DNA of 64,000 nt, taken from Spirochaetales bacterium Spiro_05. Lineage in GTDB: Bacteria > Spirochaetota > Spirochaetia > Sphaerochaetales > Sphaerochaetaceae. Both the position numbers and the translations under genes were made by a program. Positions within the stretch are counted from its first letter, which is position 1. Each line of letters opens with the position of its first letter. The notes under the pieces were generated by a model. That model did no database searches. It saw only the letters and a list, made by a program, of their open reading frames with translations, and was not told where the DNA came from. The stretch lies in contig LVBG01000023.1 in the NCBI GenBank assembly GCA_001603115.1, positions 1-64,000 on the forward strand, read 5' to 3'. Of the stretch, positions 1 to 64,000 are shown in pieces.

Positions 1-161
1 TGTCGGCAGTCATCTCTGCTTTGAAGAAAGTGGAGGACCTGGTGATGGAGAACCATCTCAATACCTGTGTGGTGGATGCGATGCGCAGTGACAACGATGC
101 AGGTCGTGAGGAGAAGATCAAGGAATTGATGGATGTCATGGCGAACTTTCGCAGACAATAA
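1..161 (+). CDS. csoR: CsoR/FrmR-family metal-sensing repressor (3' part)
   Basis: Only the last 52 codons are in the window. They are helical and carry the H-x-x-x-C pair (H-L-N-T-C) that, with an upstream cysteine outside the window, forms the Cu(I) site of CsoR. The tail ends R-R-Q and a TAA. CsoR proteins are small dissociable repressors that leave DNA when they bind copper. The next plus-strand genes are a copper chaperone and a copper ATPase, which fits. FrmR or RcnR relatives share the fold, so the metal is inferred mainly from the neighbours. Confidence 0.8.
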   Translation, partial: SAVISALKKVEDLVMENHLNTCVVDAMRSDNDAGREEKIKELMDVMANFRRQ

Positions 162-190
162 AAAAAGCAAGCATCCAAATGGATACTTGC
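161..190 (-). terminator. Rho-independent terminator of tRNA-Val
   Basis: On the minus strand a 10-bp stem with one mismatch (arms at 167-176 and 181-190, loop of 4) is followed by a run of T. It begins four bases after the tRNA 3' end, so it terminates that transcript. It abuts the stop codon of the csoR fragment. Confidence 0.75.
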
Positions 191-193
191 CTA

Positions 194-265
194 TGGGCGA
201 TGCCAGGATTGAACTGGCGACTTCCACGATGTCAACGTGGCACTCTCCCGCTGAGTTAACCGCCC
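194..265 (-). tRNA. tRNA-Val (anticodon GAC)
   Basis: The minus strand folds into a full cloverleaf. The 7-bp acceptor stem is GGGCGGT/ATCGCCC with discriminator A. The anticodon arm is CCACG-loop-CGTGG with loop TTGACAT, giving anticodon GAC. The T-arm contains GTTCAATCC. CCA is not encoded. Confidence 0.95.
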
Positions 266-284
266 GTGTTTGAGTACATGAGCG

Positions 285-313
285 ATAGTAGCGGAAAATG
301 CGTGACATGTCTA
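285..313 (-). promoter_or_regulatory. Promoter of tRNA-Val
   Basis: Minus strand: TAGACA (308-313), 17-base spacer, TACTAT (285-290), about 20 bases upstream of the tRNA 5' end. Confidence 0.7.
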
Positions 314-355
314 GTACAAAGATGAAAATTTCCCGTTCAAGGAGTACGGTAAACG

Positions 356-559
356 ATGAAAACAATCATAGTGACTGAAGGAATGCACTGCAGCGGATGC
401 GAGACCAGAATGGTGAATGCTCTGAAGCAGATTGAAGATATCAAGAGTGCAAAAGCCGATGCAAAAAGCGGCAAGGTAGTGATCAAGCACGAGAAGGAAA
501 CCACGGTTTCTGAAGCAAAGAGCTTGATTACCGAAATTGGATTTGAGGTAAAAGCATGA
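356..559 (+). CDS. copZ: Copper chaperone, heavy-metal-associated (HMA) domain
   Basis: A 67-residue single-domain HMA protein. The metal loop G-M-H-C-S-G-C puts the two Cu(I)-binding cysteines at residues 12 and 15. CopZ proteins carry Cu(I) in the cytoplasm to the copper ATPase and to the CsoR or CopY repressor. An AAGGAG ribosome site lies before the ATG, and the stop overlaps the copA start (ATGA), so the two are translationally coupled. The loop has His where CopA's own domain has Thr. Confidence 0.9.
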
Positions 560-2751
560 AAGAGATACAAGTAGGAATCGGGGGCATGACCTGTGCTTCC
601 TGCTCCTCGGCAGTTGAGCGGACGCTCAACAAGCTGGGGGGTGTGGAAAAAGCACAGGTGAACCTTGCCACCGAGACCGCAACCATAGCCTTTGATGAGT
701 CCAGTCTTGATGTGGACAAGATCAAACAGGCAGTAGCAAGAATAGGATACTCTGTCGTCGATACCGTAGACCACAAGACAAAGGAAGAGGAGAAGGCACG
801 CGATCTGAAGTCCTTGGCTCATAAGCTGATCATTTCCGCTGTGCTTACCGTTGCCTTGATGGTGCTTGCCATGGGACCGATGGTGGGACTCGAGCTTCCC
901 CTCTCGCATCTGCAGAATGGCATCGCCCAGCTGGTATTGGCAATTGGGACGATGGTCGCAGGTTCGATGTTCTTCACCAAGGGTTTTTCCACCCTTTTCA
1001 AGCGTGAACCGAATATGGACAGTCTGGTGGCCATCGGAACTTCGGCAAGTTTTCTCTACAGCATCTGGGGAGTTATTCAGATCGCCGGAGGCAACCATGA
1101 GGCGGCCCACCATCTCTATTTTGAGGGTGTCGGCACCATCCTGACTTTGGTGATGCTCGGTCGCTATCTTGAGCACCGTTCCAAGGGGAAAACTGGGGAA
1201 GCAATCAGAAAGCTGATGGAGCTTGCCCCAGCAAAGGCTACCGTCCTCAGGGATGGGCAGCAGGTTGTCATCGATGCTTCCCAGGTGGTGGTGGATGATA
1301 TCGTCATGGTCAAGCCCGGAGAGAAACTGCCGGTTGACGGTGTGGTGCTCTCAGGCTTCTCTGCCATCGATGAATCGCTTTTGACAGGAGAGAGTATTCC
1401 GGTGGAGAAAAGCCTGGGCAATGACGTGTATGCTGCCACCCTGAATACCACCGGTGTTCTACAGTATCGTGCTACGAAGGTCGGCAGTGATACCGCCCTT
1501 GCAAACATCATCACCTTGGTGCAGGATGCCCAGGGGTCGAAGGCCCCGATCGCCCGTGTTGCAGACAAGATTTCGGGCATCTTCGTTCCCATCGTCATGG
1601 GTATTTCGGTGATCACCTTCCTGGCATGGATGCTTGCAGGCATTCCGTTTGAGACGGCGATCTTGCGGGCGGTGAGCGTACTGGTCATTGCCTGTCCTTG
1701 TTCGCTCGGCCTTGCCACCCCGATCGCCATCATGGTTTCTTCGGGCAAGGGAGCACGACTGGGGATTCTCTTCCGTCACGCAGCTGCCATTGAGCAACTC
1801 AGGCAGGTGGAAACGATCATTTTCGACAAGACTGGCACGCTTACCGAAGGCAAGCCGTTGGTAACCGATATCATCTCTGATGATCCTGAAAGGACGTTGC
1901 AGCTTGCGGCAAGTGTGGAACAGCACAGCGAGCATCCGCTCTCCCGTGCTGTAGTCCAGAAAGCCAAGGAGATGGAGACACAGGTGCTGGAGAGTACGGA
2001 TTTCCAGGCACTGGTCGGCAGAGGCATCGAGGCGAAGGTGGATGGCACGTTGGTGTTCATCGGCAACCCTGCCCTCCTCGCTGATCATGCAATCAAGCTG
2101 AGCCAGGAGATCCAAGAGCAGCTTGCCCAGCTCTCCGACCAAGGCAAGACCCCGTTGCTGGTTGCCACTGAGCAACAGGTGATGGGAATCATTGCGGTTG
2201 CCGATACGCTGCGCAAGGAGACCAAGCAGGCTATCAACGAGCTCCGAAACCTCAATATACGCACGATTATGCTCACTGGTGACAATGAGCGTACGGCAAA
2301 GGCTATTGCCAAGCAGGCGGGAGTTGACTCCTACCTTGCAGGCAGACTGCCTCACCAGAAAGAAGAGGCGATCAGCGAATATGCCAAGCAGGGCAAGGTT
2401 GCAATGGTTGGGGATGGCATCAACGATGCCCCTGCCCTTGCCAAAGCTGATGTAGGCATCGCAGTGGGAAGTGCAACCGATGTGGCACGGGAGACTGCAG
2501 ATGTGGTGTTGGTTCGCAACAACCTCACCGATGTGACAAAAGCGTTCCAGCTCTCCAAGGCAACGATGCGCAATATCCACCAGAATCTCTTCTGGGCGTT
2601 CTTCTACAACACGTTGGGCATTCCCTTGGCAACCGGCGTGCTGACGCTCTTTGGAGGCCCGCAGCTCAGCCCGATGTTCGCCGCCTTTGCCATGTCCATG
2701 TCCAGTGTCTGTGTGGTGCTGAATGCGTTGAGACTGAACAGGTTCAAGTAA
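556..2751 (+). CDS. copA: Cu(I)-exporting P1B-type ATPase
   Basis: A 731-residue heavy-metal P-type ATPase that exports cytoplasmic Cu(I) across the inner membrane. An N-terminal HMA domain carries G-M-T-C-A-S-C (Cys 13 and 16). Eight membrane helices follow, including the metal-binding C-P-C (380-382). The actuator T-G-E-S is at 277-280, the phosphorylation motif D-K-T-G-T at 424, and the hinge G-D-G-I-N-D at 619. Only one HMA domain is present; many CopA proteins have two. CPC with neighbouring copZ and csoR supports copper rather than zinc or cadmium. Confidence 0.95.
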
Positions 2752-2775
2752 GCAAATTTGCCAGCAAAAGAACAA

Positions 2776-2815
2776 CAGTGAAAACCTTTGGGAAACCAAG
2801 GGTTTTCATTGTTTC
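2776..2815 (+). terminator. Terminator after copA
   Basis: A long A/T-flanked hairpin (arms around 2777-2790 and 2796-2810, GAAA loop) lies 25 bases after the copA stop. It is followed by a short T-rich stretch. The stem is symmetric enough to act on both strands. Confidence 0.6.
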
Positions 2816-2830
2816 CCCAAGCAACAAATC

Positions 2831-2858
2831 TTGAGAATATACGAATCCCTTCTATGCT
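2831..2858 (+). promoter_or_regulatory. Promoter of the small lipoprotein at 2900
   Basis: TTGAGA (2831-2836), 16-base spacer, TATGCT (2853-2858), about 40 bases before the start codon. Confidence 0.55.
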
Positions 2859-2899
2859 GGAAGTACAAATTCAATATAGAGGGAAGCAGGGAGGCATGT

Positions 2900-3298
2900 A
2901 TGGTAAAGAAAGTTGCGTTGATTCTTCTCTTGGTGGGTCTGTTGGTTTTGGTGGGGTGTGAGGAGGGGACTTCTTTTGATTTAGATGCATACATTTTGCA
3001 GAATAACCACTGGGGCGAACATAGTGGCGGAGGATTTATTATTGGGTTTGTCGGATTTGATTCAGATGATCCTCTTATGGATGTAGTAACATCAGAGAGT
3101 CCTAGAGAAGCATATATGATTGATGTAACCAGCTTTTCCAATGGTGTGATTACTGCAACGTACCATAAGGAAGGAGAGGATGAAGTTACGAACAATATCA
3201 CCATTACCCTATCCTACGATGCACCTGAAATGACATTTGTTTTTTCTGGCGGGGGTGAGCTGAACGAACAAACATTCATCCTTGAACCCACGCCCTGA
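2900..3298 (+). CDS. Small putative lipoprotein of unknown function
   Basis: 132 residues. I chose the ATG at 2900 because it follows a GGGAGG-like site and begins with a basic residue pair, a hydrophobic core and the lipobox L-V-G-C. The rest is a short, acidic, beta-rich domain with no motif I recognise. Being lipid-anchored, it should sit on the periplasmic or outer surface. It is A+T-richer than the copper genes before it. It is flanked by a terminator on each side, so it is a single-gene unit. Confidence 0.65.
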   Translation: MVKKVALILLLVGLLVLVGCEEGTSFDLDAYILQNNHWGEHSGGGFIIGFVGFDSDDPLMDVVTSESPREAYMIDVTSFSNGVITATYHKEGEDEVTNNITITLSYDAPEMTFVFSGGGELNEQTFILEPTP

Positions 3299-3316
3299 TG
3301 CCGAATAAGTATTCCC

Positions 3317-3346
3317 CCCCCATCCATTCTCGTGGATGGGGATTTT
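3317..3346 (+). terminator. Terminator after the lipoprotein gene
   Basis: A C4-ATCCA / TGGAT-G4 hairpin (arms 3318-3326 and 3333-3341, loop of 6) followed by ATTTTTATA. Confidence 0.75.
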
Positions 3347-3348
3347 TA

Positions 3349-3774
3349 TACCCATCTCCTCATCATCAGAGAGAGTGCTTCTGCCATAGTCTTGCCCACC
3401 CTTCAATGGTATGCATAACACCCTTGCATTTCTCCTATCCAAATATCCGATAATCGTATGTCGAAAGAAGCATCTTTGGACAGAGGCTTTCCTCTTGCAT
3501 TCCATCCACCAAGATTTATACTACAGATATGAACTCGTGTCTGGGATTTTTTGATTTGGTTGCATTTTCGTTTTCAATATTTGATAAGGAATACAAGAAA
3601 AACAAGAAATGAATCACCGCAGTTCCGTCGTTTCACTATTTACTGGAAGAAAGTATTTTTGACCTAGAGATATGCTAGTTACCCAATTGAATGTCTTACT
3701 TTCCAATTCCTTATAGATTTTATAAAAAGAGGTCTCTCATGTTCCGTAATGGTTTTTAGATGAGGAGTCCATCA
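3349..3774. other. A+T-rich intergenic region without a convincing gene
   Basis: About 425 bases. A minus-strand open frame overlaps its first part (3209-3505) but has no ribosome site and runs over the lipoprotein gene and its terminator, so I reject it. TATAGA/TATAAA stretches at 3712-3726 could be a -10 region for the gene at 3775, but no good -35 box is placed for them. I see nothing else. Confidence 0.4.
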
Positions 3775-4245
3775 ATGAATGTAAAAAAAGCCTGTTCGTC
3801 AATTGTGATTATCGGTTTGTTGGTCGCTTTGACCAGTTGCTCGGAAAATCCAAGTACATTCCATGTAATGTATTCCAATGAAAGTGGTAGCAATTACATC
3901 ATTACTGCATTGTTCGTTAAGACGAGTACGGGCTCTTGGAGCAGTTCATATATCCCAGCGGGACAATCGGTACCACCTAGCCAGTATTTCGAATTTGATA
4001 TCCCTTTGCGTATGGGCAGTGATATCGAATATTATATTACAGTACAAGATGGCTTGGCAAATTCAACAAATCTGACACTGGATGACCAAGGCGATGTTTT
4101 GATTATCAGGCAATGGGCTGAACAGTATAGGCATCAGTATATTACAGTACAACCATCTGCCGGAAATCCTGTCGTAACTGGTCATGGTGGGGATGTGTGG
4201 TCTACCCCTGCTGATTCGAGTTATACGAAGGTTTCTTGGCAATAA
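3775..4245 (+). CDS. Small putative lipoprotein of unknown function
   Basis: 156 residues from the ATG at 3775, which has GAGGAG seven bases upstream. An in-frame ATG at 3760 overlaps that ribosome site and is less likely. The N-terminus is basic, then hydrophobic, and ends with a lipobox-like L-T-S-C at about residues 21-24. The mature part is rich in Ser, Thr, Tyr and Asn, suggesting an exported beta-sheet domain. It shares size, anchor and A+T-rich composition with the gene at 2900 but no evident sequence similarity. No function assigned. Confidence 0.6.
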   Translation: MNVKKACSSIVIIGLLVALTSCSENPSTFHVMYSNESGSNYIITALFVKTSTGSWSSSYIPAGQSVPPSQYFEFDIPLRMGSDIEYYITVQDGLANSTNLTLDDQGDVLIIRQWAEQYRHQYITVQPSAGNPVVTGHGGDVWSTPADSSYTKVSWQ

Positions 4246-4278
4246 GGTACCCCTCCTTGATGAGTAAAGAGGGGTGCC
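4246..4278. terminator. Hairpin between convergent genes
   Basis: A 10-bp stem with one mismatch (arms 4246-4255 and 4269-4278) directly after the stop at 4245. There is no clear T run, so efficiency is uncertain. Confidence 0.45.
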
Positions 4279-4295
4279 ATAGTGTGTAATCAGGC

Positions 4296-4556
4296 TTAGT
4301 ACAAGTCCTTGCGCATGGCTTCAAAAGCTTCCTTGGTGAGCTCTCCCTGTGCGTAGCGCTTCTCCAGAATCCTCAAGGCTTCCGGCTTGTCCATCCGTTT
4401 CCTTGAGGTGCGGACAATGGCAATGATCGAAAGCACAAGGGAAGCAAGAACCGCAGCAAGAACCAGGCCCATGACCCACCTCCCTGCACCGGCATATCCA
4501 AATCCCAAACACGGTCCGGCAACTCTGCCGGCATTCCAAAACAAGGTATGATACAT
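4296..4556 (-). CDS. Small membrane protein with C-terminal SHOCT domain
   Basis: 86 residues. A Gly-rich N-terminus leads into one membrane helix (roughly residues 28-50), then a basic stretch. The C-terminal SHOCT motif has the form R-I-L-E-K-R-Y-A-x-G-E-L-T-x-E-x-F. SHOCT segments are short helical tails, thought to mediate oligomerisation, found at the ends of many small membrane proteins. It lies five bases after a second SHOCT gene on the same strand, so the two form an operon. Confidence 0.7.
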   Translation of the reverse strand: MYHTLFWNAGRVAGPCLGFGYAGAGRWVMGLVLAAVLASLVLSIIAIVRTSRKRMDKPEALRILEKRYAQGELTKEAFEAMRKDLY

Positions 4557-4561
4557 ACTCG

Positions 4562-4741
4562 TTATTCCCCCTTCAACTCGTCACGATACGCAAGATACTC
4601 ATCTCGCGAAATTTCTCCCAAAGCATACCGTTTGCGCACGATATCCATGGCACCGGTTTGTTCAGGTTCAGGTCCTTTGCGTTGGCCTTTCAGCAAGTAA
4701 TACAGCCCAACTGCAATCAGGACAACAATGATCAACATCAT
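4562..4741 (-). CDS. Very small membrane protein with SHOCT tail
   Basis: 59 residues, M-M-L-I-I-V-V start, one membrane helix (about residues 2-17), a short Pro/Glu linker, then a SHOCT segment (D-I-V-R-K-R-Y-A-L-G-E-I-S-R-D-E-Y). AGGAG sits nine bases before the ATG and a consensus promoter lies upstream, so I regard it as a real gene despite its size. It resembles its downstream neighbour in layout and was probably produced by duplication. Confidence 0.7.
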   Translation of the reverse strand: MMLIIVVLIAVGLYYLLKGQRKGPEPEQTGAMDIVRKRYALGEISRDEYLAYRDELKGE

Positions 4742-4775
4742 GGTTTGCTCCTATACCCCCTCAGGGTATATGTGA

Positions 4776-4804
4776 AGTATTGGACATCCATACTTTCTTG
4801 TCAA
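4776..4804 (-). promoter_or_regulatory. Promoter of the SHOCT pair
   Basis: Minus strand: TTGACA (4799-4804), 17-base spacer, AATACT (4776-4781). A TATACCC...GGGTATA hairpin (4752-4770) follows in the leader, just before the ribosome site. Confidence 0.65.
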
Positions 4805-4914
4805 TGAAATAGCCCATTACTTCACTAAGCTATACGCAAATCCATCTGATTCACGATTAATGATGCATACCCTCACCCAAACATCATGTTTCTCCATACA
4901 ATTCGGTAGATATG

Positions 4915-5229
4915 TCAAGAACAAATCTGACCAACCTCCGGGACCAGCTTACGAAGTGCCTCGGGATCATCATCACCGGCAACCCGGTTCGCCTTGATTA
5001 TCCCACAGACAGTACAGCGATGGAGGAGCATCAGCTCTCCATCCGTCTTCTGGTAAAGAGCTATCGGTTCCATCACTCCCCTGCACAGGCAAGCCCTGTC
5101 ACCGCTATGCATATCAACATGGCGGCTGTGAAGACAGTGGGGACAGTGGTTGCGATGCCTTGTGCCCCATGCCTCTGAAGAGACAGGGGCACCACAGTGA
5201 AGGCAGATGAAATCATTCCTATCGTTCAT
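4915..5229 (-). CDS. RNHCP-domain zinc-ribbon protein
   Basis: 104 residues from M-N-D-R-N-D. It contains F-I-C-L-H-C-G, the namesake R-N-H-C-P-H-C-L-x-S-x-H-V-D block, and C-T-V-C-G later, so paired Cys and His ligands for one or two zinc ribbons. The function of the RNHCP family is not established. It overlaps the last 11 bases of rsgA and is probably co-transcribed with it, hinting at a link with translation. The longer frame to 5325 lies inside rsgA and is rejected. Confidence 0.75.
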   Translation of the reverse strand: MNDRNDFICLHCGAPVSSEAWGTRHRNHCPHCLHSRHVDMHSGDRACLCRGVMEPIALYQKTDGELMLLHRCTVCGIIKANRVAGDDDPEALRKLVPEVGQICS

Positions 5230-6313
5230 GGAGACCTTCCCTTCTGTAGTGATAGAGCAGCTTGCCAAGGTGCTTGTCCTTCTGCTTTCGCACTTGCAGG
5301 ACCTCTTCCCAACTCTGAGCCTCACTTCTGAGTTTCAGGTAGTTCAGATAGCGATCCTGCTCAAGCTCCCCTCCAAGCAGTGCTTGCTGGACACCACACC
5401 CTGGCTCTCCGGTATGGGAACAGTCTGTAAACCTGCACTGCGAGGCCAGAAGGGCGATATCTTCGAAGGAATCCTCCACTTCGGTAGTGCTGCTGTTCAT
5501 TCCTACTGCCCTCAGGCCAGGAGTATCGAGCAGCAAAGCCCCGTTTGGAAGCAGATGCAGCTGTCTGGATGTGGTGGTATGCCTACCCCGCCCATCAGAG
5601 CTTCTCACCTCCTGGGTCTTTGCCACCCGCTTTCCACAGAGGCTGTTCAGCAGGGTCGACTTTCCCGCCCCACTGCTTCCCAGCACCATCAGGGTGGAGC
5701 GCTCTGCAAGGCTTGCCGCAAGCTCTTCCAAGCCCTTTCCGGAAAGACTGTCCACCAGGAATACGGGAAGGTCGGAGAAACGGGCTTGCACCCTTCTCGG
5801 ATGCAACTCCGCTTCCTCAACCAAATCGCATTTGGTGAGAATCAGGATGGCAGGGATGTCATCGGCATGAAGCAGGGAGAGAAAGCGTTCGGTCTTGCGC
5901 AAATTGAAGTCATTGCGTATGTCCTGCACAATGGCTGCCTTGTCGATATTGGCGGCAACAACGGAAGAGGAGACATCAACTCTTTCCCGTTCACCAGCTG
6001 AAGGCTTGTGGAATGCTGAGGTGCGCTCAAGAACGCCTTCGATGAGCCCCTGTTCTTCGCCATAGGGAAGGACTGCACACCAGTCCCCGATTACGGGTGG
6101 ATTCTGCACCCCCAGGTCCTCACGATTCTGAAAGGAGCCGGAGCGCTTGAGCAAAAGCTCATGTTCTCCGTCAAAGCCCCAGAAGAGTCCTTTCCCTTCG
6201 CGCACGATCCGATAGGCCTGATACCCTTGTTCCTGATACGGTCTGAATGATTGGGCATGGCACAACTGCCAGCCATACGTTTGCAATAGTGTTTCTTCTT
6301 GATGATTGTACAT
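5219..6313 (-). CDS. rsgA: Ribosome small-subunit-dependent GTPase A
   Basis: 364 residues, usual for the family. RsgA is a circularly permuted GTPase that checks late 30S subunit maturation. An N-terminal OB fold is followed by the permuted order: G4 T-K-C-D (160-163), G1 G-S-S-G-A-G-K-S-T (212-220), G2 region around 245-248, and G3 D-T-P-G (263-266). The C-terminal zinc knuckle has Cys 293, Cys 298, His 300 and Cys 306. G4 has Thr in place of the usual Asn. The ribosome site before the ATG is weak. Confidence 0.93.
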   Translation of the reverse strand: MYNHQEETLLQTYGWQLCHAQSFRPYQEQGYQAYRIVREGKGLFWGFDGEHELLLKRSGSFQNREDLGVQNPPVIGDWCAVLPYGEEQGLIEGVLERTSAFHKPSAGERERVDVSSSVVAANIDKAAIVQDIRNDFNLRKTERFLSLLHADDIPAILILTKCDLVEEAELHPRRVQARFSDLPVFLVDSLSGKGLEELAASLAERSTLMVLGSSGAGKSTLLNSLCGKRVAKTQEVRSSDGRGRHTTTSRQLHLLPNGALLLDTPGLRAVGMNSSTTEVEDSFEDIALLASQCRFTDCSHTGEPGCGVQQALLGGELEQDRYLNYLKLRSEAQSWEEVLQVRKQKDKHLGKLLYHYRREGLHER

Positions 6314-6650
6314 GGTAATCCGTCCAGTAGTGTGATGAGCATGCCAAGACTGCCTACGCTGTCTTGGGTAGGTTCATCGGCCGAACGGTCTTGATGATAG
6401 GTCTTCTGGAAAGCAGGACATCAAAGCCGAGGCCGATGTCACATCACCGAATCCAGATACTGTCTGTACATCCAATCTCCTGTACGAGTGAATATGGTAT
6501 GGAAGAAACGTAACGCCTCCGGCTGCTTTCAGTCAAGCAGACACCCCTGCTTCCTATCACAACTTCCTCTGCAGAAAGAAGACAAGCATGAGGCATTCTC
6601 GGTAAAAGTATCACATATCCACAATTTTCATATTTTTGGATATTTTATCC
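6314..6650. other. Intergenic region between rsgA and the sugar operon
   Basis: The only clear structure is a 7-bp inverted repeat CCAAGAC/GTCTTGG (6344-6350 and 6361-6367) with a 10-base loop. An 8-base pair CATCGGCC ... GGCCGATG lies farther apart. I found no gene and no strong rsgA promoter here. Confidence 0.4.
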
Positions 6651-6679
6651 TTGACCTCCCCTTTCCCCTGTCCGATACT
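6651..6679 (+). promoter_or_regulatory. Promoter of the 6732-11644 sugar operon
   Basis: TTGACC (6651-6656), 17-base spacer, GATACT (6674-6679), about 50 bases upstream of the binding-protein start. Confidence 0.7.
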
Positions 6680-6731
6680 ACAGACAAAAGGAATGGTTGG
6701 GTGCAAAGACACCCTCACCAAGGAGGAAACT

Positions 6732-7988
6732 ATGAAAAAAGGTATCGCTCTGTTGCTTTGTCTTGCCTGTCTGCTACCTATGTTTGCAGCAGGAACCAAG
6801 GAGAGTGCTCCCAGTGATGTGATCGAGCTCAGGTTCCTGGGCATGGCACAGGCTGCGTACTCAGAGCAGAATGTCAATGACATGACTGCCGACTTCATGA
6901 AGGCACATCCGAACATCAAGGTGTACACCGAGTTCGTCCCGTACGAGGAACTTCGCAACAAGACCCTGCTCGCCTACGGTTCGAACAACTCCTATGATGC
7001 GGTACTGGTGGATGACATCTGGTTCACCGAGTATGACAGCAAGGGAATGCTCGTGGACATCACCGCAAACATCCCCAAGGCCTACAAGGATGGCGTACTT
7101 GCCGGCGGTTGGAACTTCACCACCAAGAAAGGCAAGATTGTCGGTCTTCCCTGGTTCCTCGACACCATGTATCTGTTCTATAACCCGACCATGCTCAAGG
7201 CTGCAGGCTACGCGGCTGCCCCCAAGAGCGTCGAAGAGATGGTAGAGATGGGCCGTGCCCTGAAAGCCAAGAAGATTGTTGAGTATCCCTTTGTCTTCAG
7301 CCTTGCCCAGGCAGAAGCCCTCATTTGTGTCTACTCAAACTTCCTGGAAGCCTTCGGCGGCTCGTTCCAGGATGCACAAGGCAACTACATCCTCGATACC
7401 AGCGGCGTACAGGCGTTGGAATTTCTCGTCTCCCTCAAGAACGAAGGATTGCTCAACCCCAACTCGCTGGAGTATCTGGAAGAAGACGTGAGACGTGTCT
7501 TCTCCACCGGTGATGCTGCATTCACCCTGAACTGGGGCTATATGCATGCACTTGCCAGCGATCCTGCAGAGAGCAAGCTGAAGAAGGAAGATGTGGGAGT
7601 CATGGTGCTTCCCGGAGCCAAAGGCGTGAAGGATTCGGCAGCCATGAGCGGCTCGATGGGACTTTCCGTCCTCTCCAAGTCAAAGAATCCAAATGAAGCA
7701 CTCCAGTACATCCTCTACCTCTCCAGCAAGGAAGTACAGGACACCTACTCCAACCTGCAGCTTCCCGTGTGGACTGCCAGCTACGACGATCCTTCCATCC
7801 AGGCAGGACGTGAGGATCTGGTTGCGGCGGCTAAGAAAGCCTTCTCGATCATGAACGTCAGGCCCAGCGTGCCCAACTACCAGGAAGTGAGTGCAATCTT
7901 CCAGCAGCACATCCAGACCGCCCTGTATGGGGAGAAGACTCCCAAACAGGCTCTTACTGATGCCGTGCAGAAGGTAAAGGCTCTCTAG
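6732..7988 (+). CDS. Carbohydrate ABC transporter substrate-binding protein
   Basis: 418 residues. I start at the ATG after AAGGAGG (6732); the frame extends upstream only as leader. A signal peptide with a K-K start and a hydrophobic core ends near F-A-A-G-T-K. The body is a family-1 sugar-binding protein (UgpB/MalE fold), with the typical W-F-L-D-T-M-Y-L-F-Y-N block around residue 138. It is the first gene of an operon with two permeases, a ROK kinase and a SIS isomerase, which suggests an amino sugar or amino-sugar glycan as substrate (inference). Confidence 0.88.
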   Translation: MKKGIALLLCLACLLPMFAAGTKESAPSDVIELRFLGMAQAAYSEQNVNDMTADFMKAHPNIKVYTEFVPYEELRNKTLLAYGSNNSYDAVLVDDIWFTEYDSKGMLVDITANIPKAYKDGVLAGGWNFTTKKGKIVGLPWFLDTMYLFYNPTMLKAAGYAAAPKSVEEMVEMGRALKAKKIVEYPFVFSLAQAEALICVYSNFLEAFGGSFQDAQGNYILDTSGVQALEFLVSLKNEGLLNPNSLEYLEEDVRRVFSTGDAAFTLNWGYMHALASDPAESKLKKEDVGVMVLPGAKGVKDSAAMSGSMGLSVLSKSKNPNEALQYILYLSSKEVQDTYSNLQLPVWTASYDDPSIQAGREDLVAAAKKAFSIMNVRPSVPNYQEVSAIFQQHIQTALYGEKTPKQALTDAVQKVKAL

Positions 7989-7990
7989 GT

Positions 7991-8866
7991 ATGGCTAGTC
8001 GGGGAACACGATGGTACACCCTGTTGCTTGCTCCCATGATTCTTGTCATGGGAGCGGTCATCGGGTGGCCGCTTATCCAAACGTTTGTACTCAGCCTCAC
8101 CGATACCCAGCTGATGGATGTTTCCGCTCCCTCATTTGTAGGATTTGAGAACTTCATCAAAGGCTTGGGCAACCAAGGCTTTCTCGATGCTCTGAAAGTA
8201 TCGGGGCTGTTTGCCTTGGTGGTTGTCTCTTCGGAGATGATCCTGGGAACCGGGGTTGCGTTGTTGCTCAACGAACCGTTTCGGGGAAGAAATCTGGTGC
8301 GTGCACTTCTGATTCTTCCCTGGGCGGTTCCCACCACCGTGAACGCCATCATGTGGCGTCTGATCTACAACCCTGAGTATGGTGCGTTGAACAGCCTGCT
8401 CTTCCAACTGGGTTTTCTTGACAGCTACATCAGTTGGTTGGGCAGTGCAGACAAGGCTTTGTGGTCCGTCATGTTCGCCGACGTCTGGAAAAACTTCTCG
8501 CTTGTTGCCATGATCGCCCTCGCATCGCTACAGACCCTGCCTGACAGCCAGATAGAGGCTGCAAAAATCGATGGGGCCGGAGCATGGCAACGCTTTCGCT
8601 ACATCACCCTCCCCCATCTGATCCCCTCGCTGCAGGTAGCACTGGTGCTGCGGATCATTGAGGCGGTGAAGGTGTTCGACATCATTTATGTCATGACGAA
8701 GGGAGGACCGGCAAACAAGACACGCTCGGCAAGCATCTTCGTCTATCAGGAGGCGTTCACCAACTCTCGCATGGGTTCGGGGGCTGCCTACGCAATCATC
8801 ATGGTCTCATTGATCATGATCCTCATTGCCTTCTATATCAGAGGGCTCTCAAGGAAGGAGAAGTAG
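7991..8866 (+). CDS. Sugar ABC transporter permease, MalF/UgpA type
   Basis: 291 residues with six membrane helices. The cytoplasmic EAA loop (E-A-A-K-I-D-G-A-G-A-W-Q-R-F near residues 190-203) is where the ATPase docks. It starts two bases after the binding-protein stop. Family knowledge places it as one half of the inner-membrane channel, paired with the next gene. No ATPase is encoded in the operon, so a shared MsiK/MalK-type ATPase elsewhere is likely. Confidence 0.9.
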   Translation: MASRGTRWYTLLLAPMILVMGAVIGWPLIQTFVLSLTDTQLMDVSAPSFVGFENFIKGLGNQGFLDALKVSGLFALVVVSSEMILGTGVALLLNEPFRGRNLVRALLILPWAVPTTVNAIMWRLIYNPEYGALNSLLFQLGFLDSYISWLGSADKALWSVMFADVWKNFSLVAMIALASLQTLPDSQIEAAKIDGAGAWQRFRYITLPHLIPSLQVALVLRIIEAVKVFDIIYVMTKGGPANKTRSASIFVYQEAFTNSRMGSGAAYAIIMVSLIMILIAFYIRGLSRKEK

Positions 8867-8867
8867 C

Positions 8868-9716
8868 ATGATCAGAAGAAAATCCATCTACTCCGTGCTT
8901 CTCTACGCTGCAGTCATCTGTCTGGTCATCTATCTGATCGCTCCGTTCCTCTGGTTGATCATCATGAGTTTCAGCGCAGCTAACGATCTTACGCAGAAAC
9001 CCTTGCGCTGGATTCCTTCAAGCATCGACATTTCCAGCTACAAGGACCTCTTGACCATGGGAATCAACAGTCGAGGTGAACTGTTTGTCAACGCGTTGAG
9101 AAACAGCCTTACCACCGCGTTCACCGCTGTACTCATCTCCCTGTTTGCCACAGTCCCTGCTGCCTGGGTGCTCTCCCGCTACCCGGGAAAGAAGAGTTGG
9201 GTGCTTACCGTAGCCATCTTTACCTTCATGTTGCCACCAGTGGCCTATGCGCTTCCGCTCTATCGCATGCTTACCCGTTTGGGGTGGCTGAACAACTCGC
9301 TCTCTTTGGCTTTGGTCTACTGCACCATCGTACTTCCCTTCTGCGTTTGGTTGATCAAAGAGAACATCGACTCCATCCCGTATGAGTTGGAAGAGTCGGC
9401 CATCCTCGATGGTGCTGGGGTAGCCAGAAGAATCCTCTTGGTGGTTATGCCGCTGTTGCTGCCTGCATTGGGTACTGTAGCCCTTCTTGCCATGATCATG
9501 GCGTGGGACGAGTACTTCTATGCCCTGCTCTTCACCAGCAGCAAGGAGGCCATCACGTTGCCGGTCGTCATCGCAAACCTTGCATCGGGCAGGCAGTCCA
9601 ATTACAATCTCATTGCAGCCGGAGGCGTCATTGCCTCAACCCCGCCGGTACTCATCGGCATCCTCTTCCAGCGTGCCCTGATCAGGGGCCTGGTGCAAGG
9701 TGGGGTGAAGGAATGA
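8868..9716 (+). CDS. Sugar ABC transporter permease, MalG/UgpE type
   Basis: 282 residues from the ATG one base after the previous stop, with AAGGAG overlapping the end of that gene. Six helices. The EAA loop reads E-E-S-A-I-L-D-G-A-G around residue 180. It is the second channel half. Its stop overlaps the start of the ROK kinase (ATGA), so the genes are translationally coupled. An upstream in-frame ATG at 8826 lies inside the previous gene and is rejected. Confidence 0.9.
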   Translation: MIRRKSIYSVLLYAAVICLVIYLIAPFLWLIIMSFSAANDLTQKPLRWIPSSIDISSYKDLLTMGINSRGELFVNALRNSLTTAFTAVLISLFATVPAAWVLSRYPGKKSWVLTVAIFTFMLPPVAYALPLYRMLTRLGWLNNSLSLALVYCTIVLPFCVWLIKENIDSIPYELEESAILDGAGVARRILLVVMPLLLPALGTVALLAMIMAWDEYFYALLFTSSKEAITLPVVIANLASGRQSNYNLIAAGGVIASTPPVLIGILFQRALIRGLVQGGVKE

Positions 9717-10594
9717 GTCTAACCATTGGTATGGATATCGGAGGGACTTCGGTAAAGCTTCTGGCCCTTGATGAGCACGCTTCCATCAGGAGCGAGACAT
9801 CCTTTCACACGTCCTCACAGCAGGGCATCGAAGCATTTCTCTCTGCAACCGATAAGGCGATACAGCTCTTGCTCAACCAAGGCAATGCAGAGCTGTCAGG
9901 GCTGGGAGTCGGATGTACAGGCCCCATCGACTACCAGACGGGGATCATCCTCAACCCTTTCACCTTGCCCGGCTTGGAAGATCACAGCATCAGCAAGCTG
10001 CTTGCTGATCGTTACCACGTTCCCGTAGTGGTTGATAATGATGCCAACGCAGCACATGTCGGGGAGGTCTTCTTCCAAGGTGATGCCCCCGGTGACACCA
10101 TGATGATCACCTTCGGAACGGGGGTGGGAGTATCCATCCGCCTCCAAGGAGCACTCTTCAGGATTCCTGGGGGCATCCACCCTGAAATCGGCCATATTCC
10201 CACCAGCATCAAGGCAGAAGACATCTGCTACTGTGGGAGGAACAACTGTATGGAACATATCCTCTCCGGTACAGGAATCAACAACCATGCACGGCAGCAA
10301 GGAGCTGAAGAGGCTGAAACATTGGTGAACAATCCAGACAGCACATTCAGGCATGATCTTGAGACAGCACTCTTTGAGTCAGTGAGCAGCCTTGCAACCA
10401 TTTTCCACCCCCAAATCGTGTACATCGGGGGTGGAATGCAATAGTTCTTTGAGACCTATGTACTCACAGGGGTGCAACGACGACTCGATGCGTTGTTGCC
10501 AATCTATGGAAAAACACGCTTGCAAGGATGCAAGGCAGGAACCAGAGCCGGCAGCTTGGGTGCTGCACTCTTGGCACATACGGAAGGGAGATAA
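9713..10594 (+). pseudogene. ROK-family sugar kinase interrupted by an in-frame TAG
   Basis: The frame opens with D-I-G-G-T (ATP phosphate loop), has D-N-D-A-N-A-A (catalytic Asp), and a zinc motif with G-H-I-P then C-Y-C-G-R-N-N-C-M-E. After G-G-G-M-Q a TAG at 10442-10444 stops it at 243 residues. The same frame then continues for 49 codons with a normal ROK C-terminus (R-R-L-D-A-L-L-P, C-K-A-G-T-R-A-G-S-L-G-A-A) to TAA at 10592-10594. The full length would be about 293 residues, the family norm. So it is either a recent nonsense mutation, a sequence error or readthrough. The expected role is phosphorylation of the imported (amino) sugar before the SIS isomerase acts. Confidence 0.85.
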
Positions 10595-10597
10595 GAT

Positions 10598-11644
10598 ATG
10601 AGAGCCATGATCGAGACGTATGCAGCATTGCTGCAGGATACAAGCGGAGTACAGGCAATCCTCGCAGAGATGGATAGGCAGGTCTCAGATGCAAAACAGA
10701 GTGTAGAAAGCACCAAGGCAGGGGTAAAGGAACTTGCCAAGGCCATCAAGAGCAGTGAGTCACTCCTGCTGTTGGGGATGGGTGCTTCCCACTATGCCAA
10801 TGAGCTTTTTTCCTTCCAGTTGCGCAAGCTAGGGTACCAAGCTCTTGCCGTAAGTGCCTCTGAGTTCATCTATGACCCTATCCCTCAGTGGAAGGGCCCG
10901 GTTCTGCTCACCAGTCAATCGGGCGAGTCGGTGGAGACGGTACGCTGCTTGCCGCTTCTGGAAGGATTACAAGTTTTCAGCATTACTTTGAATGCAGAGA
11001 GCACCATCGGTCGAAAGACGCAAAGCCTCATCGCCAGCGGAGGGGAAGAAAAGGCGTTTGCAGGGACGCGCAGCGTAACGCTGACGATTGCCATCATGGC
11101 AAGTGTCTGTGTTGCCCTTGGGATGAAATCCAGAAAGGAACTCGATAAAGCTTTGGAAAGCGGCCCAAAGTCCCTCCAGGAGCTCGAGAAAGCCCTTGGC
11201 TTGATCATCCAGGCCAAACATGTGGTAGCTACCGGTCGCAGCATCTTCAGTCCTCTGGCGCACTTGTTTGCACTTGGCAGTGAGGAGCTCAGCAGACAAG
11301 CAATGGTGTGTCTGGAGACTGGGCAACTTCGCCATGGACCGACCGAGATACTCAGCTGTGATTCTTCTTTGGTTGTCTTCCGTCAGGATGGCCCATTGGG
11401 ACAGTTGGCGGGAAGCTTCGTGGAGTTGCAACGAAAGGCTGGGTTCTCGTGTGTGGTCTTTGATGCATCCTCTTTCAAGGCACTGGAGAACTCCATCACC
11501 ATCCGTTTTCCCGAGGGTGATGACATCTTCACGGTGCTTGGGATGATGAGCGCATTCCAGACGCTGATGATCACCTATGCGTGTGCAAAGAATCCCTATA
11601 CGGGACTGCCACGATATGGGAGCAAAGTGACAACAACCGAATGA
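10598..11644 (+). CDS. SIS-domain sugar isomerase/deaminase (AgaS or GlmS-isomerase type)
   Basis: 348 residues with two SIS modules. The first has G-M-G-A-S-H-Y-A and the phosphosugar Ser cluster T-S-Q-S-G-E-S; the second has V-A-T-G-R-S-I-F-S and G-Q-L-R-H-G-P-T-E, as in the isomerase half of GlmS. It lacks the glutaminase half, so it probably deaminates or isomerises an amino-sugar phosphate made by the ROK kinase. It starts three bases after the kinase frame, after GGGAG. The exact sugar cannot be told from sequence. Confidence 0.85.
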   Translation: MRAMIETYAALLQDTSGVQAILAEMDRQVSDAKQSVESTKAGVKELAKAIKSSESLLLLGMGASHYANELFSFQLRKLGYQALAVSASEFIYDPIPQWKGPVLLTSQSGESVETVRCLPLLEGLQVFSITLNAESTIGRKTQSLIASGGEEKAFAGTRSVTLTIAIMASVCVALGMKSRKELDKALESGPKSLQELEKALGLIIQAKHVVATGRSIFSPLAHLFALGSEELSRQAMVCLETGQLRHGPTEILSCDSSLVVFRQDGPLGQLAGSFVELQRKAGFSCVVFDASSFKALENSITIRFPEGDDIFTVLGMMSAFQTLMITYACAKNPYTGLPRYGSKVTTTE

Positions 11645-11663
11645 AAAGAACCCCTATTTTGTG

Positions 11664-11669
11664 TATACT
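11664..11669 (+). promoter_or_regulatory. Candidate -10 box of the RpiR gene
   Basis: TATACT sits 15 bases before the ATG at 11685. No good -35 box is placed for it. It lies inside the longer open frame that starts at 11661, which argues for the shorter protein. Confidence 0.4.
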
Positions 11670-11684
11670 CGTTTCGAGGTGCAT

Positions 11685-12497
11685 ATGCTGATTACTGATA
11701 TCATGGAGAGCCAAAGCAACCAATTCAGCGCAACCGAGCTGAAATTGGTTGCGTATATCCGAAACAACCCGAATATCATCTTCAAGACAATTACTGAGGT
11801 GATAGAGGAGAGCAAGGTCGGATATGGATCGATCATCCGCTTCTGCAAGAAGATTGGGTGTGAGGGTTTCCAGGATTTCAAGATACGGCTTGCTACGGAG
11901 AATCCGGATGCAAAGCCTGTTCATGCGGAAGAGGACTCTCTGTTGGGGAAGTATCGCAAGCTTGTAACCAAACAGCTGGATGTGACGGTACGCAATACTG
12001 AGGATAAGATTATTATCGAAATTGCAAAAACCATTATGCAAGCAAGAAAGATTGTCATCCTTGGTTTTGGGGGTTCGTATCCCATGGCAGAGGAGTTTCT
12101 TTACCGCCTGATGCGCATGGGGTTTGATTCGGTGACACTCGATGCAGACAACCACGTACAGTCGTACCGAGTTTCCTTGCTGGATGAGCGGGATGTGGTG
12201 TTTGTGTTCTCGTTCTCCGGTACCACGAAAGAGATCCTGGACACGGTGACGGTTGCCAAGAAGAACAAGGCAAAAGTCATAGCGTTCACCAATCACACGA
12301 AATCACCGTTGGTGAAGCTCTCTGATCATTTCCTTATCACTGCCATCAGGATACCGGCCCTTGAGGCGGAATTGGGGACCAGACTCCCCTTCTATTTCCT
12401 GATCGAGGTACTTACCAACTATCTGTATGACAACTACCAGCAGGTCAGAGATGCTCTGAAGATCACCTACGATTCGGTTTCCAAGAAGCAGATGTAA
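11685..12497 (+). CDS. RpiR-family transcriptional regulator (HTH + SIS)
   Basis: 270 residues from the ATG at 11685, which has GAGG upstream and gives the usual M-L-I-T-D-I-x-E-S-Q opening. The N-terminal 75 residues are the RpiR helix-turn-helix (S-K-V-G-Y-G-S-I-I-R-F-C-K-K-I-G). A C-terminal SIS domain has G-F-G-G-S and F-S-F-S-G-T-T-K, which bind a phosphosugar. RpiR regulators sense phosphorylated sugars, so this one probably controls the upstream operon. Confidence 0.88.
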   Translation: MLITDIMESQSNQFSATELKLVAYIRNNPNIIFKTITEVIEESKVGYGSIIRFCKKIGCEGFQDFKIRLATENPDAKPVHAEEDSLLGKYRKLVTKQLDVTVRNTEDKIIIEIAKTIMQARKIVILGFGGSYPMAEEFLYRLMRMGFDSVTLDADNHVQSYRVSLLDERDVVFVFSFSGTTKEILDTVTVAKKNKAKVIAFTNHTKSPLVKLSDHFLITAIRIPALEAELGTRLPFYFLIEVLTNYLYDNYQQVRDALKITYDSVSKKQM

Positions 12498-12508
12498 GCA
12501 GAACCAAA

Positions 12509-12949
12509 CTACTTTCGATTCTGTTCATACAGGGCAATGTATGAAGCAATTGTGTGTGAAGAGAGCATCTGGCCGATGAGGTCCAGAGGAAGGTCTTCCA
12601 TGCGTTTGAAACGGATGCAGGATTTGCCCATGGACAATCGTTTTCCACTCTTTTCAAATGCTTTCTGCAAGAGTGCTTTCCTGTCTTCTTCCAGATAGAC
12701 ACCCATGAGATACAACGAATAGTACTGCTTCTGTGCAGCGATTGCTGCATAGAGCAAGGGCTTCTTGTTGTATGTCGTAGGATAGACTTCCAAGGGTACT
12801 TCGTAGCTGAGCATTCCCCAGGAAATGTTCTCCTGCATGCCTTCAGGGAGGTGAGAGAGAATGAAAGAACGCATGGGAAGGATGACGGCTTGATGTTCAA
12901 AGGTAAGGCTGTCTATGTAGGCTTGTACGGTAGTGGCATTTGATTTCAT
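12509..12949 (-). CDS. DUF1801-family protein
   Basis: 146 residues, start supported by AGGAGG. The pattern matches the DUF1801 (YdhG-like) fold: an N-terminal helix, I-S-W-G-M-L-S-Y, then Y-Y-S-L-Y-L-M-G-V-Y and the terminal basic G-K-S-C-I-R-F-K-R block. Members are small cytosolic proteins, some linked to iron or stress, with no settled activity. It points toward the RpiR gene (convergent, 11 bases apart). Confidence 0.75.
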   Translation of the reverse strand: MKSNATTVQAYIDSLTFEHQAVILPMRSFILSHLPEGMQENISWGMLSYEVPLEVYPTTYNKKPLLYAAIAAQKQYYSLYLMGVYLEEDRKALLQKAFEKSGKRLSMGKSCIRFKRMEDLPLDLIGQMLSSHTIASYIALYEQNRK

Positions 12950-12973
12950 GGGGGGCCTCCTAGGAGGTAGAGT

Positions 12974-13006
12974 AAAAAAAGTGACCCATCAACGATGGGC
13001 CACTTT
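12974..13006 (-). terminator. Terminator of the outer-membrane protein gene
   Basis: Minus strand: a 13-bp stem with one mismatch (AAAGTGGCCCATC against GATGGGTCACTTT, loop GTT) followed by T7. It lies 23 bases after the stop at 13029. Confidence 0.9.
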
Positions 13007-13028
13007 CTAACAATCTTAAATCTTTCGA

Positions 13029-14033
13029 TTAGAATGCAACTGCTACGCTCGGCTTAAGAGTAAACTTCTCAGTTGCTGCAGCATATTCTGCATCAAGAGC
13101 ATAAGTCACGCCGCCCATCTTGTAGCTCGCACCACCGCTAATAACGGTCTTAATGTCACTGAGATCATTAAGAGCAACCTTAGCGTTAATGCTCATGTTC
13201 TCAATACCAGTGAAAGTAACCTTACCAATTACATTATTCTTTGCGAATACATTCTGATATTCAACCCAAGCAGCGATGTCTCCAAAGCTGGCTTTAACTT
13301 CTGCATAAAGGTTGTTAAGAGAATCAGTACTCAGGGTGGTCTCTTCAAAGTAGAATACATCAATTGCAGACACAGTCAAACCGAAGTCGAGATCAGCAAG
13401 AGCCGCTACATCAACCAACACTGAACCAGTGAAACCGCCCTTAGGAGCAACAGTAACAGCATCAGCAGCATTCTTGTAAGTAGCATAGTTGGTGTATCCA
13501 ACAGCTGCCTTCACGCCATCAACAGGAGCAAACTTTGCACCGAGCATAATCGGCTTATTGGTGGTATCAATCGGAGAAGCAGCAAATTCAGCGGTAACCA
13601 TGTCAGTATAGCCAACAGTTACTTTAGTAGAATATGCACCGTTCATCTCAAGTTCCTTAACTGCATCGTTGGAATCTGAGTAAACATCACTCGGCTTCTG
13701 AGTTCCCATGTTTCCAATTGCAAACTTGAGGGAGACATCACCCATGTCAACACCCTGCTCAGCAAGTGCCTTGTCAAGAAATACGGTCAAGGTACCGGTA
13801 TCATCGTTGTCACCAGTGAAGTTGATGGTACCGAATTCCATTTCCCAGAAGTCACCGGAAACCACAACAGCATTTGCCTGTGCTTCAGTAAGATCAAGAG
13901 CAGTAACACCATTGGGATTAAAGGCAAAAGTGTAACCAGCCTTGAAATCACCACTTACTTCGAGCGGAGCAGCTACGAGGCTTGCTGCAACCATGAGAAC
14001 CAGCGCCAGAGTCAATACAAACTTTTTCTTCAT
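13029..14033 (-). CDS. Putative outer-membrane beta-barrel protein (spirochaete porin-like)
   Basis: 334 residues from the ATG at 14033, preceded by GGAGA; the frame's earlier ATG has no ribosome site. A clear signal peptide (M-K-K-K-F, hydrophobic core, cleavage near L-V-A-A-P) leads to alternating-hydrophobicity strands, many Gly, Asp and Thr residues, and a C-terminal strand ending in F, typical of BamA-inserted barrels. Strong terminator, consensus -35 and a stand-alone unit suggest high expression. No family could be named with certainty. Confidence 0.7.
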   Translation of the reverse strand: MKKKFVLTLALVLMVAASLVAAPLEVSGDFKAGYTFAFNPNGVTALDLTEAQANAVVVSGDFWEMEFGTINFTGDNDDTGTLTVFLDKALAEQGVDMGDVSLKFAIGNMGTQKPSDVYSDSNDAVKELEMNGAYSTKVTVGYTDMVTAEFAASPIDTTNKPIMLGAKFAPVDGVKAAVGYTNYATYKNAADAVTVAPKGGFTGSVLVDVAALADLDFGLTVSAIDVFYFEETTLSTDSLNNLYAEVKASFGDIAAWVEYQNVFAKNNVIGKVTFTGIENMSINAKVALNDLSDIKTVISGGASYKMGGVTYALDAEYAAATEKFTLKPSVAVAF

Positions 14034-14236
14034 GACGTAAATCTCCATTTTTTTGCGTGAGAGTTTATTTGTAACATCAGTATGCTGATGCACTTTGTGA
14101 GTAGAATGGACAAATATTGTGCGAATGATGGATTAGTGTAACGGAAGAGTGTGTTTCTTTGTGTTCGTGTGAGGAATTTTGATAAATGTGTGTGGTTTGT
14201 GTGCACAAAGCCCCTTTGTGTAGAAGACAAGAAGGT

Positions 14237-14265
14237 TACAAAGACAATATCTTTTGGTTTGTCAA
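14237..14265 (-). promoter_or_regulatory. Probable promoter of the barrel protein gene
   Basis: Minus strand: perfect TTGACA (14260-14265), 17-base spacer, weaker TTTGTA (14237-14242). This leaves a leader of about 200 bases rich in TG and CA before the ATG at 14033. Confidence 0.5.
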
Positions 14266-14270
14266 TAACA

Positions 14271-14299
14271 TTGCCGTACATAACCGATTTTAGTATCAT
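14271..14299 (+). promoter_or_regulatory. Promoter of the phosphodiesterase gene, leaderless arrangement
   Basis: TTGCCG (14271-14276), 17-base spacer, TATCAT (14294-14299). The ATG at 14306 follows after six bases, so transcription should begin at or next to the start codon. There is no ribosome site. A TATCATA/TATGATA inverted repeat covers the -10 box and the start codon. Confidence 0.6.
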
Positions 14300-14305
14300 A
14301 TAAGT

Positions 14306-14845
14306 ATGATATACCTTTTTGCCTCTGACATCCATGGAAGTGCATATGCAATGCATACGCTCCTGAATATCTTCGAAACGACCAGAGCCTCCAAGCTTAT
14401 ACTGCTCGGGGACCTGCTTTATCACGGCCCTCGCAATGACCTTCCTCAAGAGTATAACCCAAAAGAAACGTGTAGGCTACAAAATAGTGTCAAAGAATCG
14501 TTAATTTGTGTGAAAGGCAACTGTGAGGCCGAGGTTGATCAGATGGTTCTGGAATTTCCCGTACTCTCTGACAGCGCAACAATGTATCTTGAGCGCTTTG
14601 GGGGAAGAATGATCTACCTTCACCATGGGCACAAGAGCCTTCCTCCCCTTCCCTCCGGTACGATTGTCATCAGTGGGCATACCCATATTCCGGTAGCCGA
14701 GGAAAAGGATGGATTGGTCTTCATCAACCCAGGATCGGTCGCGATCCCCAAGGGAGGTTTTCCTCCTTCCTATTGTATCTTGGAAGGAACGACCTTCTCC
14801 ATCAAGGATTTTGAGGGGAATGTGATCAAGAGCCTCACCATCTGA
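14306..14845 (+). CDS. yfcE: YfcE-type metallophosphodiesterase
   Basis: 179 residues, family length. Metal ligands of the calcineurin-like fold are visible: S-D-I-H-G (8-11), G-D-L-L-Y-H-G-P-R-N, G-N-C-E, H-H-G-H, and G-H-T-H-I-P. YfcE enzymes hydrolyse simple phosphodiesters with Mn(II) in the cytosol; the true substrate is unknown. The last 11 bases overlap the end of the histidine kinase on the other strand. Confidence 0.88.
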   Translation: MIYLFASDIHGSAYAMHTLLNIFETTRASKLILLGDLLYHGPRNDLPQEYNPKETCRLQNSVKESLICVKGNCEAEVDQMVLEFPVLSDSATMYLERFGGRMIYLHHGHKSLPPLPSGTIVISGHTHIPVAEEKDGLVFINPGSVAIPKGGFPPSYCILEGTTFSIKDFEGNVIKSLTI

Positions 14846-16331
14846 GGCTCACCACCACCTGTCCTTCACGTTGCTCAATCGTAGCAGTTCCCTTATGGAG
14901 CAGCATCACCTGATTGACAATAGGAAGCCCTAGCCCACTTCCAGGAGTGCTTCGCCCACTGTCGCCTCGGCTCCAGGGCTCGAAGAAGTCCACACCCTCT
15001 GCGAGGGTGCCTTGGTTGGTGAACGTCATGGTGTTCTTGCCTATCGCCCATCCTACAGATTCTTCACTTGCTTTCAATCCATTCGCCAAGAGCTCCCGGC
15101 ACGCAAGAGCAAGCAACTTCTGGTCACCGACCAGCTCAGCCTTTGCGGCATCGATGTAGATGCGCTCGCCTTGTTCAGGGGAGAAGTGTTGGAGAACCTG
15201 ATCCAGCAAGGATGCAGTGTCTATGGTTTTGCTTGTGGCCTTTGCCTCCGGGCTCTGCAAATTGGCATAGAGCACCACTGCAGCAATCCTGTCAGAGAGC
15301 GCTGCATGTTCTTTTTGCAGGGAAGCAATCGTCTGGTTGTTCATCGGGAACACCCCGTCTGCCATGCCATCGAGCAGAAGCTTCATCGACGTTACCGGAG
15401 TATTGAGATCGTGGCTGATGGACTGCAACCAAGCCTGCCGGCTTTTCTTGTGCATCAGCAAATGCTCATCCAGCATCTGGATTGATGCATTGATCACCTT
15501 CTGCTCATCAATCTTGGTAGGAGGCAACTCAACCCCATTCTCTCCACGACTTAATATCGTAAGGGCCTTCTCAATGCCTTGGGTATAGCGCTGACTCTTG
15601 CGGGAGATGGAAGCTGCCATCAGCAGAGCAATCAGAAAGGCAAAAGGCATGGAGAACAGGAACGGATAGAGAAGCCCCTTGAAGAGCTTTCCCGTATCCT
15701 TATAGGTAAAGGGGGTGTAGGTCAGCACATCCACCGAACCCAATACCTCGTTGTTGTACATAAGCACGAGGCTGCCGGCAATATCGGTGGCCTTTACCCG
15801 GGAAGGAAGAAGGACCATCTGTTTCTGCGGCTCAGGCTGCTTGGTCACCATCAGCGATGCCATGGGTCCATTCTGGATGATCTTCACCACATAGACATCA
15901 CTTTGCATCTCGGATGAGGAGAACTCCTGATCATCAACCTCTTCCTTAGCAATTGGCAGTTGTTGATCACCATGCATCTCTCGCATCTGCTCCGGAGCCC
16001 GCATCCTGGGAACAGGGAGGGTGCTGCCACTGCTGGTATTGCCATAGGCAACCACCACACTCCCTTCAGGATTGCGGATATACAAGCCGCTTACCTTGTC
16101 ATCTGCGGAACTGAGCAATACAGTTTCAATGGAGAGCAAGGTGTGGGACGAAGAAGAAAGCCCCTGTCTCAGGTTTGTGGTGAATGAGGACAAGTACTCT
16201 TGGAAAACGGACTCAGTCCAAGCCTTGCGCTGGTTCTGCACACTCAGCAGAAAGACAGCGGCTTGGATGCCAAGCACCACAGCCACCACCAGCACAAACC
16301 CCAGAAACAGTCTGACAAATTGCTTTCTCAT
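14835..16331 (-). CDS. Sensor histidine kinase
   Basis: 498 residues. A membrane helix at about 8-30, a periplasmic sensor domain of about 190 residues, and a second helix near 226-246. The dimerisation helix S-I-S-H-D-L-N-T-P-V carries the phosphorylated His at 307. The ATPase domain ends with G-S-G-L-G-L-P-I-V. It is last in an operon of two OmpR-type regulators (ATGA overlap with the one at 16328), so one kinase may serve two regulators. The sensor region shows no domain that names the signal. Confidence 0.88.
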   Translation of the reverse strand: MRKQFVRLFLGFVLVVAVVLGIQAAVFLLSVQNQRKAWTESVFQEYLSSFTTNLRQGLSSSSHTLLSIETVLLSSADDKVSGLYIRNPEGSVVVAYGNTSSGSTLPVPRMRAPEQMREMHGDQQLPIAKEEVDDQEFSSSEMQSDVYVVKIIQNGPMASLMVTKQPEPQKQMVLLPSRVKATDIAGSLVLMYNNEVLGSVDVLTYTPFTYKDTGKLFKGLLYPFLFSMPFAFLIALLMAASISRKSQRYTQGIEKALTILSRGENGVELPPTKIDEQKVINASIQMLDEHLLMHKKSRQAWLQSISHDLNTPVTSMKLLLDGMADGVFPMNNQTIASLQKEHAALSDRIAAVVLYANLQSPEAKATSKTIDTASLLDQVLQHFSPEQGERIYIDAAKAELVGDQKLLALACRELLANGLKASEESVGWAIGKNTMTFTNQGTLAEGVDFFEPWSRGDSGRSTPGSGLGLPIVNQVMLLHKGTATIEQREGQVVVSLRW

Positions 16332-17044
16332 ACCTCTCCACTATCTTTCTCGTGGCCGATGAAGCGATAGCCATAGCCTCGAACCGTCTCGATCCAGGGC
16401 CCATCACCAAGTTTGGACCTGATATTCTTGATATGGGTGTCCACCACCCGTTCATACGACTCAACGTTGTAGTCGAAACACTCTTCAAGTATTTGCGAGC
16501 GTGAAACCAGATGGTGGGAGTTTTCAATGAGGAAGGAGAGTATCCTCCACTCCGCGGCGGTGAGCACCACCTCATTGCCATCAACTTCCAGTCGGTGGTC
16601 TTGCTCATCAAACTTCATCCAGCGCTCACCGACATAGAGCTTACCATCAGAAGGATGGTAACTGCCATTGTGGTAGCGTCGCAACACCGCCTGGACCCGG
16701 AGCACCAGCTCCTTGGGCGAGAATGGTTTGGAGATGTAGTCATCGGCACCAAGCTCGAAACCCAGGATACGATCGCTCTCCTCGCTGCGCGCAGTCATGA
16801 AGATGACCGGGCAGTCACACTTCTGCTTCAGCTGTTTCACAAATGCAAAGCCATCACCATCGGGAAGCATGACATCCTGGATGAGCAGGGAGGGCAACTG
16901 GGCTGCAATCGCCTCCCGGGCTGCCTTGAGCGTTGCAAAACCCTTTACTGAATACCCGGAAAGCTCCAGGTACTGACGTACACCCTCTCGGATCACCTCA
17001 TGATCCTCTACGATATAAATGCGTTCCTGCTTCTCTTCAGCCAT
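16328..17044 (-). CDS. OmpR-family response regulator
   Basis: 238 residues. The receiver is intact: acidic pair E13-D14, phospho-acceptor D57 in Q-D-V-M-L-P-D-G-D-G, conserved K in S-K-P-F-S. The C-terminal winged helix has the usual R-V-V-D-T-H-I-K-N-I-R-S-K-L and R-G-Y-G-Y-R-F. It lies between its paralogue (three bases upstream) and the kinase. It is the likely partner of that kinase. Confidence 0.92.
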   Translation of the reverse strand: MAEEKQERIYIVEDHEVIREGVRQYLELSGYSVKGFATLKAAREAIAAQLPSLLIQDVMLPDGDGFAFVKQLKQKCDCPVIFMTARSEESDRILGFELGADDYISKPFSPKELVLRVQAVLRRYHNGSYHPSDGKLYVGERWMKFDEQDHRLEVDGNEVVLTAAEWRILSFLIENSHHLVSRSQILEECFDYNVESYERVVDTHIKNIRSKLGDGPWIETVRGYGYRFIGHEKDSGEV

Positions 17045-17047
17045 GTA

Positions 17048-17779
17048 TTATTCCTGTGTATCGGAACCCCCATGGGCCCGATTCGTTGTACTTCTGCCGG
17101 CAAACCGGTATCCATATCCACGTACGGTCTCGATCCATTGCGATCCAAGCGGCCCCATCTTCGCCCGCATATTCTTGACATGGGTATCGACGATACGGTC
17201 GTACGACTCAAAACTGTAGTCGAAACAGTGCTCCAGTATCTGGGAACGGGTGATCAGGATGCCACTGTTGCTCACCAAGTAGCTCATGATCCTCCACTCT
17301 GCAGCAGTAAGAGGAACCTGCCTCCCATCAACCGAAAAGAGGTGACTCACCTCATCCAGCTGCAAGACCGAATTGCCCAGTGTCCAGGTTGAACCACTCT
17401 TGAACGCCGAAACACTGACATCGATGCGCCGAAAGAGTGCATGCACCCGAAGCACCAGCTCTTTTGAGCTGAACGGCTTGCACACATAGTCGTCTGCTCC
17501 CAGCTCGAATCCCAGGATCCTGTCGCTCTCTGCAACCCTGGTTGTGACAAAAATCACCGGGAATGAGTAGGTCTGCTTCAGCTTCTTGAGAAAGTTGAAG
17601 CCATCGCCATCAGGGAACTGCACCTCCATCAGCATCAGGTCGGGGGTCTGCCGGGAGAGGGCTACCTGCACCCCGTGCAAATCCTCAAAGGCCTGTACCT
17701 CATATCCCGAAAGCTCAAGGTACTGTTTGATACCTTCACGCTCTTCAACATTGGAGTCAACGACATACAACATTTTCAT
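17048..17779 (-). CDS. OmpR-type regulator with degenerate receiver (Glu for phospho-Asp)
   Basis: 243 residues from the ATG at 17779, preceded by GGTGA eight bases upstream; other in-frame ATGs reach 17836. It is a close paralogue of the next gene: same receiver layout and the same winged helix. However, the phospho-acceptor position is Glu 52 (L-M-L-M-E-V-Q-F-P-D-G-D-G, codon GAG) and one acidic-pair residue is Ser (V-V-D-S-N). The K-P-F motif is kept. Such receivers cannot be phosphorylated normally and may be locked active or controlled by dimerisation with the paralogue (inference). Confidence 0.88.
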   Translation of the reverse strand: MKMLYVVDSNVEEREGIKQYLELSGYEVQAFEDLHGVQVALSRQTPDLMLMEVQFPDGDGFNFLKKLKQTYSFPVIFVTTRVAESDRILGFELGADDYVCKPFSSKELVLRVHALFRRIDVSVSAFKSGSTWTLGNSVLQLDEVSHLFSVDGRQVPLTAAEWRIMSYLVSNSGILITRSQILEHCFDYSFESYDRIVDTHVKNMRAKMGPLGSQWIETVRGYGYRFAGRSTTNRAHGGSDTQE

Positions 17780-17866
17780 AAACAACATCACCATACCTTC
17801 GAACGTCTGACAAGCGTTCCAGATTACACACCACAATACTCCACACTATCTTCACATTGACTCTCT

Positions 17867-17896
17867 ATGATACGCACAGTGTGAACCAGCTGTCAA
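17867..17896 (-). promoter_or_regulatory. Promoter of the two-component operon
   Basis: Minus strand: TTGACA (17891-17896), 18-base spacer, TATCAT (17867-17872). The leader of about 85 bases contains a GAACG/CGTTC inverted repeat. Confidence 0.65.
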
Positions 17897-17957
17897 ATAC
17901 TTCCCCTTACGCTCACATAGCTCACCTTTCACTCATCTTGATGTATCCAGACCAATC

Positions 17958-17986
17958 TTGATAACCCATCCCATCCACGTTACACT
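17958..17986 (+). promoter_or_regulatory. Promoter of the NusG-II gene, leaderless arrangement
   Basis: TTGATA (17958-17963), 17-base spacer, TACACT (17981-17986). The ATG at 17994 follows after seven bases and has no ribosome site. Confidence 0.7.
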
Positions 17987-17993
17987 GCCATCC

Positions 17994-18371
17994 ATGAAAC
18001 GCAGCCGCCTCAGCCTGATCGGAGACAGCCTTATCCTCCTCTTATGCATTCTGGCCATTCTTGCCCTCAGCAGCAGGACACTGGGCGGGGGAAGCGGGTA
18101 CGTGCAGGTGCAGACCGAAACAGACACGTATCGCTACAGCCTTTCCGTCAACCGGGAAGTGCATGTGCAAGGCCCGCTTGGGGACACCCACATCATCATC
18201 GAGGATGGAGAGGCCCATATCTATGACTCTGCCTGCCCAACCAAGAGCTGCACGTTCCAACGTCCCATCTCCAGCGCCCGTGCCTGGATAGCCTGCCTGC
18301 CCAACAAGGTGTTGCTCACCATTGTCGGGGAGAACGCTGCCGATCTGGAGGTGGATGATGTCGCAAACTGA
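17994..18371 (+). CDS. NusG domain II-containing membrane-anchored protein
   Basis: 125 residues. An N-terminal membrane helix (about 10-28) is followed by a NusG-domain-II-like fold outside the membrane, with the family's C-P-x-K-x-C (S-A-C-P-T-K-S-C). Despite the name these proteins are not transcription factors. In many anaerobes they sit beside the Gx-type membrane protein that also follows here (14-base overlap). Function unproven; a redox or flavin-related role has been suggested by such neighbourhoods. I start at 17994 rather than 17958 because the promoter lies between them. Confidence 0.75.
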   Translation: MKRSRLSLIGDSLILLLCILAILALSSRTLGGGSGYVQVQTETDTYRYSLSVNREVHVQGPLGDTHIIIEDGEAHIYDSACPTKSCTFQRPISSARAWIACLPNKVLLTIVGENAADLEVDDVAN

Positions 18372-19473
18372 ACGCAAGATCGCCTTCATCGGAGCAACCA
18401 CCCTGCTGCTCTCCTCCGTGGAGTTTCTCATTCCCAAACCTCTGCCCTTCCTGCGCCTGGGACTGGCAAACCTCCCGCTGCTCATCATCCTCGAAAGCAT
18501 GGGGTGGAAGGCCTACCTTGCCATACTCTTCTTGAAAGCGATCGGGCAAGGGCTCGTTTCCGGCACTCTCTTCTCCTACCTCTTTCTCATCTCCCTTGCA
18601 GGGACTCTCTCCAGCGGCCTGGCCATGAAGGCTGTGAAACTCTTGCTCAAATCAAAGGTATCGCTGGTGGGCATCAGCCTCGTAGGGGCTTTTGTGAGCA
18701 ATTTGGCACAACTGGAGGTGGCAGCCTTGGTGGCGTACGGGTCTTCCATTTGGGTTGCCGCTCCGCTTATGCTCACCCTCGGCCTTGTTTCAAGCTTTGC
18801 TCTGGGGCTTTTGGCCGAGATCTACCTGCAAAAAAGCTCGTTTGCCCACTCCTTGCACGATGAAACCTATAGCTTCTCCCTTCCTGTCGTGGAACAAGGC
18901 AGCTATCATCCGAAGGTTGCCATCGCATCGCTGCTTTGCATCGTTGCCATTCTCTTCACCGATACGCTGACCTACCTTGCATTGCTCACCTTCTGTATGT
19001 ATCTGCTGCAGCTCACCGCCCGAAGAAAACTGCGTCTTCTTCCACCTGCAATGCTGCTCATCTCCCTTGCCATCCTCAGCCTCTTCGAACCCAACGGCAA
19101 GGTACTGCTCTCCCTCGGTTCGGTTGCCTTCACCGAAGGATCTCTCACCCTTGCCTTCACCAAGGCACTTCGCCTGATGAGCCTGCTTGCCGCAAGCCAG
19201 TGCCTGACGGCAAGCAACCCACGCCTGAAGGGAAGATCTGGGTCCATCCTCCTGCTCGACCTCGCCTACTTTGGCCAGCTCTCCTCCTCGTTCCGTGCAA
19301 CCAAGGGTAGCTTGGTCAAGCGTATCGACCAAGCTCTCCATCATGCTGCGGCCGGAGAGGACGTGGGAACCCCACAGCAACAGATGAGAACACGCTCCAT
19401 ACACGAGCCGTTGTTTTTACTGCTTTCGTTGTGTGTGCTGGTCATTGCACTGTTGAGCAACATTCTCAATTAA
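18358..19473 (+). CDS. Gx-type transporter, HepS-I-like domain with ECF-T-like C-terminal half
   Basis: 371 residues. The ATG at 18358 is six bases from GGAGG; ATG 18355 is possible. The N-terminal half (about 1-170) is a five- or six-helix domain of the kind annotated as heptaprenyl diphosphate synthase component I, a member of the clan that includes ECF transporter S components. The C-terminal half has more helices plus A-R-R-K-L and a stretch near L-R-L-M-S-L-L-A-A-S resembling EcfT/CbiQ. If right, substrate-binding and scaffold parts are fused. No ECF ATPase is nearby. Confidence 0.65.
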   Translation: MSQTERKIAFIGATTLLLSSVEFLIPKPLPFLRLGLANLPLLIILESMGWKAYLAILFLKAIGQGLVSGTLFSYLFLISLAGTLSSGLAMKAVKLLLKSKVSLVGISLVGAFVSNLAQLEVAALVAYGSSIWVAAPLMLTLGLVSSFALGLLAEIYLQKSSFAHSLHDETYSFSLPVVEQGSYHPKVAIASLLCIVAILFTDTLTYLALLTFCMYLLQLTARRKLRLLPPAMLLISLAILSLFEPNGKVLLSLGSVAFTEGSLTLAFTKALRLMSLLAASQCLTASNPRLKGRSGSILLLDLAYFGQLSSSFRATKGSLVKRIDQALHHAAAGEDVGTPQQQMRTRSIHEPLFLLLSLCVLVIALLSNILN

Positions 19474-19610
19474 ATATCGTTTAGTATATTTATCTCGCTT
19501 TTATGGATATTATTGTTCTAATATCACCAACTTTTCACTGTTTATCTGCACACATATACATTTTGGTGCAAAAGCCTTCTTATTTTCTTATACATTTGTC
19601 CCATTTCCTC

Positions 19611-19638
19611 TTGACCTTAATAGATAAAAATTTATACA
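19611..19638 (+). promoter_or_regulatory. Promoter of adhE
   Basis: TTGACC (19611-19616), 16-base spacer, TATACA (19633-19638). The 197-base gap is A+T-rich; I saw no clear Rex-type operator. Confidence 0.6.
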
Positions 19639-19670
19639 TTCAGGCCAACACACAAGCAGAGGAGTGCATC

Positions 19671-22337
19671 ATGACAGAAATCAAGCAACCAACCGAGCTC
19701 TTTGAAGGACAGCAGGAGCTGCAGTCTCTCATCGAACGGGTCAAACGCGCACAAATCAAATTCTCAACCTACACCCAGGAGCAGGTTGACACCATATTCA
19801 GAGCTGCAGCCATTGCGGCGAACGATGAGCGCATCAAGCTCGCAGCCATGGCTGTCAAAGAGACAGGCATGGGAATCCTGGAAGACAAGGTGATCAAGAA
19901 TCACTTCTCCGCCGAGTACATCTTCAACAAGTACAAGGATGAGAAGACCTGCGGCGTCATTGAGACCGACCAGGGCTTCGGCATCAAGAAGATTGCTGAG
20001 CCCAAGGGTGTCATCTGCGGCATCATCCCCACCACCAACCCTACCAGCACCGCCATCTTTAAAAGCCTCATCAGCCTGAAAACCCGCAACGCCATCATCT
20101 TCAGCCCACACCCTCGTGCCAAGGAGTGCACCTGTGAAGCAGCCAAAATCATTCTTGATGCAGCGGTGAAAGCAGGGGCTCCCGAGGACATCATCGCTTG
20201 GATCGACGTACCTTCGGTGCAAAAAACCGACTATCTGATGCGCAATCCCCTGGTGAGTCTCATCCTCGCCACCGGTGGTCCTTCCATGGTCAAGAGCGCC
20301 TACTCATCCGGCATTCCTGCCATTGGGGTGGGACCGGGCAATACCCCCGCCCTGGTGGACAAGAGTGCAGACATCAAGATGGCAGTCAGTTCCATCCTCA
20401 TGTCCAAGACCTTCGACAACGGGGTTGTGTGTGCCAGTGAGCAGGCAGTCATCTGCCACAAGGATATCTATGACGCCATGAAGGCAGAATTCCTCTCCCG
20501 GGGAGCATACTTCCTTTCGGATGCTGAAACCGATCTGCTTCGCGCGACGATCATCGACCCCAAGCGCAAGACGGTCAACCCTGCCATTGTCGGGCAGAGT
20601 GCGGCCACCATCGCCAAACTTGCAGGGTTCTCTGTTCCTCCTGCTACCAAGGTCCTCATCGGCGAGGTGGAAGACATCACGGAGAGCGAACCCTTCGCCC
20701 ATGAGAAGCTCAGTCCGGTGTTGGCCATGTACCGGTGCGATACTTTCGGCGACGGAACGGACAAGGCAGCGAGGCTTGTCGCGCTCGGCGGATTTGGTCA
20801 CACAAGCGTGCTGTACATTGACGAGCATGAGGAGCAGAAGGTGGAGACCTACTCCAAGACGGTGAAGACCAGCCGTGTTCTGGTGAACATGCCCGCCAGC
20901 CAAGGAGCAATCGGGGACATCTACAACTTCCGCCTTGAGCCCTCCCTCACCCTGGGATGCGGAAGCTGGGGCAACAACTCCATCAGTGAGAACGTAGGCC
21001 CCAAACACCTGCTCAACATCAAGACCGAAGCTTCCAGGAGGGAGAATATGCTCTGGTTCAAACTGCCACCCAAGATCTATTTCAAGTATGGCTCGCTGCC
21101 CATCGCCCTGGGCGAGCTCAAGGGCAAGAAAAGAGCCTTCATCATCACCGACTCCTTCCTCTTTTCCAGCGGCATGGTGGAGAAGATCACCGACACCCTG
21201 GACAGCCTCGGCATCGAGACCGAAACCTTCCACCAAGTGAAGCCTGATCCGACGCTGGCTACCATCACCGAGGGTATGAAGCTTATCAACGCCTTCAAGC
21301 CTGACGTGCTCATCGGCCTTGGCGGGGGATCGCCGATGGATGCGGCCAAGATCATGTGGTTGCTCTATGAGCATCCGGAGGTGAAGTTCGAAGGCCTTGC
21401 CCTGCGCTTCATGGATATCCAGAAACGAATCTACGCTTTCCCCGACATGGGGAAGAGAGCAGAACTTGTCTGCATTCCGACCACCAGCGGAACCGGAAGC
21501 GAGGTCACCCCGTTTGCCATCATCACCGATGAGAAAACCGGCATGAAGTGGGCTATTGCAGACTATGCCCTCACCCCGACGATGGCCATCGTGGACAGCG
21601 AGCTTGCCATGGGCCAACCCAAGGGCTTGACGGCAAGTTGCGGCGTCGATGTCCTGACCCATGCCCTCGAAGCCCTTGCCTCGAGCATGTCCACCGACTA
21701 CACCAACGGCCTGAGCCTTGAGGCCGCCCGCATGATCTTCAAGTACCTGCCGCAGGCATACCGGGACGGAACCGACAAGAAAGCACGGGAAAAAGTGCAC
21801 AATGCATCCACCATTGCCGGCATGGCCTTCTCCAATGCATTCCTGGGTGTCTGTCACTCGATGGCACACAAGCTCGGAGCCCAGTTCCACATCCCCCACG
21901 GGATGGCGAACGCACTGCTGCTGTGCAATGTCATCCGCTACAATGCAACGGACAACCCGACCAAACAAGCTTCCTTCCCGCAGTACGAGTACCCCTCGGC
22001 AGTAAGCCGCTATGCCCGCGCAGCCGACTACATCGCCATGGCGGTGAACGACCAGGAGAACACCCCGTACATCAGGACCAGTGCCAAGGACAGCCAGGCC
22101 CAGCGAGTGGAGGCCTTGGTGGAAGGCATTGAGAAGCTGAAGAGGGAGCTGGATATCCCCTCCTCCATCCAGGCTTGGGGGATCAAGGAAGAGGAGTTCC
22201 TCAGTGTGGTGGATGAGCTTGCCATCAAGGCCTTCGACGACCAGTGCACCGGGACCAATCCACGCTACCCCTTGATCAGCGAGATCAAGCAACTGTACCT
22301 CGACTCGTTCTATGGCAAGGCGTATACCGAGAACTGA
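19671..22337 (+). CDS. adhE: Bifunctional acetaldehyde-CoA/alcohol dehydrogenase
   Basis: 888 residues from the ATG after AGAGGAG. It turns acetyl-CoA into acetaldehyde and then ethanol, reoxidising two NADH during fermentation. The N-terminal aldehyde dehydrogenase half has catalytic Cys 254 (V-V-C-A-S-E-Q). The C-terminal iron alcohol dehydrogenase half has G-G-G-S-P-M-D-A-A-K and the metal histidines in H-S-M-A-H-K-L-G-x-x-x-H-I-P-H-G. AdhE forms long filaments (spirosomes) in the cytosol. Both halves look intact. The frame's 5' extension to 19503 covers the promoter and is not coding. Confidence 0.96.
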   Translation: MTEIKQPTELFEGQQELQSLIERVKRAQIKFSTYTQEQVDTIFRAAAIAANDERIKLAAMAVKETGMGILEDKVIKNHFSAEYIFNKYKDEKTCGVIETDQGFGIKKIAEPKGVICGIIPTTNPTSTAIFKSLISLKTRNAIIFSPHPRAKECTCEAAKIILDAAVKAGAPEDIIAWIDVPSVQKTDYLMRNPLVSLILATGGPSMVKSAYSSGIPAIGVGPGNTPALVDKSADIKMAVSSILMSKTFDNGVVCASEQAVICHKDIYDAMKAEFLSRGAYFLSDAETDLLRATIIDPKRKTVNPAIVGQSAATIAKLAGFSVPPATKVLIGEVEDITESEPFAHEKLSPVLAMYRCDTFGDGTDKAARLVALGGFGHTSVLYIDEHEEQKVETYSKTVKTSRVLVNMPASQGAIGDIYNFRLEPSLTLGCGSWGNNSISENVGPKHLLNIKTEASRRENMLWFKLPPKIYFKYGSLPIALGELKGKKRAFIITDSFLFSSGMVEKITDTLDSLGIETETFHQVKPDPTLATITEGMKLINAFKPDVLIGLGGGSPMDAAKIMWLLYEHPEVKFEGLALRFMDIQKRIYAFPDMGKRAELVCIPTTSGTGSEVTPFAIITDEKTGMKWAIADYALTPTMAIVDSELAMGQPKGLTASCGVDVLTHALEALASSMSTDYTNGLSLEAARMIFKYLPQAYRDGTDKKAREKVHNASTIAGMAFSNAFLGVCHSMAHKLGAQFHIPHGMANALLLCNVIRYNATDNPTKQASFPQYEYPSAVSRYARAADYIAMAVNDQENTPYIRTSAKDSQAQRVEALVEGIEKLKRELDIPSSIQAWGIKEEEFLSVVDELAIKAFDDQCTGTNPRYPLISEIKQLYLDSFYGKAYTEN

Positions 22338-22344
22338 TGCACGA

Positions 22345-22390
22345 GGCAAGGGACTTCACGGGTTTGAGGTCCCTTGCCATTCCTTTTCTT
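22345..22390 (+). terminator. Terminator of adhE
   Basis: A perfect 10-bp stem GGCAAGGGAC/GTCCCTTGCC (22345-22354 and 22369-22378) followed by ATTCCTTTTCTT. Confidence 0.8.
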
Positions 22391-22428
22391 ACCCTTCTTT
22401 CTGCATACACGCAGGCTCCATCACCTCC

Positions 22429-22457
22429 TGTACAAGGTCCGACACTTGTACTACTAT
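22429..22457 (+). promoter_or_regulatory. Candidate promoter of the HAD gene, leaderless arrangement
   Basis: TGTACA (22429-22434), 17-base spacer, TACTAT (22452-22457). The ATG at 22464 follows after six bases with no ribosome site. Confidence 0.5.
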
Positions 22458-22463
22458 GCACGC

Positions 22464-23270
22464 ATGTTTGACTACAAGCTCATCTGCACTGACATAGACG
22501 GAACGCTGCTCAACCCCCAACACCAGATAACCGAACGGACAAAACTGGCTTTGCGCAAGGCAAGGAAGATGGGTATCCATGTAGCCCTGGTAAGCGGACG
22601 CATCGGTTCAAGCCTGAGAATCCTGCAACAGGAGATCGGCATCGAGGGGCCGCTTGGGTGTTTCAACGGTTCGCTGGTGCTTGATGAGGACGGGAAGGAG
22701 CTGGAAGCCCACCCCCTTCCCCTTGCATGGAGCAGGGAGGTGCTCTCCTTTGTGCAGGATACCGATTTGGAAACATTCCTCTTCACCAACGAAAGCTGGT
22801 ACATGAAGCAAAAGAGCCGATGGTATGATGTGGAAGTGGAAGCCTCCCGCACAGAAGGAAGGATAGCTTCCCTCTCCACGATCGAGGATGTGCTTGCAGA
22901 AACAGAGCGCCCCTTCAAGCTTCTGTGCATGCATCATGAGCCTGAGTATGTGAAAACCATGGAAAAGGTTTTGCAGGAACGCTTCGGCTCCCACCTGAAC
23001 ATCTTCAGCTCTTCTCCAAAGTATATTGAGATCCTTGCCCGTGGCGTCGACAAGGGACATGCAGTACGTTCGCTGTGCAATGCCTACCAGCTGGATGCAA
23101 GCCAGGTCATGGCAGTGGGGGACTACTACAATGACATCGGCATGTTCCGGGCTGCCGGCTATTCGGTGGCGATGGCAAATGCCCCTGGCGACGTGGCAAA
23201 GCATGCCACTGCCATGACAAAAAGCAACACAGAGGACGGTTTGGCACTCGCCATCGAGGCAATCCTGTGA
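22464..23270 (+). CDS. Cof-type HAD phosphatase
   Basis: 268 residues. HAD motif I is D-I-D-G-T-L-L, motif II lies in A-L-V-S-G-R, motif III Lys in G-V-D-K-G-H-A-V, and motif IV is G-D-Y-Y-N-D-I-G-M. The C2-type cap marks the Cof/YidA subfamily, which dephosphorylates sugar phosphates or similar metabolites. The upstream extension to 22374 crosses the candidate promoter and is rejected. The stop overlaps the GTG of the next gene. Confidence 0.88.
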   Translation: MFDYKLICTDIDGTLLNPQHQITERTKLALRKARKMGIHVALVSGRIGSSLRILQQEIGIEGPLGCFNGSLVLDEDGKELEAHPLPLAWSREVLSFVQDTDLETFLFTNESWYMKQKSRWYDVEVEASRTEGRIASLSTIEDVLAETERPFKLLCMHHEPEYVKTMEKVLQERFGSHLNIFSSSPKYIEILARGVDKGHAVRSLCNAYQLDASQVMAVGDYYNDIGMFRAAGYSVAMANAPGDVAKHATAMTKSNTEDGLALAIEAIL

Positions 23271-24490
23271 ATAAGCCACTGGCCATCTACCGGGGACTTC
23301 CCCAGCCAATCTATGTACTCTTTTTCTCCACCGTCATCAACGCAGTGGGTATTTTCGTCTATCCCTTTTTGACGCTCTACCTGACCAGGCGCCTCGGCTA
23401 CTCAGCCTTGGAGGCGGGAACCTACATGACCTTTGCCTCCATACTCTATGTTCCCGGTTCCATGATAGGAAGCAAGCTGGCTGACAGCATCGGAAGGAAA
23501 CCTGTGCTGGTAATCTTCCAATTGCTCATGGACCTTTGCTTTCTTCTTGCAGGCATTTTTGAAGGATCGGCGGCAATCCCCTACCTTGTGCTGCTCGCCC
23601 TCTTCTTCGATGGCATGGTAGATCCTGCCCGGGAGGCGATGAAAACCGATGTCACCGTCATTGAGAACCGGCAAGCTTCCTTCAGCCTCATCTATCTTGG
23701 ACACAATATCGGCTTTGCCATCGGACCGGTCATCGCTGGCTATCTCTTTTATACCATGCCCAGCTGGATATTCTACGGCAATGCCCTCGCTGGAGCCCTG
23801 GCTACCATCTTGGTGATGCTCAAGGTCAAGGAGAGCAAACCCTCCAAGGAGACCGTAGAGGAGAGCAAGGGGTGGAAAACCACCGAGAAGGGCGAGGAAG
23901 GAGGCCTCCTCAAGGCCCTCTTCACCCGTCCCCGACTCTTGTTGTTTGCCCTCTCCGTAACCTTTTTCAGTTACGCCTACAGCCAGACGCTCTTTGCACT
24001 TCCCCTGCTTACCACCAAGCTTTTCGGCGAGCAGGGAGCCCCTCTCTACGGCAGGATGATGGCACTCAACGGCATCGTGGTGGTTCTGTTCAATCCCCTC
24101 ATCGTCTCCTCGCTGAGGCGCTTCCACCCCCTGGCGAACACCACCATCGGAGGCTTGCTCTACGCGGTGGGCTTCTCCCTCTTTGCCTTTGCCGGCATCG
24201 CCCCCATGTTTCTCCTGCTTACGGTAGTCTTCACCCTGGGGGAGATCATCTGTGCGACAAACGAGCACTTCTATGTGGCGAACAACACCCCGATCAGCCA
24301 TCGGTCGCGTTTCTCAGCAATCCTTCCCATCATCATGGGCACAGGCCATGCGATTGCCCCGATTGTTGGGGGAACCATCATCGACGGGCATTCGATGTCG
24401 CTTTTATGGATATCCACCGGCATTGCAGCCCTCATTGGATCAGCTGGGGTCTTTATGCTCTATCTGACTGAGAAAAAACCCCAGGCATAA
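23267..24490 (+). CDS. Major facilitator superfamily transporter
   Basis: 407 residues with a GTG start overlapping the stop of the HAD gene (GTGA) and GAGG upstream, so the pair is coupled. Twelve membrane helices are predicted, with the loop 2-3 signature as G-S-K-L-A-D-S-I-G-R-K-P and a charged central loop around residues 190-215. This is DHA1 drug:H+ antiporter or sugar-efflux type. The substrate is not evident. Coupling to a phosphatase suggests export of a dephosphorylated metabolite (inference). Confidence 0.85.
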   Translation: MNKPLAIYRGLPQPIYVLFFSTVINAVGIFVYPFLTLYLTRRLGYSALEAGTYMTFASILYVPGSMIGSKLADSIGRKPVLVIFQLLMDLCFLLAGIFEGSAAIPYLVLLALFFDGMVDPAREAMKTDVTVIENRQASFSLIYLGHNIGFAIGPVIAGYLFYTMPSWIFYGNALAGALATILVMLKVKESKPSKETVEESKGWKTTEKGEEGGLLKALFTRPRLLLFALSVTFFSYAYSQTLFALPLLTTKLFGEQGAPLYGRMMALNGIVVVLFNPLIVSSLRRFHPLANTTIGGLLYAVGFSLFAFAGIAPMFLLLTVVFTLGEIICATNEHFYVANNTPISHRSRFSAILPIIMGTGHAIAPIVGGTIIDGHSMSLLWISTGIAALIGSAGVFMLYLTEKKPQA

Positions 24491-24502
24491 ACCCAGGGTT
24501 CT
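24474..24502 (-). terminator. Terminator of the rubredoxin/ferredoxin operon
   Basis: Minus strand: AACCCTGGG...CCTGGGGTT stem (with wobble pairs) followed by TTTT. It overlaps the end of the MFS gene and may serve both convergent genes. Confidence 0.6.
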
Positions 24503-24506
24503 CATG

Positions 24507-24992
24507 CTACAGCTTTTCCAGCAGTTTCCGCACCGCATCAGCGGGGAAGTCAGCCTTCCCTTCCTCCTTGGCAAGCAGATCCTTGAGAAGGGATCTGACC
24601 GCATCACTTTGCGGCAGGATGTAGCCTGCCTCGCGATAACAGTCCTCGGCCATGATGTGGTTACTCATCGCCACCGACTTGCAGAGCTGGCGGAACACAG
24701 GATCATCACTTTCTGAGGCAAGAGCCTTGGCCATCGATTCCTGTTTCACCTTGCTCGCAGCAAGATCGAACAGCGAATCTTTCACTTCAGTCTCTTTCTT
24801 CTGCGGCTTGGGATAGTTTGAGCTCACCAGATAGATGGCATGACTGGGACACGCATCCACACAAAGCCGGCAACCGGAGAGGCATTTTGAGAAATCAATC
24901 TGTCCGTTCTCTGTATCGGTAGCCCCTGTGGGACACACAAAGAGACACACACAATCCTTGGTGCACAGGGCGATATTACGTGCTGCATGCAT
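24507..24992 (-). CDS. Ferredoxin-like protein with two 4Fe-4S sites
   Basis: 161 residues from M-H-A-A-R-N. The first cluster motif is C-T-K-D-C-V-C-L-F-V-C-P; the second is C-L-S-G-C-R-L-C-V-D-A-C-P. Both depart from the standard C-x2-C-x2-C-x3-C-P spacing. The last 80 residues are a helical domain with no cofactor ligands I can place. The ATG overlaps the stop of the rubredoxin-like gene (TGATG), so the two proteins should be made in fixed ratio. Probably an electron carrier between them or an oxidative-stress partner. Confidence 0.8.
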   Translation of the reverse strand: MHAARNIALCTKDCVCLFVCPTGATDTENGQIDFSKCLSGCRLCVDACPSHAIYLVSSNYPKPQKKETEVKDSLFDLAASKVKQESMAKALASESDDPVFRQLCKSVAMSNHIMAEDCYREAGYILPQSDAVRSLLKDLLAKEEGKADFPADAVRKLLEKL

Positions 24993-25462
24993 CAGATGGC
25001 CTCCTTCTGGACTGCTTGGATCTTGAAACTCGGAACCTTGCAGATCGGGCAGATGGCTGGGGGTTGTTCCCCGACGTAGACAAAGCCACAGATCTCGCAC
25101 ACGTACACATTCGTTCCATCCAACAGGCTGTTCTTCTGTTTCTCATACCGCACCAGAAGGCTCTTGAGCAGTTTGGAAACCTTTTCCCCCCAAACCAAGG
25201 CACGAAGAGATCCACGGTCCTGGTTTTTGGATGCGACGGCATTGGCCCTTTGGTATCCACTGGCCAGATCCTCATTGATTGTATCCAAGAGGTCCTGGTA
25301 GCCGCACCCTTCCTGCTTTTCCCGGCCTTCCTCATAGAATGCCGCAAGCAAACCGAACAACTGGGCCTCTTCGCTTCGCAGTTGCTTGCTGCACGCTTTC
25401 TGCAAATTGGTGCACATGGCAGCAAGTTCACCATGCGTCATCTCACGCATATCGTCTTCCAC
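24992..25462 (-). CDS. Rubrerythrin-like/rubredoxin-tail protein
   Basis: 156 residues using GTG at 25462, which has AGGAGG six bases upstream; the longer frame to 25480 begins upstream of that site. A helical N-terminal domain of about 110 residues is followed by a rubredoxin-type iron site C-E-I-C-G ... C-P-I-C-K. The helical part does not show a clear di-iron E-x-x-H set, so it is not a standard rubrerythrin. Co-translated with the ferredoxin-like gene. Confidence 0.75.
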   Translation of the reverse strand: MEDDMREMTHGELAAMCTNLQKACSKQLRSEEAQLFGLLAAFYEEGREKQEGCGYQDLLDTINEDLASGYQRANAVASKNQDRGSLRALVWGEKVSKLLKSLLVRYEKQKNSLLDGTNVYVCEICGFVYVGEQPPAICPICKVPSFKIQAVQKEAI

Positions 25463-25491
25463 ACGTAACCTCCTAAGCATAGAGTCTTCTT

Positions 25492-25500
25492 AGTATACCA
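25492..25500 (-). promoter_or_regulatory. Extended -10 promoter of the rubredoxin-like gene
   Basis: Minus strand TGG-TATACT (TATACT at 25492-25497), about 30 bases before the GTG start. The -35 region is weak, as expected with an extended -10. Confidence 0.55.
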
Positions 25501-25550
25501 GTTTTTGACGGAATCATGGTAAAAATATGGGAAAAGAGAATAATTTATCT

Positions 25551-25566
25551 GATATATAAGTATATC
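25551..25566. repeat. Short inverted repeat between divergent promoters
   Basis: GATATA-TAAG-TATATC. A similar TATCATA-TAAG-TATGATA repeat lies at 14294-14310. Possible operator; no known box matched well. Confidence 0.35.
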
Positions 25567-25634
25567 ACCGTCATACACATATGAGCATATCATGAAGTGA
25601 TTGTGCGATTTCTCTCCCTCCCCGTGTCAGATTC

Positions 25635-25665
25635 TTGTCAATCTTGCTTTTCAATTGCCGATACT
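25635..25665 (+). promoter_or_regulatory. Candidate promoter of the XRE gene, leaderless arrangement
   Basis: TTGTCA (25635-25640), 19-base spacer, GATACT (25660-25665). The ATG at 25672 follows after six bases without a ribosome site. The spacer is long. Confidence 0.45.
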
Positions 25666-25671
25666 AGACTC

Positions 25672-25947
25672 ATGTACAAGAAAGGCATTGGACAAGCAAT
25701 CAGGGAAATACGACTTGCACAGCATATGACCCAGGAAGAGCTGATAGAAAAAGCTGACCTCTCGCGAAGTCAGCTTTACTACATAGAATCAGGGAAAACA
25801 ACCCCGCGCCTGCCGACGATTCACTCCATCTGCACAGCGCTCGGGCTCTCCTTCGTGGACTTTGTCCACTACATCTATCAATACTCGCCCGGCTCGGCCA
25901 CTCCGAGCATCTCCTCGATGGAGGCCCCCGGGGCAACCATCGGATAG
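25672..25947 (+). CDS. Small XRE-family DNA-binding protein
   Basis: 91 residues. Residues 1-65 form a single Cro/C1-type helix-turn-helix (I-R-E-I-R-L-A, M-T-Q-E-E-L, L-S-R-S-Q-L-Y-Y-I-E-S-G-K). The last 23 residues, after Y-I-Y-Q-Y, are read from DNA that is antisense to the 3' end of ilvB (overlap 25878-25947). That tail is Ser/Pro-rich and looks unconserved. The role is unknown; such small regulators often repress themselves and a neighbour. Confidence 0.7.
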   Translation: MYKKGIGQAIREIRLAQHMTQEELIEKADLSRSQLYYIESGKTTPRLPTIHSICTALGLSFVDFVHYIYQYSPGSATPSISSMEAPGATIG

Positions 25948-27560
25948 ACCTTGTCGTCGATGGGGATTTCACAGTCGATGACCACAGCCTCGCCCAGATC
26001 AAGGGCTGCCTGCAGGATCGGCTTGGGATCGTCATCGCGGCGAATCTTCATCCCCTTGATACCGAAGGCACCGGCCAAAGCAAGCCAGTCGATCGGAGTG
26101 TCGAGGGTGGTTTCGCTGTAGTGATGGTCGAAGAAGAGCGTCTGCCACTGGCGCACCATCCCCAAAGTCTGGTTGTTCATCAAGAGGATGATGATCGGGA
26201 GCTTGTAGCGAGCGATGGTGGCGAGCTCATTGCAGTTCATCCTGAACGATCCATCCCCTGCAACATTGACCACCCGGCTATTGGGATTGCCAGCCTGCGC
26301 CCCGATTGAGGCACCGGTACCATACCCCATGGTTCCTAACCCGCCACTGGTCAGAAAGTGACCAGGCTGCACATGCTTGAGGAACTGGGCGGCCCACATC
26401 TGGTGCTGACCGACCTCAGTGACAATGAAGAAACCCGGAGGAAGCACCTTCTGCAAGGCTTTGAGCACCTCTTTGGAGCGGGCGCTTTCACTGTCCACCC
26501 TGAGGGGATAGCGCTTCTTGTACTCAGCAACCTGCTCCATCCACTCCTGGTGCACCATCGGCTTGGCGATACGCTTGTTCAACTCCTCGAGCACCACCTT
26601 CAGGTCACCCACCACATGGCAGTAGGTCTTGATGTTCTTGTCAATCTCAGCAGGATCCACATCGATGTGGATGATCCTTGCATTCTTGGCAAAGGCGCTG
26701 GCCTTGCTCACCACGCGATCACTGAAACGAGCTCCGATGACCACCAACAGGTCACAGGTGGAGACACACATGTTGGAAACCTTGGTTCCGTGCATACCAA
26801 CCAAGCCGGTAAAGCGTGGTGAATATGAGTTTACAGCCCCACATCCCATCAAGGATGTGCAGGCAGGGCTGTCGATGTTCTCCAAGAAAGTTGCCAAGTC
26901 CTCAGAAGCCTTCGCCCTGATCACTCCCCCACCGACATAGCACATCGGTCGCTGGGCTTTCTTGATGAGCTCGAGGGCCACTTCCATGCTCTTCTCGCTC
27001 AGGCGCTCAGTACGGGGTTGCAGAGCCTCAGGCTTTTGCACAATGAAATCAGCGGTATGGACGGTTACGTCCTTGGGAACGTCGATCAGAACGGGTCCGG
27101 GTCTGCCTTCCTGGGCAATCTTGAAGGCAAGACGGATGGTGGGGGCGAGCTCAACGACATCCTTGACGATGAAGTTGTGCTTGGTGATCGGCATCGTGAT
27201 ACCGGTGATGTCGACTTCCTGGAAACTATCCTTTCCCAGGAGGGGAACCGCTACGTTACCGGTGAACGCAACCATGGGAACACTGTCCATGTAGGCGGTT
27301 GCGATGCCGGTAACCAGGTTGGTGGCACCCGGTCCGCTGGTGGCGATGCACACCCCGACCTTGCCGGTGCTGCGGGCGTACCCGTCAGCGGCATGGCTTG
27401 CGCCTTGCTCATGGCTGGTAAGGATGTGGCGTATCCTGTTCTGGTTCTGGTACAGCGCGTCGTACAAGGGAAGGACTGCCCCGCCGGGGAAGCCAAACAC
27501 GGTGTCAACACCTTGCTCCGCCAAACACTCTATGATGATCTGGGCTCCGGTCATCTGCAT
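25878..27560 (-). CDS. ilvB: Acetolactate synthase, large (catalytic) subunit
   Basis: 560 residues from M-Q-M-T-G-A, with AGGAG upstream. It condenses two pyruvates to acetolactate, or pyruvate with 2-ketobutyrate to acetohydroxybutyrate. G-F-P-G-G-A-V-L-P near residue 23, catalytic Glu in T-S-H-E-Q-G-A, FAD-site P-G-P-V-L-I-D-V-P-K, and the thiamine diphosphate motif G-D-G-S-F-R-M-N ... N-N-Q-T-L-G-M are all present. It is the last gene of the operon, about 9 kb from its own small subunit at the front. The 5' extension to 27674 overlaps ilvD. Confidence 0.96.
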   Translation of the reverse strand: MQMTGAQIIIECLAEQGVDTVFGFPGGAVLPLYDALYQNQNRIRHILTSHEQGASHAADGYARSTGKVGVCIATSGPGATNLVTGIATAYMDSVPMVAFTGNVAVPLLGKDSFQEVDITGITMPITKHNFIVKDVVELAPTIRLAFKIAQEGRPGPVLIDVPKDVTVHTADFIVQKPEALQPRTERLSEKSMEVALELIKKAQRPMCYVGGGVIRAKASEDLATFLENIDSPACTSLMGCGAVNSYSPRFTGLVGMHGTKVSNMCVSTCDLLVVIGARFSDRVVSKASAFAKNARIIHIDVDPAEIDKNIKTYCHVVGDLKVVLEELNKRIAKPMVHQEWMEQVAEYKKRYPLRVDSESARSKEVLKALQKVLPPGFFIVTEVGQHQMWAAQFLKHVQPGHFLTSGGLGTMGYGTGASIGAQAGNPNSRVVNVAGDGSFRMNCNELATIARYKLPIIILLMNNQTLGMVRQWQTLFFDHHYSETTLDTPIDWLALAGAFGIKGMKIRRDDDPKPILQAALDLGEAVVIDCEIPIDDKVYPMVAPGASIEEMLGVAEPGEY

Positions 27561-27577
27561 GGTAGGTACTCCTCTTC

Positions 27578-29263
27578 TTAGCTCTGAAAGACTGCTCCTG
27601 TCGCAGCACTGGTAACTTGCTTGGCATATCGGGCCAAGTACCCGGTAGTGATCTCGGGTTCTTTGCAAACCCAACCCTTCTTGCGCTGTGCCAGTGTATC
27701 TTCATCCACAAGCACTTCAAGCTTGCCTTTGGGAATATCGATCCTGATTCGGTCTCCCTCCTGGACAAAGGCAATGGGTCCGCCCTGAGCTGCCTCCGGG
27801 CTTACATGCCCGATAGAAGCTCCGCGGGTCGCCCCACTGAAGCGGCCATCGGTGATGAGGGCTACATCCTTGTCCAGGCCCATGCCTGCGATGGCACTGG
27901 TGGGACTGAGCATCTCTCGCATCCCAGGACCTCCCTTCGGCCCCTCATAGCGGATGACAATCACATCGCCAGCTTTGATCTTTCCCCCAAAAATGGCTTC
28001 AATCGTCGCTTCCTCGCTGTCGAAAACCCTGGCGGGGCCTTCATGGACAAGCATCCTCTCATCAACTGCGCTACGCTTGACCACCGCCCCATCTGGAGCA
28101 AGGTTTCCGCGAAGCACTGCGATGCCGCCGGTCACCGAGAAGGGATTGCCGATCGGGCGAATGACCTCATGGTCGTACACAACAGCCGCTTCGTAGAGCT
28201 CACCGACGGTCTTTCCGCTGACGGTGGGAAGGGTCGGGTCAAGCAGACCGCCCTTGCCCAGCTCGTGCATGACGGCCAGCACGCCGCCTGCAGCGAACAG
28301 GTCCTCTATATGGTGCTCACCGGCCGGGGCCAGATGGCAGAGATTCGGGACCTTTGCGCTGATCTCATTGGCAAGGAAGATATCCAGATCCACATGCGCC
28401 TCATGGGCAATGGCCGGCAGGTGCAGCATCGTATTGGTGCTGCAGCCCAAGGCCATATCCACCGCCAGGGCATTGGCAAAGGCTTTTTTGGTCATGATAT
28501 CCAGAGGCCTGATGTTCTGCTTCAACAGTTCCATGATCTGGTAGCCGGCCTCTTTGGCAAGGCGGTCACGAGCACTGTAGACGGCGGGAATCGTCCCGTT
28601 TCCGGGAAGTCCCATGCCGATGGCTTCGGTCAGGCAGTTCATGCTGTTGGCAGTGAACATCCCGCTGCAAGAACCGCAGGTGGGACAGGCATTGTCCTCA
28701 TACGCAAGCAGCTCCTCATCACTGAGCAAGCCGGCTGCGTGGGTGCCGACCTTCTCGAACATCACCGACAGGCTCGTCCCGCAGGCCGAGTCACCGGGAA
28801 TCTTGCCGGCAAGCATGGGCCCACCGGAGACAAAGATGGAGGGGATGTTGATCCTTGCCGCCGCCATGAGCATGCCCGGTACGATCTTGTCACAGTTGGG
28901 GACAAAGACCAAGGCGTCAAACGGATGGGCGGTAGCCATGATCTCAATCGAATCGGCAATGACTTCGCGACTTGCAAGCGAGTACTTCATACCCGTATGC
29001 CCCATGGCGATTCCGTCACACACACCGATGACCGGGAAAGAGACCGGATTTCCCCCAGCCTGCCTCACCCCTGCCTTCACCGCGTCTACGATGCGGTTGA
29101 GGTGGATGTGTCCGGGAATGATCTCATTGGCCCCATTCACGATCCCGATGATCGGCATATGGATTTCCCTATCTGTCCAGCCCAGGGCTTTCATCAGCGA
29201 GCGGTGCGGGGAGCGCTGTGCTCCCTCAGTCATCTGGCTCGAACGTCTCTTGCTTTCGTCCAT
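27578..29263 (-). CDS. ilvD: Dihydroxy-acid dehydratase
   Basis: 561 residues, family length. It dehydrates 2,3-dihydroxy acids to 2-keto acids, for valine, leucine and isoleucine. Iron-sulfur cysteines sit in [10 protein letters not shown] and [25 protein letters not shown] closes the active site. GGGGGAGG precedes the ATG. Seventeen bases separate it from both neighbours. Confidence 0.97.
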
Positions 29264-29280
29264 CCTCGTTCCTCCCCCTT

Positions 29281-30339
29281 TTACAGGGATTGGGCAATCA
29301 GGCTGCCCATCTCACTCGTACCAACCTTCTTCATACCTTCGGTATAAATGTCAGCGGTACGGTATCCTTTGTCCAACACCTTGGAAACTGCACTCTCAAT
29401 GGCATCTGCCTCAGTGGCCAAGCCGAAGCTGTAGCGAAGCATCATGGCCACCGAAAGGATGGTCGCAATGGGGTTGGCAAGATCCTTGCCCGCGATATCG
29501 GGAGCGCTGCCGTGGATCGGCTCGTACATGCCGAAGCTGTCCTCACGAAGGGATGCCGAAGGCAGCATCCCTATCGAACCGGTGATCTGGCTCGCCTCAT
29601 CGCTGAGGATGTCCCCGAACATGTTCTCGGTCACGATGACATCGAACTGGCGGGGATTGCGCACCAGCTGCATGGCAGCATTGTCCACATACAGGTGGCT
29701 CACCTGTACATTCGGATAGTCACCCTGAACACGGCCCACCACCTCACGCCAGAGCTGGCTGGTGTTGAGGATGTTCGCCTTGTCCACGCTGCAGAGGCGT
29801 CCCGAGCGCTTCTGGGCGATCTCAAAGGCCTTGCGCACGATCCGCTCGATCTCCCCGACCGTATAGGCCATGGTGTCATAGGCACTGTTCTCGTCCCTTC
29901 CCCGCTCGCCGAAGTAGATGCCTCCGGTAAGCTCGCGCACCACCATCAGGTCCAACCCTTCCCCGACGATTTCCTTCTTCAGGGGGCATGCATCGGCAAG
30001 TTGCTTGTACAGGATTGCCGGGCGGAGGTTGCAAAAGAGACCCATGCCGCCACGCAGCCCAAGCAGGGCCTTCTCAGGTCGGAGATGACTGGGCAAGGTG
30101 TCCCACTTAGGACCTCCCACCGCACCGAGCAGTACGCTGTCACTCTCCTGGCAACCTTTGAGGGTCTCTTCAGGAAGAGGGATCCCCGTATGGTCGAGGG
30201 CAATGCCCCCGGCCTCATACTCACTGGTGGTGAAGGTGTGGGCAAACTTGGCCCCCACAGCAGAGAGGACTTTCAGAGCCTCCCTGATGATATCGGGACC
30301 GATGCCGTCTCCGCTGACCACTGCAATATGTTTCTTCAT
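29281..30339 (-). CDS. leuB: 3-isopropylmalate dehydrogenase
   Basis: 352 residues. NAD-dependent oxidative decarboxylase of the isocitrate/isopropylmalate family, with G-D-G-I-G-P-D near the start, [10 protein letters not shown], and the substrate/metal site including [11 protein letters not shown] and [10 protein letters not shown]. Its ATG overlaps the end of leuD by four bases. With CimA in the operon it probably also oxidises methylmalate, as in other citramalate pathways (inference). Confidence 0.96.
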
Positions 30340-30833
30340 GCCTGTTGCCCCCTTTTGGCGATGTAACCGGCAAGCCCGCCGCTGGAGATCAGGTCCTGCA
30401 TGAAGGGCGGGAAAGGTTCGCTGTGGAAGACTTTCTTGGTGGTCTCATTGGTGATGGTACCGGTGGAAAAATCAACACTGACCACATCCCCTGCCTTGAT
30501 CCCGTCGCAGGCCTCAGGGCACTCGAGTATCGGAAGGCCGATGTTGATCGCATTGCGATAGAAGATGCGAGCATAGGTGCGTGCAATGACACACGAAATG
30601 CCGCTCTCCTTGATGGCAATCGGGGCATGCTCACGGCTCGAGCCGCAGCCGAAGTTCCGGTCAGCCACCATGATGTCGCCCTTCTTCACCTGCTTGATGA
30701 AGTTCTGGTCGATATCCTCCATGCAGTGCTGGGCAAGCTCCTTATGGTTGGAGGTGTTGAGATACCGTGCCGGGATGATGACGTCGGTATCGACGTTGTC
30801 GCCATATCTGAAAACTGTTCCTCTTGCTTGCAT
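30336..30833 (-). CDS. leuD: 3-isopropylmalate dehydratase, small subunit
   Basis: 165 residues from M-Q-A-R-G, with GAGGAGG upstream. The aconitase-like swivel domain has D-x-I-I-P-A-R-Y-L and the substrate loop [12 protein letters not shown]. It is the short archaeal/anaerobe-type LeuD. It pairs with LeuC to isomerise 2- to 3-isopropylmalate. One base separates its start from the leuC stop. Confidence 0.95.
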
Positions 30834-30834
30834 C

Positions 30835-32103
30835 CTATACCTCCTCAACCTTGTTCGGGTCAGCGATGTACCCGGCCACTGCACTGGCTGCCGCTACTGC
30901 AGGACTTGCCAGATACACCTCGCTCTTTACATGACCCATGCGCCCGACGAAGTTTCGGTTGGTCGTACTTACCGCACGCTCTCCCTCCGCCAGGATTCCC
31001 ATATGACCACCGAGGCAAGGCCCGCACGTGGGAGTGGAAACAGCACATCCGCTGTCCACAAAGATATCAAACAGACCCTCATGCATCGCCTGCTTCCAGA
31101 TTTCCTGGGTGGCGGGGAAAATGAGAGCCCGTACGTGCTTGGCAACCTTGCGTCCCTTCAGGATTGCAGCAGCCTGCCTGAGGTCACTGATGTGTCCGTT
31201 GGTGCAGGATCCGATGACCACCTGGTCGATCCTCACCTCGCCCACCTCATCGATGGTGCGGGTGTTGGAAGGAAGATGGGGGAAACTGACGGTACTCTTG
31301 ATCTTCGAAAGATCGATATCGATTACCCGTTCATACTCGGCATCAGGATCGGCTTCATAGATCACCGGTTCCTTGGGGCAGTGCTCTTTCAGGTACGCAA
31401 GGGCAACCTCATCCACCGGGAAGATCCCATTCTTCGCACCGGCCTCAATGGCCATGTTGGCCACGGTGAAGCGGTCGTCGATATTCATGTTTGCCACCCC
31501 TTCCCCGACGAACTCCATGCTCTGGTAGAGCGCCCCATCGACACCGATCATGCCGATGATGTGGAGGATCAGGTCCTTGCCGCACACATAGGGGGCAAAG
31601 GAGCCGGTCAGGTTGAACTTGATGGCCGAAGGTACCTTGAACCAAGCCTGGCCGGTGGCCATGCCACAAGCCATGTCGGTTGAACCGACACCGGTGGAGA
31701 ATGCACCGAGCGCTCCATAGGTACAGGTGTGGCTGTCTGCACCGATGACCAGGTCCCCGGCGCCCACCAGACCCTTCTCAGGGAGCAGGGCGTGTTCGAT
31801 GCCCATCTGTCCCACATCAAAGTAGTTGGTGATGTCGTGCTCCCCTGCAAAGGTTCTCAGGCACTTGCACTGCTCGGCCGCTTTGATATCCTTGTTGGGA
31901 CTGAAATGGTCAGGAACGAGGGCAACCTTGTCCTTGTCGAAAACCGTCTTCTTCCCAAACTTGGGAAACTCATTGATGGCCACCGGAGCGGTGATATCGT
32001 TGCCCAGCACCATATCAAGGTCAGCCATGATCAACTGCCCGGCTCGTACCGAAGGCAGATTGGCATGGTGTGCCAGGATCTTCTGTGTCATTGTCATACC
32101 CAT
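30835..32103 (-). CDS. leuC: 3-isopropylmalate dehydratase, large subunit
   Basis: 422 residues from the ATG at 32103, after AAGGAG. Aconitase-superfamily catalytic subunit with 4Fe-4S ligands in I-G-S-C-T-N-G-H and [10 protein letters not shown], and D-S-H-T-C-T-Y-G. The length of about 420 residues matches the HACN-type LeuC that goes with a short LeuD, not the 465-residue enterobacterial form. Such enzymes often accept citramalate too. Confidence 0.95.
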
Positions 32104-32116
32104 GGGGGACTTCTCC

Positions 32117-33715
32117 TTACACTTCTTCGTCCGAGGGTTCAATACCATCGGCGATTAATTTGTACTCTATACTATCACTGAGGGCATACCAGCTCGCCTC
32201 GATGATATCCTTGCTCACCCCGATCGTCGACCAGCTGTTGCTTCCGTCGGTCGATTCGATCAGAACCCTGACCTTCGAAGCGGTAGCGCCTGCTGAGTCG
32301 AGCACCCGCACCTTGTAGTCGGTGAGATGCACGCTCTTGAGCGTCGGGTAGAACTGTTCCAATACTTTTCTCAACGCCCTGTCCAGCGCGTTGACCGGAC
32401 CTTCTCCCTCAGCGGCGGTGATGGCACTCTCTCCATTCACCTTCACTTTGACCACCGCGGCATGGGTGGCATCAGAGAGCGGATCGGCATAGGGGCTGCT
32501 TCCGATCGTCTGATAATGCACCAGCTGGAAGTACGGGCGATACATCTTCAGGTGGCGGCGAATGACCAGGTCGAAGGAGCTTTCAGCCCCCTCAAACTGG
32601 TAACCTTCCGCCTCAAGACGCTTCAGCTCATCCATCAAGGAGACCGTAACCGGGTCGTCCTTGTCAAGATTCGGTGCAACGCGTGCAATACGCTTGAGCA
32701 TCAGGGCACGGCCGGCGACCTCGCTCATCAAGAGCCTGCGCTCATTGCCCACCACCATCGGGTCGACGTGCTCAAAGGAGAGCGGATTCTTCTGCACCCC
32801 GTCGATATGCATCCCACCCTTATGGGCAAAGGCACTCTTGCCGATGAAAGGGGCTGATCGGGGAATGCGGACGTTGGCAACCTCTGCAACAGCTCGGCAG
32901 ATCTCGGTCAGCTGCTCCAAGCTCTCGCCACTGAGGCAGTCACAACCAAGCTTGGTTCCCAGAATTGCTGCAATGGTGGAAAGATTTGCATTTCCGCAGC
33001 GTTCGCCGAAGCCAAGCAGTGTTCCCTGCACCTGTACCGCACCTGCTTCAACAGCGGCAAGCGAGGAGGCTACCCCACAGCCGATATCATCATGGGCATG
33101 CACCCCGATGGGTATAGCTGGAAAAGCCTTCATCGTTTCAGAAGTTATGCGGCCCACTTCACTGGGGATCAGTCCCCCACGGGTTTCGCACAGCACCAAT
33201 GTTGAAGCCCCTCCCCTCAGCGCTGCTTTCAGGGTCTCCATGGCATAGGAGGGATTGGCGAGATAGCCATCATAGTAGTGTTCGGCATCGAAGAAGACTT
33301 CACTGCCGCTTTCGACGATGAAGCGGACACTGTCCTCGATCATCGCAAGATTCTCCTCAAGCGTGGTACGGATGATGTCCGTAACATGAAAGTCCCAGCT
33401 TTTGCCGAAGATGGAGACGACTGGAGCTTGTGCAGTCACCAGACTCCTAAGGTTCGGGTCCTCGGAAGCAAGGATCTGTTTTCGGCGCGTCGAACCGAAA
33501 CTGACGAGCTTGGCATGCTTGAGCTCAAGATTCCTTGCCCTGGCGAAAAATTCCAGGTCCTTCGGATTTGAGCCGGGATTCCCCGCCTCGATGTAGGCAA
33601 TGCCCAGCTGGTCGAGTGCTTTGACAATCTTCAGCTTGTCTTCCACCGAGAAGCTGATTCCCTCTCCTTGGCTGCCATCGCGCAGGGTGGAGTCGAATAG
33701 TGCAACTTTATGCAT
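32117..33715 (-). CDS. cimA: Citramalate synthase
   Basis: 532 residues. DRE-TIM metallolyase: [12 protein letters not shown] at residues 8-19 and metal H-A-H-D-D, G-N-A-N-L-S later, then a LeuA-type allosteric dimer domain. The S-Q-G-E-G signature and length fit the GSU1798-type citramalate synthases, which join pyruvate and acetyl-CoA to start threonine-independent isoleucine synthesis. No threonine deaminase is in the window. Its ATG overlaps the end of leuA by eight bases. Some members are annotated as 2-isopropylmalate synthase, so assay would decide. Confidence 0.88.
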
Positions 33716-35321
33716 CAGAACCCTCCTTTTGCTTGTCGGAATGGGAACTGAGCATGTCGTTGGCAAAGTTCGGAGGAGTGGTGGGCTTGAGGTTGCCAGT
33801 AGCATGCACAGCCGTCTCATCAAGCATCCGGTTCACTGCGGCAAGACAGGAAAGAATGGAGGCCTCGATGACGTCGGTGCTCACACCCCTGCCGCGATAG
33901 ATGCCATGCCCGTCGCTGATCTTCACGAAGACTTCACCCAAGGCATCACGGTGTTCGGTGACTGCCTGCAGATTGTACTCTTCCAGACTGAAGGGGTGAC
34001 GGATGATCTTCTCCACCGCCCTGAGGGAGGCATAGACAGGACCGGTGCCACAGGCAACTTCCTGATACTTCTTCTCTCCCTTCTTCAGGGTCACGCAGGC
34101 GGTGCTGGTCATCAGGTTTCCGCTGTTGACCACGAACGAATCCAGCTCCCAGATGACCGGGCTGCTCTGGCTTGCGTTCTCGACCAAGGCGATGAGATCA
34201 CGGTCGGTGATGGTCTTCTTGCGGTCGGCAAGATTCTTGAACTCAGAAAAGAGCGCTTTCGCCTCATCCTTGCCCAAGGTATACCCAAGGTCGGCAAGCC
34301 GCTTCTCGAATGCATGCTGGCCGCTGTGCTTGCCCAAGATGAGACTGGTATTCATCACCCCGACACTCTCGGGTGTCATGATCTCATAGGTAAGGCTGTT
34401 GGCCATCATGCCGTGCTGGTGGATGCCGCTTTCGTGGGCAAAAGCATTTGCCCCGACGATGGCCTTCGAAGGATTGGGTTTGACACCGGTGATCTGGGTG
34501 AGCAGACGGCTGGAGCGGATGATCTCCTCGGTCTTGATGTTGTGGGTGAACGGATAGGCATCGCTTCGTGTCCTGATGTTCATCACCAGCTCTTCCATGG
34601 CGGCATTGCCGGCGCGCTCTCCGATCCCGCAGAGGGTGCACTCTGCCTGCCGTGCTCCGGCCTTCAGGCCTGCAAGGCTGTTGGCGACTGCCAGGCCAAG
34701 GTCATTGTGGCAGTGTACCGCGATGACGGCCTTGTCCACATTGGGGACCCGCTGCATGACGGAACTGACCATTCTGGTCATATCCTCGGGGGTGGAGTAC
34801 CCCACCGTATCGGGGAGATTGACTGTCGAAGCTCCTGCCTTGATGACCGCCTCAACCACCTGGCACAGGTAGTCGAGATCGGTACGGGTGGCATCCTCCA
34901 GGGAGAACTCCACATCGTCATTGAGATTGCGGGCATAGGCAACCATCGCGACCGCCTTTTGGAGGGCTTGCTCGCGGCTCATCTTCAGCTTGTACTGCAG
35001 ATGCAGGTCGCTGGTTGCCAGAAAGGTGTGGATGCGAGGCCGTTTGGCAAGCCGTACAGCCTCCCAAGCGGCATCGATATCCTTTTCCAAGGCACGGGAG
35101 AGGGAGGCGACAACCGTCTCCTTCAACTCCTTGCTGATAGCCTGCACACTGGCGAAATCGCCGGGGGACGCTATGGCAAACCCCGCTTCCAGGATATCCA
35201 CCCCTAGGGCTTCAAGCTGTAGGGCCATGCGGATTTTCTCATCCAGGTTCATGCTGTAGCCAGGTGCTTGTTCGCCGTCTCTGAGGGTGGTATCGAAGAT
35301 GTAGATTCGTTCTTTTTCCAT
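33708..35321 (-). CDS. leuA: 2-isopropylmalate synthase
   Basis: 537 residues. Motif D-T-T-L-R-D-G-E-Q-A-P-G at residues 10-21, metal site H-C-H-N-D-L-G, G-I-G-E-R-A-G-N-A, and S-G-I-H-Q-H-G at the domain junction. It condenses 2-ketoisovalerate with acetyl-CoA, the first leucine-specific step. The C-terminal regulatory domain is present, so leucine feedback is expected. AAGGA precedes the ATG. Confidence 0.95.
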   Translation of the reverse strand: MEKERIYIFDTTLRDGEQAPGYSMNLDEKIRMALQLEALGVDILEAGFAIASPGDFASVQAISKELKETVVASLSRALEKDIDAAWEAVRLAKRPRIHTFLATSDLHLQYKLKMSREQALQKAVAMVAYARNLNDDVEFSLEDATRTDLDYLCQVVEAVIKAGASTVNLPDTVGYSTPEDMTRMVSSVMQRVPNVDKAVIAVHCHNDLGLAVANSLAGLKAGARQAECTLCGIGERAGNAAMEELVMNIRTRSDAYPFTHNIKTEEIIRSSRLLTQITGVKPNPSKAIVGANAFAHESGIHQHGMMANSLTYEIMTPESVGVMNTSLILGKHSGQHAFEKRLADLGYTLGKDEAKALFSEFKNLADRKKTITDRDLIALVENASQSSPVIWELDSFVVNSGNLMTSTACVTLKKGEKKYQEVACGTGPVYASLRAVEKIIRHPFSLEEYNLQAVTEHRDALGEVFVKISDGHGIYRGRGVSTDVIEASILSCLAAVNRMLDETAVHATGNLKPTTPPNFANDMLSSHSDKQKEGSDA

Positions 35322-35353
35322 AGTGTCCTTCCCGGTGGTTCGTAGTGTGTACG

Positions 35354-36376
<1,023 letters not shown>

Positions 36377-36405
36377 TTATCTAAAGCGCCACATGGGCGT
36401 TGTGT

Positions 36406-36936
36406 TCACTCTTCATCCTCACTGTAGGAGATCGAGCTCAGTGCTCTGGATCCGCGCTCAAGGGCGGTGATACCGGTTCTGGCCATCTCAACGACGCCAT
36501 AGGGCAGCATCAGGTCCAAGAATGATTGGATCTTATCGAGGCTTCCTGTCATCTCCAAGGTTACGGTTGAGGCGGTGACGTCGATGATCTTGGCCTTGAA
36601 AATCTGGGCAAGCTCAACCACTTCACTGCGGGTGTCACTCTTGGTGGAAACCTTCACCATGACCAGTTCACGCTGGAGGCTCCTCGTCTGGGTCATCTCA
36701 TAGACGCGCTTGACGTCGATGAGCTTGCTCACCTGTTTCTTGATCTGCTCGACAACAGGACGGTCGCCGCTGACCACGATGGTGATGCGGCTGACATCAA
36801 AACGCTCGGTCTCCCCTACTGAGAGACTGTCGATGTTGTATCCTCGTCTGCTGAAGAGGGACACAACGCGCATCAGGACGCCTGGGTGGTTGTTGACCAG
36901 GATGGCCAAGGTGTAACGGTTTTCGGTGGTATTCAT
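36406..36936 (-). CDS. ilvN: Acetolactate synthase, small (regulatory) subunit
   Basis: 176 residues from M-N-T-T-E-N. ACT domain (Y-T-L-A-I-L-V-N-N-H-P-G-V-L-M-R-V, F-S-R-R-G-Y-N-I-D-S-L) that binds valine and feeds back on IlvB, then the C-terminal activator domain. First structural gene of the operon. AAGGAG lies 11 bases before the ATG, and a pyrimidine tract in the leader could pair with it. The frame's upstream extension to 37164 is in the leader, not protein. Confidence 0.95.
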   Translation of the reverse strand: MNTTENRYTLAILVNNHPGVLMRVVSLFSRRGYNIDSLSVGETERFDVSRITIVVSGDRPVVEQIKKQVSKLIDVKRVYEMTQTRSLQRELVMVKVSTKSDTRSEVVELAQIFKAKIIDVTASTVTLEMTGSLDKIQSFLDLMLPYGVVEMARTGITALERGSRALSSISYSEDEE

Positions 36937-36977
36937 ATCGTGTATCTCTCCTTCGTACGATTTGGGTATAAGCTGAT

Positions 36978-37037
36978 GCTCCCCAGAGTGTTCGGGGGCT
37001 GTCTTCCACGGTCCATGCAGGGGTGCTGCAGCCGTGG
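36978..37037 (-). promoter_or_regulatory. Leader hairpins of the branched-chain operon
   Basis: On the minus-strand RNA a CCACGG/CCGTGG hairpin (37006-37037, with an inner GCAG/CTGC pair) begins directly after the leader-peptide stop. A second CCCC/GGGG hairpin follows (36978-37000). Neither is followed by a U run, so classical intrinsic termination is not evident. This lies in the 470-base leader between the promoter and ilvN. Confidence 0.6.
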
Positions 37038-37187
37038 TCAGAGAATAATTAGGCTTACTACGATGTTGAGGAGGAGGGGGAGGAGAAGAAGGGGGAGGAG
37101 AAGAAGGGTGCGTCCAAGAAGGAAGGAAAGCGAAGCAAAAGAGTTGCTGCATGCGCGGTTGCAAGACTGCTCAGAGTCCTGAATCAT
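37038..37187 (-). CDS. Leu/Ile/Val-rich leader peptide of the ilv-leu operon
   Basis: A 49-codon frame with AAGGA five bases before its ATG. Of its last 27 residues 20 are branched-chain: 15 Leu, 3 Ile and 2 Val, including two L-L-L-L-P units. It ends 100 bases before ilvN. This is the layout of an attenuation leader peptide whose translation speed reports charged tRNA levels. An alternative GTG start at 37244, with GGAGAG upstream, would lengthen it to 68 residues. The coding claim is inferred from position and composition. Confidence 0.75.
   Translation of the reverse strand: MIQDSEQSCNRACSNSFASLSFLLGRTLLLLPLLLLPLLLNIVVSLIIL
37076..37105 (-). repeat. Perfect 15-bp tandem repeat (two copies) in the leader peptide
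   Basis: Plus-strand unit GGGGGAGGAGAAGAA at 37076-37090 and 37091-37105. On the coding strand each unit gives a run of CTT/CTC Leu codons and one Pro codon. In-frame expansion or loss would change the Leu codon count without a frameshift. Confidence 0.85.
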
Positions 37188-37283
37188 CCATTTCCTTGTA
37201 CTGGTTGGGTGCTGATACTGCACCTGCTTGGTGAACGCGTTCACGATGCTCTCCTCGATGAACGGCGTGTGTGCCGTTTCTTG

Positions 37284-37313
37284 TTTGTAGCGCTCTTTAG
37301 GGAACTGTGTCAA
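37284..37313 (-). promoter_or_regulatory. Promoter of the branched-chain amino acid operon
   Basis: Minus strand: TTGACA (37308-37313), 18-base spacer, TACAAA (37284-37289). An AACGGC/GCCGTT hairpin (37261-37278) lies at the expected RNA 5' end. Confidence 0.65.
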
Positions 37314-37370
37314 CCCTCTATTCATAAAACAGTATGTTTATGCAGAAATAATTCGTTAGGTTTGAGCATA

Positions 37371-37399
37371 TTGCCTCCACCCCTAAATGACTATACACT
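37371..37399 (+). promoter_or_regulatory. Promoter of the sensor kinase gene, leaderless arrangement
   Basis: TTGCCT (37371-37376), 17-base spacer, TACACT (37394-37399). The ATG at 37406 follows after six bases with no ribosome site. The stretch from -10 to start is nearly identical to the one at 17981-17999. Confidence 0.65.
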
Positions 37400-37405
37400 G
37401 CATCC

Positions 37406-39181
37406 ATGAAACCCAGGCTCCCCTTTTGGATAACGAAAACGCTCTTTTCGCGACTACTGCTCTACTTTCTGATCGTTCTCATCGTCCCTTTGGGGCTCTT
37501 TTCCGCCTATTATGCACTAATTGGAGGAAGAAACCAAGAGCGATACCTGAAAAACCAGACGATGAATCTGGTGTACAACGACGCAACCAAGGTAGCGGAC
37601 ATCCTCGAATCGTATCGCCACAAAGCCTACCAACTCTCCACCCACCCCCTTGTGGTACAGATCATGGAAGATGATTTGCTCCTGCCCAACACCGATGAGA
37701 GCCGCGATCTCTACCAACTGCTCTTCTCCACCATGAGAGGTGACACCTACCTTGCCAGCGCCAACCTGGTAAGCAACTCGGGCAAAGTCCGGCTTTCAAC
37801 CCACACCTTCCCCGAGGTGTACGACCTGCGTTATCACGGCAATGACTGGGACGTGAGCTCCATCATCAGCCAAAACCCAAATGTCTCCCCTACCGCATCG
37901 ATCATCAGCATCAGGGGCCACCGTCTGGCAGAGAATGGCAGGCAGGTCATCGCATCGATTCTGAGACGCATCTATGATGGGGTCGGGACAAACCTGGGGT
38001 ATCTGGTCATCGACATCTATGCGGACGCCTTGGCAAACCAAGTCAATACCGAACGCCTGCTCAACGATGTCCTGCTCTTCGAAACCAACTCCTTCTATGC
38101 AACAAGCTTGGTTCATACCGAGCAGTTCGGAACCTTTGACAAGTTTCCCGTCCTTGCCGAACTGAAGGGAGATTACTCTCGCAGAGCCCTGCAAACACCC
38201 ACCTCGGTAGCATCCATCACGCCAGTACAGGGAACAGGTTTGCACCTTGCCGGCAGCATCAACTCAGCCCCCTTCGAGGAGAGCCTCGATCGCTGGCTGT
38301 ACGCCTTCAGCATCACCATGGGAGTAGGGTTGCTGCTCGCCATGATCCTCTCCTTCCTCTTCTCACGCTCGATCGTCCGCCCGATACGCAACCTTGCCTT
38401 TCGCATGGCAGAGGTGGAAGCGGGCAACCTCCAGACCAAGGAGACCAACAGCACCATCGGTGAGTTTGTCCAGCTGGAGCACTCTTTCAACGTGATGGTT
38501 CGCCAGATTGTAAGCCTGCTGGAGCTGACACGAGAAGAGCAAGAGAAAGTCAGCGAGGCGGAACGCAAGGCCTTGGAAAGCCAGATGAATCCCCACTTCC
38601 TCTTCAATACGCTCAATACCATCAAGGCTTTGGCAAAGCTGCACGGTGAAACGGACATCTACACCATCACCGTAAAGCTGGGCAAGTTGCTTCGTTCAAC
38701 CATTGACAATCGTGAGAGCGAGTGCAAACTCTCCGAGAGCATGGCCCTGATCGACTCCTACCTCACCATCCAGAAACTGCGCTTTGGGGATAAGTTGAAA
38801 ACCACTGTATATTTGGATCCGAGTTGCAGCGAAGTCAAGACACCCAAGCTCATCATCCAGCCGCTGGTTGAGAATTCGATCATCCATGGTCTGGAGCCAA
38901 AGATTGGTGAGTGGATCCTCGAGGTAAGGGTGGAAAAGATGGATGGGCGCATATTTATCACCATCAGGGACAATGGCGTTGGATTTTCGGAGGGAACGCT
39001 CCCTGAAGACCTCGATGAACTTGCCAATTCGACACATGTTGGTGTATACAATGTCTATAGAAGGCTGGCTCTGAGATATGGAAGAAAGATGACGTTCTCC
39101 ATCACCTCACAACCAGGGAAAGGGACACAGGTCCTGATCTCCTTTCCGGATGACCAGGGTGACAAAGGGAGTGACAGATGA
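37406..39181 (+). CDS. YesM-type sensor histidine kinase
   Basis: 591 residues. A membrane helix near 14-34, a large extracellular sensor region, a second helix near 295-318, then HAMP. The His_kinase domain has the signature Q-M-N-P-H-F-L-F-N with phospho-His 397, and an ATPase domain with N-S-I-I-H-G-L-E and D-N-G-V-G-F. YesM-type kinases sense sugars or peptides outside the cell and act with an AraC-type regulator, the next gene (four-base overlap). The divergent ABC cluster beyond it is the likely target. Confidence 0.9.
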   Translation: MKPRLPFWITKTLFSRLLLYFLIVLIVPLGLFSAYYALIGGRNQERYLKNQTMNLVYNDATKVADILESYRHKAYQLSTHPLVVQIMEDDLLLPNTDESRDLYQLLFSTMRGDTYLASANLVSNSGKVRLSTHTFPEVYDLRYHGNDWDVSSIISQNPNVSPTASIISIRGHRLAENGRQVIASILRRIYDGVGTNLGYLVIDIYADALANQVNTERLLNDVLLFETNSFYATSLVHTEQFGTFDKFPVLAELKGDYSRRALQTPTSVASITPVQGTGLHLAGSINSAPFEESLDRWLYAFSITMGVGLLLAMILSFLFSRSIVRPIRNLAFRMAEVEAGNLQTKETNSTIGEFVQLEHSFNVMVRQIVSLLELTREEQEKVSEAERKALESQMNPHFLFNTLNTIKALAKLHGETDIYTITVKLGKLLRSTIDNRESECKLSESMALIDSYLTIQKLRFGDKLKTTVYLDPSCSEVKTPKLIIQPLVENSIIHGLEPKIGEWILEVRVEKMDGRIFITIRDNGVGFSEGTLPEDLDELANSTHVGVYNVYRRLALRYGRKMTFSITSQPGKGTQVLISFPDDQGDKGSDR

Positions 39182-39945
39182 GCTATTCGGTTGTATTCGT
39201 GGAGGACGAGCAGATCGTCCGTGAGGAGATTGTCTCTTCCATCCGCTGGGAGTTGTTGGGGTTGAATCTCGTGGGAACCGCAAGCGATGGGCTCGAAGGT
39301 GAACAGCTGATCAAGCGCACCGAACCCGACATCGTCATCACCGACATCCGCCTTCCGGCCCAGGACGGGCTTACCATGCTCAGCCACTGCCCGGTCAACC
39401 ATGCCGTAATCCTTACCGGCCATACCGATTTCAACTACATGAAGCAGGCGATCCGCCTGGGAGTGTTCGACTATCTGCTCAAGCCGGTCGATGACGAGGA
39501 GCTTGAGGAAACCTTGGCTGCCTTGGTGAAGAAAATCCAGGAAGAGGATAAGGATGTGGAACAGCTTCGCAGCAGGGAGAGTACGGTCGGCGAGCTCATT
39601 CCCCTTCCGCGTGGAGTCAACAACCACGTCATCGACGCGACCATTGCCTTCATTTCCGACAACTTCCATGAACCGGTGGGCTTGCAGGAAGCAGCTGCGT
39701 ACCTTGAGCTCAGCGAGAGCCACCTCTCCCGGCTCTTCAAGGAAGTGACCGGATTGAACTTCCTGCAGTATCTCAATGCCTGGAGGGTGAACAAATCGGT
39801 TGAGATGATGAAGGATCCGAAGAAGAACATCAGCGAGATTGCAACCAGCTGTGGCTTCCCCACTCCCGGTTACTTCGCCAAGATTTTCAAGCGCTTCATC
39901 GGAAAGACGCCCAGTCAGTTCCGTGACGAGATGTCTGCCCTATAA
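39178..39945 (+). CDS. YesN-type response regulator, AraC-family output
   Basis: 255 residues. Receiver with acidic pair E9-D10, phospho-acceptor D56 (I-T-D-I-R-L-P) and Lys in L-K-P-V-D. The C-terminal 100 residues carry two AraC helix-turn-helix motifs (A-A-A-Y-L-E-L-S-E-S-H-L-S-R-L-F-K, and I-S-E-I-A-T-S-C-G-F). Partner of the upstream kinase. It converges with the HAD gene, overlapping six bases. Confidence 0.92.
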   Translation: MSYSVVFVEDEQIVREEIVSSIRWELLGLNLVGTASDGLEGEQLIKRTEPDIVITDIRLPAQDGLTMLSHCPVNHAVILTGHTDFNYMKQAIRLGVFDYLLKPVDDEELEETLAALVKKIQEEDKDVEQLRSRESTVGELIPLPRGVNNHVIDATIAFISDNFHEPVGLQEAAAYLELSESHLSRLFKEVTGLNFLQYLNAWRVNKSVEMMKDPKKNISEIATSCGFPTPGYFAKIFKRFIGKTPSQFRDEMSAL

Positions 39946-40779
39946 AAAGGAAGCGAAAGCCTCACTGATCCGCTTCTGAGCACTTCTGCCGCTTCTCTCT
40001 GCATACAGCAGGCTACTGATGCCCATGGCCCTGGCACGGCAGATGTTCTCTTCGTTGTCATCAATGAAGTAGGCAGAATCCGGCGCCACGCCCTCTTGTG
40101 CGAGAATGCTCAGAAAGAATGCTTTCGATGGCTTGGTGAGGTGCATCTCATGTGAAGCGTAGACTGCATCAAAGAGAGAGAGTGCTCCCATATCAGCGAG
40201 AATTCTCCAGTGAGGATCGATGGTGTTCGAAGCACAGACGACTCGCCTGCCTTTCTTGCGCAGTGCTTTCACCAAGGAGACGATCTCCTCGTTGAAGACT
40301 GGGTTGAAACAGTCGTAGAAGGGGTCCCCTTCCACCCTCACGCCAAAAACCTTGTGCACATGCTCCCAATACTGAGAACTGGAGAACTCACCCTCCATGA
40401 GGGGAAACTCATAGTGCAGATAGTCGGTAAGGAACTCGTTGCGGTCAAGCTTCCACGCTCGGGCAATCTTGCCCAGCATGGTGATGTTCTTCACCACCAC
40501 ATTGCCCATATCAAAGAGAAAGAGCTGATGTGAGGCAGTTACCACTGGATCCACCCAAGCAAGATGAGGGAGCAAGTCAGCTTCACACAGCTCCCCTTCC
40601 CATGCAAGAACGCCCATACCCAGCTCCTGGGCAACTGCTTTGGACTCTTCTTTCTCACTTACCAAGAGGCAGCGTGAGTGGGGTATGTGAGACCGTTGCA
40701 GGGGAAACTCGAGCAGGCGATCGGCAAACGAGTCGAGAACAGAGGGCTTGGTCAGATCTGAGACAAGATAGTCGTACAT
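39940..40779 (-). CDS. HAD-superfamily phosphatase (YihX-like) with N-terminal extension
   Basis: 279 residues. The catalytic domain starts around residue 85 with L-F-L-F-D-M-G-N-V-V (nucleophile Asp 90; Gly replaces the usual second Asp, as in YihX-type members), then C-A-S-N-T and F-I-D-D-N-E-E-N. YihX relatives act on glucose 1-phosphate and other sugar phosphates. The first 85 residues are extra and contain a Rossmann-like stretch of unknown role. It follows the second sugar permease by two bases, so it belongs to that operon. Confidence 0.82.
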   Translation of the reverse strand: MYDYLVSDLTKPSVLDSFADRLLEFPLQRSHIPHSRCLLVSEKEESKAVAQELGMGVLAWEGELCEADLLPHLAWVDPVVTASHQLFLFDMGNVVVKNITMLGKIARAWKLDRNEFLTDYLHYEFPLMEGEFSSSQYWEHVHKVFGVRVEGDPFYDCFNPVFNEEIVSLVKALRKKGRRVVCASNTIDPHWRILADMGALSLFDAVYASHEMHLTKPSKAFFLSILAQEGVAPDSAYFIDDNEENICRARAMGISSLLYAERSGRSAQKRISEAFASFL

Positions 40780-40781
40780 GC

Positions 40782-41630
40782 TTACCCCTTTCTGGATTCG
40801 TAGACAGCCGACCCGCCAATGAAGTATTTGGTCAGGGACATGAAAAGCAAGAACATGGGAATGGAAGCCAGAAGGGCTGCTGCCATCATGGCGCCTTCAT
40901 CAGTACTCCGTTCCAAGGCGAAGTTGGAGATGTACTGGGGTATGGTCTTCATCTTGTCACTCTGGCTGACCAGAAGCGGCCACAACAGGTTATCCCACTG
41001 GCTTCGGAACGAGAGTATGGCAAGGGTGGCAATGACCGGCTTGCAATTGGGCAATACGATCCGGAGGTAGATGCCGAACTCGCCCATCCCGTCAACACGC
41101 GCCGCATCGATGAACTCGGTGGGGAATGTCGTCAGATACTGCTTCATCTGGAACACCCCGAAGGCACTGACCAAAAACGGCAGGATGAGGCCTACATAGG
41201 TGTTCTGGATGCGAAGCACCATGATGACCATATACAGAGGGATCATGATCGCCTCGAAGGGGATCATCATCGTGGCCATGATCATCATGAAAATCGTAGT
41301 GCGGCCCCGGAAACGGAACTTGGCTAGGCCGTAGCCGGTAAGGCTTGCAATCAGGACCGTGGTCACGGCAACCGTAGTGCTTACGATCAGGGAGTTGGAA
41401 ATGTTGCGTACAAAGATATAGGTCTGGTCATTGCCCTGGATTGCCTTGGCAAAGTTCTCCCACGCAAACCCTTCGGGAATCCATGAGAAGGGCATCCTCA
41501 ATATCTGGCGACTGGTCATGAAGGAGGCGGAAATCATGAACACAATGGGCATCAAGGTGAAGAAGAGCATTGCGAGCAGCACAAGCGACATGCCGATTTT
41601 TGGTAGGGTTATCTTTCTCTCTATCTGCAT
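40782..41630 (-). CDS. Sugar ABC transporter permease, MalG/UgpE type
   Basis: 282 residues, six helices. The EAA loop is A-A-R-V-D-G-M-G-E-F-G-I-Y around residues 177-189. AGGAGG lies upstream. Inner-membrane channel half paired with the next upstream gene. No ATPase gene in this cluster either, which again suggests a shared one. Confidence 0.9.
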   Translation of the reverse strand: MQIERKITLPKIGMSLVLLAMLFFTLMPIVFMISASFMTSRQILRMPFSWIPEGFAWENFAKAIQGNDQTYIFVRNISNSLIVSTTVAVTTVLIASLTGYGLAKFRFRGRTTIFMMIMATMMIPFEAIMIPLYMVIMVLRIQNTYVGLILPFLVSAFGVFQMKQYLTTFPTEFIDAARVDGMGEFGIYLRIVLPNCKPVIATLAILSFRSQWDNLLWPLLVSQSDKMKTIPQYISNFALERSTDEGAMMAAALLASIPMFLLFMSLTKYFIGGSAVYESRKG

Positions 41631-41639
41631 TCTGTCCTC

Positions 41640-42572
41640 CTAGTAATCGACATTCTCACTCTTGGTGGTCTTGAACTGCAGCAAGGTTAGAAGCAGCATC
41701 ATGATGAAGAGGACGACGCTCATGGCACTGGCCCTTCCCAGATACTGTTGCTGGATGCCGGTGACATAGATATTGAAGGTGATGACATTGATGGGGGCCC
41801 TGGGCGCCCCGTTGGAGTAGAGCATGTACTGGGTGCTGAATGTCTTCAGGCACTGCAGCATGGCCATGACCGAAACCAAAACCACGGTGGGCTTGAGCAA
41901 CGGCAACGTGATGCGCCAGAAGACCTGCCACTTGGTGGCCCCATCAATGGTTGCAGCCTCATAGATGGTAGGCGGGATGGAGGCAAGACCGGTGATGAAG
42001 AGGATGACAAAGTATCCTATGTACTTCCAGAAGTAGATCACCATCGTGGAGACTTGTTCCATGACTGGGTCAACAAGCCAACCCTGGTCCACCCCCGGGG
42101 TGCCGAGCAAGGCGTTTATCCACTGGTTGCCCAGTCCGCGAGGATCGAAGATGATCATCCAGATGGTTGCTGCAACCACACTGGAGAGAATGGCCGGACA
42201 GTAGTAGGAAATCTGCAAAAACTTCTTGGTCCTGTTGCTGGAAAGATTGCTGATGAATACGGCAATCATCAGACTGAGAATCAAGAGGGGGATGAAGGTG
42301 CCCAAGGTAAAGACCAAGGTGGCACGAAGGCTGTTGTAGAATGAGAGGCTGTTAGCAGCCCGAGCCGGGTCAAAGAGTCTGATATAGTTTCCCAACCCAA
42401 GGAATTTTGGGGGTGCTTTGCTCAACGCACGCTTGTCAAAAAAACTGGTGTAGATGGCGTTGATGATCGGATAGAAGCTGAAGAGGGAGAAGAAGAGCAT
42501 CGAAGGGACGACAAATATGAATCCCCAACGTGCCTGTTTTCTCTCAATCCCCCGGTATTTTTTCAAACCCAT
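41640..42572 (-). CDS. Sugar ABC transporter permease, MalF/UgpA type
   Basis: 310 residues, six helices. EAA loop E-A-A-T-I-D-G-A-T-K-W-Q-V-F-W near residues 206-220. It follows the binding-protein gene after 74 bases containing a strong hairpin. Nine bases separate it from the next permease. Confidence 0.9.
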   Translation of the reverse strand: MGLKKYRGIERKQARWGFIFVVPSMLFFSLFSFYPIINAIYTSFFDKRALSKAPPKFLGLGNYIRLFDPARAANSLSFYNSLRATLVFTLGTFIPLLILSLMIAVFISNLSSNRTKKFLQISYYCPAILSSVVAATIWMIIFDPRGLGNQWINALLGTPGVDQGWLVDPVMEQVSTMVIYFWKYIGYFVILFITGLASIPPTIYEAATIDGATKWQVFWRITLPLLKPTVVLVSVMAMLQCLKTFSTQYMLYSNGAPRAPINVITFNIYVTGIQQQYLGRASAMSVVLFIMMLLLTLLQFKTTKSENVDY

Positions 42573-42609
42573 GTGGAACTCCTGGGAAACAAGATGGACA
42601 AGGAAGAGA

Positions 42610-42636
42610 CGGTCCTGCCTGCAGCAGGCAGGACCG
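42610..42636. repeat. Strong GC-rich hairpin between binding-protein and permease genes
   Basis: Perfect 12-bp arms (42610-42621 and 42625-42636) around a three-base CAG. No T run follows. Such hairpins typically protect the 3' end of the binding-protein mRNA. Confidence 0.8.
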
Positions 42637-42646
42637 ACAGAACGTG

Positions 42647-44011
42647 TTACTGCTCGTCTACGATTTCCTGGACAGCAGAGCGCAGGTTGGCAAGGGCCTT
42701 TTCAGGGCTGACGCCGCTGAGCATGACCGATTCAACCGCATAGCGGATCTGGGTCTGGATCTCTGCAGAGTTTTCTCCGTAGTAGATCATGTGTGAGCGA
42801 GCCATGTCGTCGATGAACACCTGGCTGTAGGGCATATTCTTCAGCGTATCGCTCTCAAAGAGGGCTTTGGTCGGCTGGATGATATTGCCACCGCGGGTCA
42901 GGTACTCTTCGCCGTGCTGAAGCAGGTAGCCGGCCAGTTTCCAGGCAGCCTTCTGTACAGCAGGATCACTATCGGCATTGACCATGAAGAAGTGTCCGTA
43001 GTAGCAAGCTGCTACATCACGAACGGCGTCCTTGAAGGTAGGATAGGGAATGACCATCCACTCTCCGCTATTGAAGAACGTGGGATTGTCTTTCTCGATT
43101 CTTCCCTGCTGGTAGAGACCGGTATGAGCCATGGCGATGTCATTGTTGTCCTGGTTGAACAGGTTGCGTGCATTCTTGTAGGTTGGGGAACCGAGGTTGC
43201 GGCCCGAGGGTCCCCACTGCTGCATGTAGGTCAGAGCCTTCAACCATGCCTGATCATTGACGATGGCCTTCTTGCCATCGGCGCTGATGAGTTCTCCACC
43301 AAGCTGCTCTACCATCGGGACGAAGAACGTCAAATAGTAGGGATACCTGAAATCGAACCCGCGGCGAATGAGGATGTCGCCGTCACGGAGGACCAACTTC
43401 TCGGAAATGTCTGCCATCTCTTCCCAAGTCTTGGGATAATCCTTCTCAGGATCAAGACCTGCAGAGCGGAATACCTTCTTGTTGAGGTAGATCGACCAGT
43501 TGGTCAGCTCAAGGGGCAGCCCGTAGACTTCGCCGTCAACGGTGACGGTGTCCAGGACATTCTCCATGTAGGTATCAAGCAAGGCCTGCTTGCTGGCATA
43601 CCCTGCTGCCTGGTAGTCAACCGGTGCTACACGCTGGTTGGTGATGTAGGCATACTGGTTCTCAATCGGCAGGTTGAACATGTCAGGACCCTGGTTGGCT
43701 GCGAAGGCGGTCTGCACCAGCTCGATCTGCTTGACCGAAGCCTGGGTGGAACGCACGACGGTGATGTGCGGGTTGTCTGCCATGAACTTGGCGATCAGCT
43801 CGGTCTCGAGCTGGGTGCGGGCCGGATCCTCATGGGTCCAGTACTGCACGGTTACGGGCTTGGCCGGCGCAGGTGCCGGAGCTGCTGCTTTTGGTGCTTC
43901 GGCGGCAGCCGGGGCAGTTGCGGTGACAGGGCTTTCCTTCTTCCCACAGGAAGAGAACACCACCAGGAGCGACAGTACAACAAGTGCTCCCAACAAGGCG
44001 AATTTTTTCAT
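42647..44011 (-). CDS. Carbohydrate-binding lipoprotein of the second sugar ABC system
   Basis: 454 residues. A signal peptide ends in the lipobox F-S-S-C (Cys 22), followed by an Ala/Pro-rich linker of about 30 residues and a UgpB-type sugar-binding domain (V-Q-Y-W-T-H-E-D-P-A-R, then A-A-N-Q-G-P-D-M-F). The linker lets the domain stand off the membrane. AGGAGG precedes the ATG. Its control is probably by the nearby YesMN-type pair (inference). Confidence 0.9.
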   Translation of the reverse strand: MKKFALLGALVVLSLLVVFSSCGKKESPVTATAPAAAEAPKAAAPAPAPAKPVTVQYWTHEDPARTQLETELIAKFMADNPHITVVRSTQASVKQIELVQTAFAANQGPDMFNLPIENQYAYITNQRVAPVDYQAAGYASKQALLDTYMENVLDTVTVDGEVYGLPLELTNWSIYLNKKVFRSAGLDPEKDYPKTWEEMADISEKLVLRDGDILIRRGFDFRYPYYLTFFVPMVEQLGGELISADGKKAIVNDQAWLKALTYMQQWGPSGRNLGSPTYKNARNLFNQDNNDIAMAHTGLYQQGRIEKDNPTFFNSGEWMVIPYPTFKDAVRDVAACYYGHFFMVNADSDPAVQKAAWKLAGYLLQHGEEYLTRGGNIIQPTKALFESDTLKNMPYSQVFIDDMARSHMIYYGENSAEIQTQIRYAVESVMLSGVSPEKALANLRSAVQEIVDEQ

Positions 44012-44041
44012 CGTGAGACCTCCTAAAGTCTTTCTGCTTTC

Positions 44042-44081
44042 AGTCTAGAAGGTCTTAGGGAATGCACAAGAAAAAGCTTTT
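44042..44081 (-). promoter_or_regulatory. Candidate promoter and palindrome upstream of the second sugar operon
   Basis: Minus strand: TTGTGC (44064-44069), 16-base spacer, TAGACT (44042-44047). A perfect AAAAGCTTTT palindrome (44072-44081) with CACAA/TTGTG flanks lies just upstream, where an activator of AraC type could bind. Confidence 0.4.
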
Positions 44082-44175
44082 GTGTTTGTTGGCGTAATTT
44101 TGTGTAAAGCTCAGCAGGGAAAGCAGAAATGTCTCAGAAACATCACTTTTCATGGGAAGGGCTGTATACAAGCTC

Positions 44176-44547
44176 TTAGTTTTGCTGGTAGGAGCGCAAG
44201 AATGAGGCAAGTTTCTCCATCGTCTCACTGGAGATGTCATGCTCGATAAGGCAGGCATCCTGTTCGGCGATCACAGGATCTACCCCAAGCACCTCAATCA
44301 GAAAACTGGTCAGAGTCTTGTGGCGGAAATAGATTTGGGAAGCCTTGAGTCTCCCCTTCTCGGTCAGGTGGATATCCCCGTAGGTCTCCTGACGGATGTA
44401 CCCATCTTGGGAAAGCACTTTCATGGCCCGGTTTACACTCGGCTTGGAGACGCCAAGACGCAAGGCAACATCGGTGGTGCGGACTTTTTCATGTTCCTCA
44501 CTGAGTGCCAAAACGGCCTCAAGATAATCTTCCCCAGACTTTTGCAT
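44176..44547 (-). CDS. DtxR/MntR-family metal-dependent repressor
   Basis: 123 residues from the ATG at 44547; the frame extends upstream to 44607 across its own promoter and I reject that part. N-terminal winged helix (V-S-K-P-S-V-N-R-A-M-K-V-L), then the dimerisation/metal domain with H-K-T-L-T-S-F-L and E-Q-D-A-C-L-I-E-H-D-I-S. There is no SH3-like third domain, so the size is MntR-like. It is divergent from feoA, so Fe(II) is the likely metal signal (inference). Confidence 0.85.
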   Translation of the reverse strand: MQKSGEDYLEAVLALSEEHEKVRTTDVALRLGVSKPSVNRAMKVLSQDGYIRQETYGDIHLTEKGRLKASQIYFRHKTLTSFLIEVLGVDPVIAEQDACLIEHDISSETMEKLASFLRSYQQN

Positions 44548-44566
44548 GCGTTGATGGTAGCATGCA
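44543..44566. repeat. Perfect inverted repeat over the regulator's start codon
   Basis: TGCATGC (44543-44549) and GCATGCA (44560-44566) around 10 bases that include the -10 box. It covers the ATG of the DtxR-type gene. Candidate autoregulatory operator. Confidence 0.55.
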
Positions 44567-44582
44567 TCTTCTGATTTGTCAT
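44554..44582 (-). promoter_or_regulatory. Promoter of the DtxR-type gene, leaderless arrangement
   Basis: Minus strand: ATGACA (44577-44582), 17-base spacer, TGC-extended TACCAT (44554-44559). The ATG at 44547 follows after six bases without a ribosome site. Confidence 0.7.
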
Positions 44583-44600
44583 CTTGCTCTCTGAAAAACC

Positions 44601-44629
44601 TTGACACAAATGTTTGTATTAGCTAACTT
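44601..44629 (+). promoter_or_regulatory. Promoter of the feo operon with palindrome at -10
   Basis: TTGACA (44601-44606), 17-base spacer, TAACTT (44624-44629). The palindrome TTAGCTAA (44619-44626) overlaps the -10 and resembles the core of DtxR/IdeR operators, so repression by the divergent regulator is likely. Confidence 0.65.
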
Positions 44630-44648
44630 GTAGGTGAGGATACACAAG

Positions 44649-44873
44649 ATGCACATGACGATGGACGAACTTACCGTAGGGCAGACAGGAGCTGTGAAAG
44701 CGATCAACGCTCCCAAGCAGCTCAAACGCAGACTTATGGATATGGGCTTCACCAAAGGCGTTGGAGTCGAAGTCGTTAAGATGGCTCCGATGGGAGATCC
44801 TATGGAAGTTACTGTACGTGGCTACCATCTGTGTCTCAGAAAAGCTGAGGCAAGCGTCATTGAGCTAAGATAG
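44649..44873 (+). CDS. feoA: Ferrous iron transport accessory protein
   Basis: 74 residues from the ATG eight bases after GAGGA; a GTG at 44634 is a weaker alternative. SH3-like FeoA fold: R-R-L-M-D-M-G-F-T-K-G, V-K-M-A-P-M-G-D-P, and the terminal L-C-L-R-K-A-E-A. FeoA is a small cytosolic partner needed for FeoB function. Three bases separate it from feoB. Confidence 0.93.
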   Translation: MHMTMDELTVGQTGAVKAINAPKQLKRRLMDMGFTKGVGVEVVKMAPMGDPMEVTVRGYHLCLRKAEASVIELR

Positions 44874-44876
44874 TCC

Positions 44877-46838
44877 ATGCAAACACTTGCTCTTATCGGA
44901 AATCCCAACTGCGGGAAGACCACCTTGTTCAATTTGCTTACCGGAACCAGTGCGTACGTGGGAAACTGGCCTGGCGTGACGGTGGAAAAGAAGGAAGGGA
45001 TGACCAACGGTCATCGTATCCTCGACCTTCCCGGCATCTACTCCCTCTCCCCCTACTCTCCCGAGGAGAAGCTTTCCAGACGGTATATCCTCGATGAACA
45101 GCCCGACCTCATCATTGACGTCATCGATGCCACAAACCTCGAACGCAGCCTCTATCTCACCAACCAGCTCGCTGAGCTGGGCAGACCCTTGCTTCTGGTC
45201 CTGAATATGGAAGACCTCCTGGAAAAAGAGGGGATCACCATCGATGCAAAGCGCCTCTCACAGATGACCGGAGCCCCCGTTGTGCAGATTTCTGCCAGTA
45301 AGGGAACCGGGATTGAGGCGCTGCAAGCCCAGATTGAAAAAAGCTTGTCGGAAAAGAAACTGCCGCTCTGTCCTCTCTTCTCCAATTTTGTTGAACGCTA
45401 CATCTCGGAAATCATCGGCGACGACTATTTGCACCAGATACCCAAGGGTCGTCAGATGCGTTGGGCAGCCATCAAGTTGATTGAAGCAGACGAACTCTTC
45501 CTCTCTTCCATGCCCGCACCTCCCCCGGCTTTCAAGACATATATTGAAAAAGCAAGAAAGGAGCTGGAAGCCCACTTTGAGGATGACCCTGAGGCCATCA
45601 TCATCGACCAGCGTTACAAGGTGGCCGAACATATCGCAAAGGACTGCCAGATAAAGAAGAAAACAAAGAAAGGCTTTGAATTCGACTCCATCGCCACGCA
45701 TCGCTTTGCAGCCATTCCTCTTTTCCTCGCCATCATGGCAGGGGTATTCTACCTCTCCATCGGCTTGGTAGGAGGGTATACCACCCCACTTTTGGAAGAG
45801 CTTTTTGCCTTTCTTGGCGAACAGGTCCATCTGATCGCAGACCGCTTTGGGGTATTCCCCCTGCTCTCGGGTATCCTTGCAGACGGTATCATTGCAGGAG
45901 TGGGCGCAGTACTCACCTTTGTACCCCAGCTCTTCGTGCTCTTCCTCCTGCTCTCCATCCTGGAGGATTGCGGCTATATGGCTCGCATCGCCTTCATCAT
46001 GGACAGGATGATGCGTACACTCGGACTCTCCGGAAAATCGATCATCCCACTGGTCATCGGAACGGGATGCTCTGTTCCAGCCATCATGAGCAGCCGAACC
46101 ATCGAGCACCAGAAGCAGCGCGAACTGACGGTCATCGTCACTCCGTTCATCCCTTGTGGGGCCAAGATGCCGGTCTTCGCCCTCATGCTCACCTACTTCT
46201 TCCCAGGAAAGTGGTTCATTGCTCCGATGATCTACCTGCTTGGCATCGTCGCAGTCGTGGTAACCGGCCTGCTTGCCAGGGCGTTGGACAGGCACAAGGA
46301 GACCAACGCATTCATCCTGGAACTTCCGCGTTACCAGCTCCCTTCACCTCGCAATACCTGGTTGCAGACCCGTGAGCGCACCTTGGGGTTCATCCAGAAA
46401 GCCGGAACCATCATCCTGCTCTCCTCGGTGATCATCTACCTCCTCTCCTCCTACTCCTTCACATTGCAGGCGGTGGATGCCGAGCAGAGCATGCTCGCCA
46501 TGCTCGGAAAACTCATTGCACCGATTTTTGCCCCGCTAGGCTTCGGATTCTGGCAGGCGAGTGTTGCCTTGCTTACCGGTATTGCTGCGAAGGAGTCGAT
46601 TGTCAGCACCCTGAGCGTAACGATCGGAACGGCAAACCTGGGAGCACTCTTCACATCTGACAGCGCCCTTTCCTACATGACCTTCATCCTTCTCTCCTCA
46701 CCTTGCATTGCTGCAATCAGTGCGATGTTCAAGGAACTGGGAAGCAAGCGAAAGCTTCTCTACGCCGTCCTCTGGCAGACCGGTTTTGCGTATCTCGCTG
46801 CACTGCTGGTCCGCCTCATCGTCCTTTTGACACTCTGA
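44877..46838 (+). CDS. feoB: Ferrous iron transporter, GTPase-membrane protein
   Basis: 653 residues. G domain with G1 G-N-P-N-C-G-K-T (8-15), D-L-P-G-I-Y-S-L, and N-M-E-D (G4), then a helical GDI domain. The membrane part has the two Gate motifs with G-C-S-V-P-A-I-M and G-I-A-A-K-E. It brings Fe(II) across the inner membrane. It is at the short end for FeoB, with no extra C-terminal domain. The start lacks a strong ribosome site and probably relies on coupling to feoA. Confidence 0.96.
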   Translation: MQTLALIGNPNCGKTTLFNLLTGTSAYVGNWPGVTVEKKEGMTNGHRILDLPGIYSLSPYSPEEKLSRRYILDEQPDLIIDVIDATNLERSLYLTNQLAELGRPLLLVLNMEDLLEKEGITIDAKRLSQMTGAPVVQISASKGTGIEALQAQIEKSLSEKKLPLCPLFSNFVERYISEIIGDDYLHQIPKGRQMRWAAIKLIEADELFLSSMPAPPPAFKTYIEKARKELEAHFEDDPEAIIIDQRYKVAEHIAKDCQIKKKTKKGFEFDSIATHRFAAIPLFLAIMAGVFYLSIGLVGGYTTPLLEELFAFLGEQVHLIADRFGVFPLLSGILADGIIAGVGAVLTFVPQLFVLFLLLSILEDCGYMARIAFIMDRMMRTLGLSGKSIIPLVIGTGCSVPAIMSSRTIEHQKQRELTVIVTPFIPCGAKMPVFALMLTYFFPGKWFIAPMIYLLGIVAVVVTGLLARALDRHKETNAFILELPRYQLPSPRNTWLQTRERTLGFIQKAGTIILLSSVIIYLLSSYSFTLQAVDAEQSMLAMLGKLIAPIFAPLGFGFWQASVALLTGIAAKESIVSTLSVTIGTANLGALFTSDSALSYMTFILLSSPCIAAISAMFKELGSKRKLLYAVLWQTGFAYLAALLVRLIVLLTL

Positions 46839-46845
46839 GGTCCCT

Positions 46846-47016
46846 ATGTTAATCACCATCCTTGCCAATATAACCGTAGCAACCATCATTCTCACGCTTC
46901 TTGCCTTCGCGATCAGCGTCATGATCAAACAGGGCAAGGAGGAGAGTTGTGCATCGTGCAGCACCAAGAAGCGATCAGCATGCAAAGGATGCCAATTCGC
47001 TGACAAATGCCATTAA
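46846..47016 (+). CDS. FeoB-associated Cys-rich membrane protein
   Basis: 56 residues, seven bases after feoB. One membrane helix (residues 3-26), then a tail with C-A-S-C and C-K-G-C and a final C-H. This matches the small Cys-rich proteins that follow feoB in many anaerobes and may take the place of FeoC. The cysteines could bind iron or a cluster; this is unproven. Confidence 0.85.
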   Translation: MLITILANITVATIILTLLAFAISVMIKQGKEESCASCSTKKRSACKGCQFADKCH

Positions 47017-47074
47017 TGCTATTCATCTTTTGAATATTTATGCAGTAAGTCTGGAATTTTTTCCAACTTCCCGC

Positions 47075-47103
47075 TACACTCTTCCAAAAGCCCTTTTCGG
47101 GCT
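47075..47103 (+). promoter_or_regulatory. Candidate -10 and leader hairpin before the amino-acid importer
   Basis: TACACT at 47075-47080 with only a weak -35. An AGCCC/GGGCT hairpin (47089-47103) follows at the expected RNA start and could also end the feo transcript. Confidence 0.4.
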
Positions 47104-47125
47104 GTTTGAGTGAGGAGAGTGAACA

Positions 47126-47941
47126 ATGAAACGAATTGCTGTTATTCTTTTGGCCCTGTTGATGGTGGCCACCAACCTGTTTAGTGCCGGAACCAAGGAT
47201 CAAGCTCCTGGGGTAGACAACTCCTTGGAAAAGATCATGAGCAAGGGTGTTTTTGTCATGGGTCTCGACGACAACTTCCCCCCGATGGGTTTCCGCAATG
47301 AAAAGAATGAGATTGTCGGTTTCGACGTAGATCTTGCCAAGGAAGTCACCAAGAGAATGGGCGTACAGCTGAAGCTTCAACCCATCGACTGGAACGCCAA
47401 GGAACAGGAGTTGAATACCGGTAACATCGACTGCATCTGGAATGGTTTCACCATTACCGAAGAGCGCAAGCAGGCGATGACCTTCACTCCCCCCTACATC
47501 CACAATGCACAGGTTGTGGTTGTCCGTGATGACAGCCCCTACACCACCCTCGCTTCCTTGAGCGGCAAAAAGGTCGGCTACCAGGCCGGATCCTCTGCTT
47601 CCAGCGCCATCGACGCATCTCCTGCTTTCAAAGCCTCCATCAGGAGCTTCATCGAATTCAAGGAGAACCTGACTGGCCTTATGGATCTTGAAATTGGCGG
47701 CATTGACGCCCTGGTGGTTGACGTAACCGTTGCTACTGACAATATCCAGAGAAGCGGCAAGGCTTTCCGCATCCTCTCTGAAGAGCTTGCCCCCGAAGAC
47801 TACGGCATCGGATTCCGCAAGGGTGAGCAGAAGCTTGCTGATGCAGTCTGGGCCCAGCTTCTGGCCATGAAGGCAGACGGCACGCTTGCCAAGATTTCCA
47901 CCGAGTGGTTCGGTTCTGACATCACCGTTGTCGGAAAGTAA
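47126..47941 (+). CDS. Polar amino-acid ABC transporter binding protein
   Basis: 271 residues. A signal peptide ends near F-S-A-G-T-K. The family-3 binding domain shows G-L-D-D-N-F-P-P-M-G-F, G-F-D-V-D-L-A-K-E-V, and N-G-F-T-I-T-E-E-R. It has the Arg of R-K-Q-A-M-T-F-T-P that usually holds the amino-acid carboxylate. GAGGAGAG precedes the ATG. Followed by a terminator-like hairpin and then the permease and ATPase. The amino acid cannot be told. Confidence 0.92.
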   Translation: MKRIAVILLALLMVATNLFSAGTKDQAPGVDNSLEKIMSKGVFVMGLDDNFPPMGFRNEKNEIVGFDVDLAKEVTKRMGVQLKLQPIDWNAKEQELNTGNIDCIWNGFTITEERKQAMTFTPPYIHNAQVVVVRDDSPYTTLASLSGKKVGYQAGSSASSAIDASPAFKASIRSFIEFKENLTGLMDLEIGGIDALVVDVTVATDNIQRSGKAFRILSEELAPEDYGIGFRKGEQKLADAVWAQLLAMKADGTLAKISTEWFGSDITVVGK

Positions 47942-47958
47942 GGAAATCGGCTATGATG

Positions 47959-47987
47959 ACGGGGAGCATTGCTCCCCGTTTCTTTTT
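47959..47987 (+). terminator. Strong hairpin with T run inside the amino-acid importer operon
   Basis: Perfect 9-bp stem ACGGGGAGC/GCTCCCCGT (47959-47967, 47971-47979) followed by TTCTTTTT. It lies between the binding protein and its permease, so it probably stops most transcripts and keeps the binding protein in excess. Confidence 0.8.
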
Positions 47988-48027
47988 GCTAAGAAATACT
48001 ACCCTATCCTAGACAGAGGAGATCTCC

Positions 48028-48663
48028 ATGGGAAACCTCTTGCAGCAGATGCTGGTCGGCTCGGTGACCAGCTTGAAGATATTTGCCTTGACCCTGCTCT
48101 TCTCCCTTCCTTTGGGCATGTTGGTCGCAAAAGGCAGGATGTCGAAGAACCCGATCCTGTCCAATCTGGTGAATGTGTACATCATGATCATGCGCGGCAC
48201 CCCCCTGATCCTCCAGTTGCTCTTCGTCTACTTTGCCCCCTATTATATCTTCGGGTCATCGTACGATAGGTTCACGGCTGTCATCGTGGGTTTTGTCATC
48301 AACTATGCCGCCTATTTTGCAGAAATCTACCGTGGTGGAGTGCAATCCATTCCGGTCGGGCAGTATGAGGCTTCGCTGGTATTGGGCTTCACCAAAACCC
48401 ACACCTTCACCCACGTCGTTGCCCCCCAGGTGGTCAAGCGCATCATCCCGGCTATGGGGAACGAGGTCATCACCTTGGTTAAGGATACCGCCCTTGCACA
48501 GACCATCGGGGTTGCCGAACTGTTTCGCGTTGCGCAAAATGCCTCGGCCAGACAGTTCTCCACCATGCCCATCTTCATCGCAGGTGTCTTCTACTTCCTC
48601 ATGAACGCAGTGGTGTCCCGCTCGTTCGACCTGCTTGAGAAGAAGCTCAACTACTACCACTAG
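48028..48663 (+). CDS. Amino-acid ABC transporter permease
   Basis: 211 residues, HisM/GlnP type with five or six helices. The N-terminal G-S-V-T-S-L-K-I-F block and the EAA-like loop Y-E-A-S-L-V-L-G-F are family features. AGAGGAG lies before the ATG. It forms the membrane channel, probably as a homodimer because only one permease gene is present. Confidence 0.92.
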   Translation: MGNLLQQMLVGSVTSLKIFALTLLFSLPLGMLVAKGRMSKNPILSNLVNVYIMIMRGTPLILQLLFVYFAPYYIFGSSYDRFTAVIVGFVINYAAYFAEIYRGGVQSIPVGQYEASLVLGFTKTHTFTHVVAPQVVKRIIPAMGNEVITLVKDTALAQTIGVAELFRVAQNASARQFSTMPIFIAGVFYFLMNAVVSRSFDLLEKKLNYYH

Positions 48664-48672
48664 GAGAGGATC

Positions 48673-49437
48673 ATGGAAATTGTATCGGTAACCGACCTGA
48701 AGAAAGAGTTCGATGGATTGGGTGTTCTCAAGGGCATCTCCTTCTCCCTCAACAAGGGAGAGGTTCTTTCCATCATCGGTCCCTCCGGCAGTGGCAAGTC
48801 CACCCTGCTTCGCTGCCTCACCCAGCTTGAACCTGTTGACGGTGGATCCATTGTTGTGAATTCCAAGACCATGGTCACCACCACAGAGGAAGGCAAGGTC
48901 CGCTATGCAGACAAGCAGACGCTGAAGGATGTCCGACTCAGCCTCGGTCTGGTCTTTCAGAGCTTCAATCTCTTTACTCATATGAGTGTGCTGCGCAATA
49001 TCACCGAAGCACAGATGCACGTACTGGGACGCAGCAAGAGTGAAGCGCAACAGGTAGCCAAAGAACTACTGAGGAAGATGGGGCTCGAGGAAAAAGAGAA
49101 AGCCTATCCCTGTCAGCTCTCAGGTGGCCAGCAGCAGCGGGTCTCCATTGCACGGGCCCTTGCGCTCAATCCTGCAGTTCTCTGCTTCGATGAGCCTACC
49201 AGTGCACTCGACCCGGAGCTAACCGCTGAGATCCTGAAGGTCATCAAGGATCTGGCAAAAGAGAAGATGACCATGATCGTGGTCACCCATGAAATGGCTT
49301 TTGCCCGGGATATTTCCGACCGGGTCATCTTTATGGATGATGGACTCATTGTCGAGGAAGGAAGCCCTGAGAAGGTGTTCGGCGATCCGCAGAGTCCCAG
49401 GACCAAACGCTTCCTCAACCGCTACGAGCAGGATTAG
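48673..49437 (+). CDS. Amino-acid ABC transporter ATPase
   Basis: 254 residues, GlnQ/HisP type. Walker [11 protein letters not shown]-loop F-Q-S-F-N-L-F, signature L-S-G-G-Q-Q-Q-R, Walker [13 protein letters not shown] and switch His in V-T-H-E-M-A. A ~15-residue insertion (near residues 60-80) precedes the Q-loop. It ends with a four-base overlap on the convergent amidohydrolase. Confidence 0.95.
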
Positions 49438-51002
49438 AAGAGCAGAGCCGTTCCTGTTCGGGAGTCAGTGAACTGTCCATCCTGATACGCTATCTCCCCA
49501 TTAACCATCACCATAGCTATCCCGGTGCTCTTTGCATCGGGATTTGCTTGTGTTGAGTTATCGCTGAGCGTTTGCCAATCAAGCAAGACCAGATCGGCCT
49601 TGTAGCCTTTTCGGACCAAGCCCCGATCGGAAAGGCCAAGCCTGCTTGCCCCTGCCCAGGTCATCTTTGCAATCAGCTGCTCAAGCGGCAACACCTGTTG
49701 CTGCTTGCCATAACGGTCCAACAAGTGGATGGCTGCCTGGAACGATCTGGGGTGGGACATGGTCCCCGCATAGAGGGCGTCGGTACCGAAGCACATGAGG
49801 CTGTGGCTGAGAATTCGCTTGATGGTATCCTGGCTTTGGGTGATATCGGTCATGAGGGCGGCTCCCTCTTCCTCGGCCAACAGATCGAAGAAAGCGTCGT
49901 AGGGCCCTTGTCCCCGCTCACTGGCAATTTCGGTGAGCGTCTTTCCGATATAGCGGGGATTGCTGTCCAAGCTCAGGATCCTGATTGCATCCCAACCACA
50001 CAGGGCGGCAAGGCTGTCCCAGCCATCACCCTCCTCCATCATGCGCTTGATCGAGTCACGCTCACATTTGCTTTTCAGATGTCCCTGCAGGTCACTGCGC
50101 TCGAGGCGCAGGTAGGGAGGAGGCAAAAGGCTGAAGAGACTGGTACTGCCATACTCGTACGGGTATTGGTCGAAGTGCACATCGATGCCCTCGGTGCGGG
50201 CATCCTCGATGAGACCAAGCATGGAGGGGAGAAGATGCTGGTTCTCCCTTCCGATCACCTTCAGGTGGCTGATCTGCAGCCGCACCCCTGAGAGGCGTGC
50301 CAGAGAGAGCACTTCCTCAAGTGAGGACAGAATCCCATCCCCTTCACAGCGCACATGGACACAAAAAAGCCGATCATACTGCCTGACCACTTCCAAGAGC
50401 GCAAGCAGCTCCTTGCGGTCGGCAAACAGGCACGGTGCATAGTACAAGCCGGAAGAGAGGCCCAGACACCCTTGTTGCAGACTGGTTTGGAGCAAGTGAC
50501 ACATCGTTTCGACTTCAGCACTGGTTGCACTACGATTTGGATTTCCTTCCAGAACAAACGAGCGGAGGGTGCTGTGTGCCTGCAAAAAGGCCATATTCGT
50601 TCCGCTTCCCGCCATATGCCAGGTCTTGAGATAAGAAGAGAAGTCCTCCCATCCCACATCAGGATACGAACCGAGCACATCGTTGGTAAGAGCCTTCAGG
50701 GAAGGGCTTCCCTTGTTGGCAGGAAACACCCCTATGCCGCAGTTGCCTGCCACCTCGGTGGTGATGCCCTGCCCTATTTTCGGCCTCATGGAAGGAAGAC
50801 GCAACACTTCAAGCTCGCTGTGCCCATGCAGGTCGACAAAGCCGGGGGTAAGCATGAGCGAGGAGCAATCGATTGCTCCAGATACGGGCTCCGAAAAGGG
50901 AGGCAGTATGGCCTCGATGTGGTCGCCTTCCACCAGTACATCACCACGGTAGGGAGCGGCAGCACTCCCATCTATGATAAGGGCATTGGAAAAGTGGAAC
51001 AC
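49434..51002 (-). CDS. N-acyl-D-amino-acid deacylase/amidohydrolase
   Basis: 522 residues using GTG at 51002, which has GGGGGAG seven bases upstream; the frame to 51038 lies within the previous gene. Amidohydrolase fold: metal H-x-H in F-V-D-L-H-G-H-S-E, Cys in E-V-A-G-N-C-G-I-G as in D-aminoacylases, S-S-G-L-Y-Y-A-P, and F-G-T-D-A-L near the end. These enzymes remove acyl groups from D-amino acids or open cyclic imides. It follows the Fic-like gene by four bases. Confidence 0.85.
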
Positions 51003-51006
51003 TTGC

Positions 51007-51930
51007 TTACTCCCCCTGTGCCAGCATTGCACATTCATACAGGAGCATTTGCTCGATCATACGCATGGCATTCTGATAGTTGCCCCGGCTTCGTGTGAGT
51101 ATCATGGCAGCCTTGAACTCATCGATGTGCTCCACATCAACCAAGGCGGGAGGGAATCCCCCGCAAATCAGCTCCTGGGCGAAAGCAAGGCCTGCAAGCA
51201 AGCCGTCATAACGGCCATAAGGGCGGATACGCAACAGCTCACCATAGAGGAACAGAGCACGTACCACTGGGTGGAGGTCTTTCCAATCACGGTCGTACTG
51301 GACAAAGAGGGTCTCCATCTGCTCCTTGATGGAAGGGGTCTTGTGGTCAGGGCTCACTTCCACGCTTCGATAGATGAACGGCATATCCTCTTCAAGTCCC
51401 TGCATAAGCACCTGATAGATTGCAGACAGGCGCTGTTCACTCATCTGTTGGGGATGATGCTTCCCTTGAATCGGTCCGAGGCCGTACTGGTGGGGAAGGC
51501 GAAGAAGGAATGAGCGCATATTGAGGGCAAGCATCTGAATCTCAAACTGCAGATCATCAACAAAACATTGGTTGAAGAGAACCGCAAGCTCCTGCGTCCT
51601 GATGATGATATCCTCACTGGAAAAAAGCGAGAGTACACAGCGACTTGCAAGATGACGATACGCAGCCAAAAAGGAGGAAGCACTGCTGAGATGCAAGAGC
51701 TTGTCCGATTCGCTGTCGAGGCGTGAAAAATCCATGCCTCCGATTCTCATGTCGTGGTTTTTCATGTGCCTCAGCTGTCTTCCATCCGCTGGCTTTGGTG
51801 TATCACTGGGAATATTCCAAGCCCAGGAAGTTCTGAGCACCCCATCCACCCTTCCTTCTGCACAGAGGATCCTGACTCGCCGTTCCGATATACCCCATTT
51901 CTCCGCTGCTTCTTTGGCACTCATATACAT
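51007..51930 (-). CDS. HTH protein with degenerate Fic-like domain
   Basis: 307 residues. The N-terminal 50 residues (S-A-K-E-A-A-E-K-W-G-I-S-E-R-R-V) are a MerR/excisionase-type helix-turn-helix that often precedes Fic domains. The C-terminal region has H-P-V-V-R-A-L-F-L-Y-G-E-L-L-R-I-R-P-Y-G-R-Y-D-G, aligning with the Fic core H-P-F-x-x-G-N-G-R. The catalytic His is Arg 236 and the Asn is lost, so AMP transfer is unlikely. It may now serve only as a regulator of the amidohydrolase gene. GAGG precedes the ATG. Confidence 0.7.
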   Translation of the reverse strand: MYMSAKEAAEKWGISERRVRILCAEGRVDGVLRTSWAWNIPSDTPKPADGRQLRHMKNHDMRIGGMDFSRLDSESDKLLHLSSASSFLAAYRHLASRCVLSLFSSEDIIIRTQELAVLFNQCFVDDLQFEIQMLALNMRSFLLRLPHQYGLGPIQGKHHPQQMSEQRLSAIYQVLMQGLEEDMPFIYRSVEVSPDHKTPSIKEQMETLFVQYDRDWKDLHPVVRALFLYGELLRIRPYGRYDGLLAGLAFAQELICGGFPPALVDVEHIDEFKAAMILTRSRGNYQNAMRMIEQMLLYECAMLAQGE

Positions 51931-52046
51931 GGCAACACCTCACAACAACCATTCCTACTTTGGTGTAATACCATGAATAGGGGCTCTGTGCAAGGACATC
52001 TCTGCTCAGAAGGGGTTTACCAAGGCGTGGGGAATGGGGATAATTG

Positions 52047-52071
52047 GTTGGAAAGGGAGATCCTTTCCAAC
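52047..52071. repeat. 10-bp hairpin just upstream of the flavin dehydrogenase
   Basis: GTTGGAAAGG/CCTTTCCAAC with a five-base loop, ending 20 bases before the ATG at 52092. No T run. Probably in the 5' untranslated RNA. Confidence 0.7.
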
Positions 52072-52091
52072 TACACGTGGGAGGATACTCC

Positions 52092-53375
52092 ATGGATCAG
52101 TATGATGTTATCATTGTGGGAAGCGGGCCGGCGGGTATGGGTGCGGCTTTTACGCTGCTGAAAGAGAAACCCGGCTTGAAAATTCTCATGCTCGACCGCG
52201 AGAAAGTCTCAACCGGCGGCATGCGCAATGATTGTAAGATGAACTTCACCTACCCGATCGGCTTTCCGGTTGAATACTGGACCGAAGAGGCGGCAGATCA
52301 CTATCTGGGACAGGTCATCGACTTCCTGAAACCAAACTTCCTGGAAAAATCCAATATTGAAATCTACCAGAAACGAGCTGAACGGCTTGGTTGCACCCTG
52401 CTTGAGATCAAGCAGACGCACCTCGGAACCGATGGTGGCCTCTTGCTGATCAAGCAGCTTCTTGCCCAGCTTGCCGAAGCAGCGGTGGAACTCGCCCTTG
52501 GGGAAGCGATGGAGAACGTGGACAAGGAAAAGCGATTCATCATCACCGAGAAGCGGGAGATAGGGTATAAGAAGTTGCTGGTTGCCCCAGGGCGGAAAGG
52601 CTTCCACTTCCTTCAGGACCTCATGAGACTCCTTTCTGTCCCTTTCATTGACAATATCGTGGATATTGGAATGAGGGTGGAGACACGCATCGAGCACTAT
52701 CCCATCGTCCGTGACTACTATGACCCGAAGTTCTATTTTCCCGAAAAGGTCAGGACCTTCTGCACCAACAGCGGCAATGCCCATGTGGTGCGTGAACGGT
52801 ATGCAACAAACCGGGGGGACCAATGGTATTCGGTCAATGGTCATGCCTTCGCCCCTGATTCCCGCAATGACAACGGCTTGGTGAACTTCGCCATCCTCAA
52901 GACGGTGCGTTTCACTGCTCCTTTGGCAAGTGGGCAGGCATTTGCCGAGAACCTGGGTTTGCAGGCCGCCCTTATGGGTGGAGGCCAACCGCTGATGCAA
53001 CGTGTTGGCGATTTCCGCCTTGGATCACGCAGCAAGGAAGAGAGCTTCAGCGGCGACCTCTACGATTTTGAGCCAACCCTGAAAAGTTGCTGTCCGGGAG
53101 ACATCAGCCTTGCCATACCGGCGAAGATACTCAGGGCAATCTGGAAAGCGATGAAGAACCTCGACACCATCGTGCCCGGGGTCCTCCACCCTTCCACCAT
53201 CATGTATTACCCGGAGATCAAGCTCTATGCAAACAAACCAGCCTACCTCGATGAGCGCTTCCGCGTCACCGAGGACATCTGGTTCGCAGGAGATGGGGCG
53301 GGCACCAGCCGCGGCATCACCGGAGCTTGGGCCAGCGGCATCAGGGCAGCTGAGGGAATCATCGAATCCCTATAG
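52092..53375 (+). CDS. Uncharacterised FAD-dependent dehydrogenase (COG2509 type)
   Basis: 427 residues from the ATG after GGGAGG. The FAD-binding G-S-G-P-A-G-M-G-A-A-F is at residues 10-20, and a second flavin motif I-W-F-A-G-D-G-A-G-T-S-R-G closes the protein. The central part carries G-G-M-R-N-D-C-K-M. Members are flavoproteins of unknown substrate, sometimes grouped with geranylgeranyl-reductase-like enzymes. It starts a single-gene unit and converges with the esterase. Confidence 0.82.
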   Translation: MDQYDVIIVGSGPAGMGAAFTLLKEKPGLKILMLDREKVSTGGMRNDCKMNFTYPIGFPVEYWTEEAADHYLGQVIDFLKPNFLEKSNIEIYQKRAERLGCTLLEIKQTHLGTDGGLLLIKQLLAQLAEAAVELALGEAMENVDKEKRFIITEKREIGYKKLLVAPGRKGFHFLQDLMRLLSVPFIDNIVDIGMRVETRIEHYPIVRDYYDPKFYFPEKVRTFCTNSGNAHVVRERYATNRGDQWYSVNGHAFAPDSRNDNGLVNFAILKTVRFTAPLASGQAFAENLGLQAALMGGGQPLMQRVGDFRLGSRSKEESFSGDLYDFEPTLKSCCPGDISLAIPAKILRAIWKAMKNLDTIVPGVLHPSTIMYYPEIKLYANKPAYLDERFRVTEDIWFAGDGAGTSRGITGAWASGIRAAEGIIESL

Positions 53376-54170
53376 CGTGTGACTAAAGCGGTTGTTCAGC
53401 CAAGTTGATGCAAGATCGACCCAGGCCCTGCACGCAGAATGGGGAGTCCCCACCTCCTCGGTGCACACCGAAAGCCCATGGTCCCCGCTCTCAAAGAGAT
53501 GCAGCTCAAACGGCACGTCTGCCTTTCTCAAGGCAGCTGCCAGATGCAGACTGTTCTCCACCGGGACCGATGGGTCGGTGACAGTGTGCCAGAGGAACAT
53601 CGGGCTTGCTTCCTTGGTGACCTGGTTTTCCAGGCTCAGCAGGGAGCGAAGTTCGGCATCGCCTCCACTGACCCAGTCTAGACTCTCCTTGTGGGCAAAT
53701 TCCCCGCCGCTGATCACCGGATAGCAAAGCACTGCCGCATCGGGCTTGTTGTTCTCATCGACAATCGAAAGCTTCTCTGCCAGCAAGGGATGCTTGTGCA
53801 GAATCGCCAAGGAAGCTGCCAGATGTCCTCCGGCACTGAAGCCGAGGATGGCGATGCGGGTGGGGTCGCACATCCACGCAAGGGCGTGCTCGCGGATCTT
53901 GATCAGCGCATCACTTGCCTCAAGCAAAGGATTGAGGTTACCGGCTTCTTTCTGCACCGAATAATCGAGGATGAAGACGTTGTAGCTCATGTTCAAGAAG
54001 TGCAGGGCTACAGGATCGCGTTCGCGTTCTGAACGGAACCGATAGGCCCCTCCTGGGCAGATGACCACACAGGGCCTGATGTTGCGAATCCCCCCATCAC
54101 TGGTGATGTCCTGCAAATACCCGGTAAGCGGGACCTGATTCGGTCCCACGGCAATTTGAATAATTCTCAT
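53370..54170 (-). CDS. Alpha/beta hydrolase (acetyl esterase/xylanase-type)
   Basis: 266 residues from the ATG at 54170. V-I-C-P-G-G-A-Y forms the oxyanion region, the nucleophile elbow is G-F-S-A-G-G-H-L, the acid is in the D-P-S-V-P block, and the catalytic His lies in S-G-D-H-G-L. This is the BD-FAE/acetyl-esterase group, which removes acetyl groups from sugars. No signal peptide, so cytosolic. The frame runs on to 54833 antisense to the permease and that part is rejected. Confidence 0.85.
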   Translation of the reverse strand: MRIIQIAVGPNQVPLTGYLQDITSDGGIRNIRPCVVICPGGAYRFRSERERDPVALHFLNMSYNVFILDYSVQKEAGNLNPLLEASDALIKIREHALAWMCDPTRIAILGFSAGGHLAASLAILHKHPLLAEKLSIVDENNKPDAAVLCYPVISGGEFAHKESLDWVSGGDAELRSLLSLENQVTKEASPMFLWHTVTDPSVPVENSLHLAAALRKADVPFELHLFESGDHGLSVCTEEVGTPHSACRAWVDLASTWLNNRFSHTL

Positions 54171-54177
54171 GGGTGCA

Positions 54178-54186
54178 ATAGTAGCA
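54178..54186 (-). promoter_or_regulatory. Extended -10 of the esterase gene, leaderless arrangement
   Basis: Minus strand TGC-TACTAT (TACTAT at 54178-54183). The ATG at 54170 follows after seven bases and lacks a ribosome site. No good -35. Confidence 0.55.
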
Positions 54187-54251
54187 TACACAGTGGAAAA
54201 AATGCAGGGCAATGGAAAGCAAGAATTCTCCTTTTTGCAAGTACTTTTTCG

Positions 54252-54260
54252 TGCTACCAT
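54252..54260 (+). promoter_or_regulatory. Extended -10 of the purine permease gene, leaderless arrangement
   Basis: TGC-TACCAT (TACCAT at 54255-54260). The ATG at 54267 follows after six bases without a ribosome site. The same nine bases form the -10 region of the DtxR-type gene. Confidence 0.6.
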
Positions 54261-54266
54261 CGATGC

Positions 54267-55571
54267 ATGGAAACTCTCGCAAGATCCACGATTTTCGACT
54301 TGAATGGTCGCCCAGCTTTGAAGCAAGCCCTCCCCTTGGCAATCCAGCATGTAGTAGCCATGATCGTCGGTTGCGTGACCCCTGCCCTGATTCTCAGCCG
54401 GGTAGCGAACCTCTCTTCGGCAGACTCCATCATCCTGGTGCAAGGAGCTCTCGTCATTGCAGCCCTTGCCACCTTCCTGCAGCTCTTTCCGATTGGAAAC
54501 CATCTTGGATCGGGTCTGCCGGTGATTCTGGGAGTAAGTTTTGCCTACTTGCCAAGCATGCAGGCAATTGCCAGCGGTTATGACTTGGCTACCATCTTCG
54601 GCTCTCAGCTCGTCGGGGGAGTGGTGGCAATCCTGGTGGGCATGAATGTGACGTTCCTCAGAAAATTCTTTCCCCCGCTCATCACCGGGACAGTTGTTTT
54701 TACCATCGGACTCTCCCTCTACCCCACTGCCATCAACTACATGGCAGGAGGAGTGGGAAGCCCAAGCTACGGCTCTGCCCAGAATTGGATCCTCGCCTTC
54801 CTCACCCTTGCAGTCGTTACGATCCTCAACCACATGGGCAAGGGCATCTTCAAGCTGGCATCCATCCTGATCGGCATCCTCATCGGCTATGTGCTCTCGC
54901 TCTTCCTCGGCATCGTAGATTTCTCAGCCATTGCCCAAGCAGGTCTTTTCCAAGCTCCCAAGCCTCTCTATTTCGGCCTCCGTTTTGAAATAGCAGCGTG
55001 TTTTTCGCTGGGACTCCTGTTTGCGATCAACTCAATCCAGGCCATCGGAGACTTCACTGCAACCACCGTGGGAGCGATGGACCGCGAGCCAACCAATCGT
55101 GAACTGAGAAGTGGCATCGTGGGCTATGGCGTTACCAACATCCTCGGCTCGTTCACCGGAGGGCTTCCCACCGCAACCTACAGCCAGAACGTGGGCATTG
55201 TCACCACGACCAAGGTCATCAACCGCTTCACGTTGGGACTTGCAGCAATGATTCTCCTGTTGGCAGGGCTCATCCCCAAGTTCTCGGCGCTGCTTACCAC
55301 CATCCCCCAGAGCGTGCTTGGAGGAGCGACCATCAGCGTGTTCGCCTCGATTGCCATGACAGGGATGAAGCTGGTAGTATCAGAGAAGATGAACTACCGC
55401 AACACCTCCATCGTAGGGTTGTCGGCAGCCCTGGGTATCGGTATCGCAGACTCTTCTGCGGCCCTTTCAACCTTTCCCGAGTGGTTTCAGGTCATTTTTG
55501 GCCAATCACCGGTAGTCATTGCCACCGTGGTGGCAGTCGCCTTGAACATCATATTGCCAAAGAGGGATTAG
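54267..55571 (+). CDS. NCS2-family nucleobase (uracil/xanthine) permease
   Basis: 434 residues with about 12-14 membrane helices. Family features are A-I-Q-H-V-V-A-M-I-V-G near residue 22, the conserved G-L-P-T-A-T-Y-S-Q-N-V-G-I-V block and a Q/E pair for the base. NCS2 carriers import xanthine, uric acid or uracil with a proton or sodium ion. It is followed immediately by a nucleoside hydrolase gene, which supports purine or pyrimidine salvage. Confidence 0.9.
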   Translation: METLARSTIFDLNGRPALKQALPLAIQHVVAMIVGCVTPALILSRVANLSSADSIILVQGALVIAALATFLQLFPIGNHLGSGLPVILGVSFAYLPSMQAIASGYDLATIFGSQLVGGVVAILVGMNVTFLRKFFPPLITGTVVFTIGLSLYPTAINYMAGGVGSPSYGSAQNWILAFLTLAVVTILNHMGKGIFKLASILIGILIGYVLSLFLGIVDFSAIAQAGLFQAPKPLYFGLRFEIAACFSLGLLFAINSIQAIGDFTATTVGAMDREPTNRELRSGIVGYGVTNILGSFTGGLPTATYSQNVGIVTTTKVINRFTLGLAAMILLLAGLIPKFSALLTTIPQSVLGGATISVFASIAMTGMKLVVSEKMNYRNTSIVGLSAALGIGIADSSAALSTFPEWFQVIFGQSPVVIATVVAVALNIILPKRD

Positions 55572-56489
55572 ATGAACCGAATCATACTGGATGTGGACAC
55601 CGGATTGGATGATGCTGTCGCCTTGTTGCTTGCCGCAGGACTGGAAGAGCTGCACATAGAGGCTGTCATCGCAACAGCAGGCAATGTAGGCCTTGAAAAG
55701 ACACTGGAGAATACCCTGAACATCATGGAGACGGTGGGAGCAACCTGCCCAGTCTACAAAGGAGCTGACAAGCCTTTGCTCAGGGAAAGCGTCGAAGCAG
55801 GGGATTTCCATGGCGTTACAGGCATGGATGGCCCGACCTTTCCCAAAAGGATCCGCCAGCATGTGCAAAAGGAGAACGGCATTGATGCATTGATTCGTCT
55901 GCTCAAGGAGAACCCGCATCAGCTGACTGTGGTCAGTGTCGGTCCGTTGACCGACCTTGCCCTGGCCATGGCCAAGGAGGAAGGTATCGCACTCCTTGCC
56001 AAGGAAATAGTCATCATGGGAGGCTCGTTCTCCTACGGCAATGTCACCAAGGCTGCTGAGTTCAATACCTATGCAGACCCTGAGGCAGCTCAGATCGTTT
56101 TCTCAAGCGGAGCCAACATCACCCTCTTTTCCCTCGATTGCACCCGGACCGTCACCCTCGACAAAGAGCGACTTGAAGCCTACCGAAAGAGAGCAGGCCG
56201 GGCGACAGAGGTCTTTGCCGCCTGCATGGACACCTACATGGCAAACTATGAGAAAAAGGGCCAAGGATGGCCGCAGATGCATGACCCGCTGTGTATTGCC
56301 TATCTGGCCGACCCTACCAAGGTCGAATGCGAGTATGCTCCGGTAGCTGTCGATATCGAGGAAGGTCCTACCTATGGGCAAACAGTGAAGTTGCCTTCAA
56401 AAGAAGGAAAGCAGATCCGCATCGCCCGCTCAATTGATATCCCTTGGTTCTGGTCTTTGGTCGAGCGAGCCCTCGATCATCTGGACTAA
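55572..56489 (+). CDS. Nucleoside hydrolase
   Basis: 305 residues, starting at the base after the permease stop. The calcium-binding D-V-D-T-G-L-D-D is at residues 7-14, and G-G-S-F-S-Y-G-N-V-T-K-A-A-E-F-N-T-Y-A-D-P-E-A is the second family motif. It splits ribonucleosides into base and ribose. With NCS2 permease, it could supply bases inside the cell. No signal peptide, so cytosolic. Confidence 0.93.
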   Translation: MNRIILDVDTGLDDAVALLLAAGLEELHIEAVIATAGNVGLEKTLENTLNIMETVGATCPVYKGADKPLLRESVEAGDFHGVTGMDGPTFPKRIRQHVQKENGIDALIRLLKENPHQLTVVSVGPLTDLALAMAKEEGIALLAKEIVIMGGSFSYGNVTKAAEFNTYADPEAAQIVFSSGANITLFSLDCTRTVTLDKERLEAYRKRAGRATEVFAACMDTYMANYEKKGQGWPQMHDPLCIAYLADPTKVECEYAPVAVDIEEGPTYGQTVKLPSKEGKQIRIARSIDIPWFWSLVERALDHLD

Positions 56490-57097
56490 TGGTACGTGAC
56501 CAGATCCTGAAGTGATTCTCGAATTTTCGGCCGCTCTGCCTCAGCGGGGTAGCCGAAGGTTGCGATCAGGGAGACCTGCCACAGATTGGGATTGCAGGCC
56601 AACACCTGCAGCACCTTCTGCTCATGGAATCCCTCGATTGCACAGCTTTGGATCCCCATCGCCGCCGCTCCCGTCATCATATTGGCAACGGCCAGATATC
56701 CTTGGCTCTTCAGCCAACAGGAGAGCTTTCCTTCCGCTTTGAGGAAATCATAGTAGGGACGATAGTCGTCAATGAAAACCGAAAGAGGGTCAGGAAACCT
56801 GCGCCCCCGCTCATGGACCAACTCTCCATCGGGGTTGGCAAAGGCTTCGGTGCGTGAAAGCACCACAATGGTTGCTGCGCTGGTTGAAACCGACTCCTGG
56901 TCGAAGCAGGCATGGAAAAGCTCCTGCTTTTTCTCCGGTGTCCTCACTACCGCAAAGGACCAGAGCTCAAGACCGAACGAAGTGGGAGTCAGCCTCCCAT
57001 ACTCGAGGATTTCTTTCAGCTGAGCCTCACCAAGGCTACGTGTCGTATCATACTTTTTACAGGCGAATCGATGCGTCATCGCCTCGAGAAACTCCAT
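56486..57097 (-). CDS. Nitroreductase-family flavoprotein
   Basis: 203 residues from the second ATG (57097), seven bases after GGAGGT; ATG 57103 directly abuts that site. FMN motifs R-F-A-C-K-K-Y-D near the start and A-A-M-G-I-Q-S-C-A-I-E-G-F in the C-terminal half. Cytosolic NAD(P)H oxidoreductase; natural substrate unknown. Last gene of the pnr operon and overlapping the convergent nucleoside hydrolase by four bases. Confidence 0.85.
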   Translation of the reverse strand: MEFLEAMTHRFACKKYDTTRSLGEAQLKEILEYGRLTPTSFGLELWSFAVVRTPEKKQELFHACFDQESVSTSAATIVVLSRTEAFANPDGELVHERGRRFPDPLSVFIDDYRPYYDFLKAEGKLSCWLKSQGYLAVANMMTGAAAMGIQSCAIEGFHEQKVLQVLACNPNLWQVSLIATFGYPAEAERPKIRESLQDLVTYH

Positions 57098-57099
57098 TC

Positions 57100-57816
57100 T
57101 CATACCTCCAAAGCGAGTGCTAGTGCTACTTCAATCATCGGAAACAGGCCCGTGGTGCGCATCTCATCACCAAATCCCTCGCCTGTCACACAGCTGTCAG
57201 TCATGGTCAGCAAGGAGAGAGCCCGCTTTCCCTGATAGGCTGCGGTGGCATAGAGGGCATAGGTTTCCATATCCTGGGCGAGAGCTCCCAGCTTTGCCCA
57301 AGCTTTCCAACTGTCTGCACCGAGGGCGTTGTAGGAGGAGAAAAGGTCGCTGGAAAAGACCATGCCTGCATGGGCTTTGATGTGCATCCTTTTGGCGATA
57401 GCCAGCGAAGAAAGCAGAAGCGATGGATCACAAGCAGGACTGAGCGTCCCCTTGAGGTTGTACTGGTGAGCCCAAAGCGAGTCCGTGCTGGCCGTCATTG
57501 CCATGACCAGATCTCCAACCCCGACATCAGAGGAGAGTCCTCCGCAGGTTCCGATCCTGATAATGGCCTGCACATCATACTCGGTGAAAAGCTCATGGCT
57601 GTAGATGCCGATGGATGGCCCTCCCATGCCGGTTGCCATGACCGAGACGCGTTTTCCCTCATACAAGCCGGTATAACCCAGCACATTACGTACCGAGGTC
57701 ACCTGCTGTGCATCGCTTAGGTAACGTTCTGCAACCAGTCTGGCCCGGAGCGGATCGCCGGGGGCGAGTACCACCTGCGCTATCTCACCTTTTTCTGCAC
57801 TGTTGTGCGGAGTCAT
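57100..57816 (-). CDS. deoD: Purine-nucleoside phosphorylase (hexameric type)
   Basis: 238 residues. Phosphate site G-D-P-L-R-A-R and R-I-G-T-C-G-G-L, base/ribose site with D-M-E-T-Y-A-L-Y and S-D-S region T-D-S-C-V-T-G-E. It phosphorolyses the purine nucleosides brought in by the adjacent ABC system into base and ribose 1-phosphate. The ATG overlaps the permease stop by one base (TGATG). Confidence 0.93.
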   Translation of the reverse strand: MTPHNSAEKGEIAQVVLAPGDPLRARLVAERYLSDAQQVTSVRNVLGYTGLYEGKRVSVMATGMGGPSIGIYSHELFTEYDVQAIIRIGTCGGLSSDVGVGDLVMAMTASTDSLWAHQYNLKGTLSPACDPSLLLSSLAIAKRMHIKAHAGMVFSSDLFSSYNALGADSWKAWAKLGALAQDMETYALYATAAYQGKRALSLLTMTDSCVTGEGFGDEMRTTGLFPMIEVALALALEV

Positions 57817-58727
57817 CAGCTTGCCCCCTTCTCATACGGCTTGCCAGCAGCGCTGGGTGCATAGTTCTTGCCACTGAAGAGCACCAATGCAGCAAGGGTT
57901 ACCACGTACGGCAGAATATTGAACACTTCGGTGGGAAGGACACGAAGGGCGGGAATATTGTTTGCTATGATGGCAAAGGCCTGGGCCGTGCCGAAAAGCA
58001 AGGCTGCTCCCGTAACGCCCAAGGGCCTCCAGCGGCCAAATGAGACTGCTGCAAGGGCGATGAAGCCTCGGCCGTTGATGGTATTCGAGGTGTACTGGAT
58101 TGTCTGGGTCAACACGACGCATCCACCTGCCAAGCCTGCCAAGAGCCCACTGGAGATGACAGCGATGTAGCGCATCTTCTTTACATTGATCCCTACGCTC
58201 TCCGCTGCTCCCGGATGTTCTCCGCAGGCACGCAGATGCATGCCGAAAGGAATCTTGTAGAGCACAAACCAAGAGAGCAGGACCACGGCCAGCGCTATGT
58301 AGGCGGTGGGATAGACACCCAGACCATCGGTCTGCATGCCCATGCGGAACTCCTTGGTGCGGTCGGCATTGAACAGGATCTGGCTGGCAAAGATGGTAAC
58401 CCCGTTTGCCAAGAGGTTGATACCGGTGCCGCTGATCGTCTGGTCGGCATTGAGATTGATGGCAGCGACCGCATGCACAACCGAAAAGAGCGCTCCAACC
58501 ACCAGACCCATCACAAGTGCCAGAAAAAGGGAGAGGTTGTGCGGCATACCGCTGCCTTCCATCAGCACGTGGGCAGCTGCTGCGGTACAGGCGCCGATGG
58601 CCATGAGGCCCTCAAGGGCTATATTCACCACCCCGCTCTTCTCACAAATCATGCCTCCGATGGCGGTAATGAGAATCGGGGCTACAATCATCAGAACTGA
58701 AGGAAGCATTCCCAGTATCATACTCAT
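57816..58727 (-). CDS. Purine nucleoside ABC transporter permease 2
   Basis: 303 residues, BPD_transp_2 (RbsC-like) fold with eight or more helices, and I-N-L-N-A-D-Q-T-I-S-G-T-G-I-N near residue 95, typical of the BmpA-associated permeases. Four-base overlap with the first permease. It corresponds to the second permease of pnr/nup-type systems. Confidence 0.92.
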   Translation of the reverse strand: MSMILGMLPSVLMIVAPILITAIGGMICEKSGVVNIALEGLMAIGACTAAAAHVLMEGSGMPHNLSLFLALVMGLVVGALFSVVHAVAAINLNADQTISGTGINLLANGVTIFASQILFNADRTKEFRMGMQTDGLGVYPTAYIALAVVLLSWFVLYKIPFGMHLRACGEHPGAAESVGINVKKMRYIAVISSGLLAGLAGGCVVLTQTIQYTSNTINGRGFIALAAVSFGRWRPLGVTGAALLFGTAQAFAIIANNIPALRVLPTEVFNILPYVVTLAALVLFSGKNYAPSAAGKPYEKGAS

Positions 58728-59824
58728 TTGACTCCCACCTCCTTCTGCAGTTGTTTCTTGTCCAGATACTCCTGGTAGAGTTTGAGAGCTGAGCGCAGGG
58801 CAATGAAGATAACGATGAGGCCCTGGATGATGAAGGTGATTTCCTTGGGTATCTGCTTGCCCTGCATCAAGGCCTGGGCATTCTTCAGCATACCGAAGAG
58901 CAGACCAGCCAAGGTGGTTCCCAAGGCGGTGCAGTTGCCCACCAAGGCGACGGCAATGCCGTCGAACCCATAGCCATCCATACCGGAAATGACCCTTCCG
59001 TACTTGAAGGAACCCAAGGCTACGATACCGCCGGCAAGCCCTGCAAAGGCCCCGCTGATCGCCATGGAGATGGAGATGGATTTCACCACCGGGATTCCGC
59101 TTGCACGAGCTGCGTCCTTGTTGAAGCCGGTTGCCCGCATGCCGTAGCCGAGGCTAGTCTTTTCCATGATGAACCAGTAGACCACTACGGCAATGATCAT
59201 CATGAAGATACCGTTGTTGAGCAGTGAGTTGTTGGTAATCTTCTGGAAGAAGGTGTTGCCGATCAAGGCAGTCTGGGGAAAGTTGGCTGTTTTGTAGGTA
59301 GTGGCTCCAGGAAGCTGGAGGCAGATGATGCGCGAAAGATACAGCGCCACATAGTTGAGCATGATGGTAGAGACCACCTCACTGACCTCATACTTTGCCT
59401 TCAGCACACCGACCACTCCGCCCCAGAGGGCTCCGATGACGATAGCACTGAGGATGGCAAGCATCCAGTGCAAGGTCTGTATCTGTGGTCCGAGCAGGGC
59501 CACTGCCTGGGCAACGGTCATGCCCATGATGTACTGTCCTTCTCCTCCGATGTTGAAGAGCCCCACTCGCTTGGCAAAGCCCATGGACAAACCGCAGAGA
59601 ATGAAAGGAACCGAATAGTTGAGTGTCTCCCCGATATACCGGACGTTCATCCGGCCGTTGTCGATATTGTAGCCGCTCAGGGACTGCAGCAAGGCCTTGT
59701 ACATGTTCAGCGGGTTCTTCCCTACCAAGGCTACCAGGATGGTTCCCACCAGAAAACCCAGCAGGACAACCAATACCGATACTGAGCCATCAGACTGAAG
59801 CAACTTCTGAGTCCTCTTGTTCAT
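58724..59824 (-). CDS. Purine nucleoside ABC transporter permease 1
   Basis: 366 residues, BPD_transp_2 fold. F-N-I-G-G-E-G-Q-Y-I-M-G near residue 90 and S-E-V-V-S-T-I-M-L-N-Y-V-A around 150 are family hallmarks. Membrane channel half. ATGA overlap with the ATPase gene. Confidence 0.92.
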   Translation of the reverse strand: MNKRTQKLLQSDGSVSVLVVLLGFLVGTILVALVGKNPLNMYKALLQSLSGYNIDNGRMNVRYIGETLNYSVPFILCGLSMGFAKRVGLFNIGGEGQYIMGMTVAQAVALLGPQIQTLHWMLAILSAIVIGALWGGVVGVLKAKYEVSEVVSTIMLNYVALYLSRIICLQLPGATTYKTANFPQTALIGNTFFQKITNNSLLNNGIFMMIIAVVVYWFIMEKTSLGYGMRATGFNKDAARASGIPVVKSISISMAISGAFAGLAGGIVALGSFKYGRVISGMDGYGFDGIAVALVGNCTALGTTLAGLLFGMLKNAQALMQGKQIPKEITFIIQGLIVIFIALRSALKLYQEYLDKKQLQKEVGVK

Positions 59825-61350
59825 ACGGCTCCCTCCGTCCTGGAGCCGGCCATCATCATGCCGATCTCCCGTTCGGTTACCTCATGCTGCTTGTTCACTG
59901 CCACAATGCTCCCCTTGCTGATGGTTGCGATACGATCACAGAGATTCATGATCTCATCCAGTTCAAAGGAAACAAGCAGGATCGCCCTTCCCTTCGACCG
60001 TTCGGCGATCAAGCGCCTACGGATATACTCGATGGCCCCGACATCCAGACCACGGGTGGGCTGGGCGACCACCAACACCTTTGGTGAGAGGGATATCTCA
60101 CGTGCAACGATGACCTTCTGCTGGTTTCCTCCTGACAGGCTGCCTGCCAGTGTTGAGGAGCCTTCAGCACTTCGGATATCAAATTGCTCGATGAGGTTTT
60201 CCGCTTCCTTCTGCATGGCTGCAAAGTCGAGGATGCCGAAACGCCTTCGATAGGTGTCCAGATAGTAATTCTTCAAGGCGGTATTCTCAGCAATGGAGAA
60301 CTCTCCCACCACTCCGTACTTCTTCCTATCCTCAGGGATATACCCAAGGCCACGTTCAATACGTTCGCGGATACTCAGGGTTTCCAAATGCTCCCCATCG
60401 AGAAGGATTGTACCTGAAGCAAGAGGAATGAGGCCTGTTATCGCTCCCAGCAGTTCACTCTGGCCGTTGCCGTCGACCCCTGCAATGCCAACAATCTCTC
60501 CCTCATGCACCTCAAGGCTGAGATCCTTGACCCGGCTGACACCACTGGCATCGGTGACGGAGAGATGCTCAAGCTTGAGCATGGTTTTTCCGGCTTGCTG
60601 CTCAGGCTTGTCGATCTCAAACTTAACAGATCGTCCCACCATCATCTCAGCCAAGTCCTGTTCACTGACATCAGCTACGTTGACCGTTCCGATATACGTG
60701 CCACGCCTGAGCACGGTACAACGGTCAGCCACCTCTTTGATCTCCTTCAGCTTGTGGGTGATCAAAAGGATGGTTTTTCCCTCGCTTCTAAGCTTCTTGA
60801 GGATATCCATCAGCTCATCAACCTCTTGGGGGGTGAGAACTGCGGTGGGCTCATCGAAGATGATGATGTTTGCGTTGCGATAGAGGGTCTTGAGAATTTC
60901 CACACGCTGCTGCTGGCCTACGGTGATGTTCTCGATGAGGGAGTCGGGATCGACACGCAGGGCATACTGCTCACTGATCTCCTTGACGCGCTTGCTGGCA
61001 CTGCCAAGATCGAGGAGACGTCCCTTGGTGGGTTCCATCCCAAGCACGATGTTCTCTGTGACGGTGTAGTTCTGCACCAGCTTGAAGTGCTGATGAACCA
61101 TACCGATACCCAAGCTGGTTGCCACGTTGGGGTTCTTGATGTCGACTTCTTTCCCGTCTAGATGGATGGTACCGCTGTCTGCTGTGTACGACCCGAAAAG
61201 GATGGACATAAGCGTTGATTTTCCCGCTCCGTTCTCGCCCAACAGTGCATGTATTTCCTGCTTCTTCACCTGGAGCGTAACCTTGTCGTTGGCTACGACT
61301 CCTGGAAACGTCTTGGTGATATTTCTCATCTCAATAGCATATTCACTCAC
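59821..61350 (-). CDS. Purine nucleoside ABC transporter ATPase (two fused domains)
   Basis: 509 residues using GTG at 61350, seven bases after AAGGAG; the frame's ATG at 61386 overlaps that site region and is less likely. The first nucleotide-binding domain has Walker A G-E-N-G-A-G-K-S-T, signature V-G-Q-Q-Q-R, and I-I-F-D-E-P-T-A-V-L. The second has G-V-D-G-N-G-Q-S-E and L-S-G-G-N-Q-Q-K, with a Walker B that reads V-L-V-V-A-Q-P-T-R-G-L-D, so the usual Asp-Glu is Ala-Gln. RbsA-type, so one functional ATP site is likely. Confidence 0.92.
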   Translation of the reverse strand: MSEYAIEMRNITKTFPGVVANDKVTLQVKKQEIHALLGENGAGKSTLMSILFGSYTADSGTIHLDGKEVDIKNPNVATSLGIGMVHQHFKLVQNYTVTENIVLGMEPTKGRLLDLGSASKRVKEISEQYALRVDPDSLIENITVGQQQRVEILKTLYRNANIIIFDEPTAVLTPQEVDELMDILKKLRSEGKTILLITHKLKEIKEVADRCTVLRRGTYIGTVNVADVSEQDLAEMMVGRSVKFEIDKPEQQAGKTMLKLEHLSVTDASGVSRVKDLSLEVHEGEIVGIAGVDGNGQSELLGAITGLIPLASGTILLDGEHLETLSIRERIERGLGYIPEDRKKYGVVGEFSIAENTALKNYYLDTYRRRFGILDFAAMQKEAENLIEQFDIRSAEGSSTLAGSLSGGNQQKVIVAREISLSPKVLVVAQPTRGLDVGAIEYIRRRLIAERSKGRAILLVSFELDEIMNLCDRIATISKGSIVAVNKQHEVTEREIGMMMAGSRTEGAV

Positions 61351-61409
61351 CCTCAGCTCCTTTTTCCAGGCTCTTTTGCTGTCCACGACAGTTCATGGAC
61401 ACCAAGAGA

Positions 61410-61429
61410 GCCGGCAGTTTCCTGCCGGC
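61410..61429. repeat. GC hairpin after the nucleoside-binding protein gene
   Basis: GCCGGCAG/CTGCCGGC perfect 8-bp arms with a TTTC loop, eight bases past the stop. No T run. Likely mRNA stabiliser between binding protein and ATPase genes. Confidence 0.75.
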
Positions 61430-61437
61430 GGATTGTG

Positions 61438-62541
61438 TTAGTCGTCGAGCGCTGCAAGGCCCTGGGGAGCAGCACCGTTTGCCAATGCTTCCTTGTAGGT
61501 CTTGTAGATCCTGATCTTGCCGTTGTTGATGTCAGCCTTTGCTGCATCAACCAGCTTGACCACGTTCTGGCTGAGCTTGGGGTTGGCAGTCGAGTACCCG
61601 ACGCCTTCGTCGGCCATTCCCATCTGTACCACGCCACCTTTGAACGAACCCTCTTCAACAGCCTTGAGGACCATCAGCGAGGAGTTCTCCACACGCTTGA
61701 GCATGCTGGTCAGTACAGCACTCTCCCTGCCGCTGTAGATGCCGTCTTCAAACTGGTCACTGTCCACACCGATTGCCCAGATGTTCTTGCCCTGCATGCG
61801 GTACTCTTTTGCCTGAGCGATGGTACCGTTTCCGGTTCCGCCTGCTGCACTGAAGATGCAGTAGACACCCATGTCGTACCAGTTCTTCGCCTGTGCCTTG
61901 GCAAGCTCCGGCTTGCCCCAGTCATTGGCGTAGTAGTCCATGATCTGGGCATTGGGGAAGACTGAGCGGATGCCCTGCACATAGCCCATCTCGAACTTGG
62001 TGATGGTTGCGCCGGGTACACCGCCGATGAATCCGAACTTGGGATCCTTGATCCCGTCTTCCTTGGCCTGCAGAGCAGCTGCAAGACCGACGAGATAGGA
62101 ACCCTGTTCCTCTGAGTAGATGAACTCCATGACATTCGGCTGGCCAACCCAATCGACGTCCACAATGGTGAACTTCTGATTGGGGTACTGGGGTGCAACT
62201 TCGCTCAGTGCATCAGCCCAGGTGAAGCCGGTGACCATGATCAGGTCGTAGCCTTCATCTGCAGCCTGCCGCAGGTTCGGGATGTACATGTCCTGGGTCT
62301 GTGCAGTCACCACGTCGTACAGCTTGCCGCGATTGGGGGTGTTGTTCCAGGTATCGCCATAGTATTCGACGATGCCTCTCCAGGCAGCAGCGTTGAAGGA
62401 CTTGTCGTCAATGCCCGTCGCATCGGTCAGCAGGCGAATGGTCGGGCGGCCGTCGGCCTGAGCAGCAGTCTCTTTCCCGCCCTGTGCAAACACCATGGTC
62501 GCAAGAGAGAGAATGAGTACAAAAATAGTAAGTTTCTTCAT
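61438..62541 (-). CDS. pnrA: Purine nucleoside-binding protein, BMP/TmpC family
   Basis: 367 residues. A signal peptide ends in V-F-A-Q-G-G-K. BMP-family domain with D-A-T-G-I-D-D-K-S-F-N-A-A-A-W, G-Y-D-L-I-M-V-T-G-F, and A-I-G-V-D-S-D-Q-F. The Treponema homologue PnrA (TmpC) binds purine nucleosides; here a phosphorylase gene in the same operon agrees. Cys at the lipobox is absent, so it looks soluble in the periplasm rather than lipid-anchored. AAGGAGGG precedes the ATG. Confidence 0.9.
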   Translation of the reverse strand: MKKLTIFVLILSLATMVFAQGGKETAAQADGRPTIRLLTDATGIDDKSFNAAAWRGIVEYYGDTWNNTPNRGKLYDVVTAQTQDMYIPNLRQAADEGYDLIMVTGFTWADALSEVAPQYPNQKFTIVDVDWVGQPNVMEFIYSEEQGSYLVGLAAALQAKEDGIKDPKFGFIGGVPGATITKFEMGYVQGIRSVFPNAQIMDYYANDWGKPELAKAQAKNWYDMGVYCIFSAAGGTGNGTIAQAKEYRMQGKNIWAIGVDSDQFEDGIYSGRESAVLTSMLKRVENSSLMVLKAVEEGSFKGGVVQMGMADEGVGYSTANPKLSQNVVKLVDAAKADINNGKIRIYKTYKEALANGAAPQGLAALDD

Positions 62542-62584
62542 GGATTACCCTCCTTATGGTAGGTCCTTGATCAATGTAGCTGAC

Positions 62585-62593
62585 ATTGTACCA
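62585..62593 (-). promoter_or_regulatory. Extended -10 promoter of the pnr operon
   Basis: Minus strand TGG-TACAAT (TACAAT at 62585-62590), about 40 bases before the ATG; weak -35. A near palindrome ATGTCAGCTACAT covers the expected RNA start (62574-62586). Confidence 0.5.
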
Positions 62594-62627
62594 TAGGAAG
62601 GAGAATTGGGTATGAAGAGTTTTTGAT

Positions 62628-63437
62628 CTATTTGGCTAATATATGCGTTTCAATGGCTCTGGCGACCCCATCCTCATCGTTTGAGGTGGTCAGGACATGG
62701 GCGTGGGACTTCACTTCATCACTGGCATTTTCCATGGCCACGGCAAGGCCGGCGATGGAAAACATGGGTACATCGTTGAGGCCGTCGCCGATGACCATCA
62801 GCTCCTCTTCCTTCCTGTTCAGCAAGCCGAGCAGGACTTGCAGGCTACTGGCTTTTTGTACCCCGCGGGCTGTAATCTCCATGAAAAAGGGGTCGCTGAA
62901 CCCAAGGTCCGCCCGATCTCCAACCAACGGAAGGAGATCTTGTCTTGCCAGCTTGAGAAGGGAGGGTTCTCCTACGATCATCACCTTGGGCATGGGTTTG
63001 GGAGTTTCTGCAATAAGGTCATCAACCCTTCGGATAGGGATGGCATTGTTGTATGCTTCCAGCTTCACATGTACATCATCAGGCATCTCGGTGATCACCC
63101 CCACCTCATCATAGGAGAGAGCAGCAAGGCCCTTCTCTTTTGCATACGCAAAGCAGGTATGGATGGTGGGAAGGTCGACTGAGCGCTCCCAGAGTACCGA
63201 CAGGTCGGCTGTTGAGACCAACTGCCCGCCGTTGTAGGCGAGGATGGTCGCTTCGGTTCCGATGAGGCCCAGCTCATGGGCAACATGCTCGATACCCAGT
63301 ACCGGCCGTCCGCTTGCCAGTACGATGTGCACACCACGCTCCCGGGCAAGGCGGACAGCATCCTTGTTGCGCTGGGGAATCTGTTTGGTAGAGTTCGTCA
63401 GCGTTCCATCCAAGTCGAGAGCTAATACCGTATACAC
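62628..63437 (-). CDS. Cof-type HAD phosphatase
   Basis: 269 residues using GTG at 63437, six bases after GGAGG; the frame's ATG at 63455 overlaps the ribosome site. HAD motifs: D-L-D-G-T-L-T-N-S near the start, L-A-S-G-R, K-A-S-S-L, and G-D-G-L-N-D-V-P-M. Same subfamily as the gene at 22464. It stands alone between the pnr promoter and tRNA-Pro. Substrate unknown, probably a sugar phosphate or FMN. Confidence 0.88.
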   Translation of the reverse strand: MYTVLALDLDGTLTNSTKQIPQRNKDAVRLARERGVHIVLASGRPVLGIEHVAHELGLIGTEATILAYNGGQLVSTADLSVLWERSVDLPTIHTCFAYAKEKGLAALSYDEVGVITEMPDDVHVKLEAYNNAIPIRRVDDLIAETPKPMPKVMIVGEPSLLKLARQDLLPLVGDRADLGFSDPFFMEITARGVQKASSLQVLLGLLNRKEEELMVIGDGLNDVPMFSIAGLAVAMENASDEVKSHAHVLTTSNDEDGVARAIETHILAK

Positions 63438-63452
63438 AAACCACCTCCACTG

Positions 63453-63499
63453 CAAAAAAATAACTCCCTATTTCTCATTATGAAACAAGGAGTTATCTC
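63453..63499 (-). terminator. Terminator of tRNA-Pro
   Basis: Minus strand: ATAACTCC/GGAGTTAT 8-bp arms (63489-63496 and 63460-63467) with an inner GTTTC/GAAAT pairing, followed by T7. Starts about 15 bases after the tRNA. Confidence 0.8.
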
Positions 63500-63510
63500 T
63501 AATTTTCCAC

Positions 63511-63583
63511 TCGGGCAGAGAGGATTTGAACCTCCGACCCCTTGGTCCCGAACCAAGTGCGCTAGCCCCTGCGCTACTACCCG
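63511..63583 (-). tRNA. tRNA-Pro (anticodon CGG)
   Basis: Minus strand cloverleaf: acceptor CGGGTAG/CTGCCCG with discriminator A, anticodon arm CTTGG-TTCGGGA-CCAAG giving CGG, and T-arm GGTTCAAATCC. CCA is not encoded. Confidence 0.95.
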
Positions 63584-63604
63584 TCAGCTTCACAGCCGAG
63601 GTCC

Positions 63605-63633
63605 AATATACCCATTGGTGTGGTGAATGTCAA
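63605..63633 (-). promoter_or_regulatory. Promoter of tRNA-Pro
   Basis: Minus strand: TTGACA (63628-63633), 17-base spacer, TATATT (63605-63610). Near-consensus. Confidence 0.85.
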
Positions 63634-63676
63634 TACGAGGTAGAAATAGTGGAAGACCCTTTTGCACCGCTATTCA

Positions 63677-63705
63677 TTGACAGTGCCCAAGTGAAATGGT
63701 ATTTT
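63677..63705 (+). promoter_or_regulatory. Promoter of the gene at 63758
   Basis: TTGACA (63677-63682), 17-base spacer, TATTTT (63700-63705). A TCCGC/GCGGA hairpin follows in the leader. Confidence 0.75.
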
Positions 63706-63757
63706 TCATAAGACTGTCCGCTCACGCGGAAAATGCACTGGAGAAAAGAGGTTTATC

Positions 63758-64000
63758 ATGTCTGCAAACGACAACACGAATGGAAAGAAACCCGAAGAGG
63801 AGTCCAAAGCTCTCCCCTTCGAGAAAGCAAAAAAGAGCACAGCTGTGGTGGAGGGCAAGAAAGAAGCCGCCCTCAAGCCCAAGCGCAAGATAACAATCGG
63901 CTGGGTTCTGGGAATGATCATCCTGATCCTCATCGCCATCTCCTTCGTGTTGGCCCCTGCCATTGAGGCATTCGTGGGCAAGCGCAGCAGTGACGGCATC
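63758..64000 (+). CDS. Membrane-anchored protein, N-terminal part (possibly SurA/PpiD-like)
   Basis: 81 codons, cut by the window end. AGAGG precedes the ATG. A charged cytosolic segment of about 45 residues rich in Lys and Glu leads into one membrane helix (about 48-67), then L-A-P-A-I-E-A-F-V-G-K. This is the opening of many spirochaete SurA_N/PpiD-type peptidyl-prolyl isomerases, but the catalytic domain is outside the window, so the call is a guess from layout. Confidence 0.5.
   Translation, partial: MSANDNTNGKKPEEESKALPFEKAKKSTAVVEGKKEAALKPKRKITIGWVLGMIILILIAISFVLAPAIEAFVGKRSSDGI

Follow-up and report, generated by a model that had tools for sequence, protein, structure and literature searches.

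A branched-chain amino acid leader upstream of the ilv-leu operon in the Sphaerochaetaceae, and its terminator-less version in Sphaerochaeta

What might a short, leucine-rich reading frame do upstream of a branched-chain amino acid operon when the hairpins behind it lack the U-run of an ordinary terminator? The question is raised by the window (the whole 64,000-nucleotide stretch of DNA analysed), whose minus strand carries a complete nine-gene ilv-leu operon in the order ilvN-ilvC-leuA-cimA-leuC-leuD-leuB-ilvD-ilvB (NCBIfam). The gene for the small subunit of acetolactate synthase, ilvN, comes first (36406–36936), and the remainder, from ilvC to ilvB, occupies 25878–36346; the two subunits of the enzyme are thereby encoded at opposite ends of the operon (25878–36936), ilvN first and ilvB last. 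All features described below lie on the minus strand. The leader itself, its composition and codon bias, the hairpins and the states of the U-run are established here by comparison among relatives, and what we say of the function of the leader is read from sequence. The leader appears to be a branched-chain amino acid leader of a known type; what would be new is the family-wide series to which it belongs and the terminator-less version found in Sphaerochaeta.

The leader frame and its promoter

The earlier note on this DNA described a 49-codon frame with an ATG start, with Leu, Ile or Val at 20 of its last 27 positions. The frame exists (37038–37187), and a recount from the ATG at 37187 to the TGA at 37038 gives exactly 20. 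Dinucleotide shuffles of the same stretch contain on average 7.5 such codons, with none of 2000 reaching 20, and the count is specific to the frame, the other two frames holding 2 and 0. The proposed start is probably not the true one: the ATG is missing from several relatives (for example, L005 and L007). The leader probably begins instead at a GTG at 37244, with a GAGGAG Shine–Dalgarno sequence (37251–37256) 6 nt upstream, giving a peptide of 68 residues (37038–37244) that ends in NIVVSLIIL and of which the 49-codon frame is the C-terminal part. Within the genus this start signal is kept as GAGGAG or a near variant followed, after ~6 nt, by GTG or TTG, and the stop and the branched-chain amino acid content are conserved as well. 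The window thus has what a ribosome-mediated attenuator calls for, an upstream frame that looks translated and holds control codons for the end products of the operon behind it.

Upstream of the frame, the −35 hexamer TTGACA (37308–37313), which had been noted before, is present in 18 of 18 distinct genus sequences. It is followed after an 18-nt spacer by a probable −10 element, TACAAA (37284–37289), a weak match to consensus that recurs as an ACAAAC-type motif in most genus members; a stricter σ70 promoter scan did not list the pair because it demands T as the final base of the −10 element. Immediately 5′ of the leader Shine–Dalgarno sequence is a hairpin, AACGGC..GCCGTT (37261–37278), whose arms, by inspection, co-vary in relatives (ACGGC:GCCGT, ACAGC:GCTGT, ACGGT:ACCGT and CCTGC:GCAGG). 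A further hairpin lies within the leader frame (GGTGC..GCACC, 37208–37224), of which the window's clade retains GGTG..CACC. The leader start codon is part of an inverted repeat without mismatch, GTGAACGCGTTCAC, at 37231–37244, which is kept in the nearest relatives only.

Leader and hairpins across the Sphaerochaetaceae

The gene ilvN was found in 23 of 26 genomes of the window's genus, Sphaerochaeta (group g1; named loci, from Sphaerochaeta halotolerans and Sphaerochaeta sp. S2, assign the window to it), and in 94 of 139 genomes of the family; at 90 loci the DNA ahead of the gene was inspected. At 89 of the 90 loci a frame rich in branched-chain amino acids precedes ilvN and ends beside a CCACGG-type hairpin. 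The encoded peptides range from 17 to 76 residues, and their lengths and sequences diverge while their composition stays alike. The check that the earlier note had proposed, whether relatives have a Leu-rich frame ahead of ilvN, was run and passed, and its interpretation of the frame as an attenuation leader gains support from the frame and the conserved hairpin together. Retention of the leader by nearly all relatives argues that it very probably serves as a sensor of branched-chain amino acid shortage. One ilvN locus, L133 (genome G085), is without a leader and has ilvN close behind a TTGACA-type promoter. A covariance model covering the leader end and hairpin 1 scores in 90 of 138 genomes, with essentially a single match in each and that match usually at ilvN; because the model was built from many of the same sequences, its value lies in the few misses and in the absence of second copies. 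No convincing second copy at another operon was found by this model in the 138 genomes, G045 giving one weak second match.

The choice of codons sets the leaders apart from the genes that follow. Leu codons ending in G make up 13 of 209 in the genus leaders versus 122 of 243 in the operon genes of the window, CTA makes up 41 of 209 versus 2 of 243, and ATT accounts for 77 of 113 Ile codons in the leaders versus 28 of 199 in the operon genes. The leaders, in other words, shun CTG and TTG and make use of the otherwise rare CTA, with a p value that is to be taken as indicative because the pooled leaders are related to one another and the background comes from one genome. In the leu attenuator of S. 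typhimurium the control codon is CUA, and theory predicts that CUA is the most sensitive (PMC1183508).

Two hairpins follow the frame in the window. Hairpin 1, CCACGG..CCGTGG (37006–37037), begins directly after the stop codon, and in g1 both partners vary at each of the five pairs of its inner stem, giving a covariation score reached by none of 500 shuffles. Hairpin 2, GCCCCC..GGGGAGC (36978–36999), sits at the former terminator position without a U-run. It was judged row by row across the genus because the MAFFT alignment is unreliable there, and its helix is kept in relatives with changed sequence. On the 3′ side of hairpin 2 alignment reveals an element, GCTTATACCC (36964–36973), that is conserved in the window's clade; a TATA(C/T)CC motif at the same site is kept more widely, in g1 and g13. 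A closing helix of 8 pairs and one bulge, formed by leader codons, GTAGTAAGC, with a segment behind hairpin 2, GCTTATAC, was considered and rejected: covariation is absent, and the helix is stronger in rows without a U-run, yet shuffles reach it at p ~0.07–0.3.

The arrangement of these segments differs among the groups of the family. In the gut relatives g2 and g11 the stop codon is followed by segment 1 (CCACGG), an invariant segment 2 (CCCGTGG), and a segment 3 with a U-run. The pairings 1:2 and 2:3 exclude each other, so that terminator and antiterminator form a textbook three-segment switch. The 1:2 helix shows no covariation in g2 and g11, since segment 2 does not vary. A segment that has to pair with both partners would be expected to behave in this way; the invariance is consistent with the switch and is not proof of it. 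Groups g6, g16, g17, g19, and g20, to which g12 probably belongs, oppose 1:2 to 2:3 with a covarying outer extension (reached by 0–1 of 500 shuffles) and have no U-run behind it. Finally, g1 (the window included), g13, and g14 have two separate hairpins, 1 and 2. These are compatible rather than mutually exclusive in the window's clade, and no alternative structure that would exclude hairpin 2 was found in that clade.

Probable loss of the U-run and possible outputs in Sphaerochaeta

That the hairpins lack a U-run, as the earlier note had stated, holds for the window and its clade: hairpin 2 has none behind it, unlike the terminators of g2 and g11 and the tails of rows L020–L023. U-rich tails do occur in the outgroup loci L134 (g14) and L140 (g13) and, within g1, in rows L020–L023, L022 and L023 having TTTTTT. 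The ilvN tree places L020/L021, then L022/L023, as the outer branches of g1; all other g1 rows, the window included, group in a single clade of modest support (82/85), and every row of that clade lacks the U-run. Because two early-branching Sphaerochaeta lineages have U-rich tails, the U-run was probably lost, and the simplest reading would be a single loss in the window's g1 clade. Leaders are longer in the g1 clade without a U-run (55–74 versus 35–39 residues), and over the whole set leader length and U-richness correlate with a Spearman coefficient of −0.56, the lineages being non-independent points. In L020–L023, the g1 rows with U-rich tails, an obvious antiterminator was not seen. The decay of the terminator signal in the window's lineage suggests that the mode of action there is probably not the textbook one. 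The earlier suggestion that the mechanism may not be the enterobacterial one is upheld for this clade, with the correction that hairpins 1 and 2 are also compatible.

Taken together, these comparisons point to a model, which we consider likely, in which the locus is a ribosome-mediated branched-chain amino acid attenuator with a changed output, perhaps Rho-dependent termination or translation. The leader peptide attenuator would sense charged Leu, Ile and Val tRNA. When these amino acids are short, the ribosome would stall in the Leu-rich tract of the 68-residue leader; when they are plentiful, it would reach the stop codon and, because the stop codon abuts hairpin 1, keep hairpin 1 open. The position of the ribosome would in this way set the expression of the nine-gene ilv-leu operon, and both the stalling and the regulation by the leader are, in our judgement, highly probable. 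A stall at any of the final four codons (LIIL) would lie too near hairpin 1 to leave the hairpin free. In the gut relatives g2 and g11 the decision would fall to the intrinsic terminator (2:3 with its U-run), which hairpin 1 (1:2) would exclude: a terminating ribosome would mask segment 1 and let the terminator form, and a stalled ribosome would let 1:2 form. The window's clade retains hairpin 1 and the leader that would act as sensor; the terminator's U-run is gone, and so is the mutual exclusion.

Three outputs can be envisaged for this clade, and we place Rho-dependent premature termination first, as a guess held with low confidence. Rho would stop transcription early from the C-rich, G-poor tract of Leu codons in the leader, a candidate rut-like region (37067–37146), unless a stalled ribosome covers it. 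The excess of C over G in this tract is 34, the highest of any 80-nt segment of the minus strand, and Rho was found in 26 of 26 genus genomes (Pfam Rho). G in the leader tract is below synonymous expectation (p ~0.001 in most rows). However, this depletion extends to rows with U-rich tails, and C is not enriched in the tract beyond what peptide and codon usage predict; the Rho step thus rests on composition. The presence of Rho and the makeup of the tract would be permissive of such an output, not specific to it.

Hairpin 2 might instead still terminate transcription without a U-run, as an intrinsic attenuator perhaps helped by NusA or NusG. That its helix persists where the terminator formerly lay, though the sequence has changed, would fit such a role, as would the conserved element that follows, but the tail, AUCAGCUUAUACCC, is poor in U. 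Moreover, ordinary U-tailed hairpins occur elsewhere in the window, including one behind the operon (behind ilvB, near 25755), and the organism therefore appears to use standard terminators; and since hairpins 1 and 2 are not mutually exclusive, there is no visible switch. We regard this alternative as unlikely. Control at the level of translation is doubtful. Here the Leu-codon tract, CTTCTTCTCC, would pair with the ilvN Shine–Dalgarno region, GAAGGAGAG (36946–36954), and a stalled ribosome would free it. Between this region and the leader frame, L001 has a nearly complete predicted pairing and several relatives a strong one, and there is a precedent in the base stem proposed for the actinobacterial LEU element (PMC1262725). 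However, synonymously recoded leaders pair about equally well, their percentiles spreading between 0.02 and 1.0, so that the pairing follows from composition with no sign of selection, and in L001 the Shine–Dalgarno region is predicted to stay paired at any tested ribosome position.

A leader with no regulatory role, whether a remnant or simply a small protein, would fit the decayed terminator and the hydrophobic peptide of the window's clade. Yet the genus preserves the frame, Shine–Dalgarno sequence, stop codon and branched-chain amino acid content despite divergence of the peptide sequence, the biased codons are retained, hairpin 1 covaries, and a small membrane protein has no need of rare CTA or ATT codons, all of which makes this very improbable. 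A T-box or riboswitch, which the long 5′ leader ahead of an amino acid operon might bring to mind, is the least credible explanation, given that neither a T-box (as the earlier note had observed) nor any other known regulatory RNA is found in the window at the Rfam gathering threshold and that a relaxed threshold (E up to 5) yields implausible matches alone for the leader.

A single family here spans the whole range from a textbook switch to a terminator-less form, the operon and the putative sensor being the same throughout. If the attenuator model with a changed output is confirmed, it becomes possible to test how an attenuator that works through the ribosome could do without its terminator and yet stay useful, and the ilv-leu operon of Sphaerochaeta would gain a regulatory annotation. 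It is possible, if speculative, that the output was rewired from the intrinsic terminator of the gut genera to a terminator-free state in Sphaerochaeta in which the Leu tract is a Rho loading site shielded by a starved ribosome.

Relation to known systems and other spirochaetes

Proteobacteria and actinobacteria are well known to have leader attenuators for branched-chain amino acids. The enterobacterial leu and ilv attenuators combine a four-segment structure with a terminator U-run. In the tna operon of Escherichia coli, the position of the ribosome on the leader peptide governs the access of Rho, and the signal is free Trp, sensed via nascent-peptide arrest and not via codon starvation. The window's leader would resemble tna in making Rho access depend on ribosome position, Rho being a guess here, but would respond to codon starvation rather than to Trp arrest. 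Rho has also been invoked for terminator-less cys leaders (PMC1262725). With the enterobacterial attenuators the leader shares a run of control codons and the rare CUA (PMC1183508), whereas the four segments and the terminator U-run are not seen here.

In Mycobacterium tuberculosis ilvB1NC, the anti-terminator is hidden by a ribosome that has reached the stop codon and forms when the ribosome is stalled at LVVI (PMC13236596). The likeness lies in a frame rich in branched-chain amino acids before an ilv operon and in a logic that is the same as that of g2 and g11. However, ilvB1NC has an intrinsic terminator with a U-tract, and the window's clade has neither a U-run nor mutually exclusive hairpins; the window's leader, at 68 residues, is also much richer in Leu. 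In the actinobacterial LEU element, found at leuA, successive Leu codons in the leader frame could pair with a downstream Shine–Dalgarno sequence, no obvious terminator is present, and a conserved pseudoknot has been reported (PMC1262725). The window's clade shares the row of Leu codons and the lack of an obvious terminator; its pairing with the Shine–Dalgarno region is a predicted one, no better than that of recoded leaders.

No earlier description of attenuation in Sphaerochaeta was found in the open literature searched, in which a Leptospira candidate is the sole branched-chain amino acid leader attenuator from a spirochaete. The Leptospira ilvB motif (PMC10272879) and the ilvB-OMG motif (PMC8632094) each have a frame rich in branched-chain amino acids before ilvB, with attenuation proposed as a putative mechanism. 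They resemble the window's leader in having such a frame before an ilv gene, one of them in another spirochaete genus, and differ in the gene (ilvB) and apparently in sequence; the window's leader gave no match to any Rfam family. Frames rich in branched-chain amino acids also stand before ilv genes on two contigs of more distant spirochaetes, with ordinary terminators, a picture that the Leptospira candidates (PMC10272879) fit. On one of the two (L040, 3016–3230), such a frame and a U-tailed hairpin precede ilvB. On the other, from spirochaete HyVt-370 (L045, 1219–1400), a leader of this composition precedes ilvD and is followed by a three-segment switch: behind the stop codon come CAGCG, AACCCGCUG, CAGCGGGUU, and U8, so that the three-segment logic is repeated with unrelated sequence.
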